A DNA stretch of 64,000 nucleotides from Thermophilibacter provencensis. GTDB lineage: Bacteria > Actinomycetota > Coriobacteriia > Coriobacteriales > Atopobiaceae. This document shows positions 1 through 64,000 of this stretch, piece by piece. The stretch is from the NCBI RefSeq assembly GCF_900128445.1, contig NZ_LT671417.1, positions 2,243,201 to 2,307,200 on the forward strand, given 5' to 3'. The notes beneath the pieces were generated by a model. The model was given only the letters and a program-made list of their open reading frames with translations, was not told the DNA's origin and did no database searches. Within the stretch, counting starts at the first letter, position 1. Each line of letters begins with the position of its first letter. The translations under genes were made by a program, and so were the position numbers.

Positions 1-2231
1 GCGGAAAGCATCCCGCCGAGGTCCGCCCCCACGGGGGCCTTCACCATCACGTGGCGGCGCACCTGGTCCTTCGCCCGCGCCCTGACGCAGTCGGCGGGGC
101 CGAGCACCTCCCAGCCGGGGGCGTCTGCCACGCGCTCGCGGACCGCGTCGGCGAGGCGGGCCGAGGCCTCCCGCACGCCCCGCTCCGAGCGGCCCCACAC
201 GACGGCGTTGGCGAGGCGGCCGAACGGCGGGTATCCCGCCTCGGCGCGCTCGGCGAGCTCCGCCTCGAGGAAGACGGAGCGGTCGTGGGACGCCACGGCG
301 CGCATGGCGGGGTGCGTGGCCCACCAGGTCTGCACGATGACCTCGCCGGGACGCTCCCCGCGGCCCGCGCGGCCCGCGACCTGCTCCAGGAGGTCGTAGG
401 TGCGCTCGGCGGCGCGGAAGTCCGGGAGCTTGAGCATCGTGTCCGCGTTGATGACGCCCACGAGCGTGACCTCCGGGAAGTCGAGCCCCTTGGCGATCAT
501 CTGCGTGCCCACGAGCACCGCGCACCCCGCGGCGTCGAACTGCTCGAGCAGGCGCTGGTGGGCGCCCTTGGCGCGCGTGGTGTCCGCGTCCATGCGGATG
601 ACCTCGACGTCTGCGGGCAGCAGCATGGAGAGCTCGTCCTCGACGCGCTGCGTGCCCACGCCGAAGGCGGCGAGGTAGCGGCTCCCGCAGTTGGGACAGC
701 TCGTCGAGGGGTCGGGGTAGGCGCGCACGGGCCAGCTCCTCCCGCAGGTGTGGCAGGCGAGCAGGTGCCCGCGCTCGTGGTAGGTGAGCGCCGTGGAGCA
801 GTGCGGGCACTCGGGCACGCAGCCGCAGTCCCGGCACATGAGGAAGTTCGCGAAGCCCCGGCGGTTGAGCAGCAGCACGGCCTTCTCGCGCCGCTCCGCG
901 ACGCCCTCGAGCGCCCTCACGAGCGGCGCCGAGAAGATCGAGCGCCCGCCGCCCCTGAACTGCTCCCCCATGTCGACCACGGTGACGCGCGGCAGCACCG
1001 ACGCGCCGGGGCGCTCCGGCATCTCCACGCGCGTCCAGCGGGCGCCGCCGAAGCCGCCCTCGCGGCAGCGCTCGAGCGCCTCGAGGGAGGGCGTTGCCGA
1101 CCCCAGCACGAGCGCCGCCCCGCGCTCGCGGGCAAGCCGGGCCGCGACCTCTCGCGCGTGGTAGCGCGGGGACTTGTCCTGCTTGTAGGAGCCCTCGTGC
1201 TCCTCGTCGATGATGACGAGCCCGACCTCGGCGAGCGGGGCGAAGAGCGCCGAGCGTGCGCCCACCACCACGTGGGCGCGACCGGCGCGGACGAGGTCCC
1301 ACTGGTCGAAGCGCTCGCCGGCGGAGAGGCGCGAGTGGAGCACGGCCACCTCGTCGCCGAAGCGGCTGCGAAAGCGGCCCACGGTCTGCGCCGTGAGCGA
1401 GATCTCGGGCACGAGGACGAGCGCGCCGCGGCCGTCCGCGAGGGCGCGCTCGATGGCCGCGAGGTAGACCTCGGTCTTGCCGGAGCCGGTGACGCCGTCG
1501 ACGAGCACCACGTCTCCCCGGCCGGCGGCGCGCGCCTCGTCGATGGCGGCAAGGGCGCGGCGCTGCCCCTCCGTGAGGCGCTCGGGCCGCGGCGCCGCGG
1601 CGGACGAGAGCGTGGTGTCGTCCGAGCCGCGGATCTGCCGACGGCTCTCAACCGCCACGACGCCCCTCTTGGCGAGCGCCGCCACGGCGGACGTGGCGCC
1701 CGGGATGGTGGCGGAGAGCTCGGCCACGCGCTGCGGGCCCTGGCGCAGGGCCTCGATCACCGCGCGCTGGCGCGAGGCGGTCCTGGCGGGGACGAAGTCG
1801 TTCGCCGCGGGGGTGAGGCTCGCCCAGCGGACGTCCACGGCGCCGGCGCGCTCGGTCTGGAGCTCCCAAGGGGCGTCCTCGGCAGCGCGCGTCACGCGGA
1901 GCTTCTGCCCCGGGGCCAGAAACGGGCGCACGGCATCACAGAGCGGGCACGCGTACTCGCGCGCCATCCACATGGCCACGCGGGCGGCCGCCTCGTCGAA
2001 GGCGGGCGGCGCGAGGACCTGGAGCACGGGCTGGACCCGCTGCGCCGAGACGCCCTCGGGGGGCTCCTCGGAGACGGCGAGCACGTAGCCCACCGCCATG
2101 CGGTGCGAGAAGGACACGAGGACCGTCGAGCCCGTCCTGGCCTCGCCCGCGAGCTCGGGCGGCACCGCATAGGAGAACGCGCCCTCGAGGTGGCGCGTCG
2201 GTATGTCGAGCACGACGCTCGCGTAGGGCAT
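1..2231 (-). CDS. priA: Primosomal protein N' (PriA helicase), C-terminus cut by window edge
   Basis: This is the replication-restart helicase that reloads the replisome at collapsed forks. About 743 residues are visible, read from an ATG at 2231 toward the left edge, where the gene runs out of the window. Walker A (GVTGSGKTEVY) and a DEEH box are present in the middle. They are followed by the PriA zinc region, with paired cysteines (CRDCGC, CPHC, CHTC, CPNC). The N-terminal 3'-end-binding part starts MPYASVVLDIPTRHLEGAFSY, which is typical of the family. The gene lies downstream of hipBA on the same strand with an 86-bp gap. The identification is secure; only the last residues are missing. 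Confidence 0.95.
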   Translation of the reverse strand, partial: MPYASVVLDIPTRHLEGAFSYAVPPELAGEARTGSTVLVSFSHRMAVGYVLAVSEEPPEGVSAQRVQPVLQVLAPPAFDEAAARVAMWMAREYACPLCDAVRPFLAPGQKLRVTRAAEDAPWELQTERAGAVDVRWASLTPAANDFVPARTASRQRAVIEALRQGPQRVAELSATIPGATSAVAALAKRGVVAVESRRQIRGSDDTTLSSAAAPRPERLTEGQRRALAAIDEARAAGRGDVVLVDGVTGSGKTEVYLAAIERALADGRGALVLVPEISLTAQTVGRFRSRFGDEVAVLHSRLSAGERFDQWDLVRAGRAHVVVGARSALFAPLAEVGLVIIDEEHEGSYKQDKSPRYHAREVAARLARERGAALVLGSATPSLEALERCREGGFGGARWTRVEMPERPGASVLPRVTVVDMGEQFRGGGRSIFSAPLVRALEGVAERREKAVLLLNRRGFANFLMCRDCGCVPECPHCSTALTYHERGHLLACHTCGRSWPVRAYPDPSTSCPNCGSRYLAAFGVGTQRVEDELSMLLPADVEVIRMDADTTRAKGAHQRLLEQFDAAGCAVLVGTQMIAKGLDFPEVTLVGVINADTMLKLPDFRAAERTYDLLEQVAGRAGRGERPGEVIVQTWWATHPAMRAVASHDRSVFLEAELAERAEAGYPPFGRLANAVVWGRSERGVREASARLADAVRERVADAPGWEVLGPADCVRARAKDQVRRHVMVKAPVGADLGGMLS

Positions 2232-2317
2232 GGACTCGGGTCCCCCGTTCTTCTCGCTGGGTGTCCGGACTCTCAATTGTACCCGGCGGCGCCGTCCGCG
2301 GCGCCGCGCCGCGCGGG

Positions 2318-3607
2318 CTAGAGCAGCGCCAGCGTCTGCCGACAGTTCTCAGTCACCGGGCCGAGCAGCCGCTCGCGCAGCTCGTCGGCGCCCGGCAGCG
2401 CGAATGACTCCTCGAACACCTCCTCCATGGCAACGGGGACCTCTTGCGCGAGGTCAGCCATGAGCGCGAGGCACGACTTCGTCGTGAAGCCCGCACGGCC
2501 GAGCAGCCCCGCGAGCTCAGCGTCGCCCTCGCCCGCGTAGCGGCGGATGGCTCCAGCGCCCACGCGCCCCACGCGATTCTCTCCGCCGACGGACATGGCA
2601 AGACGCGCGCGGCACCTCATGCGCTCGTAGGCAAGGCCCGAGGCGACGTCGTACATGGGGGCAAGGCCGGCGTTTCTCCCCAGGCCGAGCAGCACGGAGT
2701 AGTTCTTGGCATGGGCGTCGGGCGCGCCAATGAGCACGTTGAAGAAGAGCTGGTGGGAGAAGAGCAGCAGATTGAGCTTGCTGTGGACCGTCCTGGCGAA
2801 CAGCCTCAGGACGTCACGCGCCGTAGGGCCTCCGTCCGCGGTGTACTTGTTGTCCGGCATCACCGAGAGCGCCTGGCAGAGGTCCTCCTGGTGCAGGCGC
2901 GCCACCGCGCCCGTGGCGTCTACCACGCGGTCGTAGCGCTCCACGACAAGCGCCGGCTCGTCCTCGAAGAAGCGGTAGTCCACGCTTGCGGCCGAGACGC
3001 CGCAGCGCTGGGCGCACCGCATGCACACGTACTCGTTGAGTGCCTGCAGGCGAAAACCCGCCACCCCGCTCTTGAGGATGTGCGTGGTCGGGGCTGCACC
3101 GCGGCACTCGTACCATCTGCCGCCCCTCCCCGCAAGCGCTAACTTGCCCTGGCTCCCGCCGAGCGACCAGCGCTCCCCCATGCCCATCCACGTGACGTCC
3201 CCCTCGTCGCGCACGGTCCTGAGTCGCAGGGCGACCTCGTGGTCCGCGAGCTCGCGGAGCTCCCCCGTGCGCGTCACGACCTCCCCAAGGCGCTCCGGAC
3301 GCACGAACTGCACCGCCCCCGGGCAGTCCAGGCCAATGTGATCGAGCAGCGCCACGGGGTTGTTGGCGCTCACGTCATGCTCGCGCCCTATGGCGCGACG
3401 CTGGCGCTCGCCGTCAGGAAGCAGGCCGAAGAGGTACGGGCGAACCACGTCCTGCCCGTAGGTCCGGTTCGAGACGGGCATGGAGAGCGAGAGCGGGACG
3501 CCGCGGTAGGACTCGTCGTAGCGAAAGCTCATCAGACCGCGCCCGTCCTGGTGAAGCGTCCCTGCGGGAACGCCGGCGATAAGGACGCGGAGATCGACGA
3601 CGGCCAC
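2318..3607 (-). CDS. hipA: HipA-type serine/threonine kinase toxin
   Basis: The product is a 429-residue HipA-like kinase, close to the usual 440. In the characterised family this kinase phosphorylates glutamyl-tRNA synthetase and causes growth arrest. The N-terminal HipA domain includes the motif RPYLFGLLPDGE. The catalytic part carries GAPDAHAKNYS (the catalytic Asp and Asn loop) and APMYDVAS (the metal-binding Asp). The start is a GTG only 2 bp after the stop of hipB, so the two are co-translated from the promoter upstream of hipB. No catalytic residue appears lost, so the toxin looks intact. The target in this organism is not known from the sequence. Confidence 0.9.
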   Translation of the reverse strand: MAVVDLRVLIAGVPAGTLHQDGRGLMSFRYDESYRGVPLSLSMPVSNRTYGQDVVRPYLFGLLPDGERQRRAIGREHDVSANNPVALLDHIGLDCPGAVQFVRPERLGEVVTRTGELRELADHEVALRLRTVRDEGDVTWMGMGERWSLGGSQGKLALAGRGGRWYECRGAAPTTHILKSGVAGFRLQALNEYVCMRCAQRCGVSAASVDYRFFEDEPALVVERYDRVVDATGAVARLHQEDLCQALSVMPDNKYTADGGPTARDVLRLFARTVHSKLNLLLFSHQLFFNVLIGAPDAHAKNYSVLLGLGRNAGLAPMYDVASGLAYERMRCRARLAMSVGGENRVGRVGAGAIRRYAGEGDAELAGLLGRAGFTTKSCLALMADLAQEVPVAMEEVFEESFALPGADELRERLLGPVTENCRQTLALL

Positions 3608-3609
3608 GG

Positions 3610-3990
3610 CTACGTCCCCTCTCCGACAAGGGTGATTCCCTGCTCGCGCGCGATCTCGCGATAGAGCTCGTCATAGGAGGACACCTGGGGCGACGGGGCG
3701 ACGGGCGCCTGTCGCGGGGCGGGATCTCCGACCGCGGGGAGCGCGACGCCCGCCGAGCCGGCGGCAACCCCCTCCCCCTGCACCGTGAGGGAGAGCCCGA
3801 GCGCCCCAAAGACCCCGAGTAGCTTGTCCAGCCGGATTCCCGTGGCGTCACCGAGCTCGAGCGAGGCGAGCAGCCGCTCCGAGACGCCCGACTCCGCCGC
3901 GAGCCGGGCACGGGTCATGTCCCGCGCCTCGCGGGCGCGTCGCACGTAGATTCCCGCCTGGCGCGGCACGTCGATGGGCATCGCGTCCAC
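3610..3990 (-). CDS. hipB: HipB-like XRE-family antitoxin and autorepressor
   Basis: This is a 126-residue helix-turn-helix protein. The XRE domain occupies roughly residues 10-75 (AGIYVRRAREARDMTRARLA, then SGVSERLLASLE). A proline-rich linker and an acidic C-terminal tail follow, ending EQGITLVGEGT; such a tail may contact HipA. The GTG at 3990 is preferred over the internal ATG at 3981 because GGGGAGAA sits just upstream of it. The gene is first in the operon with hipA and lies directly behind a palindromic operator, as expected for an antitoxin that represses its own promoter. Confidence 0.87.
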   Translation of the reverse strand: MDAMPIDVPRQAGIYVRRAREARDMTRARLAAESGVSERLLASLELGDATGIRLDKLLGVFGALGLSLTVQGEGVAAGSAGVALPAVGDPAPRQAPVAPSPQVSSYDELYREIAREQGITLVGEGT

Positions 3991-4008
3991 GTTCTTCTCC
4001 CCTCACGA

Positions 4009-4056
4009 CATGCAAAACTTTGCAGATAGATTAATATGCAGAGTTTTGCATGTCAA
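4009..4056 (-). promoter_or_regulatory. hipBA promoter with palindromic HipB operator
   Basis: Two 16-bp arms (4009-4024 and 4037-4052; CATGCAAAACTTTGCA and its inverse) match with one mismatch around a 12-bp AT-rich spacer. On the minus strand a perfect -35 hexamer TTGACA lies at 4056-4051 and overlaps the distal arm; an AT-rich -10 region lies in the spacer. A repressor bound here would block RNA polymerase. The AT content contrasts sharply with the surrounding GC-rich DNA. Confidence 0.8.
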
Positions 4057-4063
4057 CGCGGGG

Positions 4064-4990
4064 CTAGCGACCCCTCCGCGCGGGGACGAGGCGCCGCGCC
4101 CGGCCGCGGAGCGCCCCCATGGGGGCGCTGACGTCGATCCCGAGGATGGCGTTTGCCACCCAGAGGAAGAAGAGCAGCACGATCACGGGGATCACGCAGG
4201 ACGTCACGATCATCACGGCGAGCCACTCTATGAGGGCGTTCACCTGGTCGAGGACGCCGTCCGTGATGCTGGTGAGCCCGTCTGCCACCATGCTTGGCAG
4301 TTTGAGGATGAAGTCGAGCGGAGAGCCGCCCTCGTCCGACTGCTCGTCCGGCTGCGTCTCGGCGACCTCCTCGACCGGGGCGACGGAGTCCGCATAGGTG
4401 TCGTCGATCATCCGCGTGACGGCGACGCTCGCCGGGATCGTGACGAGGATGACGAGCGCGAGCGCCACGAGCTTGGCGGCGAGCCGGGCGAGCGCCCCGT
4501 CCCAGGAGACTCTCCCGGCGAGGAGCACGGCGGCGGCGAGCAGCGCGCAGGCGGCGGGGACGAGTATCCCGAAGGCGGCGAGGCCGAAGATGGTGAGCAG
4601 GTACTTCTCGAGGTAGAGGACCGAGAGCACGATGCCGAGGTCCCCGGAGACCTCCATGAGCTTCTCGGCGACGGGGGTCCCGGTGTCATCCGGGATGGCG
4701 GTGATCGCGGCGGAGAGGGCGGTCGAGCTCGCCACGAGGCCGAGGACGTTTGCCTTCTTCTCGTCGATGGTGGCGATGGTGTCGGCGTAGGTCTCCGGCG
4801 CGGAGAAGTGCTCGCGCAGCGGGAACCCGCTCACGAGGGCCACGACCACGAGCGCGACGGCGATGGCCGCCCGCGCGCGCAGGGAGAGTCCGGACGCGGC
4901 CGAGGGCCTGTCGAGCTCATCCGCGGGAAGCACGTAGACGGCCTCCCCCATCTCGTCGTCGGCGGCCTGGCGGCGCTCGAGCTTGTCCAT
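4064..4990 (-). CDS. Multi-pass membrane protein of unknown function
   Basis: The product has 308 residues. The acidic N-terminus (about 40 residues) is followed by a hydrophobic segment at about 41-60. An exterior or periplasm-like stretch comes next, then segments near 125-160 and 170-192, an acidic linker rich in Glu and Asp, and a final segment near 255-285. The tail is very basic (RGRARRLVPARRGR), which suggests it stays in the cytoplasm. GAGGGGGAGG precedes the ATG. I do not recognise a named family. It sits upstream of hipBA on the same strand, but hipBA has its own promoter between them, so no shared function is implied. Confidence 0.7.
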   Translation of the reverse strand: MDKLERRQAADDEMGEAVYVLPADELDRPSAASGLSLRARAAIAVALVVVALVSGFPLREHFSAPETYADTIATIDEKKANVLGLVASSTALSAAITAIPDDTGTPVAEKLMEVSGDLGIVLSVLYLEKYLLTIFGLAAFGILVPAACALLAAAVLLAGRVSWDGALARLAAKLVALALVILVTIPASVAVTRMIDDTYADSVAPVEEVAETQPDEQSDEGGSPLDFILKLPSMVADGLTSITDGVLDQVNALIEWLAVMIVTSCVIPVIVLLFFLWVANAILGIDVSAPMGALRGRARRLVPARRGR

Positions 4991-5117
4991 GTTGGCCTCC
5001 CCCTCATTCTTGGCGCGTCGTCACAACCTTACGTCCCCCGAGGGCGGCCGCGCAACGCCAGGCCCCGCAGGGGGCCGTCGCCGCGTCTGCATGGCGCGCG
5101 GACGGGCGGCGGGCGCC

Positions 5118-5510
5118 CTACGAGAAGAGCTCGGCGTCGAGCGAGGAGAGCTCCGCGGGAACCGCGGCGGGGTCGCAGTCGAAGGACTCCGCAACGGCGC
5201 GCGCCTGAAGGCGCCTGAGCCCGGCGAGGTCGCCCTCGCCGCGCGCCTCGTAGACGCGCGAGAGCCTGTCGAGCGCATAGCACACGTACGCGGCGACCGT
5301 GTCGCCCATGCCGGAGAGAACCATCATCGTCACGAGGGAGTCGGGGGCGAGAGAGAGCGCCGTCGCGCGGTCGAGCTCGAGGAGCTCCGCCACCTGCGAC
5401 TCAACGTCCTCGCACGCGCCGGCCTCGCCACCGAGCGCCCGGCGCAGCGCCTCGCTCACGCCGTCCACGAACTGACCCACGATTTCCAGGATATAGTCTC
5501 GCTGCAGCAT
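5118..5510 (-). CDS. Small helical protein, DUF6483-like
   Basis: A 130-residue, mostly helical, acidic soluble protein beginning MLQRDYILEIVGQFVDGVSE. This opening resembles the short DUF6483 proteins of Firmicutes and Actinobacteria (from memory; not searched). The ATG at 5510 follows a good Shine-Dalgarno (GAGAGGAG). The frame stays open upstream into a palindromic repeat, but that extension has no ribosome-binding signal and is rejected. Function unknown. Confidence 0.65.
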   Translation of the reverse strand: MLQRDYILEIVGQFVDGVSEALRRALGGEAGACEDVESQVAELLELDRATALSLAPDSLVTMMVLSGMGDTVAAYVCYALDRLSRVYEARGEGDLAGLRRLQARAVAESFDCDPAAVPAELSSLDAELFS

Positions 5511-5581
5511 CGATGCTCCTCTCGTCACCCCGAAAGCATAGCGCGGACGCCAGCGGAGGTTGCCGACAAAGGTGACGGGAC

Positions 5582-5649
5582 CTGACAAAGGTGACAGGGT
5601 CAACTGTCAGGAAGCCTTTCCTGACAGTTGACCCTGTCACCTTTGTCAG
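5582..5649. repeat. Family A palindromic repeat, copy A1
   Basis: A perfect inverted repeat with 32-bp arms (5582-5613 and 5618-5649) and a 4-nt loop GCCT. The arm core is GACAAAGGTGACAGGGTC followed by AACTGTCAGG. A truncated extra copy of the outer arm (GACAAAGGTGACGGGAC) lies just upstream at about 5565-5581. It lies between the ABC fusion gene stop and the small gene start. There is no T-tract, so it is not a classical terminator. Confidence 0.9.
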
Positions 5650-5675
5650 CATCGTCCCTGTCAGCGCGCTCTCCA

Positions 5676-8600
5676 TCACTCGCTCCTCAGGGCCTCCACC
5701 GGGTCGCGGCGGCTGGCGGCGGAGCTCGGGATGAGGCCCGCCACGAGGGTCAGCACGACCGATATGCACACGAGCACGGCGGCCGAGGTCCAGGGTAGGC
5801 TCATGATGTTTTCCACGTTGTAGTCCGCGAGCACCCAGGCGTTCACCGGGACCGAGACGGCCACCACCACGGCGATGGCGAAGAGGCCCGAGATGAGACC
5901 CTCGATGAAGGTCTCGGCGTTGAACACGCTCGCGACGTTGCCCTTGGAGGCGCCGATGGCGCGCAGGATGCCGATCTCCTTCTTGCGCTCGAGGACGGAG
6001 ATGTAGGTGATGATGCCGATCATGATGGAGCTCACCACGAGCGAGATGCTCACGAAGGCGATGAGCACGAGCGAGATCATGTTCACGATGTCGGTGACGC
6101 TGCCCATGATGACGCCCATGTAGTCGGTGTAGGTGATGACCCCCTCCTCGTTGCCGGCGGCGCGCTGCTGGTCGTTGTAGGCGTCGATGACGTCGATGAC
6201 GCGCTCCTTGGCCTCGAAGTCCCTGGGGTAGATCTCGATGGCCGCCGGGTCGTCGGGCGTGGCGTAGCCGAGCGTCTGGAGGTTGTTGTCGTAGGTGAGC
6301 TGGCTCGCGTTGGCGTAGCTCTCCATGAGCGAGGTCAGGTCCTCGGCGTCCATGTTGAACTGCACCGCGCTCGAGAGCGCGTCCACGTCCACCGAGAACG
6401 CGTCCTGGAGGTTGGAGAGGCTCGCGGCGGCCTGGCTCGCGTACTGGGAGAGCACCTGGGTCATGGCGGCCTGGAGCTGGGACGAGATGGCCGAGCCGAT
6501 CTGGGAGGACATGCTCTGCATGAAGCCCTGGAGGTAGGGGGCGAGGTCGTTCGAGACGTAGCCGCGCACGATCTCCTCCACGCGGCCGCGGACGGCGGGG
6601 CCGGCCACGGCGTCGATCTGGGCCAGGATCGCCCGCGCGCCCTCGGTCGCGAGGTACTGCTCGAAGTACCCGACCACCTTCTGGGCGAGGTCGGGGTCCT
6701 CGGGGTCGAGGGCGCCGGCGTTCGCGCCCCACCACGCGACGAAGTCCTGCGCGAGCTGGCCGCCAAGGGTCGCGACCTCCTCGAGCTGCTCGGTGGTGAG
6801 CGTGGGGTCGGAGAGCTCCTGATCGAGGATGGACGAGAAGTCCGGGGCGGGCACCCCCGCGACGAGCGACTCAACGTCGATGGAGTCCGCCACGCCCGAG
6901 AGGTCGACCGAGAGCCCCGAGAGGTCGAGCCCCGAGGGGTCGAAGCCCGCCGCGAGGCCGGAGGTGTCGAAGGAGAAGGCGGAGCGCAGCCTGTCCTCGT
7001 CAACGGTGAAGAGGCTCTCAAGGTCCACGCCCTGGCGCGCCTCCTCCTGGAGAGTATCGAAGGACTTGCCGGTAAAGACGTCGACCTCGGGGTCTGCCAG
7101 CTGCTGCTGGACGATCTGCGAGCTCGCGGCGCGGTCCATCAGCTCGAGCGTGAGCTCGGGGGTGTAGGCGATGCCGGCGGAGAGCGCCTTGGCGTCGGAG
7201 GACTCGTTGGGGCGCACCACGCCCACGACGTGCAGGTCGAGCCCGTTGTCCACGGCGCTGGCCATGAACTGCTCGTCGGAGGACATGTTCGTCCAGCCGC
7301 CGGTCTCCTCGTTTCTTCGATAGGCGTCCGTGGGGGCGATCACCTTGAAGGAGAGGCCGAGCGCGTCGTCGTAGGTGAAGTCGACGTCCTCCCGCTCTAC
7401 CGTATTGTCGCCCGCCGTGCCGCTCATCGCGGAGTTCACCATCTTCGTGAGCTCGGCAGGGTCGAGCACGCCGATTCCGTAGAGCGTGTAGTCGCTGATG
7501 CGGCCGCTCTGGGTGAGCACGAGCACGCACTCGTCGGCCGCGATGGCCCAGCGTCCGGCCACGACGTCGTACTGGGACTCGAGGAGCTCCTGGTCGTCGA
7601 TCATCTCGTTGAAGACCGACATCCCGCCGGTGGACATGCCCGCCGTGGCGGTTCCGGACGCGCCGCCGGTCATGGCCGTGGAGAGCGCGTTGGGGTTGAG
7701 CTGGACCGCTCCCCCCGAGGTGTCCGCCTTATAGACGAGCGGCGTGAGGCCGTAGTCGTACTGGATGGCGTTGACGTCCTCGTCGAGGCCCTCAGGGTTG
7801 GTCTCGAGGTAGGACTTGAGACCGGAGAGGTCGTTGGAGCCAACGGAGGCGAACATGTCCGTAAGCATCATGAACTCGGGAATCTGCCCGTCCCCGTCCT
7901 TCTCGCCGTCCCCCTCGCCCTCCTCGGACGCGGCGGCGCCGTCGCCCGGGCCCGCGTCCTCCGAGAGCATGCCCGAGATGTCCATGCTCTGCTTGCTGAT
8001 GGTGAGCGGGTAGCTCGAGAGCGTGTCCTCCTCAACCTTGGCGATGTACTCGTTGACGCCGTTGGCCAGGGCCAGGATCGCGGCGATGCCGATGATGCCT
8101 ATGGAGCCGGCGAAGGCCGTCATGATGGTGCGGCCCTTCTTGGTCATGAGGTTGTTGAAGGAGAGCCCGAGCGCGGTGAGGAAGCTCATGGAGGTGCGCC
8201 GGGCATGCTTGGCCTCGCGGCGCGGAGCCGTGGCCGGGTCGAAGGGGCCGGAGTCCGCCGTGATGCGGCCGTCGGCAAGCTCGACGATGCGCGTCGCGTA
8301 CTGGTGGGCGAGCTCGGGGTTGTGCGTGACCATGATGACCAGGCGGTCCCGCGCGACCTCCTTGAGGAGGTCCATGACCTGCACGGAGGTGGCCGAGTCG
8401 AGGGCGCCGGTGGGCTCGTCCGCGAGCAGGATCTCCGGGTCGTTGATGAGGGCACGCGCGATGGCGACGCGCTGCATCTGGCCGCCGGAGAGCTGGCTCG
8501 GGCGCTTGTTCACGTGGTCGGCGAGGCCCACGCGCGCGAGGGCGTCGAGCGCGCGGCGGCGGCGCTCGGCACGCCCCACGCCCGAGAGCGTGAGCGCGAG

Positions 8601-8915
8601 CTCGACGTTTGCGAGGATGGTCTGGTGCGGGATGAGGTTGTAGCTCTGGAACACGAAGCCGATGCGGTTGTTGCGGTAGGCGTCCCAGTCGCGGTCCTTG
8701 TACCTGCGGGTGGAGATGCCGTCGATCACGAGGTCGCCCTCGTCGAAATGGTCGAGGCCGCCCACGATGTTGAGCATCGTCGTCTTGCCGGAGCCGGAGG
8801 GGCCGAGCACCGCCACGAACTCGCTGTCGCGGAAGGCCACTGAGACGTGGTCGAGCGCGACCTGCGTGAAGCCCGCCGTGACGTAACGCTTGCAGATGTC
8901 ATTGAGCTCGAGCAT
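5676..8915 (-). CDS. MacB-type ABC transporter, ATPase fused to FtsX-like permease
   Basis: A 1079-residue single-chain ABC transporter. Residues 1-230 form the ATPase: Walker [10 protein letters not shown], signature LSGGQMQR, and [13 protein letters not shown]. After a linker comes one transmembrane helix (about 265-290). A very long extracytoplasmic region of roughly 550 residues follows, with coiled-coil-like and Ser/Asp-rich stretches. Three C-terminal FtsX helices complete it. This layout matches MacB/LolD-LolE-like mechanotransmission exporters of peptides, lipids or antibiotics. The ATG at 8915 has a strong site (CCGGAGGAACCAC), so the longer in-frame start is rejected. It is divergent from a response regulator gene 180 bp away, which may control it. 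Confidence 0.88.
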
Positions 8916-9097
8916 GTGGTTCCTCCGGAATGGCAGCAGATCCATTCATGGTACCCAAACCACCCTCCCCTCAGACCTTGCCTCACAATCGACGCCGCGG
9001 AGACACCCCGGTCGCGGGGGCGCCGCGCGCGGCGCCCTCCCGCCGCCGCCCGCCCGAAGATTTGGCACAATGGGGGCGGTCGAGAGGAGTCAGGCGC

Positions 9098-9808
9098 ATG
9101 GCACGGGTTCTGGTCATAGAGGACGACGCGGCGATCAACGAGGTGGTGGCGACGAGGCTCTCCCGCGACGGCCATGCCGTGACGCAGGCGTTCTCCGGGT
9201 CCGAGGCGCGTCTCCTCCTGGGCTCGGCGGGCGAGAAGAGCAGCGGCTTCGACGTCGTTGTCTGCGACCTCATGCTGCCCGGCGCCACCGGCGAGGAGCT
9301 CGTCGGCCTCATTCGCTCCCGCGGCTCCGAGACGCCCGTCGTGGTGATCTCCGCCCGCACGACGGCCGCCGACAGGGTGGACCTTCTGCGCCTCGGCGCG
9401 GACGACTATCTCTCCAAGCCCTTTGACCTCGACGAGCTCGCCGCGCGCGTCGAGGTGCAGCTGCGCCATCGCGGAACGCCCGCCCCCGACGGCAGGACGC
9501 TGCGCTGGCGACGCTGGGAGCTCGACCCGGAGGCCCGCACGCTCGCGGTGGCCCCCGGCGAGGGGGACGAGCGGGGCGGCGCCGTCTCGCTCACCAGAAT
9601 CGAGTTCAACATCCTCGAGGCGCTCGTCCGCCGGCCGAACCGCGTGTTCTCGAAGTCGGAGCTCTTCGAGCTGGCCTGGGGCGAGCCCTTCGCCGGAGAC
9701 GACTCCACGGTTGCCGTGCACGTCTCAAACATCCGCTCCAAGCTCCGCGAGACCGGCACGGACGACTACGTCAAGACCGTCTGGGGCATGGGCTTCAAGC
9801 TCGCCTGA
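9098..9808 (+). CDS. OmpR-family response regulator of the LanFEG-like locus
   Basis: The product has 236 residues. The receiver domain starts ARVLVIEDDA with the acidic pair. The phospho-acceptor is the Asp of VVCDLMLPG and the switch Lys lies in YLSKPF. The C-terminal winged helix ends VKTVWGMGFKLA. ATG 9098 follows GAGAGGAG; a longer in-frame start lacks any signal. It precedes a transporter and a sensor kinase on the same strand, so the four downstream genes and this regulator are probably one sensory unit. A divergent ABC exporter lies on the other side. Confidence 0.9.
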   Translation: MARVLVIEDDAAINEVVATRLSRDGHAVTQAFSGSEARLLLGSAGEKSSGFDVVVCDLMLPGATGEELVGLIRSRGSETPVVVISARTTAADRVDLLRLGADDYLSKPFDLDELAARVEVQLRHRGTPAPDGRTLRWRRWELDPEARTLAVAPGEGDERGGAVSLTRIEFNILEALVRRPNRVFSKSELFELAWGEPFAGDDSTVAVHVSNIRSKLRETGTDDYVKTVWGMGFKLA

Positions 9809-9833
9809 GGCGGCGAGGCGGAGCCTGACAAAA

Positions 9834-9902
9834 CCTGACAGAGGTGACAGGGTCAACTGTCATGAGCCTTTCATGACAGTTGACCCTGTCACCTCTGTCG
9901 GG
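9834..9902. repeat. Family A palindromic repeat, copy A2
   Basis: Arms 9837-9865 and 9871-9899 are perfectly complementary over 29 bp with a 5-nt loop GCCTT; the core is GAGGTGACAGGGTCAACTGTC. A stray GCCTGACAAAA precedes it. It separates the response regulator from the transporter genes and could reduce read-through, but it lacks a T-tract. Confidence 0.88.
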
Positions 9903-9997
9903 TTCCGGCCGCATCCTCAAACTTTCTTAAGACTTGCCTCATGGTTTCTAAAGGCCCTCCTGCCAGACTGGAGGCAGCCTCTAGAAAGGAGCTCAGC

Positions 9998-10948
9998 GTG
10001 AACGTCATCGAGACGCACGGCCTCACCAAGCGCTATCGCCGCAAGCTGGCCGTGGACGGCCTTGACATGACCGTCGCCACCGGCGACATCTACGGCTTCG
10101 TGGGCAAGAACGGGTCGGGCAAGTCCACCACGATGAAGATGGTCTGCGGCCTGGCACGCCCCACGGCGGGCGAGGTCATCCTCTTCGGCGACCCGGAGCG
10201 CGGCGGCGCGACCCCGCAGGGCTTCTCCCGCATCGGCGCGCTCATCGAGAGCCCGGGCGTGCTCGCCAGCCTCACCGCGCGCGACAACCTCGTCGCCAAG
10301 GCGCTCGCGCTCGGCATGACGCACGCGGGCCAGGTGGCGGACGACCTGCTCGCCCTCGTGGGCCTGGACCCCGCGGACCGCCGCCGCGTGAAGGCCTACT
10401 CGCTCGGCATGAAGCAGCGCCTTGGCCTGGCGCTCGCGCTCGTGGGCGGCCCCGACCTCCTGCTTCTGGACGAGCCGTTCAACGGGCTCGACCCCGAGGC
10501 CACGCGCGCCATGCGCCTCGCGCTCGTGCGCCTCAACCACGAGCGCGGCGTCACGATCATGATCTCCAGCCACGTGCTCGACCAGCTCGACCGCGTGGCC
10601 ACGCGCTTCGGCGTCATCGCGGACGGCCGCCTCGCCGCCGAGTTCACGGACGAGGAGCTCCACGAGCGCTGCGGCAGCTCGGTGCGCGTGCGCCTGGCCG
10701 CCCCCGAGCGCGGCCTCGCCCTGCTCGAGCAGGCGCTGCCGCAGGCGACCTTCCGCGCGGAGCCGGACGGGGCGCTCGTGGTGACGGGCGCCGCGCTCGG
10801 CGAGGTCAGCTCCGCGTGCTTCTCGTCCGGCGTCGAGGTCCGCGAGCTCGCCCAGCAGGAGCGCGACATCGAGGAGTACTTCGTCGAGCTCATGGGCGTG
10901 CAGAAGGGACAGGCACCTTCGCACGCGGAGGACGGTGAGGCACGATGA
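9998..10948 (+). CDS. ABC transporter ATPase, LanF/BcrA-like
   Basis: A 316-residue ATPase of the family that drives lantibiotic self-immunity and bacitracin export. Walker A is GKNGSGKST, the signature YSLGMKQRL, and Walker B DLLLLDEPFNGLDP, all in the usual order. After residue 215 comes the longer C-terminal domain usual in BcrA/LanF proteins. The GTG at 9998 follows AGAAAGGAGC at good spacing; an upstream in-frame ATG lacks a site. It overlaps the first permease by 4 bp (ATGA), so the operon is translationally coupled. Confidence 0.9.
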   Translation: MNVIETHGLTKRYRRKLAVDGLDMTVATGDIYGFVGKNGSGKSTTMKMVCGLARPTAGEVILFGDPERGGATPQGFSRIGALIESPGVLASLTARDNLVAKALALGMTHAGQVADDLLALVGLDPADRRRVKAYSLGMKQRLGLALALVGGPDLLLLDEPFNGLDPEATRAMRLALVRLNHERGVTIMISSHVLDQLDRVATRFGVIADGRLAAEFTDEELHERCGSSVRVRLAAPERGLALLEQALPQATFRAEPDGALVVTGAALGEVSSACFSSGVEVRELAQQERDIEEYFVELMGVQKGQAPSHAEDGEAR

Positions 10949-11745
10949 TCGCCCTGCTGCGCTCCGACGCCTACCGCGTCCTGCGCTCCCGGTGGATCTG
11001 GGCTGTTGCCGCCATCGTGGTGTTTCTCACGCTTGCTCCCGCCCTCATGATGCGCTGGACCAACATGGGGCCCGTCTGCTACGACAATCTCACCGGCTCG
11101 GCGCTCGCCATGAGCGGCGTCCAGCTACTCGCCGCGGCCCTGACGTCGATCGTGTGCTGCGACCGAACCGACATCGGCTTCGCCCGCTCGATACTCTCGT
11201 CTCTCGGCGGGCGCGCCCGCATGGTCTGGTTCGCCGAGAAGAGCGTCTTCTCGCTGGCGCTTGCCGCCGCGCTGACCGTGCTCGCGTTTGCGGTTGGGCT
11301 TCTCGGCCTGCTGGCCTCCGGGGTTCCGGTGGCGAACCCCGAGCCCGCGTGGCAGGTGGCGGCCTGGCTCGGCTGCACGTGGCTCTGCGCGGCGCCTTAT
11401 GTCGTGCTCACGGTGCTCGTTGCCCATCTCACGCGCAGCGAGGGCGTGACCATTGCGTTCGCCATGCTCGGCGCCGGGGGGCTGCTCGAGGGCGGCCTGC
11501 TCATCGGGATAGACTTCCTGCACGCGCTTGCCGGCGGCGAGTTCCTCGCGGTGACGTCCGCCGTGGGTCCGTGGCTGCCTGCTGAGATTGCGTCTGCGGT
11601 CGGTGCCGGCGCGCAGGCGACGCTCTCCGCCGAGAACGCCGTCCAGCTGGCTCCCGCCCTGCGCGCGCTCATCGTCTGCCTGCCGCTCGCCGTTGCCGCC
11701 ATCGCCGCCGACGCGCTGCTCGTCTCGAGGAGGGATGCCGCATGA
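10945..11745 (+). CDS. ABC-2-type permease, LanE/LanG-like (first)
   Basis: A 266-residue membrane protein starting MIALLRSDAYRVLRSRWIWA. It has about six hydrophobic segments, the pattern of lantibiotic-immunity and bacitracin-resistance permeases. Its N-terminus is nearly the same as that of the next gene (RSD-x2-R-x-LRSRW), so the two arose by tandem duplication and probably form the heterodimeric channel for the upstream ATPase. ATGA overlaps join it to both neighbours. Confidence 0.85.
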   Translation: MIALLRSDAYRVLRSRWIWAVAAIVVFLTLAPALMMRWTNMGPVCYDNLTGSALAMSGVQLLAAALTSIVCCDRTDIGFARSILSSLGGRARMVWFAEKSVFSLALAAALTVLAFAVGLLGLLASGVPVANPEPAWQVAAWLGCTWLCAAPYVVLTVLVAHLTRSEGVTIAFAMLGAGGLLEGGLLIGIDFLHALAGGEFLAVTSAVGPWLPAEIASAVGAGAQATLSAENAVQLAPALRALIVCLPLAVAAIAADALLVSRRDAA

Positions 11746-12563
11746 TGGCACTGCTCAGGTCCGACCTCCACCGCATCCTGCGCTCGCGTTGGCCGTGGGC
11801 GGTGCTTGGCATCGTCGCGCTCGCCACCTTGGGCTCCGCCATCCTCACCATCTGGTGGCCGCTCGAGTCCGGCGTCGTCTATGACGGCCTCACCGGGCGC
11901 GCCGGGGCGCTGCGCCTCGCCGGGCGCGGGTCCTCGATCTCGCTCGTCTCGACCATCGCCCCCTTCGTGGCGGCCCACCTCTCCTGCGCGGACTCCGACG
12001 CCGGCTTTGACCGTACGCTCCTGTCATCCCTTCACGGTCGTGCCGCATACTACGCCGAGAAGTACCTGCTCGCGGCCCTGCTCTCCGGCGCGCTTCTCGT
12101 CGCCTACCTCGCATTCGGGGGGCTCGGCGTGCTCGTGACCATGCGGCCCGTGGAGAACGTCGAGCCGCTCTGGCAGGTCGTCGCCTGGGCGGGCGAGGGC
12201 TGGCTCATCTCATGCGTCTACGCCCTCGCCGTCCTGCTCGTGGGGCAGCTCGTCCGCAGCCGCGCGATTGCGTTCATCGCCGCGTTCCTCCTGACGTCGG
12301 CAGCCGTCGAACAGGGGTTCTTCTCGTTCCTGCTGCTCGTTGACTCGGCGCTCGGCTTCGGCTGGGCCCCGGCGCTCGAGGCGGCCCTCGCCTGGATGCC
12401 CTACGCCGTGCTCGTCTCCGTCGGCAACGGCGCCGCCGACATGCTCGCCGTGGACGCGACGGGCCTCTCCCCCGCCTTCCGAGCCCTCGCGGTCTGCGTG
12501 CCGCTCTGCGCGGTGCTCGCCGGCGCGGGGACGCTCGCGACCTCCCGCCGCGACGTCTCATGA
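11742..12563 (+). CDS. ABC-2-type permease, LanE/LanG-like (second)
   Basis: A 273-residue paralogue of the preceding permease, starting MMALLRSDLHRILRSRWPWA, with six or so hydrophobic segments. ATG ATG at 11742/11745 follows GAGGAGGGA, so either codon may be used. The last bases overlap the kinase gene (ATGA). With the ATPase it completes a LanFEG-style exporter. No lantibiotic precursor or LanM/LanBC gene is nearby, so a defensive (resistance) role is more likely than self-immunity. Confidence 0.85.
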   Translation: MMALLRSDLHRILRSRWPWAVLGIVALATLGSAILTIWWPLESGVVYDGLTGRAGALRLAGRGSSISLVSTIAPFVAAHLSCADSDAGFDRTLLSSLHGRAAYYAEKYLLAALLSGALLVAYLAFGGLGVLVTMRPVENVEPLWQVVAWAGEGWLISCVYALAVLLVGQLVRSRAIAFIAAFLLTSAAVEQGFFSFLLLVDSALGFGWAPALEAALAWMPYAVLVSVGNGAADMLAVDATGLSPAFRALAVCVPLCAVLAGAGTLATSRRDVS

Positions 12564-13612
12564 CAACGGACGCGCTCCTCGAGCCGCTCTACCGCTGGCT
12601 GCGATCCGCGGCGCGGTGGCTGCTCGCGAGCTCTACCATGGACGGATGGCTCGACCTCTACGAAAGGCTCCACATGGCTGAGGGACTCCTGCTCGTGGCG
12701 ATGCTCGCGCTTGGCCTGGCGATCGGCGCTGCGCTCGTCGTTGCCTGCTACGCCACAGAGCTCGGGCGCCAGGCGCGCTTCCTCTCCCGGCGCGAGCGCC
12801 TGAGCAACGCGCGGCTGACCTGCGGGAGCCGCCTGCCGGGCACGGTCGGCATGGTCGACGCCGTGAACGCCGAGATCGACGCCGCCGACGCCGAGCGCGT
12901 GGGGGCCCTGCGCGCGGCGGACGAGTTCTCGCGCGGGCTCACCGCGCTCAGCCACGATGTCAGGACGCCGCTCACGGGCGCGCGCGGCTACCTGCAGCTC
13001 GCGCTCGGGGAGGCGGACCCGGCGCGCAGGGACGCGCAGCTCGCCGCCGCCGACGCGCGGCTGGCGGCGATGTCAGGCCTTCTGGACGAGCTCTTCTCGT
13101 ACGCCCGCGCGACAGACCCCGACACCCCGCTCGATCTGGGGCCGGTCGCCCTGCGCCCGATGCTCGAGCAGGTCCTTCTGGGCCACTATCCCGAGTTCGA
13201 GAAGCGCGGCTGGGAGCCTGCGCTGACCTGCGGAGACGTCATGGTGGACGCCGACGCCGAGGCGCTCGCGCGCATCGTGGAGAACCTCGTGGCAAACGCC
13301 CTCCGGCACGGCTGCGGCCCGCTCTCGGTGAGCGCGCGGGCGGAGGAGGCGCCGGGGGGCGAGGGGGGCGGCGTCGCCGTGGACTTCTCCAACCCCGTGC
13401 CCGACCCCTCCGCCATCGACGCCGACCGCCTCTTCGAGCGGTTCTACCAGGCAGACGCGTCGCGCGCCACGGCGGGCTCGGGTCTCGGCCTCTCCGTTGC
13501 CGCAAAGCTCGCCGAGGCCCAGGGGATGGGCCTGTCCGCCCGCCTCGACGGCGACGTCCTCACCATCACCCTGGCGATGGCAGGAGGCCGCATCCCCCCG
13601 TCCCCCCTCTAG
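12560..13612 (+). CDS. Sensor histidine kinase of the LanFEG-like locus
   Basis: The product has 350 residues with one clear membrane segment at about 38-65 and almost no extracytoplasmic sensor. In this it resembles intramembrane-sensing kinases that read the state of their transporter. The H-box is ALSHDVRTPLTGARGYLQLA and the N-box IVENLVANALRHG; a G2-type box GSGLGLSVAAKL follows. The usual DxGxGI G1 box is absent and replaced by VDFSNPVPDP, a change seen in some antimicrobial-peptide kinases; it may weaken ATP binding. Its stop codon overlaps the stop of the convergent gene. Confidence 0.88.
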   Translation: MTTDALLEPLYRWLRSAARWLLASSTMDGWLDLYERLHMAEGLLLVAMLALGLAIGAALVVACYATELGRQARFLSRRERLSNARLTCGSRLPGTVGMVDAVNAEIDAADAERVGALRAADEFSRGLTALSHDVRTPLTGARGYLQLALGEADPARRDAQLAAADARLAAMSGLLDELFSYARATDPDTPLDLGPVALRPMLEQVLLGHYPEFEKRGWEPALTCGDVMVDADAEALARIVENLVANALRHGCGPLSVSARAEEAPGGEGGGVAVDFSNPVPDPSAIDADRLFERFYQADASRATAGSGLGLSVAAKLAEAQGMGLSARLDGDVLTITLAMAGGRIPPSPL

Positions 13613-14151
13613 CGAGCCGTGCCCACGAGCGCCCCGGCGGCATACGCCACGCGGCCGGCCCTTACCAGGAGGTCGTCGTCGACCGCCCCCGACCCGAGCG
13701 CCGAGAGCGCGTTGGCGAGAAACGCGTTGACGCCGTCGTCCGACCTCCCGACGCGCGCCGCACGCCGGGCGTCCGCGGCGACTCCCCGGAGCGTGGCGAA
13801 CAGAAGCGCGGCGCGCGCGTCGTCGAGCATGGGAAACACCGCCGCCCCCAGCGCGACGCCGCGATGCTCGCTCACGTGCTCCGCGCGGGCGCGCGCGGAC
13901 GCCCCGGCGGCCGCGAGCTCGCGCGCGTCATCGGACCCCGTCACGGCGCAGAGGCCCTCGACGAGCTCACCGAAGGCGTGCCCGCAGGGGACGAAGCCCG
14001 GGGCGGCGTCCATCGCGGACGTCATCGTGGACCCGAGGGCGCAGAGCTCCGCCATGAGCTCGAGGCGGGCCCGCTCGACCTCCGCCTGGGCCTCGGGGGT
14101 CGTCGTTGCGACGACGTCGCCGTGTGTCACCCGGACATCATTGCTGGACAT
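13609..14151 (-). CDS. Conserved-looking protein of unknown function
   Basis: A 180-residue, Ala-rich, helical soluble protein without a signal peptide. The ATG at 14151 (MSSNDVRVTHGD) follows GAAGGGAG; a longer in-frame opening has no site and begins within a non-coding stretch. No named domain is recognised. It converges on the kinase gene and the two stop codons share the tetramer CTAG at 13609-13612. Confidence 0.6.
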   Translation of the reverse strand: MSSNDVRVTHGDVVATTTPEAQAEVERARLELMAELCALGSTMTSAMDAAPGFVPCGHAFGELVEGLCAVTGSDDARELAAAGASARARAEHVSEHRGVALGAAVFPMLDDARAALLFATLRGVAADARRAARVGRSDDGVNAFLANALSALGSGAVDDDLLVRAGRVAYAAGALVGTAR

Positions 14152-14249
14152 GGCATGTCTCCCTTCTCGTGTTCCTCCCTTGAGCCTACGCGCCCCGGAA
14201 CCCCCGCCCCCTCCCTTCCCATAAATGACACAAAATGAATAGCAATTAA

Positions 14250-14347
14250 GCCTGACAAAGGTTGACAAAGGCGAACGGGGAAACTGTCAGGAAAGGCGCC
14301 TGACAAAATCGAACGGGGCAACTGTCATAACCGGGGAAACTGTCATG
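14250..14347. repeat. Cluster of degenerate family A-like half repeats
   Basis: Three imperfect units follow one another: CCTGACAAAGGTTGACAAAG, then GAACGGGGAAACTGTCAGG, then TGACAAAATCGAACGGGG with CAACTGTCATAA, and a last GGGGAAACTGTCATGAAC. They keep the TGACAAA and AACTGTCA ends of family A but replace the GTGACAGGGTC core by GAACGGGG. They look like an older or diverged subfamily. This fills the gap between two divergent genes. Confidence 0.7.
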
Positions 14348-14387
14348 AACGGGCGTCTGCCATGAGACACTCTCTTGCCCGGCGCGC

Positions 14388-14393
14388 TACAAT
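14388..14393 (+). promoter_or_regulatory. Putative -10 (TACAAT) of a leaderless transcript
   Basis: TACAAT ends 6 bp before the ATG at 14400, and no Shine-Dalgarno is present. That spacing would place the transcript start at or next to the A of the ATG, as in leaderless actinobacterial mRNAs. No good -35 is seen. Confidence 0.45.
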
Positions 14394-14399
14394 GCCCGC

Positions 14400-15078
14400 A
14401 TGGAGAAGAACCCGACAAAGCGGACGCTCTTCGCGGGAGGCCCGCGCGGCGTTGCCGTCGAGGTCGAGCGCAGGCGCGTGCGACGCCTCAACCTGCGCGT
14501 GCGCGCGGACGGCACCGCGCACCTCTCCATCCCGCCGCGCGTCACGCTCGCCGCGGCCCAGCGCTTCATCGACGGGCACGCCGACTGGCTCCGCCGGCAC
14601 GTCGACCGGCGCCTGGCGTCTGCGGCCGAGGCCACGCCCGCAGACGGGCTCGTCCCCCTCTGTGGCCGGCTCGTCCCGCTGCCCGGGGGCGCCGCCCCCC
14701 GATGAGGTCTACCGCGCCGAGGTCGCCCGCCGCCTGCCCGAGGTCGCCGCGCGCATGGAGAGGGCCGTGGGCGCACGCGCCTCCGGCTGGCAGCTGCGCG
14801 CGATGTCCACGCGCTGGGGCTCCTGCACGCCCGGGACGGGGCGGATCCGCATCAACGTCCGGCTTGCCGCCTATCCGCCCGCCTGCCTGGACTACGTCGT
14901 TGCCCACGAGCTCACGCACCTCCTGGAGCCCGGACACGGCGAGCGGTTCCACGTCCTTCTCGCCCGCGCGTACCCAGACGAGCGCGCAATCCGGGCCCTG
15001 CTGCGCAGGCCCCCGCACGACGTCGCGGCGACCGATTCGTTTCCTGCCGGCAACACGCACGAAACAGCCGCCGGGTAA
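14400..15078 (+). pseudogene. YgjP/SprT-like zinc metalloprotease, split by a +1 frameshift
   Basis: The N-terminal part (14400 to about 14697) reads MEKNPTKRTLFAGGPRGVAV and has the YgjP-family strand pattern (VRRLNLRVRADGTAHLSIPP). At a run of six C (14695-14700) the frame breaks and a TGA follows at 14703. Removing one C restores a continuous reading frame through DEVYRAEVARRLPEVAARME and the zinc motif VVAHELTHLLEPGHGERFH (HExxH plus a second His), ending at 15078. The joined product would be about 225 residues, the usual family size. Either the gene is recently broken, the run slips during expression, or the base is a sequencing error. Confidence 0.75.
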
Positions 15079-15112
15079 GCTCCCCTCAACCGTCACCGAA
15101 AGGACGAGACCC

Positions 15113-15208
15113 ATGACCCTCCTCGCGCACACCGCACTTCTCGGCGCCCCGGCCGCGGCCGGCGCTGGCGCGTGGTGGTGGACAAGGACGACTCCCCTCT
15201 CGGACTGA
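15113..15208 (+). CDS. trpL: Tryptophan leader peptide (trpL-type)
   Basis: A 31-codon open frame with its own site (GAAAGGACGAG) reads MTLLAHTALLGAPAAAGAGA and then three consecutive Trp codons (TGG TGG TGG), then TRTTPLSD and TGA. A GC-rich hairpin with a T-tract follows 21 bp later, and then trpB. Three Trp codons in a row in such a short frame is the signature of ribosome-mediated attenuation: starved ribosomes stall there and favour an antiterminator. Confidence 0.85.
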   Translation: MTLLAHTALLGAPAAAGAGAWWWTRTTPLSD

Positions 15209-15229
15209 CGAGGCCACTCGCGCGTGCAT

Positions 15230-15267
15230 AAGGGCCCTCGGACTCAGCTCCGGGGGCCCTTTTCTTG
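15230..15267 (+). terminator. trp attenuator (Rho-independent terminator)
   Basis: Arms 15230-15242 and 15249-15261 (AAGGGCCCTCGGA against its inverse, one G-T pair) enclose a 6-nt loop; TTTTCTTGT follows. It lies between the Trp-rich leader frame and trpB, so it should terminate when tryptophan is plentiful. I did not derive the competing antiterminator stem. Confidence 0.85.
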
Positions 15268-15300
15268 TGCGCCGAGAAGCAACCACGAAAGGAGCGCGTC

Positions 15301-16686
15301 ATGACCGGCACCACCCCCTACCGCACCTACCTCAGCGAGCAGCAGATTCCGACCGCCTGGTACAACCTGCGCGCCGACATGCCCGGGAAGCCCGAGCCCA
15401 TGCGGCTGCCATCAGGCGCCGTGGCCACGCACGCCGACCTCGCGCCCGTCTTTGCCGACGCCCTGATCGACCAGGAGCTCGACGACGAGACCGCCTACTT
15501 CGAGATCCCCGAGCCTGTGCGCGAGATGTACAAGGTCTACCGCCCGAGCCCGCTCTGCCGCGCGTACAACCTCGAGCGCGCGCTCGGCACGCCGGCCCAC
15601 ATCTACTACAAGTTCGAGGGCAACAACACGAGCGGCTCGCACAAGCTGAACTCCGCGCTCGCGCAGGCCTACTACGCCGCCGCGCAGGGCCTCACCAACA
15701 TCACCACCGAAACCGGGGCCGGCCAGTGGGGCACCGCCCTTGCCGAGGCCGCGGCGCACTACGGCCTTGACCTCGACGTCTTCATGGTCAAGTGCTCATA
15801 CGAGCAGAAGCCGTTCCGCCGCAACATCATGGAGACCTTCGGCGCCACGGTGACGCCGTCGCCCAGCGCCACGACCGAGGCCGGCCGCAAGATCCTCGCC
15901 GCGCACCCCGACTCCTCCGGATCGCTCGGCACCGCCATCTCAGAGGCCGTGGAGCGCGCGCTCCACGTGCCCGAGAACCGCGGCCGCTACCAGCTCGGCA
16001 GCGTCCTCAACCAGGTGGTGCTGCACCAGAGCGTCATCGGCCTCGAGAGCTACGAGGCCCTGCGCGAGCTCGGCGAGTACCCCGACATCGTGATCGGATG
16101 CGCGGGCGGCGGGTCCAACCTCGGCGGCCTCATCGCCCCCTTCATGCGCGACAAGCTCCGCGGCGAGCGCCCCGACACGCGCTTCATCGCCGTCGAGCCC
16201 GCGAGCTGCCCCTCGCTCACGCGCGGCCGCTACGCCTACGACTTCGCCGACACGGGCCAGACCTGCCCGCTCTGCAAGATGTACACGCTCGGCAACGGCT
16301 TCATCCCGAGCCCCGACCACGCGGGGGGACTCCGCTACCACGGCATGAGCCCGATCGTCTCCAGGCTCAGGCACGACGGCCACCTCGAGGCCGTGGCGGT
16401 GCGCCAGACCGAGGTCTTCGAGGCGGGCGAGAGGTTCGCCAGGCTGGAGACCATCCTGCCCGCCCCCGAGAGCGCCCACGCCATCCTCGTGGCCATGCGG
16501 GAGGCCGAGCGCTGCCGCGAGACCGGCGAGGCCAAGACCATCCTCTTCGGCCTCACGGGCACGGGCTACTTCGACATGGTCGCCTACGACAGGTTCAACC
16601 GCGGCGAGATGGAGGACCACGTGCCCTCCGACGAGGAGCTCGAGGCTGGCTTCGCCACGATCCCGAGCGTCCCCGGGATCCAGTAG
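15301..16686 (+). CDS. trpB: Tryptophan synthase beta chain, TrpB2 type
   Basis: A 461-residue PLP enzyme that joins indole and L-serine to make tryptophan. Its length and N-terminal extension (about 60 residues before the core) mark the TrpB2 subgroup, which works without a TrpA partner. The PLP lysine is Lys115 in SGSHKLNSA; the phosphate loop is CAGGGSNLGG. ATG 15301 follows CGAAAGGAGCG. No trpA, trpC or other trp gene adjoins, so this is a stand-alone unit under its own attenuator and suits indole salvage. Confidence 0.92.
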   Translation: MTGTTPYRTYLSEQQIPTAWYNLRADMPGKPEPMRLPSGAVATHADLAPVFADALIDQELDDETAYFEIPEPVREMYKVYRPSPLCRAYNLERALGTPAHIYYKFEGNNTSGSHKLNSALAQAYYAAAQGLTNITTETGAGQWGTALAEAAAHYGLDLDVFMVKCSYEQKPFRRNIMETFGATVTPSPSATTEAGRKILAAHPDSSGSLGTAISEAVERALHVPENRGRYQLGSVLNQVVLHQSVIGLESYEALRELGEYPDIVIGCAGGGSNLGGLIAPFMRDKLRGERPDTRFIAVEPASCPSLTRGRYAYDFADTGQTCPLCKMYTLGNGFIPSPDHAGGLRYHGMSPIVSRLRHDGHLEAVAVRQTEVFEAGERFARLETILPAPESAHAILVAMREAERCRETGEAKTILFGLTGTGYFDMVAYDRFNRGEMEDHVPSDEELEAGFATIPSVPGIQ

Positions 16687-16749
16687 CGCCCGCGCGCGGC
16701 GAGAAGGACCTGGAGCCGCGGGTCCTTCTCGCCCGGCGGCCACCCGGCC

Positions 16750-16998
16750 GCTGCGGAATCGGGAGTCGTGGCATTTTCTCGGCCCGCGGCGTTGCGCCGT
16801 TGGGGGGTTATGGCAGGCGAGAAGAACGGCGACCTGCGGGTCTCTCGGCCTCCGTTGCGAGATTCGGGCTCATGGCAGGGCAATCGCTGCCATGAGCCCG
16901 AATCCCGCAACGCTCCCCCGCCGCGGGCCGCCACGACCCCGGATCTCGCAACGCTCCCCCGCCGCAGGCTGCCACGACCCCGGATTCCGCAACGCGAC
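16750..16998. repeat. Family D repeats: one long palindrome and 41-bp tandem units
   Basis: This fills most of the 404-bp gap between trpB and cstA. A palindrome has 26-bp arms at 16853-16878 and 16887-16912 (CGTTGCGAGATTCGGGCTCA and on, one mismatch). It runs into direct repeats of period 41 bp starting at 16906, 16947 and 16988 (CGCAACGCTCCCCCGCCGC, then CCACGACCCCGGAT). An inverted, degenerate unit (GGAATCGGGAGTCGTGGCA ... GGCGTTGCG) lies at about 16755-16797. No open gene is evident. Confidence 0.8.
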
Positions 16999-17040
16999 AG
17001 GGCCCGAGCCGGGGCCAGAGGCGGGGCCCGCCACGAGAAA

Positions 17041-17068
17041 GGCCCCGTCGTCCCAGGACGACGGGGCC
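17041..17068 (-). terminator. Hairpin downstream of cstA
   Basis: GGCCCCGTCGT and its inverse enclose a short loop, 22 bp after the cstA stop on the minus strand. A short TTTCTC follows on that strand. It is probably the cstA terminator, though the T-tract is weak. Confidence 0.6.
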
Positions 17069-17090
17069 GCGGGAGGGCTGTCGACGGGCC

Positions 17091-18893
17091 CTACTCGCCG
17101 CAGTTCCTCCGGCCGAGCTCGGACCACTCGGGCTCCTCGTCGGGCAGGGAGCCCGCGCTCTTGGTGAAGAGCTCGCGCAGGCAGTTGTAGGCCACGATGA
17201 GGCCGAGCACCACGAGCAGAATCGCGAAGACGAGCTGCAGACCCGAGGTGGCGATCACGGCCGCGCCGCTCGCGGAGAGCGCGCTCACGCAGCCGATGAT
17301 GCTCTGGACGAGCGAGGTGAAGGTGCTCACCAGCAGGAAGGCCACGGGCACGTAGAGCATGAAGCCCTTGCGGCCGGTGCACTTGCAGAAGACCGCGAGC
17401 ATGATCATCGTCATGCCGCCGAGCAGCTGGTTGGACGCGCCGAAGAGCGGCCAGATGTTGTTGTAGCCGCCGAAGGCGAGGGCGAGACCCAGCGCCAGCG
17501 TGAGCACGGTGGCCACCCAGGTGTTGGAGAAGAACCTGGCCGCGCCCTCGGCGCCCGCCCCGGCCTCCTCGGCCGCGTCGTTGCTCTTGGCGAAGAACTC
17601 CTGGAAGGAGAGGCGGCCGATGCGCGCCACGGCGTCGACGGACGTGAGCGCGAGCGCGGAGACGCACATCGTCATGAAGACGGTGGCGAGCGTGGAGTCC
17701 ACGCCGAAGGCCGTCATGCCGCGCGCGACGCCCTGCGAGAAGATCTGGAACGGGGTCGCAGCGGCGCCGTTGTTGAGCAGGCCCGTTCCGGCGGTGTTGA
17801 GGTCGGAGAACATGATCGCCGCGAAGACGATGGCGAGCACGCCCACGAAGGACTCGAGCACCATGGCGCCATAGCCCACGGGCAGCGCGTCCTTCTCGCT
17901 CGACACCTGCTTGGAGGAGGTGTTGGTGGAGACGAGGCTGTGGAAGCCGGAGAGCGCGCCGCACGCCACGGAGACGAAGAGCAGCGGGAAGACGTAGCTG
18001 CCCTTGGACGCGAGGGCGCCGAGGTCGGCGACCATCGGGGCAGTCATGGTGGCCTGGCCGCCCGCCCCGAGCACGAAGACCCCGATGACGGCGCACACGA
18101 TCATGACGAGCATCATGATCGAGGTGAGGTAGTCGCGCGGCTGCTTGAGCGTCTGGATGGGCATGGCCGCAGCGAAGAGCAGGTAGACCATGATGACGGC
18201 GAACCAGCCGTTCTTGTCCAGGTAGACCGGGAACTGCATGCCCACGGCGAACATCAGGACGAAGAGGACGACGGCGAGCAGGAGCTCCTTCCACCCGGTG
18301 AGGCCGAAGCGGCGGTTGATCCATCCGAAGGCGATGGCCACGAAGGTGAAGAGGATCGAGATGGTGCCGGCCGCGCCGCCCGCATAGGAGGCGGCGGCGT
18401 CGACGGCGCCCGCGGCGTCGAAGGTCGCCCTGAACGTGCCCGCGACCATGTCGACGAAGGCGGCGATCACGATGATTGTGAAGAGCCAGGAGAAGATCAG
18501 GAACAGGCGTCGGCCGGTGTGGCCGATGTACTTCTCGATGAGCTGGGCGAGCGACTTGCCGTTGTTGCGCATCGAGGCGTAGAGCGCGCCGAAGTCGTGC
18601 ACGGCGCCGAAGAAGATGCCGCCCACGAGGACCCACAGCAGCACCGGCAGCCAGCCGAACATCATCGCGGCGATGGTGCCCGTGACGGGGCCGGCGCCGC
18701 AGATGGAGCTGAACTGGTGCGAGAAGGCCGTGAAGCACGATGCGGGCGAGAAGTTCTTCCCGTCCTCCATGCGACGCGCCGGCGTGATGGCCTCGGCGTC
18801 GATGCCCCACGTGCGCGCGAGCCAGCGGCCGTAGAGCAGGTACCCGGCGACCAGGACCACGGCCGCAACGAGCACGATGACGATTCCGTTCAT
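17091..18893 (-). CDS. cstA: CstA-family carbon starvation transporter
   Basis: A 600-residue integral membrane protein with about 15-17 hydrophobic segments. The N-terminus MNGIVIVLVAAVVLVAGYLL and the motif FSSICGAGPVTGTIAAMMFG are typical of CstA/YjiY. Characterised members import pyruvate or peptides under nutrient limitation. AAGGGGGAAAC precedes the ATG. It is shorter than E. coli CstA (701) but matches the Gram-positive type. The divergent two-component system 212 bp away is a possible regulator (LytTR-type in other bacteria; here OmpR-type), but its putative binding box lies nearer the regulator gene. Confidence 0.9.
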   Translation of the reverse strand: MNGIVIVLVAAVVLVAGYLLYGRWLARTWGIDAEAITPARRMEDGKNFSPASCFTAFSHQFSSICGAGPVTGTIAAMMFGWLPVLLWVLVGGIFFGAVHDFGALYASMRNNGKSLAQLIEKYIGHTGRRLFLIFSWLFTIIVIAAFVDMVAGTFRATFDAAGAVDAAASYAGGAAGTISILFTFVAIAFGWINRRFGLTGWKELLLAVVLFVLMFAVGMQFPVYLDKNGWFAVIMVYLLFAAAMPIQTLKQPRDYLTSIMMLVMIVCAVIGVFVLGAGGQATMTAPMVADLGALASKGSYVFPLLFVSVACGALSGFHSLVSTNTSSKQVSSEKDALPVGYGAMVLESFVGVLAIVFAAIMFSDLNTAGTGLLNNGAAATPFQIFSQGVARGMTAFGVDSTLATVFMTMCVSALALTSVDAVARIGRLSFQEFFAKSNDAAEEAGAGAEGAARFFSNTWVATVLTLALGLALAFGGYNNIWPLFGASNQLLGGMTMIMLAVFCKCTGRKGFMLYVPVAFLLVSTFTSLVQSIIGCVSALSASGAAVIATSGLQLVFAILLVVLGLIVAYNCLRELFTKSAGSLPDEEPEWSELGRRNCGE

Positions 18894-19039
18894 GTTTCCC
18901 CCTTACGCTTGCAGGAACCCCGGACATGTTGCGCGCGCAACATCCGCTCGGACCTCCACGATTCCCACATAGTTCCCGACCGCTAACCGGCAGGAAACAT
19001 GCCGTTCACGGACAGGCATGCCTCCGGCGTCGGCGGCAC

Positions 19040-19083
19040 GTGACGAAACCGTCATGCGAGGACGCGCAGCGCCACCCTATACT
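19040..19083 (+). promoter_or_regulatory. Response-regulator promoter with shared 19-bp box
   Basis: GTGACGAAACCGTCATGCG at 19040-19058 is followed after 19 bp by a good -10 (TATACT, 19078-19083). A 17-of-19 match of the same box lies upstream of the ABC exporter (20969). Its place over the expected -35 suits an activator of the OmpR family. Binding by the adjacent regulator is inferred. Confidence 0.6.
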
Positions 19084-19105
19084 CTGAGGTGACGAAGGGA
19101 GTGCC

Positions 19106-19798
19106 ATGCAGCGCATACTTCTCGCGGAGGATGACCAGCTCATCGTGGAGGGGCTCTCGGAGCTCCTCGCCAACGAGGGCTTTGTCGTTGACTCCTCCCC
19201 CACCCAGGCGGGCGCCGTCGAGCTCGCCTGCCGGCCCGGCGCGGGCTACGCCCTCGCGCTCGTGGACCTCACGCTCGCAGAGGGCAACGGGTTTGCGGTC
19301 TGCAACGCCATCAAGACCGCGGCGCCCGACGTGCCGGTGATCTTCCTCACCGCGGCCGACGACGAGCTCAACACCGTGACGGGCCTCTCCATGGGGGCGG
19401 ACGACTACGTGGCCAAGCCCTTCCGCCCGCGCGAGCTCGTGGCCCGCATCCACGCCGCCATCCGCCGCGCGCACCCCGAGCGCACCGTGCTGCGCCTGGG
19501 GCGGGTTGCCATCGACCCCGACCGCGCGCACGTTGAGCTGGACGGCCAGGAGGTCGCGCTCTCCGCGCTCGAGTACCGGCTGCTGCTCCTCTTTGCCAAG
19601 AACGCGGGACGGCTGGTCACGCGCGACATGATGCGCGAGGCGCTCTGGGACGACGCGGGCGCCTACGTGGAGGAGAACACGCTCTCCGTCTACATCAAGC
19701 GCCTGCGCGACAAGCTCGAGGACGACCCGTCCGACCCGCAGCTCATCGTCACCGTCCGCGGCCTGGGGTACCGTGCCGGCGGGGAGGGCGCGGCGTGA
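19106..19798 (+). CDS. OmpR-family response regulator of the FtsX-exporter locus
   Basis: The product has 230 residues. The receiver has the acidic pair in LLAEDDQLIVEG, the phospho-acceptor in LVDLTLAEGNG and the Lys in YVAKPFRP. The winged-helix domain ends VTVRGLGYRAGG. The gene overlaps the kinase start (GTGA). This arrangement (regulator, kinase, FtsX exporter) is that of BceRS-BceAB and related antimicrobial-peptide detoxification modules. Confidence 0.9.
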   Translation: MQRILLAEDDQLIVEGLSELLANEGFVVDSSPTQAGAVELACRPGAGYALALVDLTLAEGNGFAVCNAIKTAAPDVPVIFLTAADDELNTVTGLSMGADDYVAKPFRPRELVARIHAAIRRAHPERTVLRLGRVAIDPDRAHVELDGQEVALSALEYRLLLLFAKNAGRLVTRDMMREALWDDAGAYVEENTLSVYIKRLRDKLEDDPSDPQLIVTVRGLGYRAGGEGAA

Positions 19799-20847
19799 TC
19801 GGAAGGAACCGCGAGGTGCTCCGGACCGTCGCGGCGTTTCTCGCCGTGGGAGCGGCGTGCGCGCTCGCGGCCTGGCTCGCCGTGGGCGCCGAGGCGGCGG
19901 CCTGCGTCGGGTGCGCGACGGCGGCGCTGCTCGCCGTCCTGCTCCTCGCGACCAGGGCCCGCTACCGCGCGCTCGCGCGGCTCGCGGAGCAGGTGGACGA
20001 GGTGCTGCACGGCGGGCGCGACGTGAGCTTCGAGCGCATGCGCGAGGGGGAGCTCGCGATCCTCGCCTCCGAGCTCGACAAGATGAGGAGCAGGCTCACC
20101 CTCGCCGCCGAGGACCTCGAACGCGAGAAGAACGCGCTTGCCGACGCGCTGGCCGACATATCGCACCAGCTCAAGACCCCGCTCACCTCGCTCGGCCTCA
20201 TGACGTCGCTCGTGCGCGGCCGGCTCGCCGCCGCAGGCGGGCACGAGGCGGAGGTCGCGCGGCTGCGCACGATGGAGCGTCTCGAGGACCGCGTGGAGTG
20301 GCTCGTCTCGTCCCTGCTCAAGCTCGCGCGCATCGACGCCGGCGCGGTGAGGCTCGCGCGGACCCGCGTGGACGGAGCGGAGCTCGTCCGGCACGCCGCC
20401 GAGCCGCTCGCCGTGGCCTTCGACCTCGCGGACGTGGCGCTCGTGTGCGACGTGCGCCCGGGCGCCGGCTTTGAGGGGGACCTCGCCTGGACCGCCGAGG
20501 CGCTCGAGAACGTCCTCAAGAACTGCCTCGAGCACACGCCCCCCGGCGGCGAGGTACGCGTAAGCTGCACGGAGGACGCGCTCGCCTTCCGCCTGCGCGT
20601 CGAGGACACGGGGCCCGGCATCCCCGAGCGGGACCTCCCGCACGTGTTCGAGCGCTTCTATCGCGGCGCCCCCGCTCCCGGCGCGGCGGCCGTGCCGGGC
20701 GGCTCCGAGGTCGACCCCGCCGGCGTGGGCATCGGCCTCGCGCTCGCGCGAAGCCTCGTGACGGCGCAGGGCGGCTCCATCCGCGCCGGCAACGCGCCCG
20801 GCGGCGGGGCGCGCTTCGACATCGTCTTCTTCAGGGCCACGGTGTGA
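19795..20847 (+). CDS. Sensor histidine kinase of the FtsX-exporter locus
   Basis: The product has 350 residues. Two helices at about 8-28 and 31-52 are separated by only a few residues, so there is no sensor domain outside the cell. The H-box is ISHQLKTPLTSLGLM, the N-box ENVLKNCLEHTPPGG, the G1 box VEDTGPGIPE and the G2 box GVGIGLALARSLV; all are intact. The GTG start overlaps the regulator stop. The lack of an outside domain is typical of BceS-like kinases that sense through the exporter. Confidence 0.9.
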   Translation: MIGRNREVLRTVAAFLAVGAACALAAWLAVGAEAAACVGCATAALLAVLLLATRARYRALARLAEQVDEVLHGGRDVSFERMREGELAILASELDKMRSRLTLAAEDLEREKNALADALADISHQLKTPLTSLGLMTSLVRGRLAAAGGHEAEVARLRTMERLEDRVEWLVSSLLKLARIDAGAVRLARTRVDGAELVRHAAEPLAVAFDLADVALVCDVRPGAGFEGDLAWTAEALENVLKNCLEHTPPGGEVRVSCTEDALAFRLRVEDTGPGIPERDLPHVFERFYRGAPAPGAAAVPGGSEVDPAGVGIGLALARSLVTAQGGSIRAGNAPGGGARFDIVFFRATV

Positions 20848-20865
20848 CGCGAGCGGCGTGCAAGG

Positions 20866-20963
20866 CGTGCGAAGGGGGCAGCGTGCAAAGGGGACAGTCA
20901 CTTTTGCACACAAGCACCTGTGCAAAAGTGACTGTCCCCTTTGCACGCTGCCCCCTTCGCACG
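20866..20963. repeat. Family B palindromic repeat, copy B1 (extended)
   Basis: A perfect inverted repeat with 45-bp arms (20866-20910, 20919-20963) and an 8-nt loop. The inner unit carries GTGCAAAGGGGACAGTCAC; an outer unit CGTGCGAAGGGGGCAG is fused to it. It separates the two-component genes from the exporter genes and ends 5 bp before the promoter box at 20969. Confidence 0.92.
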
Positions 20964-20968
20964 GCCGG

Positions 20969-20987
20969 GTGACGAATCCGTCACGCG
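20969..20987 (+). promoter_or_regulatory. Second copy of the 19-bp regulatory box
   Basis: GTGACGAATCCGTCACGCG differs from the box at 19040 at two positions. It is itself a partial inverted repeat (GTGACG ... CGTCAC). It lies 69 bp before the TTG start of the exporter ATPase. A -10 is not clear here; CATCATAG at 21017 is a weak candidate. Confidence 0.55.
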
Positions 20988-21055
20988 CGCGTCATCGCGG
21001 CGCCGGGATCCTCTGCCATCATAGGGTCAACCGAGAAGGAACCGAGGAGGGACGA

Positions 21056-21736
<681 letters not shown>

Positions 21737-21738
21737 CC

Positions 21739-24700
21739 GTGGCGACCAACAGGCCGTGCAAAGGGGACAGGCACTTTTGCACGCGTAGCCGTGCAAAAGT
21801 GCCTGTCCCCTTTGCACGGTCCGTGTTCGTGAGGTACACGCTCCGCTCGCTCGCGGCCAACCGGGTGCGGACCGCCGTCACCGTTGTGGGCATCGCGCTC
21901 GCGACGGGCCTGCTCATGGCCGTGCTCACGAGCGTGACGAGCCTCCAGAACGGCCTCGCCAACCAGAGCCGCGAGAGCGGCGGCGTCTGGCAGGTGGAGT
22001 TCAGGGAGACCGACGACGGCGAGCTCCAGGCCCTGCGCGACGCCGCCGGCGATCTGCTCGACCGGCTCGCCCTTCGACGGGACCTCGGGGCCGCGCCCTT
22101 CTCCGCCGAGGACGCGGAGCGCCGGGGCACCTACCTCTCGGTGCTGACGCTCCCCGAGGAGCAGGGCGGCACGGCCCGCGCCAGGGGCGACCTCGACTAC
22201 GAGGTGACGCCCGCGCCCACGCTCGCGTCAGGGCGGCTCCCCGAGAGGGACGGCGAGATAGCCCTGGACTCCGGCCTCATGGGGGCCGAGCTCGCTGAGG
22301 GCGCCTCGGAGCTCCCCGGCACGGAGGCGGGCGTGTCGGCGGACGGGCCGATCGAGGTGGGCTCCACGGTCACGCTCTCCCTCGGCAGGCGCGTCGCCCA
22401 CTTCGAGGACGGCACGAGCCAGGAGGTCGGCGCGGAGACCGGAGTGATGTACCAGAGCGTCATCGAGGGGACCGACCCCGACGGCACCCCCAACGTCGAG
22501 CCCGTCCAGATCGCCGAGACCCTCGATGGCGTCTCCGCGCCGCGCTCCTACACCGTCGTCGGGTTCGTCGAGCCCGACTGGTCACTCCCGGGCACCGTGG
22601 CCTACGTGAGCCCCGACGACACGGGCGGCGCCGCCTCGACGCGCGCCGACGCGTACTTCTCGACAAGCTGCGCGAGCCACGAGGAGCTCACCTCCCTCGT
22701 GAATACCGTGCGCCCCGCCGCGGGCGCACGGCCCACGGTCCTGAACGGCGGCCTTCTCGCCTACGAGGGGCTCACGGGAGACCGGCGCGTCTTCGACAGC
22801 CTCGGCATGTTCGCGGCCACGCTCGCGACGGTGATCGTCGTCGCCGCCGTGAGCCTCATCTCGAACGCCTTCACCATCTCCGTCTCGGAGCGCACGCGCC
22901 AGTTCGGCCTGCTCTCCTCGCTCGGCGCCTCACGGCGCCAGCTGAGGGGCGCCGTCCTCGTGGAGGCGGGGGCGCTCGGGCTCGTGGGTATACCGCTCGG
23001 CGTGGCGCTCGGAATCGCGGGCGCCGCGGCCGCCTTCGCCGTCACCGGCACCGGCTGGGCGCGCATCGTGGGGACCGACACCGCCGTGACGCTCGTCGTG
23101 CGCCCGTGGTGCCTCTGGCTCACGGTGCTTCTCGCCTCCGCGACGCTGCTCGTGAGCGCCGCGGTGCCGGCACTCCGCGCGGGACGCGTCTCCGCCGTCG
23201 ACGCCATCCGCGGCTCGCGCGACGTCCGGCCGGGCAGGCGGCTGCGCCGCGCCTTCTCGCGCCGTCGCCGCGCCATGGACGACTTCTCGGAGGACGGCAG
23301 CAGGCCGCGCGGGCTCGCAGCGCGCCTCGGCGGCGTCCCGGCGTTCCTCGCGCGGCGCACGCTCGCCGCCAGCGCGGGCAAGGCGCGCGTGGCCGTGGTC
23401 TCCCTCGCCGTCTCGGTGGCGCTGCTCGTGACGGCGGGCGTGACGGGAGACATGCTCTCGGGCGCGACGGGCGCGGGCCCCCTCACCATGACGGGCTACG
23501 ACCTCGAGCTCGTGGCCGCCGACGAATCCGACGCGCTGGAGGCCCCCGAGCGCTCCGCAGTCCTCGACGGGGCGGACGAGGCGCTCGAGGAGATCGCCGC
23601 GCTCGACGGCGTCGAGGGCGCCGCCTACGTCTGCGAGTCGTCGACGACCGTGCGCCTCTCGGGAGGGCTTCTCGGCTGGAACGCGTCCGCGGACGCGGGC
23701 GGGGAGCTCTCGGGCAGCCTCGCCGTCGCCGCGGACGGGATCGCCACCGCGAACGTGCACCTCGTCGACGACGCCACCTGGCGCGCGCTCGCGGAGGCAG
23801 GGCACGTCTCCCCCGAGGCGGCCGACCCCGCGCGCCTCTCCGCCCTGCTCGTCGGAACCGTGGACGTAAACGACGGGGTTCGCTACGGCACGCGCCAGGC
23901 GCTAGCCGCCGGAACGACGGGCACCGTCGAGCTCCTCGTCCTCGAGGGCAGGGAGGGCTATGACGACCCCCTCGTCTCCTGGGGGCTCGACGAGGCGAGC
24001 GCCTACTACCCGCCGCTCTCGGGGTCGGACGGCGCCGAGGGTATCGAGCTCCCCGTGAGCGAGGTCGCGAGCGTCGTCGCGGAGGTTCCCACGACCGTGG
24101 TCCCCGACGACCTCGGGAGGGACTTTCCCGTGGCGGCGGCGCAGATGCGCGCGCAGTTCCCCACGCTCGTGATGCCCGCCCGGGCGGTCCGCGCGTCCGC
24201 GAGCGCCCTCGGGGCGCTTCGCCAGGGTCGCCAGACGACCTGGGCGTACTTCTACGCGCGCCTCGCCGAGGGTGCCGACGCCTCCCAGGCGCTGAGGGGG
24301 ATGACCGACGTCGCGACCGGCCTGCCCGGCGTGGAGTCGCTCGGGACCACCAACCTCGCCGCCGTCCAGCGCGACGCCCGCGCGGTGTCGTTCACGGTGC
24401 GCGTCTTCCTGTACTGCTTCGCCGCCATTCTCGCCCTCATCGCGGTGGCCAACGTCTTCAACACCATCGCCTCGGGCATGATGCTGCGCGCGCGCGAGTT
24501 CGCCGCGCTGCGCTCCGCCGGCATGGGCGAGCGCGCGTTCCGGCGGATGATCCTCGTGGAGTGCGCCGATTACGCGCTGCGCGGGCTCGCGCTCGGCGCC
24601 TTGCTCTCTCTCGTCGTGGAGCTCTTCCTGTGGCAGGCGATGTCGCTCTCCGTGAGCGGGATCACGCCCGCGGTGCCCTGGGCGCACATCGCCATGGCGT

Positions 24701-24801
24701 TTGCCCTGGTGGTGGCCGTCCTCGCCGCAAGCGCCATCTACGCGCTCAGGAAAACGCACGCGATGAACCTCGTGGAGGCGCTGCGCGCCGACGCGCTCTA
24801 G
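21739..24801 (+). CDS. Large FtsX-type ABC permease (BceB-like), with translated repeat at N-terminus
   Basis: A 1020-residue permease with two FtsX modules. Helices lie near the N-terminus, around residues 365-455 and 490-510, again near 555-575, and in the last 150 residues; large extracytoplasmic regions lie between them. GTG 21739 has GAGG at ideal spacing. Reading from it, codons 6-27 are repeat B2, followed by the family-like start VFVRYTLRSLAANRVRT. Alternative GTG codons at 21823 and 21829 follow the repeat directly but lack any Shine-Dalgarno. Its partner ATPase lies upstream with a 2-bp gap. The substrate is probably an antimicrobial peptide, inferred from the module. Confidence 0.85.
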   Translation: MATNRPCKGDRHFCTRSRAKVPVPFARSVFVRYTLRSLAANRVRTAVTVVGIALATGLLMAVLTSVTSLQNGLANQSRESGGVWQVEFRETDDGELQALRDAAGDLLDRLALRRDLGAAPFSAEDAERRGTYLSVLTLPEEQGGTARARGDLDYEVTPAPTLASGRLPERDGEIALDSGLMGAELAEGASELPGTEAGVSADGPIEVGSTVTLSLGRRVAHFEDGTSQEVGAETGVMYQSVIEGTDPDGTPNVEPVQIAETLDGVSAPRSYTVVGFVEPDWSLPGTVAYVSPDDTGGAASTRADAYFSTSCASHEELTSLVNTVRPAAGARPTVLNGGLLAYEGLTGDRRVFDSLGMFAATLATVIVVAAVSLISNAFTISVSERTRQFGLLSSLGASRRQLRGAVLVEAGALGLVGIPLGVALGIAGAAAAFAVTGTGWARIVGTDTAVTLVVRPWCLWLTVLLASATLLVSAAVPALRAGRVSAVDAIRGSRDVRPGRRLRRAFSRRRRAMDDFSEDGSRPRGLAARLGGVPAFLARRTLAASAGKARVAVVSLAVSVALLVTAGVTGDMLSGATGAGPLTMTGYDLELVAADESDALEAPERSAVLDGADEALEEIAALDGVEGAAYVCESSTTVRLSGGLLGWNASADAGGELSGSLAVAADGIATANVHLVDDATWRALAEAGHVSPEAADPARLSALLVGTVDVNDGVRYGTRQALAAGTTGTVELLVLEGREGYDDPLVSWGLDEASAYYPPLSGSDGAEGIELPVSEVASVVAEVPTTVVPDDLGRDFPVAAAQMRAQFPTLVMPARAVRASASALGALRQGRQTTWAYFYARLAEGADASQALRGMTDVATGLPGVESLGTTNLAAVQRDARAVSFTVRVFLYCFAAILALIAVANVFNTIASGMMLRAREFAALRSAGMGERAFRRMILVECADYALRGLALGALLSLVVELFLWQAMSLSVSGITPAVPWAHIAMAFALVVAVLAASAIYALRKTHAMNLVEALRADAL
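21754..21819. repeat. Family B palindromic repeat, copy B2, inside coding sequence
   Basis: Arms 21754-21783 and 21790-21819 match over 30 bp around the loop CGTAGC. The element is 66 bp, exactly 22 codons, and begins at a codon boundary of the permease frame that opens at 21739. It encodes PCKGDRHFCTRSRAKVPVPF and two more residues. It has no stop in this frame. Confidence 0.9.
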
Positions 24802-24813
24802 CCCGACACAGGC

Positions 24814-24884
24814 GACCTGACAAAGGTGACAGGGTCGTCTGTCATGTTTTTCATGACAGACGACCCTGTCACCTTTGTCAGGTC
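24814..24884. repeat. Family A palindromic repeat, copy A4
   Basis: Perfect 33-bp arms (24814-24846, 24852-24884) with a T-rich loop. The core is GACAAAGGTGACAGGGTCGT. It sits after the permease stop and before the HAD gene promoter. Confidence 0.92.
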
Positions 24885-24903
24885 CGCGGTGGAGGTCCTG
24901 CGA

Positions 24904-24909
24904 TACAAT
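24904..24909 (+). promoter_or_regulatory. Putative -10 of the HAD gene
   Basis: TACAAT lies 35 bp before the ATG at 24945; the -35 would fall in or next to the end of repeat A4, with no clear match. Confidence 0.4.
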
Positions 24910-24944
24910 GCGGCCTCGAACGAGACTCAGGCGAGAGGAACCCT

Positions 24945-25607
24945 ATGCAGACGCCCCGGGCGGTTATCTTCGACATGGACGGAACGCTCGTCGACACCGA
25001 GCGCGTGAGCCAGACGGCATGGCGTCGCGCGGCGTCCGACCTCGGTATCGAGGTCCCCGAGCGCATCTGGGACGCCTTCGTCGGCTGCAGCATGCCCGAC
25101 GCCCGAGCGATGATCGACGCCGAGTTCGGCAACCCCGCCCTCACCGACCGGCTCTTCTCGCGCCAGCACGATCTCTACTTCGTCATTCGCGAGCAGAGCC
25201 TCGAGCCCTGCGAGGGCGCGCTCGACGCACTCCGGGCGCTCGCGGACGCCGGCATGACGCTCGCGCTGGCCACCTCCACCGCCCGCGAGCACGCCCTGCC
25301 CCTCATGGAGCGCTTCGGGATGACGCCGTTCTTCTCGTCCATGACCTTTGGAGACCAGATCGAGCACGCCAAGCCGGCGCCCGACATCTACCTCGAGGCA
25401 GCCAGCCGGCTTGGCATCGACCCCATCAGCTGCGCCGCCGTGGAGGACTCGGTCAACGGGGCGCTCGCCGCCTGCGCAGCGGGCATGACCACCTACCTCG
25501 TGCCCGAGTGGGCCACCCCCACGCCCGAGGTCATCGAGAGGTGCGCCGCAGTGCTGGGAAGCCTGCGCGAGCTCCCCGCCGCCGTGCTGGGCCGGAGCCC
25601 TCGCTAG
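24945..25607 (+). CDS. HAD-superfamily phosphatase, beta-phosphoglucomutase-like
   Basis: The product has 220 residues. Motif I is FDMDGTLVDTE (nucleophile and acid-base Asp), motif II is the Thr of LATSTAREH, motif III is the Lys of HAKPAPDIY, and motif IV is VEDSVNG. A helical cap lies between residues 20 and 85. These define subfamily I HAD enzymes such as beta-phosphoglucomutase and sugar-phosphate phosphatases. The substrate cannot be told from sequence alone. ATG follows GAGAGGAAC. It is a single-gene unit. Confidence 0.88.
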   Translation: MQTPRAVIFDMDGTLVDTERVSQTAWRRAASDLGIEVPERIWDAFVGCSMPDARAMIDAEFGNPALTDRLFSRQHDLYFVIREQSLEPCEGALDALRALADAGMTLALATSTAREHALPLMERFGMTPFFSSMTFGDQIEHAKPAPDIYLEAASRLGIDPISCAAVEDSVNGALAACAAGMTTYLVPEWATPTPEVIERCAAVLGSLRELPAAVLGRSPR

Positions 25608-25685
25608 GCGAGAAGGGCGGGCCGGGCGCCCTCGACAGGAGGGACGACCCAAGCCCGCCCAAAGCGGAACTCGAGAAAGCGGGGG

Positions 25686-26636
25686 CTACTTCTGCGGGGA
25701 CGCAGGCGGGACCTTGGAGCCCTCGTTCGCCTGCCCGGCCGCGAGCATCTGCTCGAACATGCCCGCGGTCTGCGTGAAGTCGCTCGGCAGCACCACGGTG
25801 GACGCCTTGCCGGTCTTGGCGAACTCACCCATCATCTCGGTCCACTGCGTGAACATGAAGAGCTGGTTGGCCTCGGCCGCGGAGACGCCCGTCTCCTGGA
25901 TCGTGGCGAGGGAGTCGGAGATGCCGGCGGCGATGGCCTTGCGCTGGTTGGCGATGCCCTCGCCGGACTTCTCCATGGCCTCGGCCTCGGCCTGGGCCTC
26001 GGTCACGCGGCGGATGCGGTCTGCCTCGGCCAGGTCCTGCGCCGCCGCCTTCGTGCGCTGTGCGGCGTTGATCTGGTTCATCGAGTCCTCGACCTCGGCG
26101 GGCAGCGCGATCTTGGTGATCAGCGTCGAGACGAGCGTGAAGCCGTAGGCGGTCATCTGCTCGGACACGGTGTCGTTGACGTCACGCGCGATGTCGTCCT
26201 TCTTGGCAAAGACCTCGTCGAGCGTGTAGACGGGGATCGACGAGCGCAGCGCGTCGGTGATGAAGTCGCGCATCTGCGCCACCGGCTGCTGGAGCATGTA
26301 GTAGCTCTTGTACACGCCGGACTGCTGCGGGGTGGCACCCGTCTCGTAGCTCACGTGGTACTGCGCGGAGACCTCGAGGCCAATGGTGACGTTGTCCTGC
26401 GTCTTGACGTCGATGTTAAAGCCGTTCTTCATCGTGCGCAGAGAGACCGTGGCGGCCTTGCGGTCCACGAACGGAATCTTGGCGTGGAAGCCCGCGCCAA
26501 CGATGCGGTGGAACTTGCCCAGGCGCTCGATGATCACGGCGTGCTGCTGCTTGACCACATAGAACAGGTTGCCCGTGACGAGGCCTACGATCAAGAACAC
26601 AACAAGGACGAGAAGAACGAAGCCGAAGAGCTCCAT
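25686..26636 (-). CDS. SPFH/Band 7 (stomatin-like) membrane-anchored protein
   Basis: A 316-residue protein with a hydrophobic N-terminal anchor (about 3-25), an SPFH domain (about 28-190) and a long Ala/Glu/Gln-rich coiled coil. The motif VVKQQHAVIIERLGKFHRIV is typical of YbbK/QmcA-like proteins, which oligomerise on the membrane and scaffold proteases or microdomains. ATG 26636 is favoured: AGGGAGTGACC gives good spacing, while the GTG at 26642 overlaps the site itself. No NfeD partner gene adjoins. Confidence 0.88.
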   Translation of the reverse strand: MELFGFVLLVLVVFLIVGLVTGNLFYVVKQQHAVIIERLGKFHRIVGAGFHAKIPFVDRKAATVSLRTMKNGFNIDVKTQDNVTIGLEVSAQYHVSYETGATPQQSGVYKSYYMLQQPVAQMRDFITDALRSSIPVYTLDEVFAKKDDIARDVNDTVSEQMTAYGFTLVSTLITKIALPAEVEDSMNQINAAQRTKAAAQDLAEADRIRRVTEAQAEAEAMEKSGEGIANQRKAIAAGISDSLATIQETGVSAAEANQLFMFTQWTEMMGEFAKTGKASTVVLPSDFTQTAGMFEQMLAAGQANEGSKVPPASPQK

Positions 26637-26757
26637 GGTCACTCCCTAGAACGGCCAATAGGTTCCTCTCAGCATACCCATCTGGCCGGACAACAATATA
26701 CTGGGAGCAGAGTTTTTACCGTGAGCTGGCATTTCCGCCGGATGGAGGGAGCCTCCC

Positions 26758-27801
26758 ATGCCCGCTTTCCGCTTCTCGCGCCACGACGAGTCACAGGTCG
26801 ACCCCTTCAACGCGGGCGAGCCCGTCCTGCCCTGGGACGAACCGGGCGCGCTTGCGGACGAGGGGGACGTCTTCGACGACCGCCCGTACGAGCGGATGGG
26901 AGAGCCGGAGCAGCAGGCGGGACCCGTCGAGTACGCGCCTCACGGCGAGCCAGGCGGCCAGCCCCACAAGCTCGAGGACAACTACCAGGCGCCCACCACG
27001 CGGGGGCGCGACTACGACGCCCCCTCCGTCGACGAGCCGGCGGCGAGCCGGCGTCGGGCGCGACGAGCGCCGCGGCCCGCGGCGGCCGAGCCCGTCAGCG
27101 ACCGCAGGCCCTCGAGCGCGAGGCTCGGAAGGCTCATCGCGACGGTCGTCGTCGTCATCATCGCCGTGAACGTGGCGGTGCCCGTCATCACGCTCGTGGG
27201 CGAGTTCGCGGGGGACGCGTCCTCGTCCACCGAGGACACGTCCTACCTGATCTACGAGAGCGACGAGGCGGACGAGGGCGCCATGGAGCTCGCCGCGTCA
27301 TCCGCCCTCTCGGGCGCGCTCGCAGACCCCGAGTCCGGCGCCCTGCACGACCTCATCGCCGGCTACCTGGACGACAAGCTCCTCTCCATCGAGGGCTACA
27401 CCGCGGAGGAGCTGGGGATAGACGCGGACGCCTTCGCCTCGTGGGCGATCGCCAGCACGTCCTTCTCGACCGACGGCGCGTACGACCGCGGGGACGGGAC
27501 GGCCGTCGTGTACGCCGACGTCGTCGCGCCAAGCGTCAGCGACGTCTTCTGGGCCTTCGACGACGCGATCGCGGACTACCTGGTGGAGCAGGACCTCTGG
27601 GGCATCTACGGAGGGGGCCAGGCGTCCGACCTCACCGACGAGCAGCGGGCGCACGTGGGAGACGTCTTCGCGGGCGTCCTCGAGGAAGCCGAGGGCGTCG
27701 AGGGCTTCAGCTCGATCAGCCTCCGACGCGATGGCGACGGATGGGCGGTCGACTCCGACGGGCTCGCCGACGCCTTCACGAGCATCTACGGCCTCTGGTA
27801 G
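26758..27801 (+). CDS. Membrane-anchored protein with acidic external domain, unknown
   Basis: A 347-residue protein. The first 120 residues are polar, proline-rich and probably disordered, ending in a basic patch (RRRARRAPRP). A single helix lies at about 124-150, then comes an acidic domain of 195 residues outside the membrane, with a DUF-like alternation of helices and strands. No lipobox or LPXTG is seen. The basic patch before the helix implies type II orientation with the N-terminus inside. No family is recognised. Confidence 0.7.
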   Translation: MPAFRFSRHDESQVDPFNAGEPVLPWDEPGALADEGDVFDDRPYERMGEPEQQAGPVEYAPHGEPGGQPHKLEDNYQAPTTRGRDYDAPSVDEPAASRRRARRAPRPAAAEPVSDRRPSSARLGRLIATVVVVIIAVNVAVPVITLVGEFAGDASSSTEDTSYLIYESDEADEGAMELAASSALSGALADPESGALHDLIAGYLDDKLLSIEGYTAEELGIDADAFASWAIASTSFSTDGAYDRGDGTAVVYADVVAPSVSDVFWAFDDAIADYLVEQDLWGIYGGGQASDLTDEQRAHVGDVFAGVLEEAEGVEGFSSISLRRDGDGWAVDSDGLADAFTSIYGLW

Positions 27802-27824
27802 GGCGCATGTCGCCCGCAGCCCAT

Positions 27825-27902
27825 GGGCCGTGCGAAGGGGACAGTCACTTTTGCACGCAATCCACCTTGCGTGCAAAAGTGACTGTCCCCTTCGCACGGC
27901 CC
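27825..27902. repeat. Family B palindromic repeat, copy B3
   Basis: Perfect 36-bp arms (27825-27860, 27867-27902) with loop TCCACC; the core is GCGAAGGGGACAGTCAC. It lies between the anchored protein and the reductase promoter (-10 TACAAT at 27936-27941). Confidence 0.92.
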
Positions 27903-27971
27903 GCGACCGTAGGCCACCTCCTCGGGGGGACGGCGTACAATGGACCCGGGTCAACGAGGGAGAGGGAGCCC

Positions 27972-29123
27972 ATGATCGAATCGAAGACCACGCGCGTCGC
28001 GCCGTTCCAGGACGCTAGGGGCAAGCTCGGCTTTGGCTGCATGCGCCTGCCCAAGCTCGAGGACGGCAGCATTAACATCGCCACGTTCACGCAGATGGTG
28101 GACGCCTTCCTCGACGGGGGCCTCAACTACTTCGATACCGCGCGCCCCTACCACTCCGGCGGCTCCGAGCCGGCGCTCGCGCAGGCGCTCGCCTCCCGCC
28201 ACGACCGCTCCGAGTTCCTGCTCGCGGACAAGCTCTCCCCCAACGGCTTCGAGCGCCGCGGGGACATCCGCCCGCTCATCGAGGACCAGCTGCGCGCCTG
28301 CGGCGTGGACTACTTCGACTTCTACCTCATGCACTCGCAGGGCATGGGCAACTACGAGAAGTACCAGAGCGAGCACGCCTACGAGGAGGCGTTCGCCGCG
28401 CGCGACGCGGGGCTCGTCCGTCACGTGGGCTTCTCGTTCCACAGCAATGCGGCCTTCCTGGATCGCATCCTGACCGACCACCCCGACGTCGAGTTCGTCC
28501 AGTTGCAGGTCAACTACCTCGACTGGGAGAGCGGCGTCATCCAGAGCCGCGCGTGCTGCGAGGTCGCCGCCGCCCACGGCAAGCCCGTCATCGTGATGGA
28601 GCCCGTCAAGGGGGGACGCCTGGTCAACCTGCCCGACGAGGCCCGCGATGCGCTCGCCGCCGCAGGAGAAGGCTCGCCCGCGAGCTTCGCGCTTCGCTTT
28701 GCCGCGGGGCTGCCGGGCGTGGAGATGGTCCTCTCCGGCATGGGCACGCCCGAGATGATTGCGGAGAACGTCGCCACCTTCTCGCCGCTCAGGCCGCTTT
28801 CCCCCGCCGAGTGCGACGCCATCGACCGCGCGACGCAGATTCTGCGCGGCCAGAACGCGATCGAGTGCACGGCCTGCCGATACTGCGTGGACGGCTGCCC
28901 CAAGAAGATCAACATCCCCGACGTCTTCTCCTGCCTCAACGCGAAGCGCGCCTACGGGGAGGGCTCCGCCGGCTTCTACTACAAGTCGGTCCACACGGGC
29001 CACGGCCACGGCCTTGCGTCCGAGTGCGTGGGCTGCGGCGCCTGCGAGCGCGCCTGCCCGCAGCACCTGCCCATTCGCGAGCTCCTCAAGGAGGTCGCGG
29101 CGGAGTTCGAGGACGAGGCCTAG
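27972..29123 (+). CDS. Aldo/keto reductase with C-terminal 2x[4Fe-4S] domain
   Basis: The product has 383 residues. The first 280 form an aldo/keto reductase barrel with tetrad residues in NYFDTARPYHSG (Asp, Tyr), LLADKLS (Lys) and LMHSQG (His). The tail carries CTACRYCVDGCP and CVGCGACERACP, each able to bind a [4Fe-4S] cluster. This is the COG1453 type, common in anaerobes and thought to couple reduction to ferredoxin-like electron flow. ATG follows a purine-rich GAGGGAGAGGGAG. It stands alone. Confidence 0.88.
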   Translation: MIESKTTRVAPFQDARGKLGFGCMRLPKLEDGSINIATFTQMVDAFLDGGLNYFDTARPYHSGGSEPALAQALASRHDRSEFLLADKLSPNGFERRGDIRPLIEDQLRACGVDYFDFYLMHSQGMGNYEKYQSEHAYEEAFAARDAGLVRHVGFSFHSNAAFLDRILTDHPDVEFVQLQVNYLDWESGVIQSRACCEVAAAHGKPVIVMEPVKGGRLVNLPDEARDALAAAGEGSPASFALRFAAGLPGVEMVLSGMGTPEMIAENVATFSPLRPLSPAECDAIDRATQILRGQNAIECTACRYCVDGCPKKINIPDVFSCLNAKRAYGEGSAGFYYKSVHTGHGHGLASECVGCGACERACPQHLPIRELLKEVAAEFEDEA

Positions 29124-29216
29124 ACGAGCCAGATGGTTTTTCTCTCCACGTGAATACGAGCGGGTCTCGCGGGGAACAAAACACTGTCTGAAAAACGATG
29201 AGACCCGGGAGGCCCC

Positions 29217-30197
29217 ATGGAAGAGACGCACGCCGAGAAGGACACGGCCCCCGAGCAGGTCGCTCACTTCGCGAGCCCCGGTATCTTTGAGGTCGGCCGC
29301 TCACCCAACGAGATCGTCCCCGCCGCGGACGGCCCCGAGCCGATTGAGGGGCGCCTCCGCAAGGCGCCGCTGCGCGTGCCGGACAACTACGAGGAGTGCA
29401 GCGGGTTCACGCTCTTCGGCCGCCGCATCCGAACGCTGCTCTACTCCACCGACGTCGCCGCGATCCGCAACTCCAACGCGGACGCGATCTTTGCCGTCTA
29501 CCCGTTCACGGCACAGCCCGCCATCACGCAGGCGCTGCTCACGGTCGCCGAGGCTCCGCTCTTCGTGGGCGTGGGCGGCGGCACCACCACGGGTCGGCGC
29601 GCCGCGGAGCTCGCCGCCGTCTCCGAGATGCAGGGCGCCGCCGGCGTGGTCCTGAACTCCCCCGCCACCCCGGAGATGGTCGCGCAGGTCGCCTCCACCG
29701 TGGACATCCCCGTGATCGCCACGATCACGCGCTTTGACAACGAGGCCGCCGAGAAGATCCAGTCCGGCGCGCGCGTCATCAACGTGGCCGCCGGGCGCCG
29801 CACGCCCGAGGTCATCGCCGAGCTGCGCGCCGCCTTCCCCGCGCTTCCGATCATCGCCACTGGCGGGCGCGACGACGCGACCGCGGCCGCCACCATCGCC
29901 GCAGGCGCGAACGCGCTCATCTGGGCGCCGCCGAGCGTCGTGGAGCTGCAGCGCAACATGATGGTGCGCTACCGCGAGAAGGCGGAGGCGGCCGCCGAGG
30001 CCGCGGGCGAGGAGCGCCCCGTCGCCACCGTCGTCCCCGACATCACCGACATGCCCGTCGCCGACGTACCCAACGGCGTGGTGGAGAGCGTGCCGCCCGA
30101 GGTCGAGGCCGCCGAGCAGATCGGGGACGAGGACTTCGTGAGCCCGTACCGCGGACGGCTGCCGCGTCTGCCGTTCTTCGGACGGCGCGCCAAGTAG
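29217..30197 (+). CDS. TIM-barrel-like protein of unknown function
   Basis: The product has 326 residues. Residues 60-250 alternate strands and helices, with glycine-rich ends of strands (FVGVGGGTTTGRRA, VVLNSPATPEM, IPVIATITRFD, VINVAAGRRTPEV, IIATGGRDDATA). The order resembles a phosphate-binding TIM barrel such as KDPG-aldolase or nitronate-monooxygenase relatives. The family is not certain. A Pro/Val/Glu-rich linker and basic tail (GRRAK) follow, possibly membrane-facing. GGGAGG precedes the ATG. Confidence 0.6.
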   Translation: MEETHAEKDTAPEQVAHFASPGIFEVGRSPNEIVPAADGPEPIEGRLRKAPLRVPDNYEECSGFTLFGRRIRTLLYSTDVAAIRNSNADAIFAVYPFTAQPAITQALLTVAEAPLFVGVGGGTTTGRRAAELAAVSEMQGAAGVVLNSPATPEMVAQVASTVDIPVIATITRFDNEAAEKIQSGARVINVAAGRRTPEVIAELRAAFPALPIIATGGRDDATAAATIAAGANALIWAPPSVVELQRNMMVRYREKAEAAAEAAGEERPVATVVPDITDMPVADVPNGVVESVPPEVEAAEQIGDEDFVSPYRGRLPRLPFFGRRAK

Positions 30198-30357
30198 CGG
30201 GCGCACGTCCTTCTCGCCTTGCCCCTGGCACGCGCCCCGGCGCCGCCGGCTGTTGGCTCTCGATAATAACGGGCAAAGTTTCAGGTGAGCGAAACCAAAG
30301 GCGCGTCGAGCGTGCATAATGGACGGAACGCCAACACCACACGAGAGGGGCAGGCAC

Positions 30358-30936
30358 ATGCTGGAGCTTGAGGACCGCATCCGCAGGGACGGGATCGTTC
30401 GCGAGGGCAACGTCCTCAAGGTTGACAACTTCCTCAACCACCAGTGTGACGTGGCCCTCTACGACCACATGGGGGCCGAGTGGGCGCGCCTGTTTGCCGG
30501 GAAGCGCATCGACAAGATCCTCACGATCGAGGCCTCGGGCATCGGCATCGCGTGCGTGGCGGCAACCCACTTCGGCGGCGTGCCCGTGGTCTTTGCGCGC
30601 AAGACCGAGTCCAAGAACCTCGACGGCGACCAGTACCGCACCAACATCACGAGCTACACCAAGGGGCGCGAGTACCAGGTCATCGTCGCCAAGCGCTTCC
30701 TCACGCCCGGCGAGCACGTGCTCATCATCGACGACTTCATGGCCATGGGCTGCGCGATGAGGGGCCTGCTCGAGATCTGCGACGAGGCCGGCGTCGTCGT
30801 CGAGGGCATCGGCATCGCCATCGAGAAGGGCTTCCAGCCGGGAGGCGACGAGCTGCGTCGCCGCGGCTACCAGGTGGAGTCGCTTGCCGTGGTCAAGTCG
30901 ATGGACGCCGAGACCGGCGAGATCGTGTTCGCGTAG
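30358..30936 (+). CDS. xpt: Xanthine phosphoribosyltransferase
   Basis: A 192-residue type I phosphoribosyltransferase that turns xanthine and PRPP into XMP. The PRPP loop is [13 protein letters not shown], preceded by [14 protein letters not shown] and [17 protein letters not shown], which are Xpt features. The ATG at 30358 follows GAGAGGGG; an ATG 39 bp upstream lacks a site. A -10-like CATAAT lies at 30315. No purine riboswitch was recognised in the 160-bp leader. Confidence 0.92.
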
Positions 30937-31101
30937 ACGCGGCCCCTCCCCTGGCCTCGGCTGCTGGCGCCTCTCCGGACGAGCCTCTCGCGCTGCCCTG
31001 ACCGCGCCCTTCTCTGCCTGCGCTTCTTGGCTCCTCGCGTCTCCTCCGCCGAACCTCCCGCCCCAACAGCCACCGCGGAGAAGCAAGGCGCAAGATTCCC
31101 G

Positions 31102-31165
31102 TTGACATATGAACAGATGCTCATATAATCATGTGTAAGAAAACGTATGAGCATCCGTTCAGATG
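31102..31165 (+). promoter_or_regulatory. Metal-regulated promoter with two ArsR/SmtB operators
   Basis: TTGACA (31102-31107) and TATAAT (31124-31129) are spaced 16 bp, a near-consensus promoter. A 20-bp imperfect palindrome ATATGAACAGATGCTCATAT (31107-31126) spans the spacer. A second, weaker copy (ATGAGCATCCGTTCAGAT, from 31147) lies past the transcription start. Half-sites TGAAC/TGAGC match the 12-2-12 operators of SmtB/CzrA-type sensors. Confidence 0.85.
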
Positions 31166-31193
31166 TTCATTCTCACGTGAGAGGAGGCCCATC

Positions 31194-31517
31194 ATGGCCG
31201 AGAAGGTGGCTGCCGGGGAGGCTCCCGACGAGATGCCCGACGAGGAGCTGCTCTACGACCTCGCCGACCTGTTCAAGGTCTTCAGCGACACCACGCGCAT
31301 CAAGATCCTCTACGCGCTCATGGGCCGCGAGCTCTGCGTCGCGGACATCTCCGAGGAGACGGGCTCCACACAGAGCGCCGTCTCCCACCAGCTGCGAACC
31401 CTCAAGTCGGCACGCCTGGTGAAGTTCCAGCGAGACGGGCGCAACGTCCTGTACTCGCTTGCCGACGACCACGTCTACACGATGCTCAACCAGGGCATGT
31501 CCCACATCTGCGAGTAA
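31194..31517 (+). CDS. ArsR/SmtB-family metal-sensing repressor
   Basis: A 107-residue winged-helix repressor. The DNA-reading helix is TGSTQSAVSHQLRTL. The C-terminal helix carries Asp91, His93, His104 and Glu107 in DDHVYTMLNQGMSHICE. Their spacing (i, i+2, i+13, i+16) equals the alpha-5 zinc site of CzrA/SmtB, with Glu in place of the last His. The alpha-3N CxC of CadC is absent. So zinc (or cobalt) is the likely signal; cadmium is possible. It heads the efflux operon. Confidence 0.9.
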   Translation: MAEKVAAGEAPDEMPDEELLYDLADLFKVFSDTTRIKILYALMGRELCVADISEETGSTQSAVSHQLRTLKSARLVKFQRDGRNVLYSLADDHVYTMLNQGMSHICE

Positions 31518-31527
31518 GGAGGCCGCG

Positions 31528-31746
31528 ATGCGAAAGTCATACAGGCTCGACGAGATCGACTGCGCCAACTGCGCGCGCAAGCTGCAGGAGGAGCTCGCCA
31601 AACTGGACGGCGTGGACGCCGTTTCGGTGAACTTCATGACGCAGAAGCTCACGCTCTCCGCGGCCGACGACCGCTTCGATGACGTGCTGGGCCGCGTGGT
31701 CGCGCTCGCGGCCAAGATCGAGCCCGACTGCGAGATCATCCGCTAG
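31528..31746 (+). CDS. Small HMA-domain metal-binding protein
   Basis: A 72-residue free-standing heavy-metal-associated domain with CANC (Cys12, Cys15) in the first loop and a ferredoxin-like strand-helix pattern. It starts 10 bp after the repressor stop with AAGGAGG. The P-type ATPase downstream has no HMA domain of its own, so this protein probably serves as its detached metal-delivery domain. Confidence 0.88.
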   Translation: MRKSYRLDEIDCANCARKLQEELAKLDGVDAVSVNFMTQKLTLSAADDRFDDVLGRVVALAAKIEPDCEIIR

Positions 31747-31821
31747 CTCTGCAAATTGGGGACAGTCCCCAATTTGCAGAAAGGTTTTATGTGAAATGGG
31801 GACTGTCCCCAATTTGCAGAG
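31747..31821. repeat. Family B-like palindromic repeat, copy B4, within the metal operon
   Basis: Outer arms 31747-31770 and 31798-31821 (CTCTGCAAATTGGGGACAGT and CCCC) match perfectly. The left half is itself palindromic (CTGCAAATTGGGGACAGTCC and so on to 31779). It starts 1 bp after the HMA stop and ends 9 bp before the ATPase start, where its last bases help form the site GAGGAG. Confidence 0.88.
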
Positions 31822-31829
31822 GAGCTGCT

Positions 31830-33734
<1,905 letters not shown>

Positions 33735-33747
33735 CCGCGCAGAGGCC

Positions 33748-33840
33748 GCGTGAAGGGGGGCGTGCGAAGGGGACGGTCACTTTTGCACGAATTCTACCCG
33801 TGCAAAAGTGACTGTCCCCTTCGCACGCCCCCCTTCACGC
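33748..33840. repeat. Family B palindromic repeat, copy B5 (extended)
   Basis: 42-bp arms (33748-33789, 33799-33840) with one mismatch and a 9-nt loop. As in B1, an outer GCGTGAAGGGGG unit is fused to the inner GTGCGAAGGGGACGGTCAC unit. It lies in the convergent gap between the ATPase and a glutaredoxin gene, ending 1 bp before the latter's stop. Confidence 0.9.
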
Positions 33841-33841
33841 G

Positions 33842-34102
33842 CTAGCGGAGGTTCGCCCCAAGGTAGGCAATGATGTCATCCGACTCGTACATCGGCTCGC
33901 CATCGACGAAGAGGCAGGGAACCTGGCCCTTGCCGCCCACGCGGACGAGCTCGTCGCGCGCGGCGGGGTCGGAGGTTATGTCCTCCACCGCCACGCGCCC
34001 GTCATCGAGCCCGACGCGGGCGAGGTACGCGAGGACCTTCTGACAGTAGGGGCAGCCGGGCATGACGAACAGGCGGTATGAGGGGGAATTGGGCGCGGGC
34101 AT
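33842..34102 (-). CDS. Glutaredoxin-like thiol protein
   Basis: An 86-residue thioredoxin-fold protein with the redox motif CPYC (Cys17, Cys20), the cis-proline loop GQVPCLFVDG and SDDIIAYL near the end. This matches glutaredoxin 3 or the N-terminal domain of glutathione transferases. Its partner in a glutathione-poor anaerobe may be another thiol. ATG 34102 follows GAGAGGAGC. Confidence 0.88.
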   Translation of the reverse strand: MPAPNSPSYRLFVMPGCPYCQKVLAYLARVGLDDGRVAVEDITSDPAARDELVRVGGKGQVPCLFVDGEPMYESDDIIAYLGANLR

Positions 34103-34266
34103 GGGGGCTCCTCTCTGGTCGGGTTCTTCCGCCCGTATCCTACCCACGAAGCGCCATAGGATGCGCCCTCCACGAAATCTCGCCCGGAGAGCCGGCGCGA
34201 GGGGGCGGCGTGCGCGCGTCCGGCGGCCTCGGCCACGCGGGCTCGGGGCCGCCCTGGCGAGCGCGC

Positions 34267-35307
34267 CTAGGCGAGCCTCTCGGCGACGAGGGACTCGAGC
34301 ACGTCGCCGAGCTCGTGGCCGGCGACGCGCATCATCTGGGGGAAGCGCGAGTAGTACGTGAGGCCAGGCATGGAGTTGACCTCGTTGAAGACGACCTCGC
34401 CCTCCGGCGTGACGAAGAGGTCCACGCGCGCGAGGCCCTCGCAGCCGAGCGCCTCGTAGACGGCCGTCCCGGCGGCGCGGACGCGCGCGAGGACGTCGTC
34501 GGGGAGCTGGGCGGGGCAGCGGAGCTCGGTGTTTGCGCCCGGTTCCTTCTCGAGGTGGATGCGGAAGAACCCGTCACCGGAGACCACGATCTCGTCGGGC
34601 TCGCCCATCCAGGTGCCGCGCACGGCGTCGCCCACGATGGCGCAGCCCACCTCGACGCCCGTGATGGCCTCCTCGACGGCGACCTTCTCGTCGAGCGCGA
34701 ACGCGGCGTCGAGCGCCCCTGCGTACGCGGCCTCGTCGGCGACGCGGGAGACGCCGATCGAGGAGCCGCCGCGCGCGGGCTTCACGAAGACCGGGTATCC
34801 GCCGCAGGCCGCGACGGCCGCGGCGCACTCCTCCGGGGAGCACCCGCGCCAGAGCACCTCGCAGCGCGGCGAGCGAACGCCGGCCGCCGCGGCCAGCCGG
34901 TGAGACGCGTCCTTGTCCATGCACACGGCGCTCGCCATGACGCCGCAGCCCACGTACGGGACGCCGGCGACCTCGAGCGCGCCCTGGACGGTCCCGTCCT
35001 CCCCGCCCTGGCCGTGCAGGACGGGGAGGGCGACGTCAACCGCGAGGGGACGCGTGGCGCCGCCCTCGGCCAGCTCGACGAGGCCCGATCCCGGGAGGAG
35101 TGCCACGGGCGTGCAGTCGTGCCCCTCCCACGACCCGGTGAGCTCTGCCGGGTCCCCCGCGTAGCGCAGCCAGCGCCCGTCGCGCGTGATGCCCACGAGC
35201 ACGAGCTCGAAGCGACCGTCCAGCGCGGAGACGACGTTGTCCGCGGACTTGCAGGAGATGTCGTGCTCGGTGGAGACGCCACCGAAGATGAGTGCAACCC
35301 TCGTCAT
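34267..35307 (-). CDS. D-alanine ligase of the VanA class (predicted D-Ala:D-Lac)
   Basis: A 346-residue ATP-grasp ligase. The D-Ala:X core is clear: HGQGGEDGTVQG, VFVKPARGGSSIGVSR and FNEVNSMPGLTYYSRFPQMM. In the omega loop it reads GFFRIHLEKEPGAN with His251. Housekeeping Ddl enzymes have a Lys-Tyr pair here; VanA, VanB and VanD have RIHQE with the His that admits D-lactate. The segment EALGCEGLARVDLF also matches VanA closely. So it probably makes D-Ala-D-Lac, or is close kin of such enzymes. No vanH, vanX, vanR or vanS lies nearby. ATG 35307 follows GAAGGG. Confidence 0.85.
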   Translation of the reverse strand: MTRVALIFGGVSTEHDISCKSADNVVSALDGRFELVLVGITRDGRWLRYAGDPAELTGSWEGHDCTPVALLPGSGLVELAEGGATRPLAVDVALPVLHGQGGEDGTVQGALEVAGVPYVGCGVMASAVCMDKDASHRLAAAAGVRSPRCEVLWRGCSPEECAAAVAACGGYPVFVKPARGGSSIGVSRVADEAAYAGALDAAFALDEKVAVEEAITGVEVGCAIVGDAVRGTWMGEPDEIVVSGDGFFRIHLEKEPGANTELRCPAQLPDDVLARVRAAGTAVYEALGCEGLARVDLFVTPEGEVVFNEVNSMPGLTYYSRFPQMMRVAGHELGDVLESLVAERLA

Positions 35308-35407
35308 GACCAACCCTTCGTCGGATACCTTCACGCGCCCCATTATAAGGATGGCGGGGTGACGGCTCGCGGTATAGTTGGGGTGACCGTCACCCTAAGG
35401 AGGAACC

Positions 35408-35839
35408 ATGTCAAAAGAGCGCAAGCTCCTCAAGATCGTCTGCTTCCTGTACGTCCTCGATGCCCTCGCCTGCCTCGTCTTCGGCGGCTTCACGCTCGCC
35501 GGCATGGGGCTTCTCGACCCGGCCGACGTCGTGAGCGTGGGCGGCATCGACTTCAACCTGCAGGCCTGGGCCGTCGTCTTCGGCATCTGGGGAATCGCGT
35601 CCGGCGTCTTCTACCTCATCTACGCCGGGGCGGGCATCCGCGGGGCCAACACCCCGCGCAGGATCGGGCCCTTCCGCGCCATGAGCCTCGTCGCCGTCGT
35701 CTTCTCGGTGGTCGGCCTCGTGCTCGGCGTCGCGCTCGATGGCGCTGCCGCCAACATGAGCATGTACGTGGTCTCGATCGCCTTCGCGGTGCTGTGTTTC
35801 GTGCTGTCCGGCAAGATCAAGGAGCAGACAGATCGCTAG
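35408..35839 (+). CDS. Small four-helix membrane protein
   Basis: A 143-residue protein with hydrophobic segments at about 9-30, 52-72, 90-108 and 114-134 and charged ends. TATAGT (-10) at 35372-35377 and AAGGAGG before the ATG give good expression signals. A GTGACCGTCAC palindrome lies between them (35384-35394) and may be an operator. The family is not recognised; related small proteins are common in Coriobacteriia. Confidence 0.7.
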   Translation: MSKERKLLKIVCFLYVLDALACLVFGGFTLAGMGLLDPADVVSVGGIDFNLQAWAVVFGIWGIASGVFYLIYAGAGIRGANTPRRIGPFRAMSLVAVVFSVVGLVLGVALDGAAANMSMYVVSIAFAVLCFVLSGKIKEQTDR

Positions 35840-35872
35840 GGCGAGAAGGACGTGCCAGCGGGCCCCTTCCAT

Positions 35873-35903
35873 GCGCCGCCCGCCCCACGGGGGCGGGCGG
35901 CGC
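35873..35903. other. Strong 14-bp GC hairpin after the small membrane gene
   Basis: GCGCCGCCCGCCCC and its exact inverse enclose the loop ACG. It is 33 bp after the stop. It lacks a T-tract but is strong enough to stop or protect a transcript. Confidence 0.55.
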
Positions 35904-36048
35904 TCGCATGTGCGCAGCGCCTTCGGTCCGCCCGAGGAAGACCTCGCAAGGGGATATGGCACCTAGCACCATGCTGCTATCCCCCGGAACCTGATTGCGC
36001 TAGAGTCTCCCCCGGAAAAGCCGGACCACGACCGCACGAAGGGAACCC

Positions 36049-37239
36049 ATGGCCGACCCCACACCCCGCATGTCGACGCGAGAGCTCCTGCCGCTCGTCG
36101 CCCTCACCCTGTCAGCCTTCCTGCTCAACACCTCGGAGTTCGTGCCCATCGGCCTGCTCACGGACATCGCCGGGGCGTTCTCCCTCAGCGAGTCGGGCGC
36201 CGGTGCCATGATTTCCATCTATGCGTGGGCCGTGGCGCTTCTCTCGCTGCCGCTCATGCTCGCCGCGAGTCGCGTCCCCCCGAGGGCCCTCATCGTCTCG
36301 GTGCTCGCCGTCTTCTGCGGCGGGCAGGTTGCCTCCGCCCTCGCCCCCACGTTCGAGCTGCTCGTGGCATCTCGCCTCATCGTCGCCGCCGCGCACGCGG
36401 TCTTCTGGTCGGTGGCCTCCCCCTTTGCCGTGCGCGTGGCGGCGCCCGAGCGGTCGGCGCTCGCCATGAGCATGATCGTCACGGGAACCTCGGTCGCCAT
36501 GATCTTCGGGCTGCCGCTCGGGCGCGCGCTCGGGCTCGCGCTCGGCTGGCGGATGACCTTCGTATGCGTGGGGGCGGCCGCCGCGGCGGCGCTCGCCGGC
36601 CTCATCGCGTTCTTCCCGCGGCTCGAGGCGGGCAAGCCGTTCACGCTCGACCGCCTGCCCGAGCTCGCTCGCAACCGCGCTCTCATGGGGCTCTACCTCG
36701 CCACCATCCTCTTCGCGACCGGCTACTACACGGGCTACAGCTACATCGAGCCCTTCCTCCAGCAGGTGGCAGCCATGCCCGACGCGCTCATCACCGCCGC
36801 GCTCACCGTGTTCGGAGTCGCGGGGCTCGTCGGAAGCGGGCTCTTCGCCCGCTTCTTCGACGCGCACCGACGCCCCTTCCTCACCGCCACGATGCTCGGA
36901 ATGGCGGCGGCGCTCCTCCTGCTCCTCCCCCTCGCAGGGGTGCCGGCCGGGCCCTTTGCGGTCTGCGTCATCTGGGGCGTCTCTGCGACGGCATACAACG
37001 TCGCCGCGCAGGCCGAGGTCATCCGCAGCACCTCGCAGGCCACCACCCCGGTCGCCATGTCGGTCTTCTCCGGTCTCTTCAACGTTGGGATCGGCACGGG
37101 CTCGATCGTCGGCGGCCTGGTGTGCGACGCCGCGGGCCCCGCCGGCGTGGGGCTCGTGGGAGGCGCCGTCGCGGCCGCCGGGGCGCTCTACTGCCTCGTG
37201 CGCCTCGGGAGCCTCCTCGAGGGCGAGGCGCAGCGCTGA
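36049..37239 (+). CDS. MFS exporter, SotB/AraJ-like (DHA1 group)
   Basis: A 396-residue major facilitator with 12 predicted helices. The N-terminus has LLPLVALTLSAFLLNTSEFV followed by PIGLLTDIA, typical of SotB, YdhP and AraJ, which export sugars, arabinose or drugs. A conserved positively charged loop motif is weak. GAAGGGAAC precedes the ATG. The substrate is unknown and there is no linked regulator. Confidence 0.85.
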   Translation: MADPTPRMSTRELLPLVALTLSAFLLNTSEFVPIGLLTDIAGAFSLSESGAGAMISIYAWAVALLSLPLMLAASRVPPRALIVSVLAVFCGGQVASALAPTFELLVASRLIVAAAHAVFWSVASPFAVRVAAPERSALAMSMIVTGTSVAMIFGLPLGRALGLALGWRMTFVCVGAAAAAALAGLIAFFPRLEAGKPFTLDRLPELARNRALMGLYLATILFATGYYTGYSYIEPFLQQVAAMPDALITAALTVFGVAGLVGSGLFARFFDAHRRPFLTATMLGMAAALLLLLPLAGVPAGPFAVCVIWGVSATAYNVAAQAEVIRSTSQATTPVAMSVFSGLFNVGIGTGSIVGGLVCDAAGPAGVGLVGGAVAAAGALYCLVRLGSLLEGEAQR

Positions 37240-37273
37240 GCCCGGCTCCCCGATGCCCCGGTGCGGCCATCGT

Positions 37274-37507
37274 CTGCAATTTGGTCGATAGTGCGGAGTT
37301 TTCCCCGCGCGGCCTGCAATCAGGCGGATAGTGTGAAGCCTTTTTTCTGCCTCGCCCTCAAGGGGCACCGTCGCCAACTGGCCTTTTTGCCTCGGGTGGG
37401 ACATGGCCACCCGACGGGGCGCCTCGGAAGGCGGAAAATTGCTTCGCACTATCCGCCTGACTGCAGGCCGGTCTGCAGATTCTTCGCACTATCCGCCTGA
37501 TTGCAAG
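37274..37507. repeat. Family E repeats, four 25-bp motifs
   Basis: CTGCAATCAGGCGGATAGTG and then TGAAG (37314-37338) and a diverged copy at 37274-37298 lie in one orientation. Two inverted copies (CTTCGCACTATCCGCCTGAC and on) lie at 37442-37466 and 37482-37507. Together they could form a large stem with a 100-bp T-rich loop. This fills the 312-bp gap before the dipeptidase; no gene is seen in it. Confidence 0.8.
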
Positions 37508-37551
37508 GCGGGCGGGCCCCGCCCCCCCGCTCGCGCTCCCAAGGAGGCCTC

Positions 37552-38562
37552 ATGAGCCACCCTGTCTTTGACCTGCATTGCGACACCGCCGACCGCCTCG
37601 CGTGGCAGACGCTGCCGGAGGACCTGCGCCTCGCCTGCGGAGCGGACTTCTACGGCCCCGACGACGGGGAGGACCCCACGGGCTGCCGCGAGCTCGCCCG
37701 AAACCGCTGTCACGTCTCCCTCGAGGTCGTCGGCGAGACGCCCTGGGCGCAGTGCTTCGCCTGCTTCATCCCCGACGAGCTCGCCCCCGAGCCCGCCGTC
37801 CGCTTCTACCGTCACGTCGCGGCATACCTCGAGGCCGAGGTTCAGAAGAACGCGAGTGCCGTGGCCCTCGTGAGCGGCGCCGACGAGATCCGCCCCGTCC
37901 TCCAGTCAGGCCGCATGGCGGCCATCCGCACGATCGAGAACGCGCGCCTCTTCGCCGCGGACCTCGGGCTCGTCGGGCGCCTCGCAGAGCGGGGCGTCCT
38001 CATGGCCTCTCTCAGCTGGAACGCGGAGGGCCCGCTCGCGAGCGGCTGCGACTCCCATGCCGGGCTCACTCGTCTCGGCGAGCAGACGCTGACGGAGATG
38101 GAGCGCGCGGGCATGGTGCTTGACGTCTCCCACCTCAACGACGAGAGCCTCGCGGACGTGCTCGCCCGCGCGACGCGCCCGGTCGTGGCGAGCCACTCAA
38201 ACTCCCGCGCCGTCTGCGCGCACCCGAGGAACCTCACCGACCGGCAGTTCCTGGAGATCCGCGACCGGGGAGGCCTCGTAGGCCTCAATCTCTGCCGTCA
38301 CTTCCTGCGCGAGGGGGAAGGCGACGTCACGTTCGATGACGTGGTTGCCCACATCGAGCACTGGCTCGACCTCGGGGGCGAGGGGGTCGTCGCGCTCGGG
38401 GCCGACTTCGACGGAGCCACCGTCCCCGCCTTCCTCGACGGCGCACAGACGCTGCCCTCCCTCCAGGCCCTTCTCGCCAGGCGCCTTGGCGAGGGGGTCT
38501 GCGAGCGGATCTGCGCGGGCAACGCGCTCGCGTTCTTCGAGCGGGTCGGACGCGGGCGCTAA
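37552..38562 (+). CDS. Renal dipeptidase-like zinc peptidase (M19)
   Basis: A 336-residue amidohydrolase-fold enzyme that cleaves dipeptides, including some with a D-residue at the C-terminus. DLHCDTAD gives the HxD metal pair; further ligands are in SHSNSRAVCAHPRN and at GADFDG. AAGGAGG precedes ATG 37552. It is not VanX (family M15) and shows no link to the ligase except proximity. Confidence 0.88.
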   Translation: MSHPVFDLHCDTADRLAWQTLPEDLRLACGADFYGPDDGEDPTGCRELARNRCHVSLEVVGETPWAQCFACFIPDELAPEPAVRFYRHVAAYLEAEVQKNASAVALVSGADEIRPVLQSGRMAAIRTIENARLFAADLGLVGRLAERGVLMASLSWNAEGPLASGCDSHAGLTRLGEQTLTEMERAGMVLDVSHLNDESLADVLARATRPVVASHSNSRAVCAHPRNLTDRQFLEIRDRGGLVGLNLCRHFLREGEGDVTFDDVVAHIEHWLDLGGEGVVALGADFDGATVPAFLDGAQTLPSLQALLARRLGEGVCERICAGNALAFFERVGRGR

Positions 38563-38604
38563 GGCTCCTCGGCGTTCGCTCTGCGCACCGGGCCTTACGA
38601 AGAC

Positions 38605-38638
38605 GCCGCGCCCCACCTGCTGTGAGGTGGGGCGCGGC
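38605..38638. terminator. Hairpin between convergent dipeptidase and GltD-like genes
   Basis: GCCGCGCCCCACCT and its exact inverse enclose a 6-nt loop. T-tracts are absent on both sides, so termination may be inefficient or Rho-aided. Confidence 0.5.
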
Positions 38639-38705
38639 ACTGGAAAGGAGGCTCGGCGAGGGGTGCATGGCGGGACCCCGCGTCGAGAAGGGTCATCGAT
38701 GACGG

Positions 38706-39950
38706 CTAGGGCGCTGTCGGGGCAGCGTCGGCGGAAAGGCCCATGTAGGCGAGCATCCCCTCGACGGCACGCTTGGCCCCTGCGACGGCGTGGACCACGG
38801 TGCGCGGGCCGGTGGCCACGTCGCCCGCGGCGAAGACGCCCGGGACGGTGGTCATGCAGGACTCGTCGACCTCGAGCAGGCCGCGCTCGTTGGTGGCAAG
38901 CCCCGTCGTGGTGAGCACGAGCTTGTTCTTGGGGAGCTGGGACACGGCGATGATCACGGTGTCGCAGCGCACGTGGTCGGGCTCGTCCTCGTAGCCGACG
39001 ACGTCGTTCTTCTCGTCGAAGATCGCGGTGCGGAAGGTCGGGCCCTCGTCGTCGATGGAGACGACGTCCTTGCCGTAGACGATCTCGGCGCCCTCGAGCT
39101 CCGCGTACTCGACCTCCTCGGAGCTGGCGGTGACGTCGCGCGTGTTGGAGTAGAGCGTCACGCGCCGCGCCCCGTGGCGCAGAGCCGAGCGGGCCACGTC
39201 CATGGCGACGTTGCCCACGCCAATGATGGCCACGTCGCGGCCGATGGAGACGCTCGAGGGGTCGACGAGGTAGTCGATGCCGAAGAAGACGTTTCCGCGC
39301 GCCTGGCCCAGGATGTCGAGCTTGCGGGCGCGCCAGGTGCCGGTGCCCACGAAGACCGCATCGTAGCCGTCGCGGAAGAGGTCGTCGATGTGCAGGGCTC
39401 CTCCGATCGTGGTGGAGGGGCGCACGCGAACGCCGAGCGCGCACATGACCTCGCGATACCGCTGCACGAGCTCCTTGGAGAGGCGGAACTCGGGGATGCC
39501 GTACTGCAGCACGCCCCCGATCTCCGTGCGCTGCTCGAAGACCGTGACGGCGCAGCCGCGCTCGGCGAGCTTGATCGCCACCGTGATCCCCGCCGGGCCC
39601 GAGCCGATGACGGCGACGGACTTCCCGCAGGGCTCCGGCCGCTCGGGCTCCAGCCGGTCGAGGTAGGTGCTCGAGATGTAGTGCTCGATGCTCGAGAAGT
39701 GCACGGGGTTGCCCCTGCGCGCCTGGACGCAGTTGCCCTCGCACTGGTTCGAGTGGTTGCACACGAGCGAGCACACGGCGCTCATGGGGTTGTTCTCGAA
39801 GAGCAGGGCTCCAGCCTCATCCATCCGGCGCTCCTTGAAGAGCCGGATGACCTCGGGAATGGGGGTGTGGACGGGGCAGCCCCGCTCCTGGCACATCGCC
39901 CGTCGGCAGCCCAGGCAGCGGTTGGCCTCCTCGATGACGTGAACGGCCAC
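38706..39950 (-). CDS. GltD-like NAD(P)H/FAD oxidoreductase with Fe-S cysteines
   Basis: The product has 414 residues. The N-terminus holds two cysteine sets (CLGCRRAMCQERGCP and CSLVCNHSNQCEGNC) as in glutamate synthase small subunit and NfnB. Then come an FAD-binding GSGPAGI, a second dinucleotide motif GVGNVAMDVA, and the end GVFAAGDVATGPRTVVHA. No GltB partner is present. It starts (GTG 39950, site AGGGG) 2 bp after the aldolase stop, so it belongs to the ketodeoxygluconate operon; its electron partner there is unknown. Confidence 0.85.
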   Translation of the reverse strand: MAVHVIEEANRCLGCRRAMCQERGCPVHTPIPEVIRLFKERRMDEAGALLFENNPMSAVCSLVCNHSNQCEGNCVQARRGNPVHFSSIEHYISSTYLDRLEPERPEPCGKSVAVIGSGPAGITVAIKLAERGCAVTVFEQRTEIGGVLQYGIPEFRLSKELVQRYREVMCALGVRVRPSTTIGGALHIDDLFRDGYDAVFVGTGTWRARKLDILGQARGNVFFGIDYLVDPSSVSIGRDVAIIGVGNVAMDVARSALRHGARRVTLYSNTRDVTASSEEVEYAELEGAEIVYGKDVVSIDDEGPTFRTAIFDEKNDVVGYEDEPDHVRCDTVIIAVSQLPKNKLVLTTTGLATNERGLLEVDESCMTTVPGVFAAGDVATGPRTVVHAVAGAKRAVEGMLAYMGLSADAAPTAP

Positions 39951-39952
39951 GG

Positions 39953-40600
39953 CTAGCCCCTGATCTCGCGAACGAGCGCGGCGGCCTCGGAGGTGAGCTC
40001 GAGCATGCGGTCGAACTCGCCGGCTCGGATGAGGTCGGGCTTGACCATCCAGGTGCCGCCACAGGCGAGAATCGCCGGGCACTCGAGATACTCGCGCAGG
40101 TTGGACGCGGACACGCCGCCGGTGGGCATGAAGCGGTGCCCCACGAAGACAGAGGCGAGCGCCTTGATGGTGGCGAGCCCTCCGTACTGCGCGGCCGGGA
40201 AGAACTTGGTGACCTCGAGCCCCGCGTTCACGAGTGCGGTGACCTCGGTGGGGGTGACGCCGGCCGGCAGCACCGGCACCTCGTGCTCGAGGCACCAGTT
40301 GACCACCTGCATGTTGTAGCCCGGAGAGACGATGTAGCGCGCGCCCGCGTCCACGGCCCGGCGCGCCTGCTCGAGGTTGAGCACGGTGCCGGCGCCCACG
40401 AGCAGGTCGGGGCACTTCTCGCTCATCTCGTGGATTGCGTCGGCGGCGCAGGCGGTGCGGAAGGTGACCTCGGCCGAGGGCAGGCCGCCCTTCACGAGCA
40501 CGTCAGCCACCGGCAGCGCGTCCTCGACACGGTCGAGCACGACGACCGGCACCACGCCGACCCTCTCCACCTCGCGATAGAACCCGTCCATGTACCCCAT
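39953..40600 (-). CDS. eda: KDPG/KHG aldolase
   Basis: A 215-residue class I aldolase that splits 2-keto-3-deoxy-6-phosphogluconate into pyruvate and glyceraldehyde 3-phosphate. Lys132 in EVTKFFPAA forms the Schiff base; Glu44 in PSAEVTFRT and the phosphate loop MPTGGVSASN are present. ATG 40600 follows GAGGGGAG. A longer in-frame start would lie inside repeat A6 and is rejected. It follows kdgK in the operon and completes the pathway. Confidence 0.92.
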   Translation of the reverse strand: MGYMDGFYREVERVGVVPVVVLDRVEDALPVADVLVKGGLPSAEVTFRTACAADAIHEMSEKCPDLLVGAGTVLNLEQARRAVDAGARYIVSPGYNMQVVNWCLEHEVPVLPAGVTPTEVTALVNAGLEVTKFFPAAQYGGLATIKALASVFVGHRFMPTGGVSASNLREYLECPAILACGGTWMVKPDLIRAGEFDRMLELTSEAAALVREIRG

Positions 40601-40634
40601 GTCTCTCCCCTCCTGCCGGAAGCCCCGGCAAAAC

Positions 40635-40663
40635 CTGACAGTTGACCCTGTCACCTTTGTCAT
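40635..40663. repeat. Family A half repeat, copy A6
   Basis: CTGACAGTTGACCCTGTCAC and CTTTGTCAT is the right arm of family A without a left arm. It lies inside the kdgK-eda operon, touching the kdgK stop. It is a decayed or solo copy and cannot form the long hairpin. Confidence 0.8.
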
Positions 40664-40664
40664 G

Positions 40665-41696
40665 CTAGCGGGCGACGCGCGTGCCGGCGCCCTTCGATGC
40701 CACTGCCTCGATCTCGGCGGGCGTCACGAGGTTGGAGTCCCCGTGGATCGTGAGCTTGAGGACGCTTGCGGCGATGGCGTACTCGCTCGCGTGGTCGAGG
40801 TCGAAGCCGTGGAGCAGCGCGTGGACAAGCCCCGCGCCGTAGGCGTCTCCGGCGGCCACGCCCTCGAGCACGTGCACGTGATGGACGGACGAGAAGTGCG
40901 GCTCGCCGTCGGCGTAGACCATGCCCATCCAGTCGGAGTCCTCGACGGAGCGGACGTCGCGGATGACGGAGGCGACCATCCCGCACCCGTAGCGCTCGCA
41001 GATCTGACGAGCCATCTCCACGTAGTCGTCGCGCTCCTCGATCCCGTTGGAGAGCGAGCCGGAGACGCAGGTCATCCCCAGGGCTGAGGGCGCGTCCTCG
41101 TCGTTGGCCACGCAGACGTCGACGTGCGGCATGAGGCGCGCCATCACGGCCTGGGCACGCTCCGGGCTCCAGAGCTTGCCGCGGTAGTTGAGGTCGAGGA
41201 TGGTGGTGATGCCGCGCTCGCGGCAGGCGGCGAGCGCCTCCTCGCAGGCGAGGGCCATCTCCTCGGAGACGGCGGGCGTCACGCCGGAGACGTAGAAGGC
41301 GCCCACGCCCTCGAGGATGGCGCCCCAGTCGAGCTCGTCGTGGCCCGCGAGCGAGATAGCCGAGTACTTGCGGTCGTAGACGCAGCCGTTGGAGCGCACC
41401 GACGCGCCCACCTCGAAGAAGTAGGACCCGAGGCGGTCCCCCGAGCGGACGACGCGGGAGACGTCGACGCCGTAGGACGCGAGCGAGCGCAGCGCGCAGT
41501 CGCCGATGCGGTTGGCGGGGACGATGGAGACGAAGGCCGCGTCATCGCCCTGGTACGCGAGGGAGAGCGCCGCGTTGGCCTCGGCGCCGCCGTAGCGCAC
41601 CTCGAACGTCGATGCCTGCTCGAGCCGGAGGTTGTCCGGCGGCGAGAGCCGCATCATGATCTCGCCGAACGCGAGCACCTTGGTCTTCTCGTTCAC
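40665..41696 (-). CDS. kdgK: 2-keto-3-deoxygluconate kinase (PfkB family)
   Basis: A 343-residue ribokinase-fold enzyme. VLAFGEIMMRLSPP, then VRYGGAEANAALSL mark the sugar-binding side; GVAAGDAYGAGLVHALL holds the catalytic Asp. The FGEIMMRL opening is typical of KDG kinases. GTG 41696 has GGGAG at good spacing; GTG 41699 and ATG 41708 are possible alternatives. First gene of the operon with eda and the GltD-like gene; a LacI regulator faces it. Confidence 0.88.
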   Translation of the reverse strand: MNEKTKVLAFGEIMMRLSPPDNLRLEQASTFEVRYGGAEANAALSLAYQGDDAAFVSIVPANRIGDCALRSLASYGVDVSRVVRSGDRLGSYFFEVGASVRSNGCVYDRKYSAISLAGHDELDWGAILEGVGAFYVSGVTPAVSEEMALACEEALAACRERGITTILDLNYRGKLWSPERAQAVMARLMPHVDVCVANDEDAPSALGMTCVSGSLSNGIEERDDYVEMARQICERYGCGMVASVIRDVRSVEDSDWMGMVYADGEPHFSSVHHVHVLEGVAAGDAYGAGLVHALLHGFDLDHASEYAIAASVLKLTIHGDSNLVTPAEIEAVASKGAGTRVAR

Positions 41697-41728
41697 CACG
41701 TCTCCCATCTTTAGCGTGTCTAGCTTTA

Positions 41729-41742
41729 GGAAATCGATTTCC
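41729..41742. promoter_or_regulatory. Perfect palindromic LacI-family operator
   Basis: GGAAATCGATTTCC is an exact 14-bp palindrome with a central CG, the classic LacI/GalR form. It lies between the divergent kdgK and regulator genes, within the probable kdgK promoter (minus-strand TTGGGA at 41745-41740). TATAGT at 41756 may be the -10 of the regulator gene. Confidence 0.85.
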
Positions 41743-41828
41743 CAACAGTATGTAGTATAGTACCGAGAAGAACAATCTGCGCGCGGAGGAGCGCGCACAC
41801 GAAGTCTCGACAAACACGAGGGGGCGGC

Positions 41829-42845
41829 ATGGCGCGCACGAGCATCAGGGACGTCGCACGCGAGGCGGGAGTGAGCCCGGCCACGGTGTCGCGGTTCCTG
41901 AACGGCCGCTGGACCTCCATGTCCGCCGAGACGCGCGAGCGCATCGCGGAGGTGGTGGAGCGAACGGGATACCGGCCGAGCAGCGTGGCGCGCAGCCTTC
42001 GCCTCGAGACCTCCCACACGCTCGGGGTGGTCATGGCCGACGTCCGCAACCCCTACTCCGGAGAGGTCCTGCAGGAGCTCTGCGACCAGGCCGAGTCCGC
42101 TGGCTACACGCTCATGTGCTCCTTCTCGGAGAACGACCCCACTCGCGAGGCCGAGGCCGTCGAGCGGCTCGTGGACGCACGCGTCGACGGCCTCGTGGTC
42201 AACACGACCGGCGGCAACGACGAGCTCATCGCCAAGACCGCGGCGCGCGTCCCAACCTGCCTGCTCGACCGCGCGATCTCGGGCCCGGACGGGAGCACGT
42301 GCGCGGTCGACCTCGTGACCTCGGACAACGCCCGGCTCGTGGAGAACCTGCTCGACCTGCTCGCGCGGCGCGGGGCGAGAAGGGCCGCGCTGCTCACGGA
42401 GCCCGTCTCCACGAGCGCCACGCGGCGCGCCCGCGCCGACGCCTTCGCCGAGGGCCTCTCCCGGCACGGCATGGGAGGCTCCGTCGAGGGGCTCGGCGAG
42501 GGGGGCGAGGGCATCGAGGAGGTGCTCGCCCGCCTCGCTCGCGGGCGCGGGGAGGGGCCGCTCGCCATCGTTGCGGTGAACGGCCTCGTCTTCCTGCGCC
42601 TCGCCGAGGCGATCAGGGGGAGCGGCCTTGCGGTCGGGCACGACGTCGCCCTCGCAACCTTCGACGACTACGCCTGGAACCGCGTGCTCTTCGGCGGCGT
42701 GACCACGGTCGCGCAGGACACCGCGCGCGTTGCCGGCGAGGTCCTCGTGCGCGTGCTCGCGCGGGCGAAGGACCCGACCCGCCCGACGGGGCGCGTGGAG
42801 GTGCCCGGCACCGTCATCGAGCGCGCGAGCACGCGGCTGTCGTGA
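41829..42845 (+). CDS. LacI-family regulator of the ketodeoxygluconate operon
   Basis: The product has 338 residues. The helix-turn-helix starts TSIRDVAREAGVSPATVSRF and the hinge helix follows (RPSSVARSLR). The periplasmic-binding-like domain runs from about residue 60. KDG or its phosphate is the probable inducer, inferred from the divergent operon. CGAGGGGGCGGC precedes the ATG. Confidence 0.9.
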   Translation: MARTSIRDVAREAGVSPATVSRFLNGRWTSMSAETRERIAEVVERTGYRPSSVARSLRLETSHTLGVVMADVRNPYSGEVLQELCDQAESAGYTLMCSFSENDPTREAEAVERLVDARVDGLVVNTTGGNDELIAKTAARVPTCLLDRAISGPDGSTCAVDLVTSDNARLVENLLDLLARRGARRAALLTEPVSTSATRRARADAFAEGLSRHGMGGSVEGLGEGGEGIEEVLARLARGRGEGPLAIVAVNGLVFLRLAEAIRGSGLAVGHDVALATFDDYAWNRVLFGGVTTVAQDTARVAGEVLVRVLARAKDPTRPTGRVEVPGTVIERASTRLS

Positions 42846-42940
42846 CGGCGAGGCGTCCCTCCCCTCATGCCGGAAACGTCGCGACGGCCCCGCGGGGCAG
42901 TGAACTGCGGCCCAAAACTTGGACGCAATAATAATAGCCG

Positions 42941-43852
42941 CTAGGCGGCGTCGCGAAGGGCCTGCTCCCGGAACCCCACCGGGGTCAGGCCCTTCAGCCC
43001 GACCTGGCGCCTCGCGTGGTTCCAGTGGTGGATGTAGTCCTCGAGATCCGCCTTGAACTTCTCGAACGTGTCCCAGTCGCGCCCGCGGAAGAACTCGTCC
43101 TTGATGTGCCCGAACACCTGCTCGGTGGCGCCGTTGTCGATGCAGTCGCCCTTGCGCGACATGCTCTGGACGATCCCCATCCCCTCGAGCGCGGCGACGA
43201 ACTCGGCGTGCTGGTACTGCCAGCCCATGTCCGTCTGCATGACCGGGCTGGCCCACCCGGGCTTGGCCTCCGCGAGCATGGAGAGCATCTCGCGCTGCTG
43301 CTCGAGGTCGGGGTGCTCCGAGATCGAGTGCGCCACGATCTCCTTGCTCCCGAAGTCGTACGCCGGCGCGAGGTAGGCCTTGCCGAAGGAGAGCCTGAAC
43401 TCGGTGACGTCCGTCCCCATCTTCTGCCACGGGCCGTCCGCCTTGAAGTCGCGCCCGAGCACGTTCTCGAAGGTCTCGCCGACGACGCCCTTGTACGAGT
43501 TGTACCTGTGGTAGTCGGTCTCGCGGCGGATGCCGCAGCGCAGGCCCATCTCGCGCATCATCCTGAGGACGGTCTTGTCGGCCATGCGGGCGCCGCCCAC
43601 GGCCCGCAGCTCCATCGCCACCTGCCGGTGGCCGACGCCGTTCGGGAGCCTTCCGAAGATCTCGGCGACCCTGTCCCGGAGCTCCGGCCTGGTCGGCCCC
43701 TTCGGGTTCGCGAGCGCGTAGTAGTAGGTCGACCTCGCGAGGCCGGCCGCCTCGAGCAGGTCGGCGAGGTCGTGCCCCAGCCCTGAAAGCTCGGCTACGG
43801 CCGCCGCTCGCTCCCGAGCGGCAAGCCCAGCTCCACCTTCAGGGCTATCGTT
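42941..43852 (-). CDS. IS3-family transposase, OrfB (DDE integrase part)
   Basis: The frame is open from 43852 (just after a TAA at 43855-43853) to 42941. It reads LLEAAGLARSTYYYAL, GHRQVAMELRAVGGARM and the catalytic core GTDVTEFRL (Asp), QTDMGWQYQHAEF (Asp) and VFGHIKDEFF (Glu). All three DDE residues are present. There is no convincing start codon, so it is probably made by -1 frameshift from OrfA, perhaps at AAATAAAAC near 43852. Confidence 0.88.
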   Translation of the reverse strand, partial: NDSPEGGAGLAARERAAAVAELSGLGHDLADLLEAAGLARSTYYYALANPKGPTRPELRDRVAEIFGRLPNGVGHRQVAMELRAVGGARMADKTVLRMMREMGLRCGIRRETDYHRYNSYKGVVGETFENVLGRDFKADGPWQKMGTDVTEFRLSFGKAYLAPAYDFGSKEIVAHSISEHPDLEQQREMLSMLAEAKPGWASPVMQTDMGWQYQHAEFVAALEGMGIVQSMSRKGDCIDNGATEQVFGHIKDEFFRGRDWDTFEKFKADLEDYIHHWNHARRQVGLKGLTPVGFREQALRDAA

Positions 43853-44292
43853 TTATTTAGGTACGCCACCTGCGCCTCGAGCCTGCGAACCTCGCGCTCG
43901 GGCTCCTCCTCGCGCGTCGCCGGGGCGCCGGGAACCTTGCGCGGCCTGCCCTTGGGCCTGGGCCTGAGGGCCTCGGCGCCGCCCTCCCGGTAGAGCCGGC
44001 ACCATGCCTTCAGGGGTGATACGCTGGCGATTCCGAAGCGCCTCATCGCCTCCGGCTTGGCCATCCCGCCGTCCACGACCGCGCTCGCGGCCGCCACCTT
44101 GGTCTCGAAGTCGTATCTCGCATGGCTCCCCATGTCCAGCAGCGCATCCCCTCCCACGGCGCGGAACGTCTGGTGCCATTTTCTCACGGCCTCGACCGGG
44201 AGGCCGAGGACGCCTGCGGCTGCATCCCGGCCCAGCCCGCGGTCGAAGAGGTCGCACGCGCGCCCCCTCGCCGACCTGTCGTAGATCGTCAT
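43795..44292 (-). CDS. IS3-family transposase, OrfA (helix-turn-helix part)
   Basis: The product has 165 residues. Two helix-turn-helix units (DAAAGVLGLPVEAVRKWHQ and KPEAMRRFGIASVSPLKAW) and a coiled coil (EEEPEREVRRLEAQVAYLNK) are the IS150-group pattern. It overlaps OrfB by about 58 bp. ATG 44292 is 60 bp inside the right terminal repeat. Confidence 0.85.
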   Translation of the reverse strand: MTIYDRSARGRACDLFDRGLGRDAAAGVLGLPVEAVRKWHQTFRAVGGDALLDMGSHARYDFETKVAAASAVVDGGMAKPEAMRRFGIASVSPLKAWCRLYREGGAEALRPRPKGRPRKVPGAPATREEEPEREVRRLEAQVAYLNKTIALKVELGLPLGSERRP

Positions 44293-44404
44293 GGAAAAAG
44301 CCTCCCATCACTCGGACTCTACTTTCCAGTCCAAGAAATGGGAGGCAGTTCACAACCATGCGGGGCCCTGGCGACGAATACGAACGGACGGGACGACCGC
44401 TCGG

Positions 44405-44941
44405 CTACTCCTCAGGGTAGCGCGGCGGGACGAGCCCGGCGCGCTCGAGCGAGACCACGATCGGCACCACGACGGCAAGCTGCAGGACTATGCCCATGAT
44501 GGCCGTCACGAAGGAGGCCGTGAGCCAGGCCTCGAGCGAGTAGGCGCCCGGAGAGAAGATCAGCGCGCGCAGCACGCCCGCGACCACGCGCCCGGCGAGC
44601 ATGGCGCCCACGAGCGAGATGTAGAGGTCGGCGGTGGCGTTGCCGGTGCGCACCACGCGGGAGAGCAGGCCGGAGACCAGGCCGTAGACAAGAAGCTCGC
44701 AGGTCATGGGCGGCAGCATCGGCGCGGGGGGCATGCCCGTGAGCAGGCCGGACAGCACGGGCGCGAGCACGCCGGTCGCGGCGCCCGCGACGGGGCCGGC
44801 CACGAGGCCGGAGATCATCACGGGGATGTGCATGGGCAGCCACGTGGCGCCCGCGTTGGGGATGGAGTGGAATGCCATCGGGAGCACGATCCCGAGCGCC
44901 GCGCACACGGCGGCGACGACGACCTTCTTCACCTGGCTCAT
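44405..44941 (-). CDS. ECF transporter substrate-binding (S) component
   Basis: A 178-residue membrane protein with six helices, starting MSQVKKVVVAAVCAALGIVL. The N-terminal AxxxA-like pattern in the first helix is used by S components to dock on EcfT. It overlaps the ecfT stop (ATGA). The vitamin or metal it carries cannot be told; sequence features resemble the PF12822 group. It is last of four coupled genes. Confidence 0.85.
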   Translation of the reverse strand: MSQVKKVVVAAVCAALGIVLPMAFHSIPNAGATWLPMHIPVMISGLVAGPVAGAATGVLAPVLSGLLTGMPPAPMLPPMTCELLVYGLVSGLLSRVVRTGNATADLYISLVGAMLAGRVVAGVLRALIFSPGAYSLEAWLTASFVTAIMGIVLQLAVVVPIVVSLERAGLVPPRYPEE

Positions 44942-45669
44942 TGGTGCCTCTTTCCCTCTCCCGCCGGAGCGGCGGCGCGCGGGCGGTCGATCCGGTACCC
45001 GCGGGCTTCCATGGCGCAGGAGAGCTCGTCGGCTCGCCTCATCGCCGAAACGAAGATGGGTACGAGCAGCCGTACGTAGCTGACGGCTCGTCGCACAATA
45101 CCATGAGAAGCGACGCCTCCGCAACGTATTTCCTGGGCCCGCATGAGCTGGCGGCTCTCCCGCAGGAGCGTCGGCACGAACTGCACCGTCACGCCCACGG
45201 CGAGCGCGGCAGCCTCCGCGGGAAGGCCCAGGCGGCCGAGCGGGCGCAGCAGGCGCCTCACGCCGCCCACGAGCTCCTGGGGGCGCGTGGTCGCCGTGAG
45301 GAGGGTGCCCAGGACCACCACCAGAAGCGTCCGCACCACCACGCGCGCACCCTGCGCGAGCCCCGCGAGGGTGAGGTGCGCGGGCCCGAGCGAGATGAGG
45401 GGGGCGGCGTCGCTGAAGAAGAGCGCGTTCATCGCAAGGACCATGAGCAGGAACCAGCGCAGGCCCCACGCAGCCCGTCCGGCGGCGCGCCAGCCCACGC
45501 GCGAGGCGGCAACGAGGGCGCAGGAGCCCGCCGAGACGGCGAGCAGCTCAAGCGGAGTCGTGGCGAGCACCACGAGAAGGGCGCAGGCGAGAAGGCCGAC
45601 GAGCTTGAGGGCGGCCCCCATGCGGTGGAGCGGAGAGTCCGCCCACACGTATCCGGAGGGCGACCTCAC
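44938..45669 (-). CDS. ecfT: ECF transporter transmembrane coupling protein EcfT
   Basis: A 243-residue protein with about five to six helices in the first part and a cytoplasmic helical part. The two family signatures are visible as ARG-like motifs (AQEIRCGGVASHG and MEARGYRIDRP) that bind the two ATPases. GTG 45669 follows GGGGGAGGG and overlaps the ATPase stop. Confidence 0.9.
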   Translation of the reverse strand: MRSPSGYVWADSPLHRMGAALKLVGLLACALLVVLATTPLELLAVSAGSCALVAASRVGWRAAGRAAWGLRWFLLMVLAMNALFFSDAAPLISLGPAHLTLAGLAQGARVVVRTLLVVVLGTLLTATTRPQELVGGVRRLLRPLGRLGLPAEAAALAVGVTVQFVPTLLRESRQLMRAQEIRCGGVASHGIVRRAVSYVRLLVPIFVSAMRRADELSCAMEARGYRIDRPRAAAPAGEGKRHQ

Positions 45670-46508
45670 GACGCCCTCCCCCGCGCGATGGCCGACGCGA
45701 GCTCCTCGGCCGTGAGGGGGGTGCCCGGCACGTCGACGCCGGCGCGCCTCAGAGCGGAGGCGGCGCGCGCGGCGCAGGCGCCCTCGAGGCCGTGGGCGCG
45801 CATGAGCCCCGCGTCGCCGAGAAGGGCGCGCATCGGCCCGTCGAGCGTCACGCTCCCCGCCTCGAGCGCCACCACGCGGTCCGCGACCGCGGCGAGCGTG
45901 TTGGCGTCGTGGCTGGCCACGACGACCGTCGCCCCGCCCTCGGCCGCGGCGCGCACCGCAGCGAGGCACGCCGCGCGTGCGCGCGGGTCGAGCCCGGCCG
46001 TCGGCTCGTCGAGCAGCAGCAGCGCGGGGCGCAGCGCCAGCACGGACGCGATGGCGACGCGCCGCTGCTGGCCCCCCGAGAGCGCGAACGGGGAGCGGCG
46101 GCCGATCTCGTCGAGGTCGAGCCCCATGAGCGCGAGCGCGCTCGCCGCCCGCTCGCGCGCCTCGCGGGCCCCCGCGCCGCGGGCGAGGAGGCCGAAGCAG
46201 ACCTCGCGCTCCACCGTGGACTCGAAGAACTGGCGCTCGGGGATCTGGAACACCAGCCCGACGGACGCGGCGAGACGCCGCGCCCCGGGGCCTCGCAGGG
46301 CGTCCGCGCCGTCCACGAGAAGGCGCCCGGAGTCGGGCGGCAGCACGCCGGCGAGGACCTCGAGCAGGGTCGACTTGCCCGAGCCCGTCTGGCCCATGAG
46401 CCCGGTGACGCCGCCGTCGAGCGAGAGCGTGACGTCGTCGAGCGCGCGGTTTCTCTCGCCCGCCGCCCCCTCGTAGGTGACGCTCGCCCCCTCGAGCCTC
46501 ACTCGCAC
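45666..46508 (-). CDS. ecfA2: ECF transporter ATPase (EcfA2-like)
   Basis: A 280-residue ATPase: Walker A GQTGSGKST, Q-loop FQIPERQFFEST, signature LSGGQQRRVAIA, Walker B ALLLLDEPTAGLDP. The Q-loop with PE-x-Q-FF is typical of ECF ATPases. GTG 46508 overlaps the end of the first ATPase gene by 10 bp. Confidence 0.9.
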   Translation of the reverse strand: MRVRLEGASVTYEGAAGERNRALDDVTLSLDGGVTGLMGQTGSGKSTLLEVLAGVLPPDSGRLLVDGADALRGPGARRLAASVGLVFQIPERQFFESTVEREVCFGLLARGAGAREARERAASALALMGLDLDEIGRRSPFALSGGQQRRVAIASVLALRPALLLLDEPTAGLDPRARAACLAAVRAAAEGGATVVVASHDANTLAAVADRVVALEAGSVTLDGPMRALLGDAGLMRAHGLEGACAARAASALRRAGVDVPGTPLTAEELASAIARGRAS

Positions 46509-47323
46509 AGCGCGCTCACCAGCCCCTCGACCGTCACGGGCGCGGGGCCGGCCACGACGCCGGCCCCCTCGAGCTCGCGCCAGACGCGAACCACGAGCGG
46601 CGGCTCCAGGCCGGCCCCCTCGAGCAGCGCCTCATCGGCGAGGACGTCCGCCGGGATGCCGTCGGCCGCGACCTCGCCTTCGCGCATGACCACGACGCGG
46701 TCGGCGCGGGCGGCGAGCTCCATGTCGTGGGTGATCCAGATGACGGTGGTGCCCCGCTCATCGCGCGCCCGCGCCACAGCACGCACGAGCTCGTCGCGTC
46801 CCCGCGGGTCGACCATCGAGGTCGCCTCGTCGAGCACGATGACGTCGGCGTCGCACGCGAGCACGCCCGCGAGGGCCACGCGCTGCTGCTGGCCTCCGGA
46901 GAGCGCGTGCGTGTCACGTCGCTCGAAGCCCGCGAGCCCCACCGCGGAGAGGGCCACCGACGCCGCCTCCCGCGCTTCGGGCTCGTCGGCGCCGAAGTTC
47001 AGCGGCCCGAAGGCCACGTCCTCCCCCACCACGGAGGAGACGAACTGGTTCTCGGGGTTCTGGAAGACCATGCCGCAGGCGCGGCGGAGCTCCCAGACGC
47101 GCGACGGGTCGCCGGCGTCGATCCCGGCGACGCGCAGCTCGCCGTCCTGCAGGGGGATGAGCGCGTTCAGGTGGCGCGCGAGCGTGGTCTTTCCGGAGCC
47201 GTTCTCGCCCACGATCGCCACAAGCTCGCCCCGGGAGATGTCGAGCGAGACGCCACGCAGCGTGGTGCGGCCCCTCACGTACGCGTGGCCAATGTCGCGC
47301 GCTTCCACGATCTTCTCGCCCAT
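46499..47323 (-). CDS. ecfA1: ECF transporter ATPase (EcfA1-like)
   Basis: A 274-residue ATPase with Walker A GENGSGKTT, Q-loop FQNPENQFVSSVVGEDVAF, signature LSGGQQQRVALA and VIVLDEATSMVDP. The last motif has Ala-Thr in place of Pro-Thr after DE, as in EcfA1. First of the four-gene operon; GAGGGGGTGGG precedes the ATG. With one S gene in the operon it may still serve other S components elsewhere. Confidence 0.9.
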   Translation of the reverse strand: MGEKIVEARDIGHAYVRGRTTLRGVSLDISRGELVAIVGENGSGKTTLARHLNALIPLQDGELRVAGIDAGDPSRVWELRRACGMVFQNPENQFVSSVVGEDVAFGPLNFGADEPEAREAASVALSAVGLAGFERRDTHALSGGQQQRVALAGVLACDADVIVLDEATSMVDPRGRDELVRAVARARDERGTTVIWITHDMELAARADRVVVMREGEVAADGIPADVLADEALLEGAGLEPPLVVRVWRELEGAGVVAGPAPVTVEGLVSALCE

Positions 47324-47379
47324 CCCACCCCCTCGATAGCCGACGCGGAGTCGATTATTTTACCTCACGCCCGGGTGCC

Positions 47380-47460
47380 GGGGCGGCCTGACAAAGGTGA
47401 CAGGGTCGTCTGTCATGATTTTCATGACAGACGACCCTGTCACCTTTGTCAGGCCGCCCC
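47380..47460. repeat. Family A palindromic repeat, copy A5
   Basis: The longest perfect family A hairpin: 39-bp arms (47380-47418, 47422-47460) around TTT, with a GC-rich base GGGGCGGCC. It separates the divergent ecf and molybdenum-hydroxylase operons. Confidence 0.93.
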
Positions 47461-47574
47461 GCCAGGCCCCACATGCTGTCCGTTGTCTCGCCGAAAGTAT
47501 AACGACGCAACGCGCGATGCCGCCTACCTGCGGTATTCTTGATGTGCTACCGAGAAAAACCAAGAGGAGGACAC

Positions 47575-48387
47575 GTGCTCACCTTCGAGAAGTACGTCCG
47601 CCCCGGCACCACGCGGCAGGCCTACGAGCTCCTGCGGGAGAACCGCCAGGCCACGGTGATCGGCGGCATGATGTGGCTTCGCCTCGCCGACCGGACCTCG
47701 CCGCTCGGGATAGACCTCTCCAACTGCGGCCTCGACAAGATCGAGGAGACGCCCGCCGGGTTCAGGATCGGGGCCATGGTGACCCTGGGCCAGCTCGAGG
47801 GCCACGAGCGCTTCCAGGCGGCGACCTGCGGCATCTTCGCCGAGGCGGTCCGCGACATCGTGGGGACGCAGTTCCGCAACCTCGCCACCGTGGGAGGATC
47901 GCTCTATGCGCGCATGGGCTTCTCGGACGTCGTGTGCGCGCTGCTCGCCCTGGACACCGAGGTGGAGCTCGAGGGCGCGGGCACCATGCCCATCATCCCC
48001 TTCGTGGAGCGCGGCGCGAGAAACGACGTCCTCACGCACGTCGTCGTGCGCAGGCACCGCTACCGCGCGGCCTTCGAATCCGTGCGCAACGCGGCCACGG
48101 ACTTCTCCGCCCTCAACGCGGCGGCCGCCTGCTGGCAGGGCTCCTGGCACGTCGCCGTGGGCGCGCGCCCCAAGAAGGCCACGCTCGTCACCGGCGGGGA
48201 GCGCATCCCGCTGCGCGCCGAGTTCTCCCCCGCCGAGCTCGACGGCGTCTGCGAGCTCGCCGAGAGCCTGGACTTCGGCGACGACCTGCGCGGCACCGCC
48301 GCGTGGCGCCGCGCCGTGGCGCCCGCGCTCGTCCGCCGCGCCGTGGAGCGCGCCTCAGGGAAGCCTCACGCAGAGAAGGAGGCCTAG
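47575..48387 (+). CDS. FAD-binding subunit of a molybdenum hydroxylase
   Basis: A 270-residue protein of the xanthine dehydrogenase middle-subunit (CoxM) family. FRNLATVGGSLYARMGFSD is the FAD pyrophosphate loop; residues 1-170 form the FAD domain and the rest the CO-dehydrogenase flavoprotein C-terminal fold. The first FAD motif is TVIGGMMWLRLADR. GTG 47575 follows an ideal AAGAGGAGG. It lies 2 bp before the large-subunit gene. A -10-like TATTCT lies at 47534. Confidence 0.88.
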   Translation: MLTFEKYVRPGTTRQAYELLRENRQATVIGGMMWLRLADRTSPLGIDLSNCGLDKIEETPAGFRIGAMVTLGQLEGHERFQAATCGIFAEAVRDIVGTQFRNLATVGGSLYARMGFSDVVCALLALDTEVELEGAGTMPIIPFVERGARNDVLTHVVVRRHRYRAAFESVRNAATDFSALNAAAACWQGSWHVAVGARPKKATLVTGGERIPLRAEFSPAELDGVCELAESLDFGDDLRGTAAWRRAVAPALVRRAVERASGKPHAEKEA

Positions 48388-48389
48388 GG

Positions 48390-51185
48390 ATGCTCGTCAA
48401 CCTCACCTTGAACGGCGCGCGCCTCGAGGAGGACGTCCGCCCGGACATGACGCTCCTCGACTTCTGCCGCGCCCACGGCTACAAGTCCGTGAAGTGCGCG
48501 TGCGAGACCTCCAGCTGCGGGCTCTGCACCGTCCTGCTTGACGGCGAGCCCGTGCTCTCGTGCTCGATCATGATGGCTCGCGCCGACGGCCACGAGGTCA
48601 CCACGCTCGAGGGCATGCGCGACGGACGCCGCGAGCTCTTGGCCCAGTGCCTCGCCGAGGAGGGGGCCGAGCAGTGCGGCTTCTGCGCGCCGGGCCTCGA
48701 GATGGCCGTGCTCGCGCTCGACGCGGCGCACGCGCACGCCGACGACGAGACCGTGCGCCGCTACCTCTCCGGCAACCTCTGCCGCTGCTCCGGCTACGCG
48801 AGCCAGATGCGCGCGATCCGCCGCTTCCTCGCCCGTCACGAAGCCGGCGGCGAGCTGCCACCGCGCGAGGTCCCGGACGACCCGACCACCGAGTCGGGCG
48901 AGAGGCACGCCCAGATCGCCCGTCCCGTGGCCAAGAAGGACTCCGGCGCGCTTCTGGCCGGCGCGCCCGTCTACACCGCCGACCTCGCGCCCGAGGGCGC
49001 CCTCGTGGTGAGGCTCGTGCGCAGCCGCCACGCCAACGCGCTCGTCACGGACGTCGACAAGAGCCGCGCGCTCGAGGTCCCCGGCGTCGTCGCGGTCTTC
49101 GGCCCGGACGACGTTCCGCACAACCGATTCACCCTGGCGGGCCAGAGCTTCCCCGAGCCGAGCCCCTACGACACCGTCCTTCTCGACCGCCACGTGCGCT
49201 ACGTGGGCGACGAGGTGGCCATGGTCGTGGCCGAGACCGAGGCCGCTGCCGCCGCGGGCGTGAAGGCCGTGAAGGTCGCCTACGAGCAGCTTCCCGCCGT
49301 CGTCGACGTGGAGGAGGCGCTGGACAACGCCACCGTCATCCACGACGAGGACGACTGGACGCCCGGCGGCGACAGGTCGGGCGACCCGTCGCGCAACCTC
49401 GTGGCGCACGGCGAGCGCGTCCACGGGGACCTGGACGCCGCCTTCGCCGCCTCCGACGTGGTGATCGAGCGAACCTATCGCACGCAGGCCACGCAGCAGT
49501 CCATGATGGAGACGTTCCGCTCCTTTGCCTACACCGACGCCTTTGGCCGCCTCACCGTGGTGAGCTCCACGCAGGTGCCCTTCCACATCCGCCGCCAGGT
49601 GGCAAACGCCCTGGGGATCCCCAAGCGCCAGGTGCGCGTCATCAAGCCGCGCGTGGGCGGCGGCTTTGGCGCCAAGCAGAGCGGCTGCAACGAGCCCTTC
49701 GCCGCGTTCGCCGCGATGAAGACGGGCCGCCCGTGCGTGTGCACCTACACGCGCGCGGAGACCATGAGCTGCTCAAACACGCGCCACGAGATGGTCCTCA
49801 AGGTGCGCGTGGGAGCCCGCCGCGACGGCACGATCGAGGCCATCGACCTCTACGCGCTCTCCAACGCCGGCGCCTACGGGTACCACGGCACCACCACGGT
49901 CACGCTCGTGGGCGGCAAGGCGCTGCCGATCTACAACCACGCCTCGGCTAGCCGCTTCAGCTATGACGTGGTCTACACCAACACCACGCCAGGCGGCGCC
50001 TACCGCGGCTACGGCGCGACGCAGGGCTGCTTTGCCGTGGAGTCCGCGGTCAACGAGCTGGCCGACGAGCTGGGCATGGACCCGTGCGAGCTGCGCCTCA
50101 AGAACCTCGTCAAGCCCGGCGAGACACTCTGGCAGCTCAACGACGAGCACCTCTACAGCTGCCGCCTCGACGAGTGCCTCGAGCGCGCGATGGACATGGT
50201 GGGCTGGAAGGGCCGACCCCTCCGCGAGGACCTCGGCGACCGCGTGCGCGGCCTGGGCGTGGCCCTCACGATGCAGGGCTCCGGCATCGCGATGGTGGAT
50301 ATCGCCAACGTGGACATCCGCCTCGAGGACGATGGCTTCTACGTGCTCTCCATCGGCGCCACCGACGTGGGCACCGGCGCGGACACCATCCTCGCCCAGA
50401 TGGCGGCCGAGGCGCTCGGCTGCGACGTGGACCGCATCGTCACCAAGGGCGTGGACACCGACACCTCCCCCTTCGACACCGGCGCCTACGCTTCCTCGGG
50501 CACCTACACCACCGGCGGCGCCGTCGTGCGCGCGGCCGAGGACCTCGTGCGACAGATCCGCGAGCAGGCGGCGCGCGTCTTCGGCGTGACGGCTGACGAC
50601 GTCGAGTTTGACGGCGAGTCCGTGCGCTGCGCGGGCGCGGGCGGCGCCGAGCAGGAGATGACCGTCGCCGCGCTGGCCAACAGGCTCATCGGCTTCGGCC
50701 TGCACCCCGGCATGCTCGAGGGCCACGGCACCAACGCCCAGCCCACCTCGCCGCCGCCCTACATGGCCGGCGTCGCCGAGGTCGAGGTCGACAAGGCCAC
50801 CGGCAAGGTCACGGTCACCGACTACGCGGCCGTCGTGGACTGCGGCACCGTCATCAACCCGGCGCTCGCGCGCGTGCAGGCCGAGGGCGGCATCGCCCAG
50901 GGCATCGGCATGGCGCTCACGGAGCAGGTCTCCCGCGACGAGCGCGGCAACCTGCGCACCGGCGACCTCATGACGTACAAGCTGCCCACCCGCATGGACG
51001 TGCCCGAGCCGCGCGTCGAGTTCATGCCCAGCTTCGAGCCCACGGGGCCCTTTGGCGCCAAGTCCATCGGCGAGGTCGTCATCAACACGCCGTCGCCGGC
51101 GGTCATGAGCGCCGTAGCGCACGCGACCGGCCGCTATGTGCGCGACCTGCCCATCACGCCGAGCAAGGTGCTTCTCGGCGAGTAG
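48390..51185 (+). CDS. Molybdenum hydroxylase large chain: [2Fe-2S] domain fused to Mo-binding domain
   Basis: The product has 931 residues. Residues 1-75 are a plant-type ferredoxin domain (CETSSCGLC, Cys58); 80-155 hold the second [2Fe-2S] helical domain (QCGFCAPG, LCRCSGY). From about 175 the molybdopterin part starts (RPVAKKDSGALLAGAPVYT). RVGGGFGAKQSG binds the cofactor region and Glu895 in FGAKSIGEVV is the catalytic base. The single-chain order matches aldehyde oxidoreductase Mop, while the FAD subunit points to a xanthine or nicotinate dehydrogenase-like electron path. Substrate unknown; purine or aromatic heterocycles are plausible. Confidence 0.88.
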   Translation: MLVNLTLNGARLEEDVRPDMTLLDFCRAHGYKSVKCACETSSCGLCTVLLDGEPVLSCSIMMARADGHEVTTLEGMRDGRRELLAQCLAEEGAEQCGFCAPGLEMAVLALDAAHAHADDETVRRYLSGNLCRCSGYASQMRAIRRFLARHEAGGELPPREVPDDPTTESGERHAQIARPVAKKDSGALLAGAPVYTADLAPEGALVVRLVRSRHANALVTDVDKSRALEVPGVVAVFGPDDVPHNRFTLAGQSFPEPSPYDTVLLDRHVRYVGDEVAMVVAETEAAAAAGVKAVKVAYEQLPAVVDVEEALDNATVIHDEDDWTPGGDRSGDPSRNLVAHGERVHGDLDAAFAASDVVIERTYRTQATQQSMMETFRSFAYTDAFGRLTVVSSTQVPFHIRRQVANALGIPKRQVRVIKPRVGGGFGAKQSGCNEPFAAFAAMKTGRPCVCTYTRAETMSCSNTRHEMVLKVRVGARRDGTIEAIDLYALSNAGAYGYHGTTTVTLVGGKALPIYNHASASRFSYDVVYTNTTPGGAYRGYGATQGCFAVESAVNELADELGMDPCELRLKNLVKPGETLWQLNDEHLYSCRLDECLERAMDMVGWKGRPLREDLGDRVRGLGVALTMQGSGIAMVDIANVDIRLEDDGFYVLSIGATDVGTGADTILAQMAAEALGCDVDRIVTKGVDTDTSPFDTGAYASSGTYTTGGAVVRAAEDLVRQIREQAARVFGVTADDVEFDGESVRCAGAGGAEQEMTVAALANRLIGFGLHPGMLEGHGTNAQPTSPPPYMAGVAEVEVDKATGKVTVTDYAAVVDCGTVINPALARVQAEGGIAQGIGMALTEQVSRDERGNLRTGDLMTYKLPTRMDVPEPRVEFMPSFEPTGPFGAKSIGEVVINTPSPAVMSAVAHATGRYVRDLPITPSKVLLGE

Positions 51186-51244
51186 CCGCCGCGGCGGGCG
51201 GCGAGACGGCCCGCGAGCGCGCGGATTCGCAACCTGGGATTGTC

Positions 51245-51295
51245 GAGAATCCCCGCCCACGCATTGGCCTTCGGATGCGTGGGCGGGGATTTCTC
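51245..51295 (+). terminator. Terminator after the molybdenum hydroxylase
   Basis: GAGAATCCCCGCCCACGCAT pairs with ATGCGTGGGCGGGGATTTCTC (one bulge), 60 bp past the stop, with TTTCTC in the 3' arm. A strong 20-bp stem. The rest of the 309-bp gap before the exporter shows only a -10-like TAGAAT at 51458-51463. Confidence 0.75.
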
Positions 51296-51494
51296 GTCAT
51301 GGTGCGCTCGTTTCCGCGGCGGCGCATCTGATGGTTCAGCCTATATGACGCGCAAGCTCAGATGCCCGGCAGCGGCGAGCCGCGCACGACGAGGCAGTCG
51401 GGCACCGCGCCACGGACGGCGGAGGGGCCGAGAGGGGCCTCGGCCCGCGGCGCGCGCTAGAATCAAACGGTTGACCGCTCTTTCCGGAGGCCAG

Positions 51495-53222
51495 ATGTTC
51501 AGGCTCAGACGCTACCTCGCCGGGCACTACGCCGAGTGCGTGCTCGCCCCGCTCTTCAAGATGCTCGAGGCGCTGCTCCAGCTCCTCGTCCCCCTTGTGA
51601 TGGCGCAGGTGATCGACGTCGGGATAGCCACGCGCGACGTCCCCTACGTGCTCTGGCACGGCGCGCTGCTCGTGGGCATGGGCGTCTTCGCCTGGGCAAT
51701 CTCGGTCACGGCGCAGTACTTCTGCTCCAAGCTGGCCTCCGCCTTCGGCACCGCCCTGCGCGACGACCTCTTCCGCCACGTGCTCAGCCTCTCGCGCGCC
51801 GACGTGGAGCGCCTGGGCAAGTCCACGCTCGTCACCCGCATCACCAACGACTCCCAGCAGGTGCAGGACGGCCTCAACATGTTCTTCAGGCTCATCCTGC
51901 GCTCGCCCTTCGTGACCTTCGGCACCGTGGTCGCGGCCTTTCTCGTGGACGGCGTCGAGGGGGCGGCGCTGCTCGCCGCCGTGATCGTCTCGGGCGCCGT
52001 CGTCATGGGCTTCATGCGCGTGACCACGAGCCGCTACCGCGAGATTCAGCGGGGCCTCGACGACGTGCTCCTGGCCACCACGGAGAACCTCGAGGGCGTG
52101 CGCGTGCTGCGCGCCTTCCGCCGCGAGGCCGCGGAGCGCGCCGCCTTCTCCGATGCGGCCGGCACCGTGCGCGACCGCCAGGTCTCCACGGGAGACGTCT
52201 CCGCCCTCGTGAACCCGCTCACCTACCTCGCCATAAACTGCGGCCTCATAGCCCTGCTGTGGTTCGGGGGCCTGCGCGTCGACGCCGGCCACCTCACGCA
52301 GGGGCAGCTCGTGGCGCTCGTGAGCTACGTGAGCCAGGCGCTCGTCGAGCTCCTCAAGCTCACGAACCTCATCGTGCTGCTCTCCAAGGCCTCAGCCTGC
52401 GCCAAGCGCGTGAACGAGGTCTTCGAGACGCGCCCCTCCATGGCCGACGGCCCGCGCGAGGCCGCGCTCCTGCCGGGCGAGCCCGCACTCGCCTTCGACG
52501 ACGTGAGCTTCACCTACGCCGATGGCGCCGGGCACGCCCTCAGCCACGTGAGCTTCGCGCTGGCGCCCGGCGAGACGCTCGGGGTCATCGGCGGCACGGG
52601 ATCGGGCAAGTCCACGCTCGCGAGCCTCGCCATGCGCTTCTACGACGCCACCGAGGGCGCGGTCCGCGTGGGCGGCGCCGACGTCCGCGAGCTCACGCGC
52701 GAGAGCCTCCGGCGCGAGGTCTCGCTCGTGGAGCAGGGCGCCGCGCTCTTCTCGGGAACCATCGAGTCCAACCTGCGCTGGGGCGACGCAGGCGCGGGCG
52801 AGAAGGACCTCGAGGCCGCGCTCGCCACGGCGCAGGCCGCCTCGGTCGTGGACGGCAAGGGCGGGCTTGCCGCAGATGTCGAGCAGTTCGGCCGCAACTT
52901 CTCCGGCGGGCAGCGCCAGCGCCTCGCCATCGCGCGGACCCTCGCGCGGCGCCCGGGCGTCCTCATCCTCGACGACGCCTCGTCGGCGCTCGACTTTGCC
53001 ACGGACGCGGCGCTGCGCCGGGCCATCGCCCGCGACTGCGCCGGCACCGCCGTCGTGACCATCTCGCAGCGCGTGACCGCCGTGCGCCACGCCGACCAGA
53101 TCCTCGTGCTCGACGGTGGGCGCCAGGTGGGGCTCGGCACCCACGAGGAGCTCCTTGAGGGCTGCCCCGTCTACCGCGAGATCTGCGAGTCCCAGCTCAC
53201 CGCCGAGGAGGTGTCCCGATGA
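51495..53222 (+). CDS. ABC exporter half-transporter, first of a heterodimer
   Basis: A 575-residue fusion of a six-helix membrane domain (about 1-310) and an ATPase. Walker A GGTGSGKSTLA, signature FSGGQRQRLAIA, then VLILDDASSALDF. In Walker B the catalytic Glu is replaced by Asp (LDDAS), a degenerate site usual in the asymmetric half of BmrCD/LmrCD. ATG 51495 follows CCGGAGG. It overlaps the next gene by 4 bp. Confidence 0.9.
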   Translation: MFRLRRYLAGHYAECVLAPLFKMLEALLQLLVPLVMAQVIDVGIATRDVPYVLWHGALLVGMGVFAWAISVTAQYFCSKLASAFGTALRDDLFRHVLSLSRADVERLGKSTLVTRITNDSQQVQDGLNMFFRLILRSPFVTFGTVVAAFLVDGVEGAALLAAVIVSGAVVMGFMRVTTSRYREIQRGLDDVLLATTENLEGVRVLRAFRREAAERAAFSDAAGTVRDRQVSTGDVSALVNPLTYLAINCGLIALLWFGGLRVDAGHLTQGQLVALVSYVSQALVELLKLTNLIVLLSKASACAKRVNEVFETRPSMADGPREAALLPGEPALAFDDVSFTYADGAGHALSHVSFALAPGETLGVIGGTGSGKSTLASLAMRFYDATEGAVRVGGADVRELTRESLRREVSLVEQGAALFSGTIESNLRWGDAGAGEKDLEAALATAQAASVVDGKGGLAADVEQFGRNFSGGQRQRLAIARTLARRPGVLILDDASSALDFATDAALRRAIARDCAGTAVVTISQRVTAVRHADQILVLDGGRQVGLGTHEELLEGCPVYREICESQLTAEEVSR

Positions 53223-54991
53223 GCGAGAAGAACCCGCGCGGGGGCGTCACGCGCCCCTCGGACGGCACCGTCCGCCGCATGGCCGGCCTGTTTGCCGGGC
53301 GGCGCGGTGCGCTCGCGCTGACCGCCCTGCTCACCGTCGCCGTCGTGGTGGGCACGCTCTCGCTGCCCGTGCTCTCCGGCCGTGCGGTCGACTGCGTGGT
53401 GGGCCCGGGCGAGGTCGACTTCGCCGGCCTGCGCGCCTCGCTCGCCTGGATCGCCGGGGCGCTCGCCGCCACGGCTGCCTGCCAGTGGGCCCTCACGGCC
53501 GTGACCAACCGACTCGCCTTCGGCGCGACGCTCGACCTGCGTCGTCGCTGCTTCGACCACCTGCAGGAGCTCCCGCTCTCCTACCTCGACTCCCACGGCC
53601 ACGGCGACCTGGCGAGCCGCATCGTCACGGACGCCGACATGCTCACGAACGGCCTGCTCATGGCCTTCCAGCAGCTCCCCACGGGCATCCTCACCATCGT
53701 GGTGACGCTCGTCTTCATGTTTGCGCTCAACCCCGCCATCGCCGCCGTGGTGGCGCTGCTCACCCCCGTCTCGGTCTTCACGGCGCGCTTCATCGCCACG
53801 CACAGCGCGAAGCACTTCTCGGGCCAGTCGCGCATCCGCGGCGAGCTCACCGCCTACGTGGAGGAGATGGTCGGCGGCATCTCGGCCGTCGAGACCTTCG
53901 AGACGCAGGGGGCCGTCGCCGCGCGCTTCGCCGAGACGGACGACGCCCTGGGGGAGGAGAGCTTCAAGGCGGTGTTCTTCTCGTCCCTGGTGAACCCCAC
54001 GACGCGCTTCGCGAACTCCCTCGTGTACGCGGCGATCGGCATCTTCGGCGCGTTCGTGGCCATGGGCGGCGGCATCACCGTGGGCGGCCTTTCGGCCTTC
54101 CTCGGCTACGCCGACCAGTACGCCAAGCCCTTCAACGACATCTCCGGCGTCGCCACGGAGCTCCAGAACTCCGTGGCGTGCGCGCGGCGCCTCTTCGCCC
54201 TGCTCGACGAGCCCGCCGAGGCGCCCGACGCCGAGGACGCGGCCGCGCTCGCCGAGCCCCGCGGCGAGGTGCGCCTGGACCACGTGGCGTTTGGCTACGA
54301 CGCCGACCGCCTGGTGCTGCGCGACGTCGACCTCGAGGTGCGCCCCGGCATGCGCATCGCCCTCGTGGGCGAGACCGGCTGCGGCAAGACCACCCTCATC
54401 AACCTCATCATGCGCTTCTACGACGTGAGCGCGGGAGCCGTGCGCGTTGACGGGCGTGACGTGCGCGAGTGGACGCGCGAGAGCCTGCGCGCCGGCTGGG
54501 GCATGGTGCTGCAGGACACGTGGGTCCGCCGCGCGACGGTGCGGGAGAACGTGAGCATGGGCCGGCCCGACGCCACGCTCGAGGAGGTCCGCGCCGCGTG
54601 CCGCGAGGCCTACGCGGACGACTTCATCATGCGCCTGCCGCAGGGCTACGACACGGTCCTCGACGGCTCGAGCGCGCTCTCGGCGGGCCAGCGACAGCTC
54701 CTGTGCATCGCCCGCGTGATCCTCGCGCGCCCGGCGATGCTCATCCTCGACGAGGCCACCTCGAACATCGACACGCGCACCGAGCTCCTGGTCCAGCGGG
54801 CCCTCGCCAACCTCATGGCGGGTCGCACGAGCTTCGTCGTGGCGCACCGCCTCTCCACCGTGCGCGACGCCGACCTCATCTGCGTCATGGCCGACGGCGT
54901 GATCGCGGAGCGCGGAACCCACGACGAGCTCCTTGCCGCCGGCGGGCGCTACCGGCACATCTACGAGTCCCAGTTCGCCCCCACGGAGTAG
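53219..54991 (+). CDS. ABC exporter half-transporter, second of a heterodimer
   Basis: A 590-residue fusion with the same layout. Walker A GETGCGKTT, Walker B LILDEATSNID with the catalytic Glu, and H-loop VVAHRLSTV are canonical. Its signature is LSAGQRQLL with Ala in place of the first Gly. Together with the preceding half this gives one canonical and one degenerate ATP site, as in heterodimeric multidrug or peptide exporters. ATGA overlap couples them. Confidence 0.9.
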   Translation: MSEKNPRGGVTRPSDGTVRRMAGLFAGRRGALALTALLTVAVVVGTLSLPVLSGRAVDCVVGPGEVDFAGLRASLAWIAGALAATAACQWALTAVTNRLAFGATLDLRRRCFDHLQELPLSYLDSHGHGDLASRIVTDADMLTNGLLMAFQQLPTGILTIVVTLVFMFALNPAIAAVVALLTPVSVFTARFIATHSAKHFSGQSRIRGELTAYVEEMVGGISAVETFETQGAVAARFAETDDALGEESFKAVFFSSLVNPTTRFANSLVYAAIGIFGAFVAMGGGITVGGLSAFLGYADQYAKPFNDISGVATELQNSVACARRLFALLDEPAEAPDAEDAAALAEPRGEVRLDHVAFGYDADRLVLRDVDLEVRPGMRIALVGETGCGKTTLINLIMRFYDVSAGAVRVDGRDVREWTRESLRAGWGMVLQDTWVRRATVRENVSMGRPDATLEEVRAACREAYADDFIMRLPQGYDTVLDGSSALSAGQRQLLCIARVILARPAMLILDEATSNIDTRTELLVQRALANLMAGRTSFVVAHRLSTVRDADLICVMADGVIAERGTHDELLAAGGRYRHIYESQFAPTE

Positions 54992-54993
54992 GC

Positions 54994-55102
54994 GACCTGA
55001 CAAAGGTGACAGGGTCATCTGTCATGTTTTTCAGGCGTGCAAAGGGGACAGGCACTTTCGCACGGGCGCGCCCGTGCGAAAGTGCCTGTCCCCTTTGCAC
55101 GC
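54994..55102. repeat. Nested repeat: family A left half followed by complete family B palindrome
   Basis: 54994-55033 is the left arm and loop of family A (GACCTGACAAAGGTGACAGG, TCATCTGTCATGTTTTTCA). Just where its right arm should continue, a complete 68-bp family B palindrome (55035-55102) begins; its arms of 34 bp are perfect with no loop (centre GGGCGCGCCC). No family A right arm follows. The B copy therefore replaced or truncated an A copy. Confidence 0.9.
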
Positions 55103-55123
55103 CCCTGCACGCCACAACTGGCC

Positions 55124-55187
55124 GAGTGACTGGTTTCGTACCAACGGAGCCCCCCATGGGGCCTCATCCGTCCAAAACCCGTCACTC
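55124..55187. repeat. Family C palindromic repeat, copy C1
   Basis: An imperfect inverted repeat: GAGTGACTGGTTT ... AAACCCGTCACTC outer arms and GCCCC/GGGGC near the centre. It resembles copy C2 at 58417 in the order GTGAC - GTTTTG - GGCCCC. It lies at the 3' end of the peptidase gene. Confidence 0.65.
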
Positions 55188-55216
55188 ACGCAGAGGGGCC
55201 GAGCGGGGTGGGCGCG

Positions 55217-56599
55217 TCACATGAGCCCGCGCACGTGCGCGACGGCGAGAAGGGCGCTCTCGAGCTGGGTGGCAACGAGGTCGCGGATGGGAATCGCCCG
55301 GTAGCTCGAGCGCGCCTCGAAGTCGGCGCAGGCCTCGCGCAGCCACGACTCCGCCTCCGCCCCGACCTCCGCCGCGACGACGCGCTCGGAGGAGGAGAGC
55401 CGGCGCTCGGACGCCTCCCAGTCGATCGCGGAGAGCAGCATGCCCACGTTCCTTGATCGGTAGAAGCGGCGCACGACGTCGGCGTCAAAGGCCTCGGCGA
55501 CGGTCGCCTCGCGCGCGAACGCCGGGTCGTCCCGCGCCTGACGCCGCAGGGCCGCGTCGGAGGCCGCGAAGGACTCCGCGGCAAGCGCCCGGCGATACGG
55601 GTTCTTCTCGCCCAGGACGCCGCCGAGCTCCCCAATCCACCCCTCGACGAGCCTCCCGCACGCGCCGACCCAGTCGAGCCGGGCGAGAAGTACCTCGGAG
55701 AGGGTGCGCCCGCACCCCGAGCCGTCCTCGATGGCGCGGTCGTAGAAGTAGGGGATCTCGCACACGAGGCCGAAGGTGCCGTGGCGGCGCGCCGCATAGG
55801 CCGCGCTCGTCGTGCCGTGCCCCACGAGCGCGGCCGGGTCCTCGGCACCGAGGGACTCATAGTAGTCGTAGGCGTCCTCTGCCCCGAGGGCCCCCAGGAC
55901 GGCGGGCGCGAGCTGTTTGGCGTAGGGCATCTCGGGCGTCGAGAGGTCGAGCGGGACGCCCCTGCGGCGAGCCGCGTCGCGGAGCGGCTCCCAGAGCGCG
56001 GGGGTGGGCTCCGTCTCGTACCAGTAGGCCCCGCCGAAGCTGCAGTTGTGAAGCGAGAGCAGAAGGTCGGGCCGCACCTCGTCGATGAGGAGCATCCCGC
56101 AGGACGCCTCGGGCGTGGGCGCATTGAACGCGAGCCGCTTGTGCCGCACGGGGAAGGTCCAGTCCGGCTGGTCGGCGAAGTCGGGGCGGAAGTAGTGGCG
56201 CGCGTAGTCGAAGAGCGTGTAGGGCCCCTTGAGCCAGCCCTCGTTGAAGGCGAGCCCGTCTATGTCCCACGCCTTGACGAGGTACCAGGTGACGCCCAGC
56301 TCCGCGGCGAGACCCGGGTCGGCGGCGAGGCGCTCCGCGAGGTAGCTCACCGCCATCACGCCCACGGGCTCGTTGGGGTGGGGCGCCCCGAGCGCCGCAG
56401 CGGCGCACTCCCCCGCCCCGACGGTGAGGCACCTGACGGGCCGGCCGCCCCGCGAGCGCCCGAGCTCCGTCACGCGCACGGCGTCGGGATGGGCTCGGGC
56501 GAGCCCGTCGGTGGCCGCCTCGAGCTCGTCCACGGTCAGAAAGCACGGGTAGTCCGGAACGCCCCGGAGAAGGTTCTCGCACGCGCTGGCAAACGACAT
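55217..56599 (-). CDS. M14-family zinc carboxypeptidase
   Basis: A 460-residue cytoplasmic peptidase without a signal peptide. Zinc ligands His74 and Glu77 in GAPHPNEPVG and His184 in LSLHNCSFGG; the catalytic base is Glu281 in GLVCEIPYFYD. These follow the M14 order, though the protein is longer than usual and has an additional C-terminal helical part of about 150 residues. It is divergent from a peptide-binding lipoprotein, suggesting use of imported peptides or cell-wall fragments. Confidence 0.85.
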   Translation of the reverse strand: MSFASACENLLRGVPDYPCFLTVDELEAATDGLARAHPDAVRVTELGRSRGGRPVRCLTVGAGECAAAALGAPHPNEPVGVMAVSYLAERLAADPGLAAELGVTWYLVKAWDIDGLAFNEGWLKGPYTLFDYARHYFRPDFADQPDWTFPVRHKRLAFNAPTPEASCGMLLIDEVRPDLLLSLHNCSFGGAYWYETEPTPALWEPLRDAARRRGVPLDLSTPEMPYAKQLAPAVLGALGAEDAYDYYESLGAEDPAALVGHGTTSAAYAARRHGTFGLVCEIPYFYDRAIEDGSGCGRTLSEVLLARLDWVGACGRLVEGWIGELGGVLGEKNPYRRALAAESFAASDAALRRQARDDPAFAREATVAEAFDADVVRRFYRSRNVGMLLSAIDWEASERRLSSSERVVAAEVGAEAESWLREACADFEARSSYRAIPIRDLVATQLESALLAVAHVRGLM

Positions 56600-56623
56600 G
56601 GCGCCTCCCGCAGACCTGATGAC

Positions 56624-56657
56624 GTAGCGTCGCCTTATAGTTGCTACGATACGCTAC
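56624..56657. promoter_or_regulatory. Possible operator between divergent peptidase and binding-protein genes
   Basis: GTAGCGT (56624-56630) and its inverse ACGCTAC (56651-56657) flank an AT-rich stretch (CCTTATAGTTGCTACG) that probably holds promoter elements of both genes. The regulator is unknown. Confidence 0.45.
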
Positions 56658-56688
56658 ATCCGCACATTAAGATACCTTGGAGGCCACC

Positions 56689-58308
56689 ATGTCGCACCCT
56701 GACCCCACGACAGCTCCGCTCATCACCCGTCGCTGCGCGCTCGCCGGAGCGGGGGCGCTCGCGCTCGGGCTCGCCGCGTGCTCGGATGAGGGGGGAGCAT
56801 CAGGCGACGCCGCCCAGGAGCGCATCTTCACCTGGGGCGTCAAGAACACCAAGGAGACGCTCGACATGCAGCACTCCACGCAGAACGGGACCATCCCGGG
56901 CGCGATCTGCGAGTGCCTCGTGTCCTTCTCGCAGGACGACGGCACCGTGTCCCCCGTCCTCCTCACCGGCCTTCCCGAGGCGAGCGAGGACGGCCTCACC
57001 TACTCCTTCGAGCTCGCGGAGGGCATCGCCTTCCACGACGGGTCCACCCTCACCGCGGAGGACGTGCGCTACACCTTCACTCGCATGTTCGTCCCCGAGC
57101 AGGCGTCCGTGTGCTCCGGCTACTACGTGATGATCGTCGGCGCCCAGGCCATGCTCGACGGCGAGGCCACCGAGCTCGAGGGATTCACCGTGGAGGACGA
57201 TCGCCACTTCACCATCCGGCTCGAGTACCCCTACTCCCCCTTCGTGAGCGCGCTCACGCTCGCCTTCGCGGAGATCTTCCCCCGCGAGGCCTGCGAGGCG
57301 GCGGGGGACGACTGGGGCATCGGCACGCTCGTGGGCACGGGCCCCTACCGGCTCGTCTCCAGCACCGAGACGGGCGTCTCGCTCGAGGCCTTCCCCGACT
57401 ACCACGGCGGGGCGCCGGCGCTCGACCGGCTCGAGATCGTCTACATCGACGACAACAACACCAAGATGCTCAACTACAAGGCAGGCGACGTCGACGCATG
57501 CGAGCTCGACGCGACCCTGCTCTCCCAATACCAGGGAGACGCCGAGGTGGCCGACCAGATCGTCTCCTACGAGCCGATGGGAACCTGCTTCGTCAACGTC
57601 AACCTCAACATGCCTGAGTTCTCCGACACGCGCGTGCGCGAGGCGCTCTCCCTCGCCATCAACCGCCAGGAGCTCGTTGACACCCTTCTCTCGGGAGCGG
57701 GCACGCCCGCGACGCAGTTCCTGAACCCGCGAGAGATCGGCTACGACGACTCGCGCGAGGCCTACGCCTACGACCCCGAGCGCGCCCGCGAGCTGCTCGC
57801 CGAGGCCGGGGCCGAGGGCCTCTCCTTCACCGCGATGACGCGCGCCTCCGAGCAGAACATCATGGTGGCGCTCCAGGCCTACTGGGCCGAGATCGGCGTC
57901 GACGTGAGGGTCGAGACGCTCGACAACGGCGTCTGGACGGACACGCGCGCCCAGGGCGGCATGCCCGCGACCATCGTCACCTGGCTCACCACCGTGCCGC
58001 TCGAGGGTGCCGTGCACCTCTCGTCGTGGTTCAAGACCGAGAACGCGTCCAAGAGGAGCTCCTTCTACGCCAACCCCGAGTTCGACGCCACCTGCGACGA
58101 GGCCCTCTCCGAGCTGGACGAGGACAGGCGCGCCGAGCTCGCCCAGCAGGCCGACCGCATCCTCACGCAGCAGGACTGGGGCACGATCCCGCTCTACTAT
58201 CCCAAGCGCCAGATCGTCCAGAGGCCGTGGGTGTCCGGCATCGAGTTCCAGAACGCCATCATCGTGCTGAACGACGTCTCGGTGGACATGGGGCAGAAGA
58301 GCGCGTAG
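56689..58308 (+). CDS. Peptide-binding lipoprotein (SBP_bac_5, OppA/DppA-like)
   Basis: A 539-residue extracellular solute-binding protein. The signal ITRRCALAGAGALALGLAAC has twin arginine-like residues and a lipobox LAAC, so the Cys at about 25 is lipidated. FHDGSTLTAEDVRYTFTR is the family signature. ATG 56689 follows TTGGAGG. No Opp/Dpp permease or ATPase gene is next to it, so it must use a transporter encoded elsewhere. Confidence 0.92.
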   Translation: MSHPDPTTAPLITRRCALAGAGALALGLAACSDEGGASGDAAQERIFTWGVKNTKETLDMQHSTQNGTIPGAICECLVSFSQDDGTVSPVLLTGLPEASEDGLTYSFELAEGIAFHDGSTLTAEDVRYTFTRMFVPEQASVCSGYYVMIVGAQAMLDGEATELEGFTVEDDRHFTIRLEYPYSPFVSALTLAFAEIFPREACEAAGDDWGIGTLVGTGPYRLVSSTETGVSLEAFPDYHGGAPALDRLEIVYIDDNNTKMLNYKAGDVDACELDATLLSQYQGDAEVADQIVSYEPMGTCFVNVNLNMPEFSDTRVREALSLAINRQELVDTLLSGAGTPATQFLNPREIGYDDSREAYAYDPERARELLAEAGAEGLSFTAMTRASEQNIMVALQAYWAEIGVDVRVETLDNGVWTDTRAQGGMPATIVTWLTTVPLEGAVHLSSWFKTENASKRSSFYANPEFDATCDEALSELDEDRRAELAQQADRILTQQDWGTIPLYYPKRQIVQRPWVSGIEFQNAIIVLNDVSVDMGQKSA

Positions 58309-58335
58309 CGAGAAGGACCGCGGCGCCAGCGAAGG

Positions 58336-58400
58336 CGTGCAATGGGGACAGGCACTTTCGCACGGACCCTCCGTGCGAAAGTGCCTGTCCCCTTTGCACG
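58336..58400. repeat. Family B palindromic repeat, copy B7
   Basis: 31-bp arms (58336-58366, 58370-58400) with one mismatch and loop CCC; core GGGGACAGGCACTTTCGCAC. A stray half end (CCCTTTGCAC) follows. It lies 27 bp after the lipoprotein stop. Confidence 0.9.
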
Positions 58401-58416
58401 GCCCCCTTTGCACACC

Positions 58417-58472
58417 GACTCGTTTTGAACAGACGAGGCCCCAAAAGGGGCCTCGTCTGTTCAAAAGCTGTC
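58417..58472. repeat. Family C palindromic repeat, copy C2
   Basis: Perfect inner arms of 20 bp (TTTTGAACAGACGAGGCCCC and inverse) with loop AAAA; imperfect GACTCG/GCTGTC ends. It sits right behind B7 in a convergent gap and may serve as a terminator for either gene, though it lacks a T-tract. Confidence 0.8.
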
Positions 58473-58515
58473 ACTCTCCCTCGCCCGGGACGGGACGGGC
58501 CGCAGGTCGGGAGGC

Positions 58516-59097
58516 CTAGCGCAGGACGACGCCCTCGCGGACGCGCCCCACCGCCTCGTCCCCCAGGTAGTGGCGGACGATCTCGAGCGCGAAGAGCATG
58601 GCCGTGCCCGCGCCCTGGCTCGTGATGAGGTTGGCGTCCACGACCACCGGCTCGTCGGCGAGGAGAACGGCGCCGTGCTCGGCGAGCACGTGCTGGAAGC
58701 CGGGGTTGGAGGTGGCGCGCCGCCCCTCGAGCAGGCCGAGCTCGGCAAGGATGGACGGGGCGGCACAGATCGCGGCGAGCGGCCGGCCCGCCGCGGCGCG
58801 GGCGGCGAGCTCCTCGCAGAGGGGCGCGCACGCCCTCAGGTTCGGCGTGCCGGGGATGCCCCCGGGCAGCACGAGCATGTCGTAGTCGTCAAACGAGAAG
58901 TCCTCGTCGAAGAGCGAGCGCTTGCAGACGATCGTGACCTCATGCGATGACGTCACCGTGCGCTCGGGCGTAATCGCCACGGTGTCGCAGGGGATGCCCG
59001 CACGAAAGAGGAGGTCAACGACCGTGAGGCCCTCGATCTCCTCGAGTCCCGGCGCCACGAACACGGCCACGCGCTTCTCACTTGCCTGCTTGAACAT
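58516..59097 (-). CDS. DJ-1/PfpI-family protein (YajL/ThiJ-like)
   Basis: A 193-residue protein with Cys111 in the nucleophile elbow AAICAAPS and a Glu in APGLEEIEG, the pair used by DJ-1 proteins. ITSQGAGTAMLFAL is the conserved late motif. Members act as deglycases, chaperones or oxidative-stress sensors; the exact role here is open. CGGAGGAGG precedes the ATG. Confidence 0.88.
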   Translation of the reverse strand: MFKQASEKRVAVFVAPGLEEIEGLTVVDLLFRAGIPCDTVAITPERTVTSSHEVTIVCKRSLFDEDFSFDDYDMLVLPGGIPGTPNLRACAPLCEELAARAAAGRPLAAICAAPSILAELGLLEGRRATSNPGFQHVLAEHGAVLLADEPVVVDANLITSQGAGTAMLFALEIVRHYLGDEAVGRVREGVVLR

Positions 59098-59133
59098 GTC
59101 ATCCTCCTCCGAGCTGCGTCGCGCGCCGCCCTA

Positions 59134-59592
59134 CTAGTCCATCTCTATTCCCGCGTTGATGGCGTCCGCGATGGCCCGCGGGTCGTCAGTGCCGCGAATG
59201 ACGGTCTTGAAGTCGTCCTTCATGAGTAGGACGGCGGTCTTGGAGAGGAGCCTGATGTGCGTGGTGCCCGCCTCCCCCTCCGGGACGAGCAGGGAGATGG
59301 CAACGTCGATGGGCTTGTCGTCGAAGCTCGGCCAGGGGATGGGGTGGTCGTTCTTCACCACGATGACCGAGGCCTCGAGAATGGCGGGCGACTTCGCGTG
59401 GGGCACGGCGAAGCCGTCGGTCATGCCCGTCTCCCCCATCGCCTCTCGGGCGAGGAAGGCGTCGCAGACCACCTCGGCGTCGCTCGCAAAGCCGAGCTCG
59501 ACCGCCCGCTCCGAGATGAAGCGGAGCATGTCCTCCCGCGTGTCGATGCTCTGGCCGATGAAGACGCTCTCTGCCCTGACGAAGTCGCTCAC
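59134..59592 (-). CDS. PTS fructose-type EIIA domain protein, stand-alone
   Basis: A 152-residue EIIA of the fructose-mannitol family with His65 in GFAVPHAKSPA as phosphorylation site. GTG 59592 follows AAAGGAG. No EIIB or EIIC gene adjoins. It lies 36 bp upstream of the DJ-1 gene on the same strand and may share its transcript. It may supply phosphate to a distant permease or be regulatory (PtsN-like). Confidence 0.88.
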   Translation of the reverse strand: MSDFVRAESVFIGQSIDTREDMLRFISERAVELGFASDAEVVCDAFLAREAMGETGMTDGFAVPHAKSPAILEASVIVVKNDHPIPWPSFDDKPIDVAISLLVPEGEAGTTHIRLLSKTAVLLMKDDFKTVIRGTDDPRAIADAINAGIEMD

Positions 59593-59675
59593 GTGAGTCT
59601 CCTTTGTTCCCGCGGGCCCCCGAGGCCCGCCCTGTGCCCCATGATAGCGGTTGCGCGGTGGAGGCGCAGGACACG

Positions 59676-60734
59676 CTACCGTGCCGGAGGCTCGATCCCC
59701 AGGTGGTCGAAGGCCGCAAGCGTGGCCTGGCGGCCCTGCGGCGTTCGCACGATGAGGCCGCGCTGCAGCAGGTACGGCTCATAGACGTCCTCGAGCGTGG
59801 AGGGGTCCTCGGAGACGGCGCTCGCGACCGTGGTGAGCCCCACCGGACGGCCGCGGAAGGTGCTGCAGAGCGCGGTCAGTATGCGCACGTCCATGGTGTC
59901 GAGGCCCATGGCGTCGATCTCGAAGAACTCGAGCGCCTCTGCGGCGACCTCCCAGGTAATCGTTCCCTCGCGCTTGACCTGCGCATAGTCGCGCACGCGC
60001 TTGAGCAGGCGGTTGGCGAGGCGCGGCGTGCCGCGCGAGCGCGAGGCTATCTCGGCCGCACCCTGCTCGTCGATCTCAACGCCCAGGATGTGCGCCGAGC
60101 GGCTCACGATGACGCCGAGCTCCGCAGGGGTGTAGTAGTCGAGGCGGTACGAGATGCCAAAGCGGTCGCGCAGGGGGCCCGTGAGCAGGCCCGTGCGCGT
60201 GGTTGCGCCCACGAGCGTGAAGTGGGGGACGTCGATGCGGATGGAGCGCGCCGCCGGCCCCTTGCCGATGACGATGTCGAGGAAGAAGTCCTCCATCGCG
60301 GGATAGAGGATCTCCTCGATCTGGTGGTTGAGGCGATGTATCTCGTCCACGAAGAGGACGTCGCCCGCCTCGAGGTTGGTGAGGATGGCGGCGAGGTCCC
60401 CAGCGCGCTCGATGGCGGGGCCCGAGGTGGTGTGCATCTTGGCCCCCATCTCGTTTGCCACGATGCCCGCGAGCGTCGTCTTGCCGAGGCCCGGGGGGCC
60501 CGAGAAGATCACGTGGTCGAGCGCCTCGCCGCGGTCGCGCGCGGCCTGGATGAGCACGCGGAGGTTCTCCCGCACGCGCTCCTGGCCGATGTACTCGTCG
60601 AGCGTCCTCGGCCTGAGCGTGCGGTCCTGGTCGAGGTCGTCGGCGGTGAGCTCGCCCGTGACGTCACGCGGGCCCGCGGGGCGGGCGGGCGCGGCGCCGG
60701 CGAAGAGGTCCTTCTCGCTCGCCTCCCACATCAT
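59676..60734 (-). CDS. ruvB: Holliday junction branch-migration motor RuvB
   Basis: A 352-residue AAA+ ATPase. Walker A GPPGLGKT (79-86), Walker [11 protein letters not shown], sensor [10 protein letters not shown], and the winged-helix end [13 protein letters not shown] are all intact. It forms hexamers driven by ATP on both sides of RuvA. ATG 60734 overlaps the ruvA stop. Last gene of ruvCAB. Confidence 0.97.
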
Positions 60735-61363
60735 CGGCCACTCCCCAGGCGCCTCAGGGCGTAGGCGAGGACCTGCTCGATGGTGACGGCGCCGGCCTCC
60801 TCATGCCCCTCGAGGGCGAGCTCGGCCTCCTGGGAGGTGAAGCCCATCGAGAGCAGCGCCTCGGTCGCCTCGGCGGCGACGCCCGCGCCCGAGGCGGCCA
60901 CCGGCAGCGGCGCGGCGTCGGGCTCGGAGAGGCCGACGAGCCCGCGCAGCTCGGCGCTCTTGGAGAAGACGTCGGAGAGCTCCACGATGAGGCGGCTCGC
61001 CTTCTTGCGGCCCACCCCCGGGACCTGGGCCATCCGCGCGGCGTCCTGCGTGGTCACGATCTGCGCGAGCACGGAGGGCGAGAAGGTCGAGAGCACCGAG
61101 AGGGCGAGCTTGGAGCCCACGCCCGAGATGGCGCGCAGCTGGTCGAAGAGGGCGCGCTCCTCGCGGGTGGCGAATCCGTAGAGCTCCATCGAGCCGTCGC
61201 GCACCACCATGCGCGCGAGCAGCGTCACGCCCGCCTCGCCCACGTGGGGCAGCGAGGCTGCCGTGGTCGACGAGACGCCGAGCTCGAAGCCGACGCCCCC
61301 CACGTCGAGCACGACGTGGGTCGGCAGCGCCTCGATGAGCGTGCCGGTGAGCTGGACTATCAC
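60731..61363 (-). CDS. ruvA: Holliday junction-binding protein RuvA
   Basis: A 210-residue protein starting [13 protein letters not shown] (GTG), with an OB domain, helix-hairpin-helix motifs ([23 protein letters not shown]) and the C-terminal domain III that binds RuvB ([12 protein letters not shown]). AAGGAGGG precedes the GTG, which overlaps the ruvC stop (GTGA). Confidence 0.96.
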
Positions 61364-61866
61364 GTGAGGACCCTCCTTGCCTCCCCAAGGCTCTTCGTTC
61401 TGACGACGTTCGCGTGGCACACGGCGGCGGCGAGCGCGTCGGCCGCATGGTCGGGGCGCGGGTCGTGGTCGAGCGCCAGGACGTTTCTCACCATGTAGAT
61501 GACCTGGTGCTTGTCGGCCGCGCCGGTCCCCACGACGGCCTGCTTGATCTGCATGGGAGTGTACTCCCCCACGGCGAGCCCCGCCGTCGAGCATGCGACG
61601 ATGGCGGCGCCGCGGGCCTGCGCGGTGGCGATGGCCGACTTGGTGTTCTCGCCGAAGTAGACGCTCTCGATGGCGAGCTCGGTGGGGCCGTAGCGGTCTA
61701 TGACCCCTCTCAGCTCCGAGTAGATCCTGCCCAGACGCAGGTCGATCGGCTCGGAGGCGCGCGTCGTCACGCAGCCGTACGCCCGCGCCCGACAGGTGGC
61801 TCCCCTGGTCTCAACGACGCCCCAGCCCGTGTGCGCGAGCCCCGGGTCGATGCCGAGTACGACCAT
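61360..61866 (-). CDS. ruvC: Holliday junction resolvase RuvC
   Basis: A 168-residue nuclease. Catalytic acids Asp7 (LGIDPGLAHTGWG), Glu67 (AIESVYFGENT), Asp139 and Asp143 (PDHAADAL) are present. First gene of ruvCAB; a LexA box and promoter lie directly upstream, so the operon should be induced by DNA damage. Confidence 0.97.
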   Translation of the reverse strand: MVVLGIDPGLAHTGWGVVETRGATCRARAYGCVTTRASEPIDLRLGRIYSELRGVIDRYGPTELAIESVYFGENTKSAIATAQARGAAIVACSTAGLAVGEYTPMQIKQAVVGTGAADKHQVIYMVRNVLALDHDPRPDHAADALAAAVCHANVVRTKSLGEARRVLT

Positions 61867-61885
61867 CTGCCTCCTCCCATGATGC

Positions 61886-61926
61886 GAACGTTCGTTCTAT
61901 CATAGCACGGGAGGCCCCTCTCGCAA
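61886..61926 (-). promoter_or_regulatory. ruvCAB promoter with LexA (SOS) box
   Basis: GAACGTTCGTTC (61886-61897; GAAC-N4-GTTC, the Gram-positive LexA core) lies 20 bp before ruvC. On the minus strand TATGAT (61904-61899) with TTGCGA (61926-61921) at 16-bp spacing forms the promoter. LexA would cover the transcription start. Confidence 0.85.
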
Positions 61927-61929
61927 GCC

Positions 61930-63750
61930 TCAGTTTTCCGAGAAGGGGCCATCCCAGAGCGGGTGCGGCCCCTCCCCCGGAGCGCCATGCCGCCCGCCAG
62001 GCTCCCCCGTTGGCTGCCCGAGGGGCGAGAGCCCGCCCCCTTGGGAGAAGTCGCGCAGGTAGCCGAGAAGGTCGCGGACGTCACGCTCGTGCCCCTCCCC
62101 CGTCGGCGAGGAGGCCCGGGGAGCGGCGGGCGCCTCGGCGCCCCCCTCCTCGGCCTCGCGGAGTCGCTCGAGGGCCTCGGCGGCCCGGCCCATCGCCCGC
62201 TCGTCATCCGCCCGCACCCGGTCTCGCCAGGCGAGCCCGCGGGGCGAGCGCGCCTCTGCGAGCGTCTTCGAGGAGAGCTCCAGGACGAGCCCGCGCGTGA
62301 CCCGCGCGGAGTCGAGGTCGCGCAGGCGCCCGACGATGGCGTTGACGACCTCCTCGTGCCCGCGCTCCGACACGATGTCCGAGACGGGAAGCTCCCACTC
62401 GACGTAGCTCGAGAGCACGAGGTCGACGAAGCCGAGGCGCGCCTCTGGCGTGGGATGGGAGCGCTCGAGCCCCGAGAGGGGGAGCTCCGGCCGGGGAACG
62501 GCCGCGTCGGCGGGGATCACGGGAGAGATGGTGTTGCGCAGGTGGGCGAGGGCCACGACGTCCGACCGGTAGAGGTCGCCGATCGGCTGGAGGCGCGCCG
62601 CGCTCGCGCGGGCGCGGCCGTCGAGCGCGAGCGCGGTCTTGTCGTCGGACCCCAGCGGAACCGCGCCCGTGCGCCGGGCGAGGGCGGCGAGGCGCGCCTC
62701 GGCGAGGTCGCGCGAGAGCTCCTCGTCCGCCCCGTCAGCCGGCGCGAGCCGCTCGACGCGCTCGTCAGGAAGGCGCAGCGCGCGGACGAGCGCCTCCGCC
62801 ACCGCATCGCGCCGCGCGTCGCCCGTGAGCCGCACGAGCGCGCGGACGCGGAGGGGCCCGAGCGCGTCGGTCGCGAGCGTGGCTACGAGCTGGGACCCGA
62901 TCTGGTCGTCCACCAGAACGCATGCGCCGGCCCCGCCGCCGCACTCCTCGGCGAGGCCCGCCGTGAGCGCCCCCCACGTCATGAGCGGCGCGTCATAGAC
63001 CTCGGGCGCGAGGGGCTCGGCGAGGGGACCCTCCGCGGAGGGGTCCACGTCGCACACGATCAGCGCCTCCTCGAAGCTCGGCGCCTGGGCGGCGAGCTCG
63101 CCCCACGGCGCGAGCACGAAGCTCGACCCGCAGAAGACCTGCCCGTCATAGCACCCCACGCCCCCGACGCCCACGACCCAGGCCCCGGTCGCCTCGGCGT
63201 CGGCGGGGTAGCGCCCCTCGGAAATCGAGCTGCCGAGCGCGCTCGAGACGTCGTCTGCCGCGAAGCCGTAGCCGGAGAGAAAGAGGATGACGTCGACGTC
63301 GTACTCGAACTCGTCGTACTCGTCGAGGTCCTCGTAGGTGAAGGCAATGCCGATCCGGGCGCCCGCGAACTCGAGCTCCGGCAGGGCGTGCACGTCCCCC
63401 TCCTCGGACGCCGCGGCCTCGAGGTACGACGTCAGGCGCACCGGCACGACCCTCCCCGACGTGACGAGCATCGCCTCGGGCATCGCGACCCCGTCGAAGT
63501 CCGTGAGCACGGGGACGAGGCACGGGCAGGCGAGCTCGTCGGCCAGGTCGAGGAGGCACTCGGCCAGGTCGAGGAGGAACCCCTCTCGGTCCACGTAGGG
63601 CACGGGCGAGGCGCCGCAGAGCGCGGTCGCGGGAAAGACGAGAAGGTCGACGTTCTTCTCGGCCGCCGAGCGCGACTGCTCGGCCATGCGCCTCGACGTC
63701 TCCTCGAAGTCGCCCGCGCGGGTCCCCATCTGCGCAATCGCAATCCTCAT
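61930..63750 (-). CDS. NadE-like protein with degenerate active sites (probable pseudoenzyme)
   Basis: The product has 606 residues and the two-domain layout of glutamine-dependent NAD synthetase. The start MRIAIAQMGTRAGDFEETSR and the late segment LQPIGDLYRSDVVALAHLRN fit the family. Key residues are missing: the nitrilase Glu in FPELAL is Ala41 (FPATAL), the Cys loop ICED-x-W reads FTYEDLD, and the pyrophosphatase loop SGGxDS reads VDDQIGS before QLVATLATDALG. A Pro/Gly-rich tail ends it. The reading frame is long and intact, so it is not an ordinary pseudogene. ATG 63750 has a moderate site; longer ATG rejected. Confidence 0.75.
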   Translation of the reverse strand: MRIAIAQMGTRAGDFEETSRRMAEQSRSAAEKNVDLLVFPATALCGASPVPYVDREGFLLDLAECLLDLADELACPCLVPVLTDFDGVAMPEAMLVTSGRVVPVRLTSYLEAAASEEGDVHALPELEFAGARIGIAFTYEDLDEYDEFEYDVDVILFLSGYGFAADDVSSALGSSISEGRYPADAEATGAWVVGVGGVGCYDGQVFCGSSFVLAPWGELAAQAPSFEEALIVCDVDPSAEGPLAEPLAPEVYDAPLMTWGALTAGLAEECGGGAGACVLVDDQIGSQLVATLATDALGPLRVRALVRLTGDARRDAVAEALVRALRLPDERVERLAPADGADEELSRDLAEARLAALARRTGAVPLGSDDKTALALDGRARASAARLQPIGDLYRSDVVALAHLRNTISPVIPADAAVPRPELPLSGLERSHPTPEARLGFVDLVLSSYVEWELPVSDIVSERGHEEVVNAIVGRLRDLDSARVTRGLVLELSSKTLAEARSPRGLAWRDRVRADDERAMGRAAEALERLREAEEGGAEAPAAPRASSPTGEGHERDVRDLLGYLRDFSQGGGLSPLGQPTGEPGGRHGAPGEGPHPLWDGPFSEN

Positions 63751-63815
63751 GTCCGCCCCCGTCCTCTCGTCCCCGCTTCCATCCGATTGTGCCACAGCGC
63801 GGCCCCTCCATGCGA

Positions 63816-63839
63816 AGGGCCCCGGTTCCCCGGGGCCCT
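63816..63839 (-). terminator. Terminator after the superoxide-reductase-like gene
   Basis: AGGGCCCCGG and its exact inverse around TTCC, 30 bp downstream of the minus-strand stop at 63869. A short CCCTTC follows on that strand. Confidence 0.65.
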
Positions 63840-63868
63840 GAGTCGCCGCGCGGATGCCGAGCGATGCG

Positions 63869-64000
63869 CTAGAGCTCGGACTTCCAGAGGCCGTGGAGGT
63901 TGCAGTACGCGTAGACGGTGCCGCCCTCGGAGCAGCAGGCGCCGAACGTTGCCTTGGGCTCGTCGCCCGGCTTCAGGTGCTTGAGGCAGAGCTTGCCGTC
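63869..64000 (-). CDS. Superoxide reductase/desulfoferrodoxin-like protein, C-terminal 43 residues
   Basis: The visible end reads DGKLCLKHLKPGDEPKATFG, then ACCSEGGTVYAYCNLHGLWK and SEL. YCNLHGLWK matches the iron-binding end (Cys and His ligands) of desulfoferrodoxin/neelaredoxin superoxide reductases, which detoxify superoxide in anaerobes. The N-terminal part lies beyond the window, so the domain type cannot be settled. Confidence 0.75.
   Translation of the reverse strand, partial: DGKLCLKHLKPGDEPKATFGACCSEGGTVYAYCNLHGLWKSEL

Follow-up and report, generated by a model that had tools for sequence, protein, structure and literature searches.

The gene for an FtsX-type ABC permease in a 2.63-Mb Thermophilibacter genome (Atopobiaceae; hereafter G000) contains a 66-bp mobile palindrome that lies in frame with the coding sequence. 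We propose that this palindrome is a REPIN, that it is probably translated within the N-terminal tail of the permease, and that it represents one case of a genus-wide turnover of REPs at tolerant sites. On the best reading of the sequences, REPINs would be tolerated and translated in disordered protein tails and linkers, with the frame held by the host protein, and would be turned over there repeatedly.

The permease palindrome and its REP family

The permease operon lies on contig 3 of G000 and encodes, in order, a response regulator, a histidine kinase, an ABC ATPase and the FtsX-type permease; it was examined within a window, the whole stretch of DNA analysed, of 64,000 nucleotides (Table 1). 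The genus was assigned by comparing positions of U32 peptidase matches with those in named records, by which we equate G012 with Olsenella sp. SW781, G018 with 'Olsenella uli' An733, G014 with Thermophilibacter provencensis, G008 with T. mediterraneus and G040 with T. gallinarum. The permease matches the FtsX domain model well above its cut-off. An initial annotation had placed the permease start at GTG 21739 with a GAGG upstream, and both are present, the GTG opening two bases after the TAG stop codon of the ATPase gene (21734–21736). The repeat does begin at codon 6, measure 66 nt and run in frame without a stop, as had been described. It consists of two inverted 27-nt units, an 8-nt loop and 2 bp of stem on each side, and is followed by TCC and then by two further GTG codons. 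Its RNA fold has an energy of −88.5 kcal/mol, against −51.3 ± 4.0 in shuffles (z −9.3), and the long hairpin begins about 13 nt past the permease start codon. In Rfam, the repeat returned hairpin look-alikes, all scoring below gathering thresholds.

Table 1. Features of the permease operon in G000, numbered from the first nucleotide of the window
Feature	Position	Strand	Remarks
Response regulator	19106–19798	+	same operon as permease
Histidine kinase	19795–20847	+	same operon as permease
T1 REPIN, kinase–ATPase gap	20883–20946	.	by eye the sole GGGGACAG-type REP in this gap among 23 species
ABC ATPase	21056–21736	+	TTG start at 21056 probable; relatives have ATG there
FtsX-type ABC permease	21739–24801	+	open reading frame of 1020 codons, start GTG; PF02687, 96.8 bits (cut-off 25.5)
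In-frame REPIN	21754–21819	+	22 codons; full 66-bp palindrome, permease codons 6–27
First T1 REP unit, 27 nt	21756–21782	+	contig C3:2264956–2264982
Second T1 REP unit, inverted, 27 nt	21791–21817	−	
Alternative GTG 3' of repeat	21823–21825	+	without a Shine-Dalgarno-like word before it
Second alternative GTG	21829–21831	+	

The repeat had earlier been described as mobile-looking. Its copy number exceeds chance: 148 units of the T1 type (GTGCAAAGGGGACAGKCACTTTTGCAC) occur in G000 at three mismatches or fewer, and a reversed control pattern gives none. T1 is a short palindromic unit in high copy, as in REP/REPIN–RAYT systems, and the inverted two-unit arrangement of a REPIN is found at 34 of 44 T1 places. 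Most T1 places are extragenic: among 80 examined, which contain only part of the 148 units, 72 were scored as intergenic, five as inside genes and three as lying across gene ends, the intergenic figure wrongly taking in the permease copy because the codon-score gene caller prefers a later permease start. Four further intergenic T1 REPINs lie in the window (27830–27897, 33762–33826, 55037–55100 and 58337–58399).

Four genes for Y1 transposases were found in G000. The RAYT gene L039, a 261-codon open frame, scores 57.9 bits against PF01797, over the cut-off, and 75.3 bits against the narrower RAYT model NF047646, just under the cut-off of 80. It is flanked on both sides by inverted T1 REPs, at −128 and +705, as a cognate RAYT gene would be. 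A second RAYT gene, L042, is flanked by a REP family other than T1; a REP pair of that family (TGCAAATTGGGGACAGTCCCCAATTTGCA) also occurs at 31749–31819 of the window. Two more Y1-transposase genes, L040 and L041, lie near other palindromes, and by eye L040 seems to lie in a disrupted frame and L041 to be truncated. We propose that the palindrome in the N-terminal tail of the permease is a REPIN, a non-autonomous hairpin of the REP/RAYT type, and that such elements are probably mobilised by a RAYT.

REPs in protein tails, interdomain linkers and operon gaps

A survey comprised 44 loci drawn from 29 of 31 matching genomes of the genus; without one duplicate and seven divergent paralogues with six-residue tails, 36 a/b-type starts remained, all orthologous or tandem-paralogous. 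Permease N-terminal tails are 10 to 41 residues long, and a REP is present in 19 of the 36, being recognised in 18 by its core pattern and in G018, where it is decayed, by eye. These REPs belong to six types (T1, T4, T7, T8, T9 and T10), with T7 in two arm versions. A palindrome score of at least 11 was reached by 14 of 43 permease starts and by 5 of 860 random segments, the remaining REP calls resting on the core pattern and not on this score. A typical REP-free tail reads MAKHFKGEKDRALAAAVAPRGN, and the 22 residues of the repeat appear in none of the 17 REP-free a/b-type tails shown. Removal of the repeat joins MATNR to SVFVRYT, as the initial annotation had stated; this holds as arithmetic and is only a possible history, since the tails of REP-free relatives differ, and a clean empty site was not found among the relatives, whose REP-free tails hold other sequence. 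In an AlphaFold2 model of the permease (mean pLDDT 67.8), residues 1–27 fall below 50 and the first helix runs from residue 29; the predicted product would carry a disordered tail of 28 residues ahead of that helix.

A second host is a U32 peptidase (PF01136, PF12392), in which G000 has a T1 REPIN in mid-protein, at about residues 558–580. This peptidase is 73–91% identical to that of G000 in 15 aligned relatives, with a freely varying linker just past the DUF3656 domain. REPs of six arm types occupy the linker in 19 of 30 genus loci and none was found in the other 11; a palindrome score of at least 11 was obtained for 16 of the 30, and three copies that are decayed or short were called by eye (L114, L126, L139), the types, decayed calls and tree labels all being assigned by hand. 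Of 1100 random segments of the same length, the best scored 15, and the 99th percentile was 10. All 30 genus linkers are multiples of three and free of stops, with the protein continuing on both sides, and a chance open frame was rejected for U32 on these grounds. A palindrome scoring 11 or more was seen in two (L205, L214) of 55 further named U32 loci, which come mostly from other genera, two or more of them (L200, L204) again from this genus. The AlphaFold2 model of the peptidase (mean pLDDT 69.9) has residues 561–578 below 50, between a helix that ends at residue 559 and a strand at 583; because the permease and U32 models both contain other low-pLDDT stretches, the structural evidence is only supportive.

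REPs were also found in frame in other proteins. At the N-terminus of the indolepyruvate oxidoreductase beta subunit (iorB), a single 27-nt REP occurs in 7 of 29 loci, a count that leaves out a weaker match in G043. Six of these are T1 and one is T10, occupying identical nucleotides; one of the 29 tails reaches a palindrome score of 11, and the other calls were made by the core pattern. In a two-domain ABC ATPase (L371–L400), the core pattern detects an in-frame linker REP, of one of three types, at 11 of 30 loci; a score of 11 is reached by a different set of eleven among the 30, and by 9 of 600 random segments. Additionally, terminal residues are REP-coded in G000 for that ATPase and for five more proteins: TsaD, a second POR-domain protein, a DHH protein, a tRNA-editing domain protein and a member of the integrase family. 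In three species, the end of a POR-domain gene lies within a T1 REPIN (L095 in G000, L306 in G019 and L307 in G008), which gives the last residues and the stop codon.

The peptides so encoded are not constant. One frame of T1 yields CKGDRHFC in the G000 permease and CKGDSHFC in the U32 peptidase; the other two give VQRGQALLH in iorB and, for the G012 and G019 permeases, AKGTGTFA. A functional role of the encoded peptide was rejected on the strength of these three frames, used in different genes and species, and the REPIN peptide itself appears to be unselected and free to vary. The frame is probably kept by selection on the host protein; in the permease, the REPIN would stay in frame because the downstream permease is needed.

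Intergenic gaps were picked in the same way as the coding sites, by the presence of a T1 REP in G000. A palindrome score of at least 11 was obtained in 21 of 28 loci in the gap 5' of iorA (POR_N domain; random segments, 0 of 560) and in 18 of 28 in the gap 5' of a ketoacyl synthase gene, here called fabF (random, 2 of 560). Eight REP types are present at the iorA gap and four at the fabF gap by core patterns, which mislabel at least one palindrome (G045, iorA) and overlook the G018 copy at the permease. In the kinase–ATPase gap, the G000 element is by eye the only one of its type (1 of 23 species), and any palindrome scoring at least 11 is present in 4 of 23; this rare occupancy makes it doubtful that REPs saturate all permissive space. 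The presence of different REP families at the same site holds for coding and non-coding sites, and not for every site.

Turnover of REP families at a site

The permease tree requires the REP state to have changed 12 times or more, and presence or absence five times or more; the corresponding figures for the U32 tree are 15 and 7. Close sisters differ: at U32, G043 has T5 and a G013 contig T2 (the G013 assembly being rated 5% contaminated), and at fabF, G006 has T3 and G017 has T2. The REP type at a site tends to match the family resident in the genome. Of 143 pairs of sites from one genome, 54 agreed in type, compared with a mean of 18.7 and a maximum of 34 after shuffling (0 of 5000 shuffles reached 54), where the shuffles take no account of how species are related and include two linked tandem permeases among the seven sites. 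T1 occupies a coding site in seven genomes, all of them within the eight that have at least 20 T1 units. Against such a match, two T7 carriers have few T7 units, G014 (7) and G009 (3). The outer arms of T7 read GGG in 6 of 7 loci fetched from G006 and GAT in 8 of 9 from G017, and those of the permeases do likewise. Homogenisation of all REPs within a genome was considered and rejected, as different families occupy different sites of one genome. In the tandem permeases L047/L072 (G019) and L052/L076 (G043), the two copies share a REPIN type with the loop reversed as if flipped, exactly in G019 and with one mismatch in G043. The site, frame and copy number of these elements, their change of family and the REP-flanked RAYT gene are all directly visible in sequence.

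How one family comes to follow another may be explained in more than one way. Turnover may consist solely of independent insertions at a small number of permissive sites, where copies decay and new ones insert with no tie to the old REP; this account is compatible with our reading and has close to an even chance of being correct. Different arm types at one site and the match between REP types and resident families fit it, and the decayed copies favour it. However, the boundaries coincide across families: T1 and T10 share the same 27 nt in iorB, and at fabF the families are bounded by one common stop codon on one side and a common GGGAG on the other. These shared boundaries favour exchange in place. 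The kinase–ATPase gap is, moreover, seldom hit. Simple insertion is further opposed by the U32 linkers, whose median length is 29.5 residues with a REP and 29 without; this equality is easier to reconcile with replacement or in-place decay than with simple addition. The succession of families agrees with re-insertion at tolerant sites as well as with in-place exchange.

More tentatively, the sites may be fixed addresses, at which later REP families replace the resident REP in place in linkers and operon gaps alike. This would proceed by RAYT-driven exchange of REP for REP or by conversion by resident copies. If true, proteins would receive a stream of new in-frame linkers at constant length, and old REP-derived linkers would decay into ordinary coding sequence.

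Possibly, much of the scatter of types comes from exchange of gene segments among species and among tandem copies, an account that is likewise compatible with our reading and that we regard as doubtful at this breadth. Import of gene segments does explain some cases. G017 and G019 have an identical 79-nt element in the two-domain ABC ATPase linker, a G014 gene that belongs to another clade has a clade-a-like tail (MAAKHLR followed by GTG), and tandem permeases share a type in four of the five genomes with a REP in both. Segment exchange alone, however, does not yield the agreement with the resident subtype.

Selection of the hairpin for an RNA-level role, slowing ribosomes at the permease start or at domain boundaries with any REP family serving the purpose, is unlikely. 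Such a role would be consistent with the strong fold (z −9.3), with the long occupancy of the iorA (21/28) and fabF (18/28) gaps and near absence from the kinase–ATPase gap, and with the position of the U32 linker directly after the DUF3656 domain. Yet a REP is lacking in 17 of the 36 a/b-type permease starts and in 11 of the 30 U32 linkers, the number of units in carriers varies between one and two, and G018 and G024 retain decayed copies. We favour tolerance of REPINs over function: tolerant sites, namely protein tails, interdomain linkers and short operon gaps, would stay occupied by REPs as the family changes.

Probable translation of the permease tail and relation to known repeats

An in-frame ATG lies just past the upstream stop codon in 33 of the 36 permease starts, and G000 has a GTG there; for G020 and G042 no ATG was returned by the script. 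The script seeks an in-frame start, so that an open tail is obtained by construction and the weight rests on the position of the start next to the upstream stop; the codon-score gene caller was set aside for N-terminal cases. This upstream start is kept both with and without a REP. Among the 19 REP carriers, GAGG or GGAGG precedes it in 12, and a Shine-Dalgarno-like word is absent before it in four; no such word precedes the first of the later codons in any of the 19. The initial annotation had noted that the GTG starts after the repeat lack a ribosome site, and in G000 none was found within 20 nt upstream of 21823. In two REP carriers, G003 and G002, the 12 codons that follow the REP include neither ATG nor GTG nor TTG, and the REP must therefore be translated there. 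In L051 (G010) and L053 (G008), a single REP overlaps the permease start, with the ATG inside the palindrome.

That translation begins past the repeat, at 21823 or 21829, and that the REPIN is an untranslated intergenic hairpin, is quite improbable. In its favour, a GTG stands directly past the REP in 17 of 19 REP-bearing permeases (and in 3 of 17 REP-free ones), the codon-score gene caller also chooses the later start, the hairpin is close to the upstream start and could hinder initiation, and part of PMC3733652 holds that many REPs at the 5' ends of open reading frames may be non-coding. Against it, a later start lacks the Shine-Dalgarno-like words found upstream, disregards a start conserved with and without a REP, is unavailable within 12 codons in G003 and G002, and cannot account for the mid-protein REPs of U32. 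The initial proposal that the repeat is translated from 21739 is supported by the starts of relatives, by G003 and G002 and by the U32 REPs. Initiation would occur at this conserved position beside the ATPase stop, and the ribosome would pass through the REPIN.

The elements resemble REP/REPIN–RAYT systems as outlined in the relevant parts of PMC3116915, PMC8266576 and PMC3733652: high-copy short palindromes, often as inverted doublets and mostly intergenic, with a RAYT (TnpA-REP) gene flanked by the same REPs. Unlike the GTAG/CGTC tags named in the title of PMC3733652, the T1 unit begins with GTGC and ends with GCAC. A further difference from the systems covered in those parts is that in Thermophilibacter the REP family varies at intragenic sites that are shared genus-wide. 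The portion of PMC3733652 considered describes REPs within open reading frames, encoding 20 to 30 residues, and doubts many of the N-terminal ones; it also records two Xanthomonas species whose recB genes have unlike REPs at roughly one position. Compared with that precedent, several families per linker are seen here in about 30 genomes and four genes, and the REP type is compared with the resident families of the genome. According to an excerpt of PMC3686654, different REP classes occur beside orthologous RAYT genes; the class changes at a conserved place in both cases, the place there being the RAYT locus itself and in Thermophilibacter ordinary genes and operon gaps.

Rickettsia palindromic elements, as presented in part of PMC10969869, are in-frame palindromes of about 150 bp that occur in many genes and encode a conserved peptide. 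The Thermophilibacter REPs likewise lie in frame inside protein-coding genes. Unlike those elements, they measure 27 to about 100 bp and are accompanied by RAYT genes, and T1 elements, shorter and read in three frames, lack both the length and the conserved peptide of the Rickettsia elements. Searches of open-licence papers turned up nothing on REPs within Atopobiaceae coding linkers. In-frame REPs are already in print, and coding sites that persist through the turnover of REP families look like a novel variation on them.

For gene callers, these sites carry a warning, as the later permease start chosen by the codon-score caller is probably wrong. Although extragenic by name, REPs turn up in frame again and again in the same protein linkers across Thermophilibacter. 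The succession of family after family at one address makes the turnover of REP populations testable, and with it the question of whether proteins regularly gain new linkers from mobile hairpins. Short mobile hairpins may keep supplying new linker sequence to proteins.
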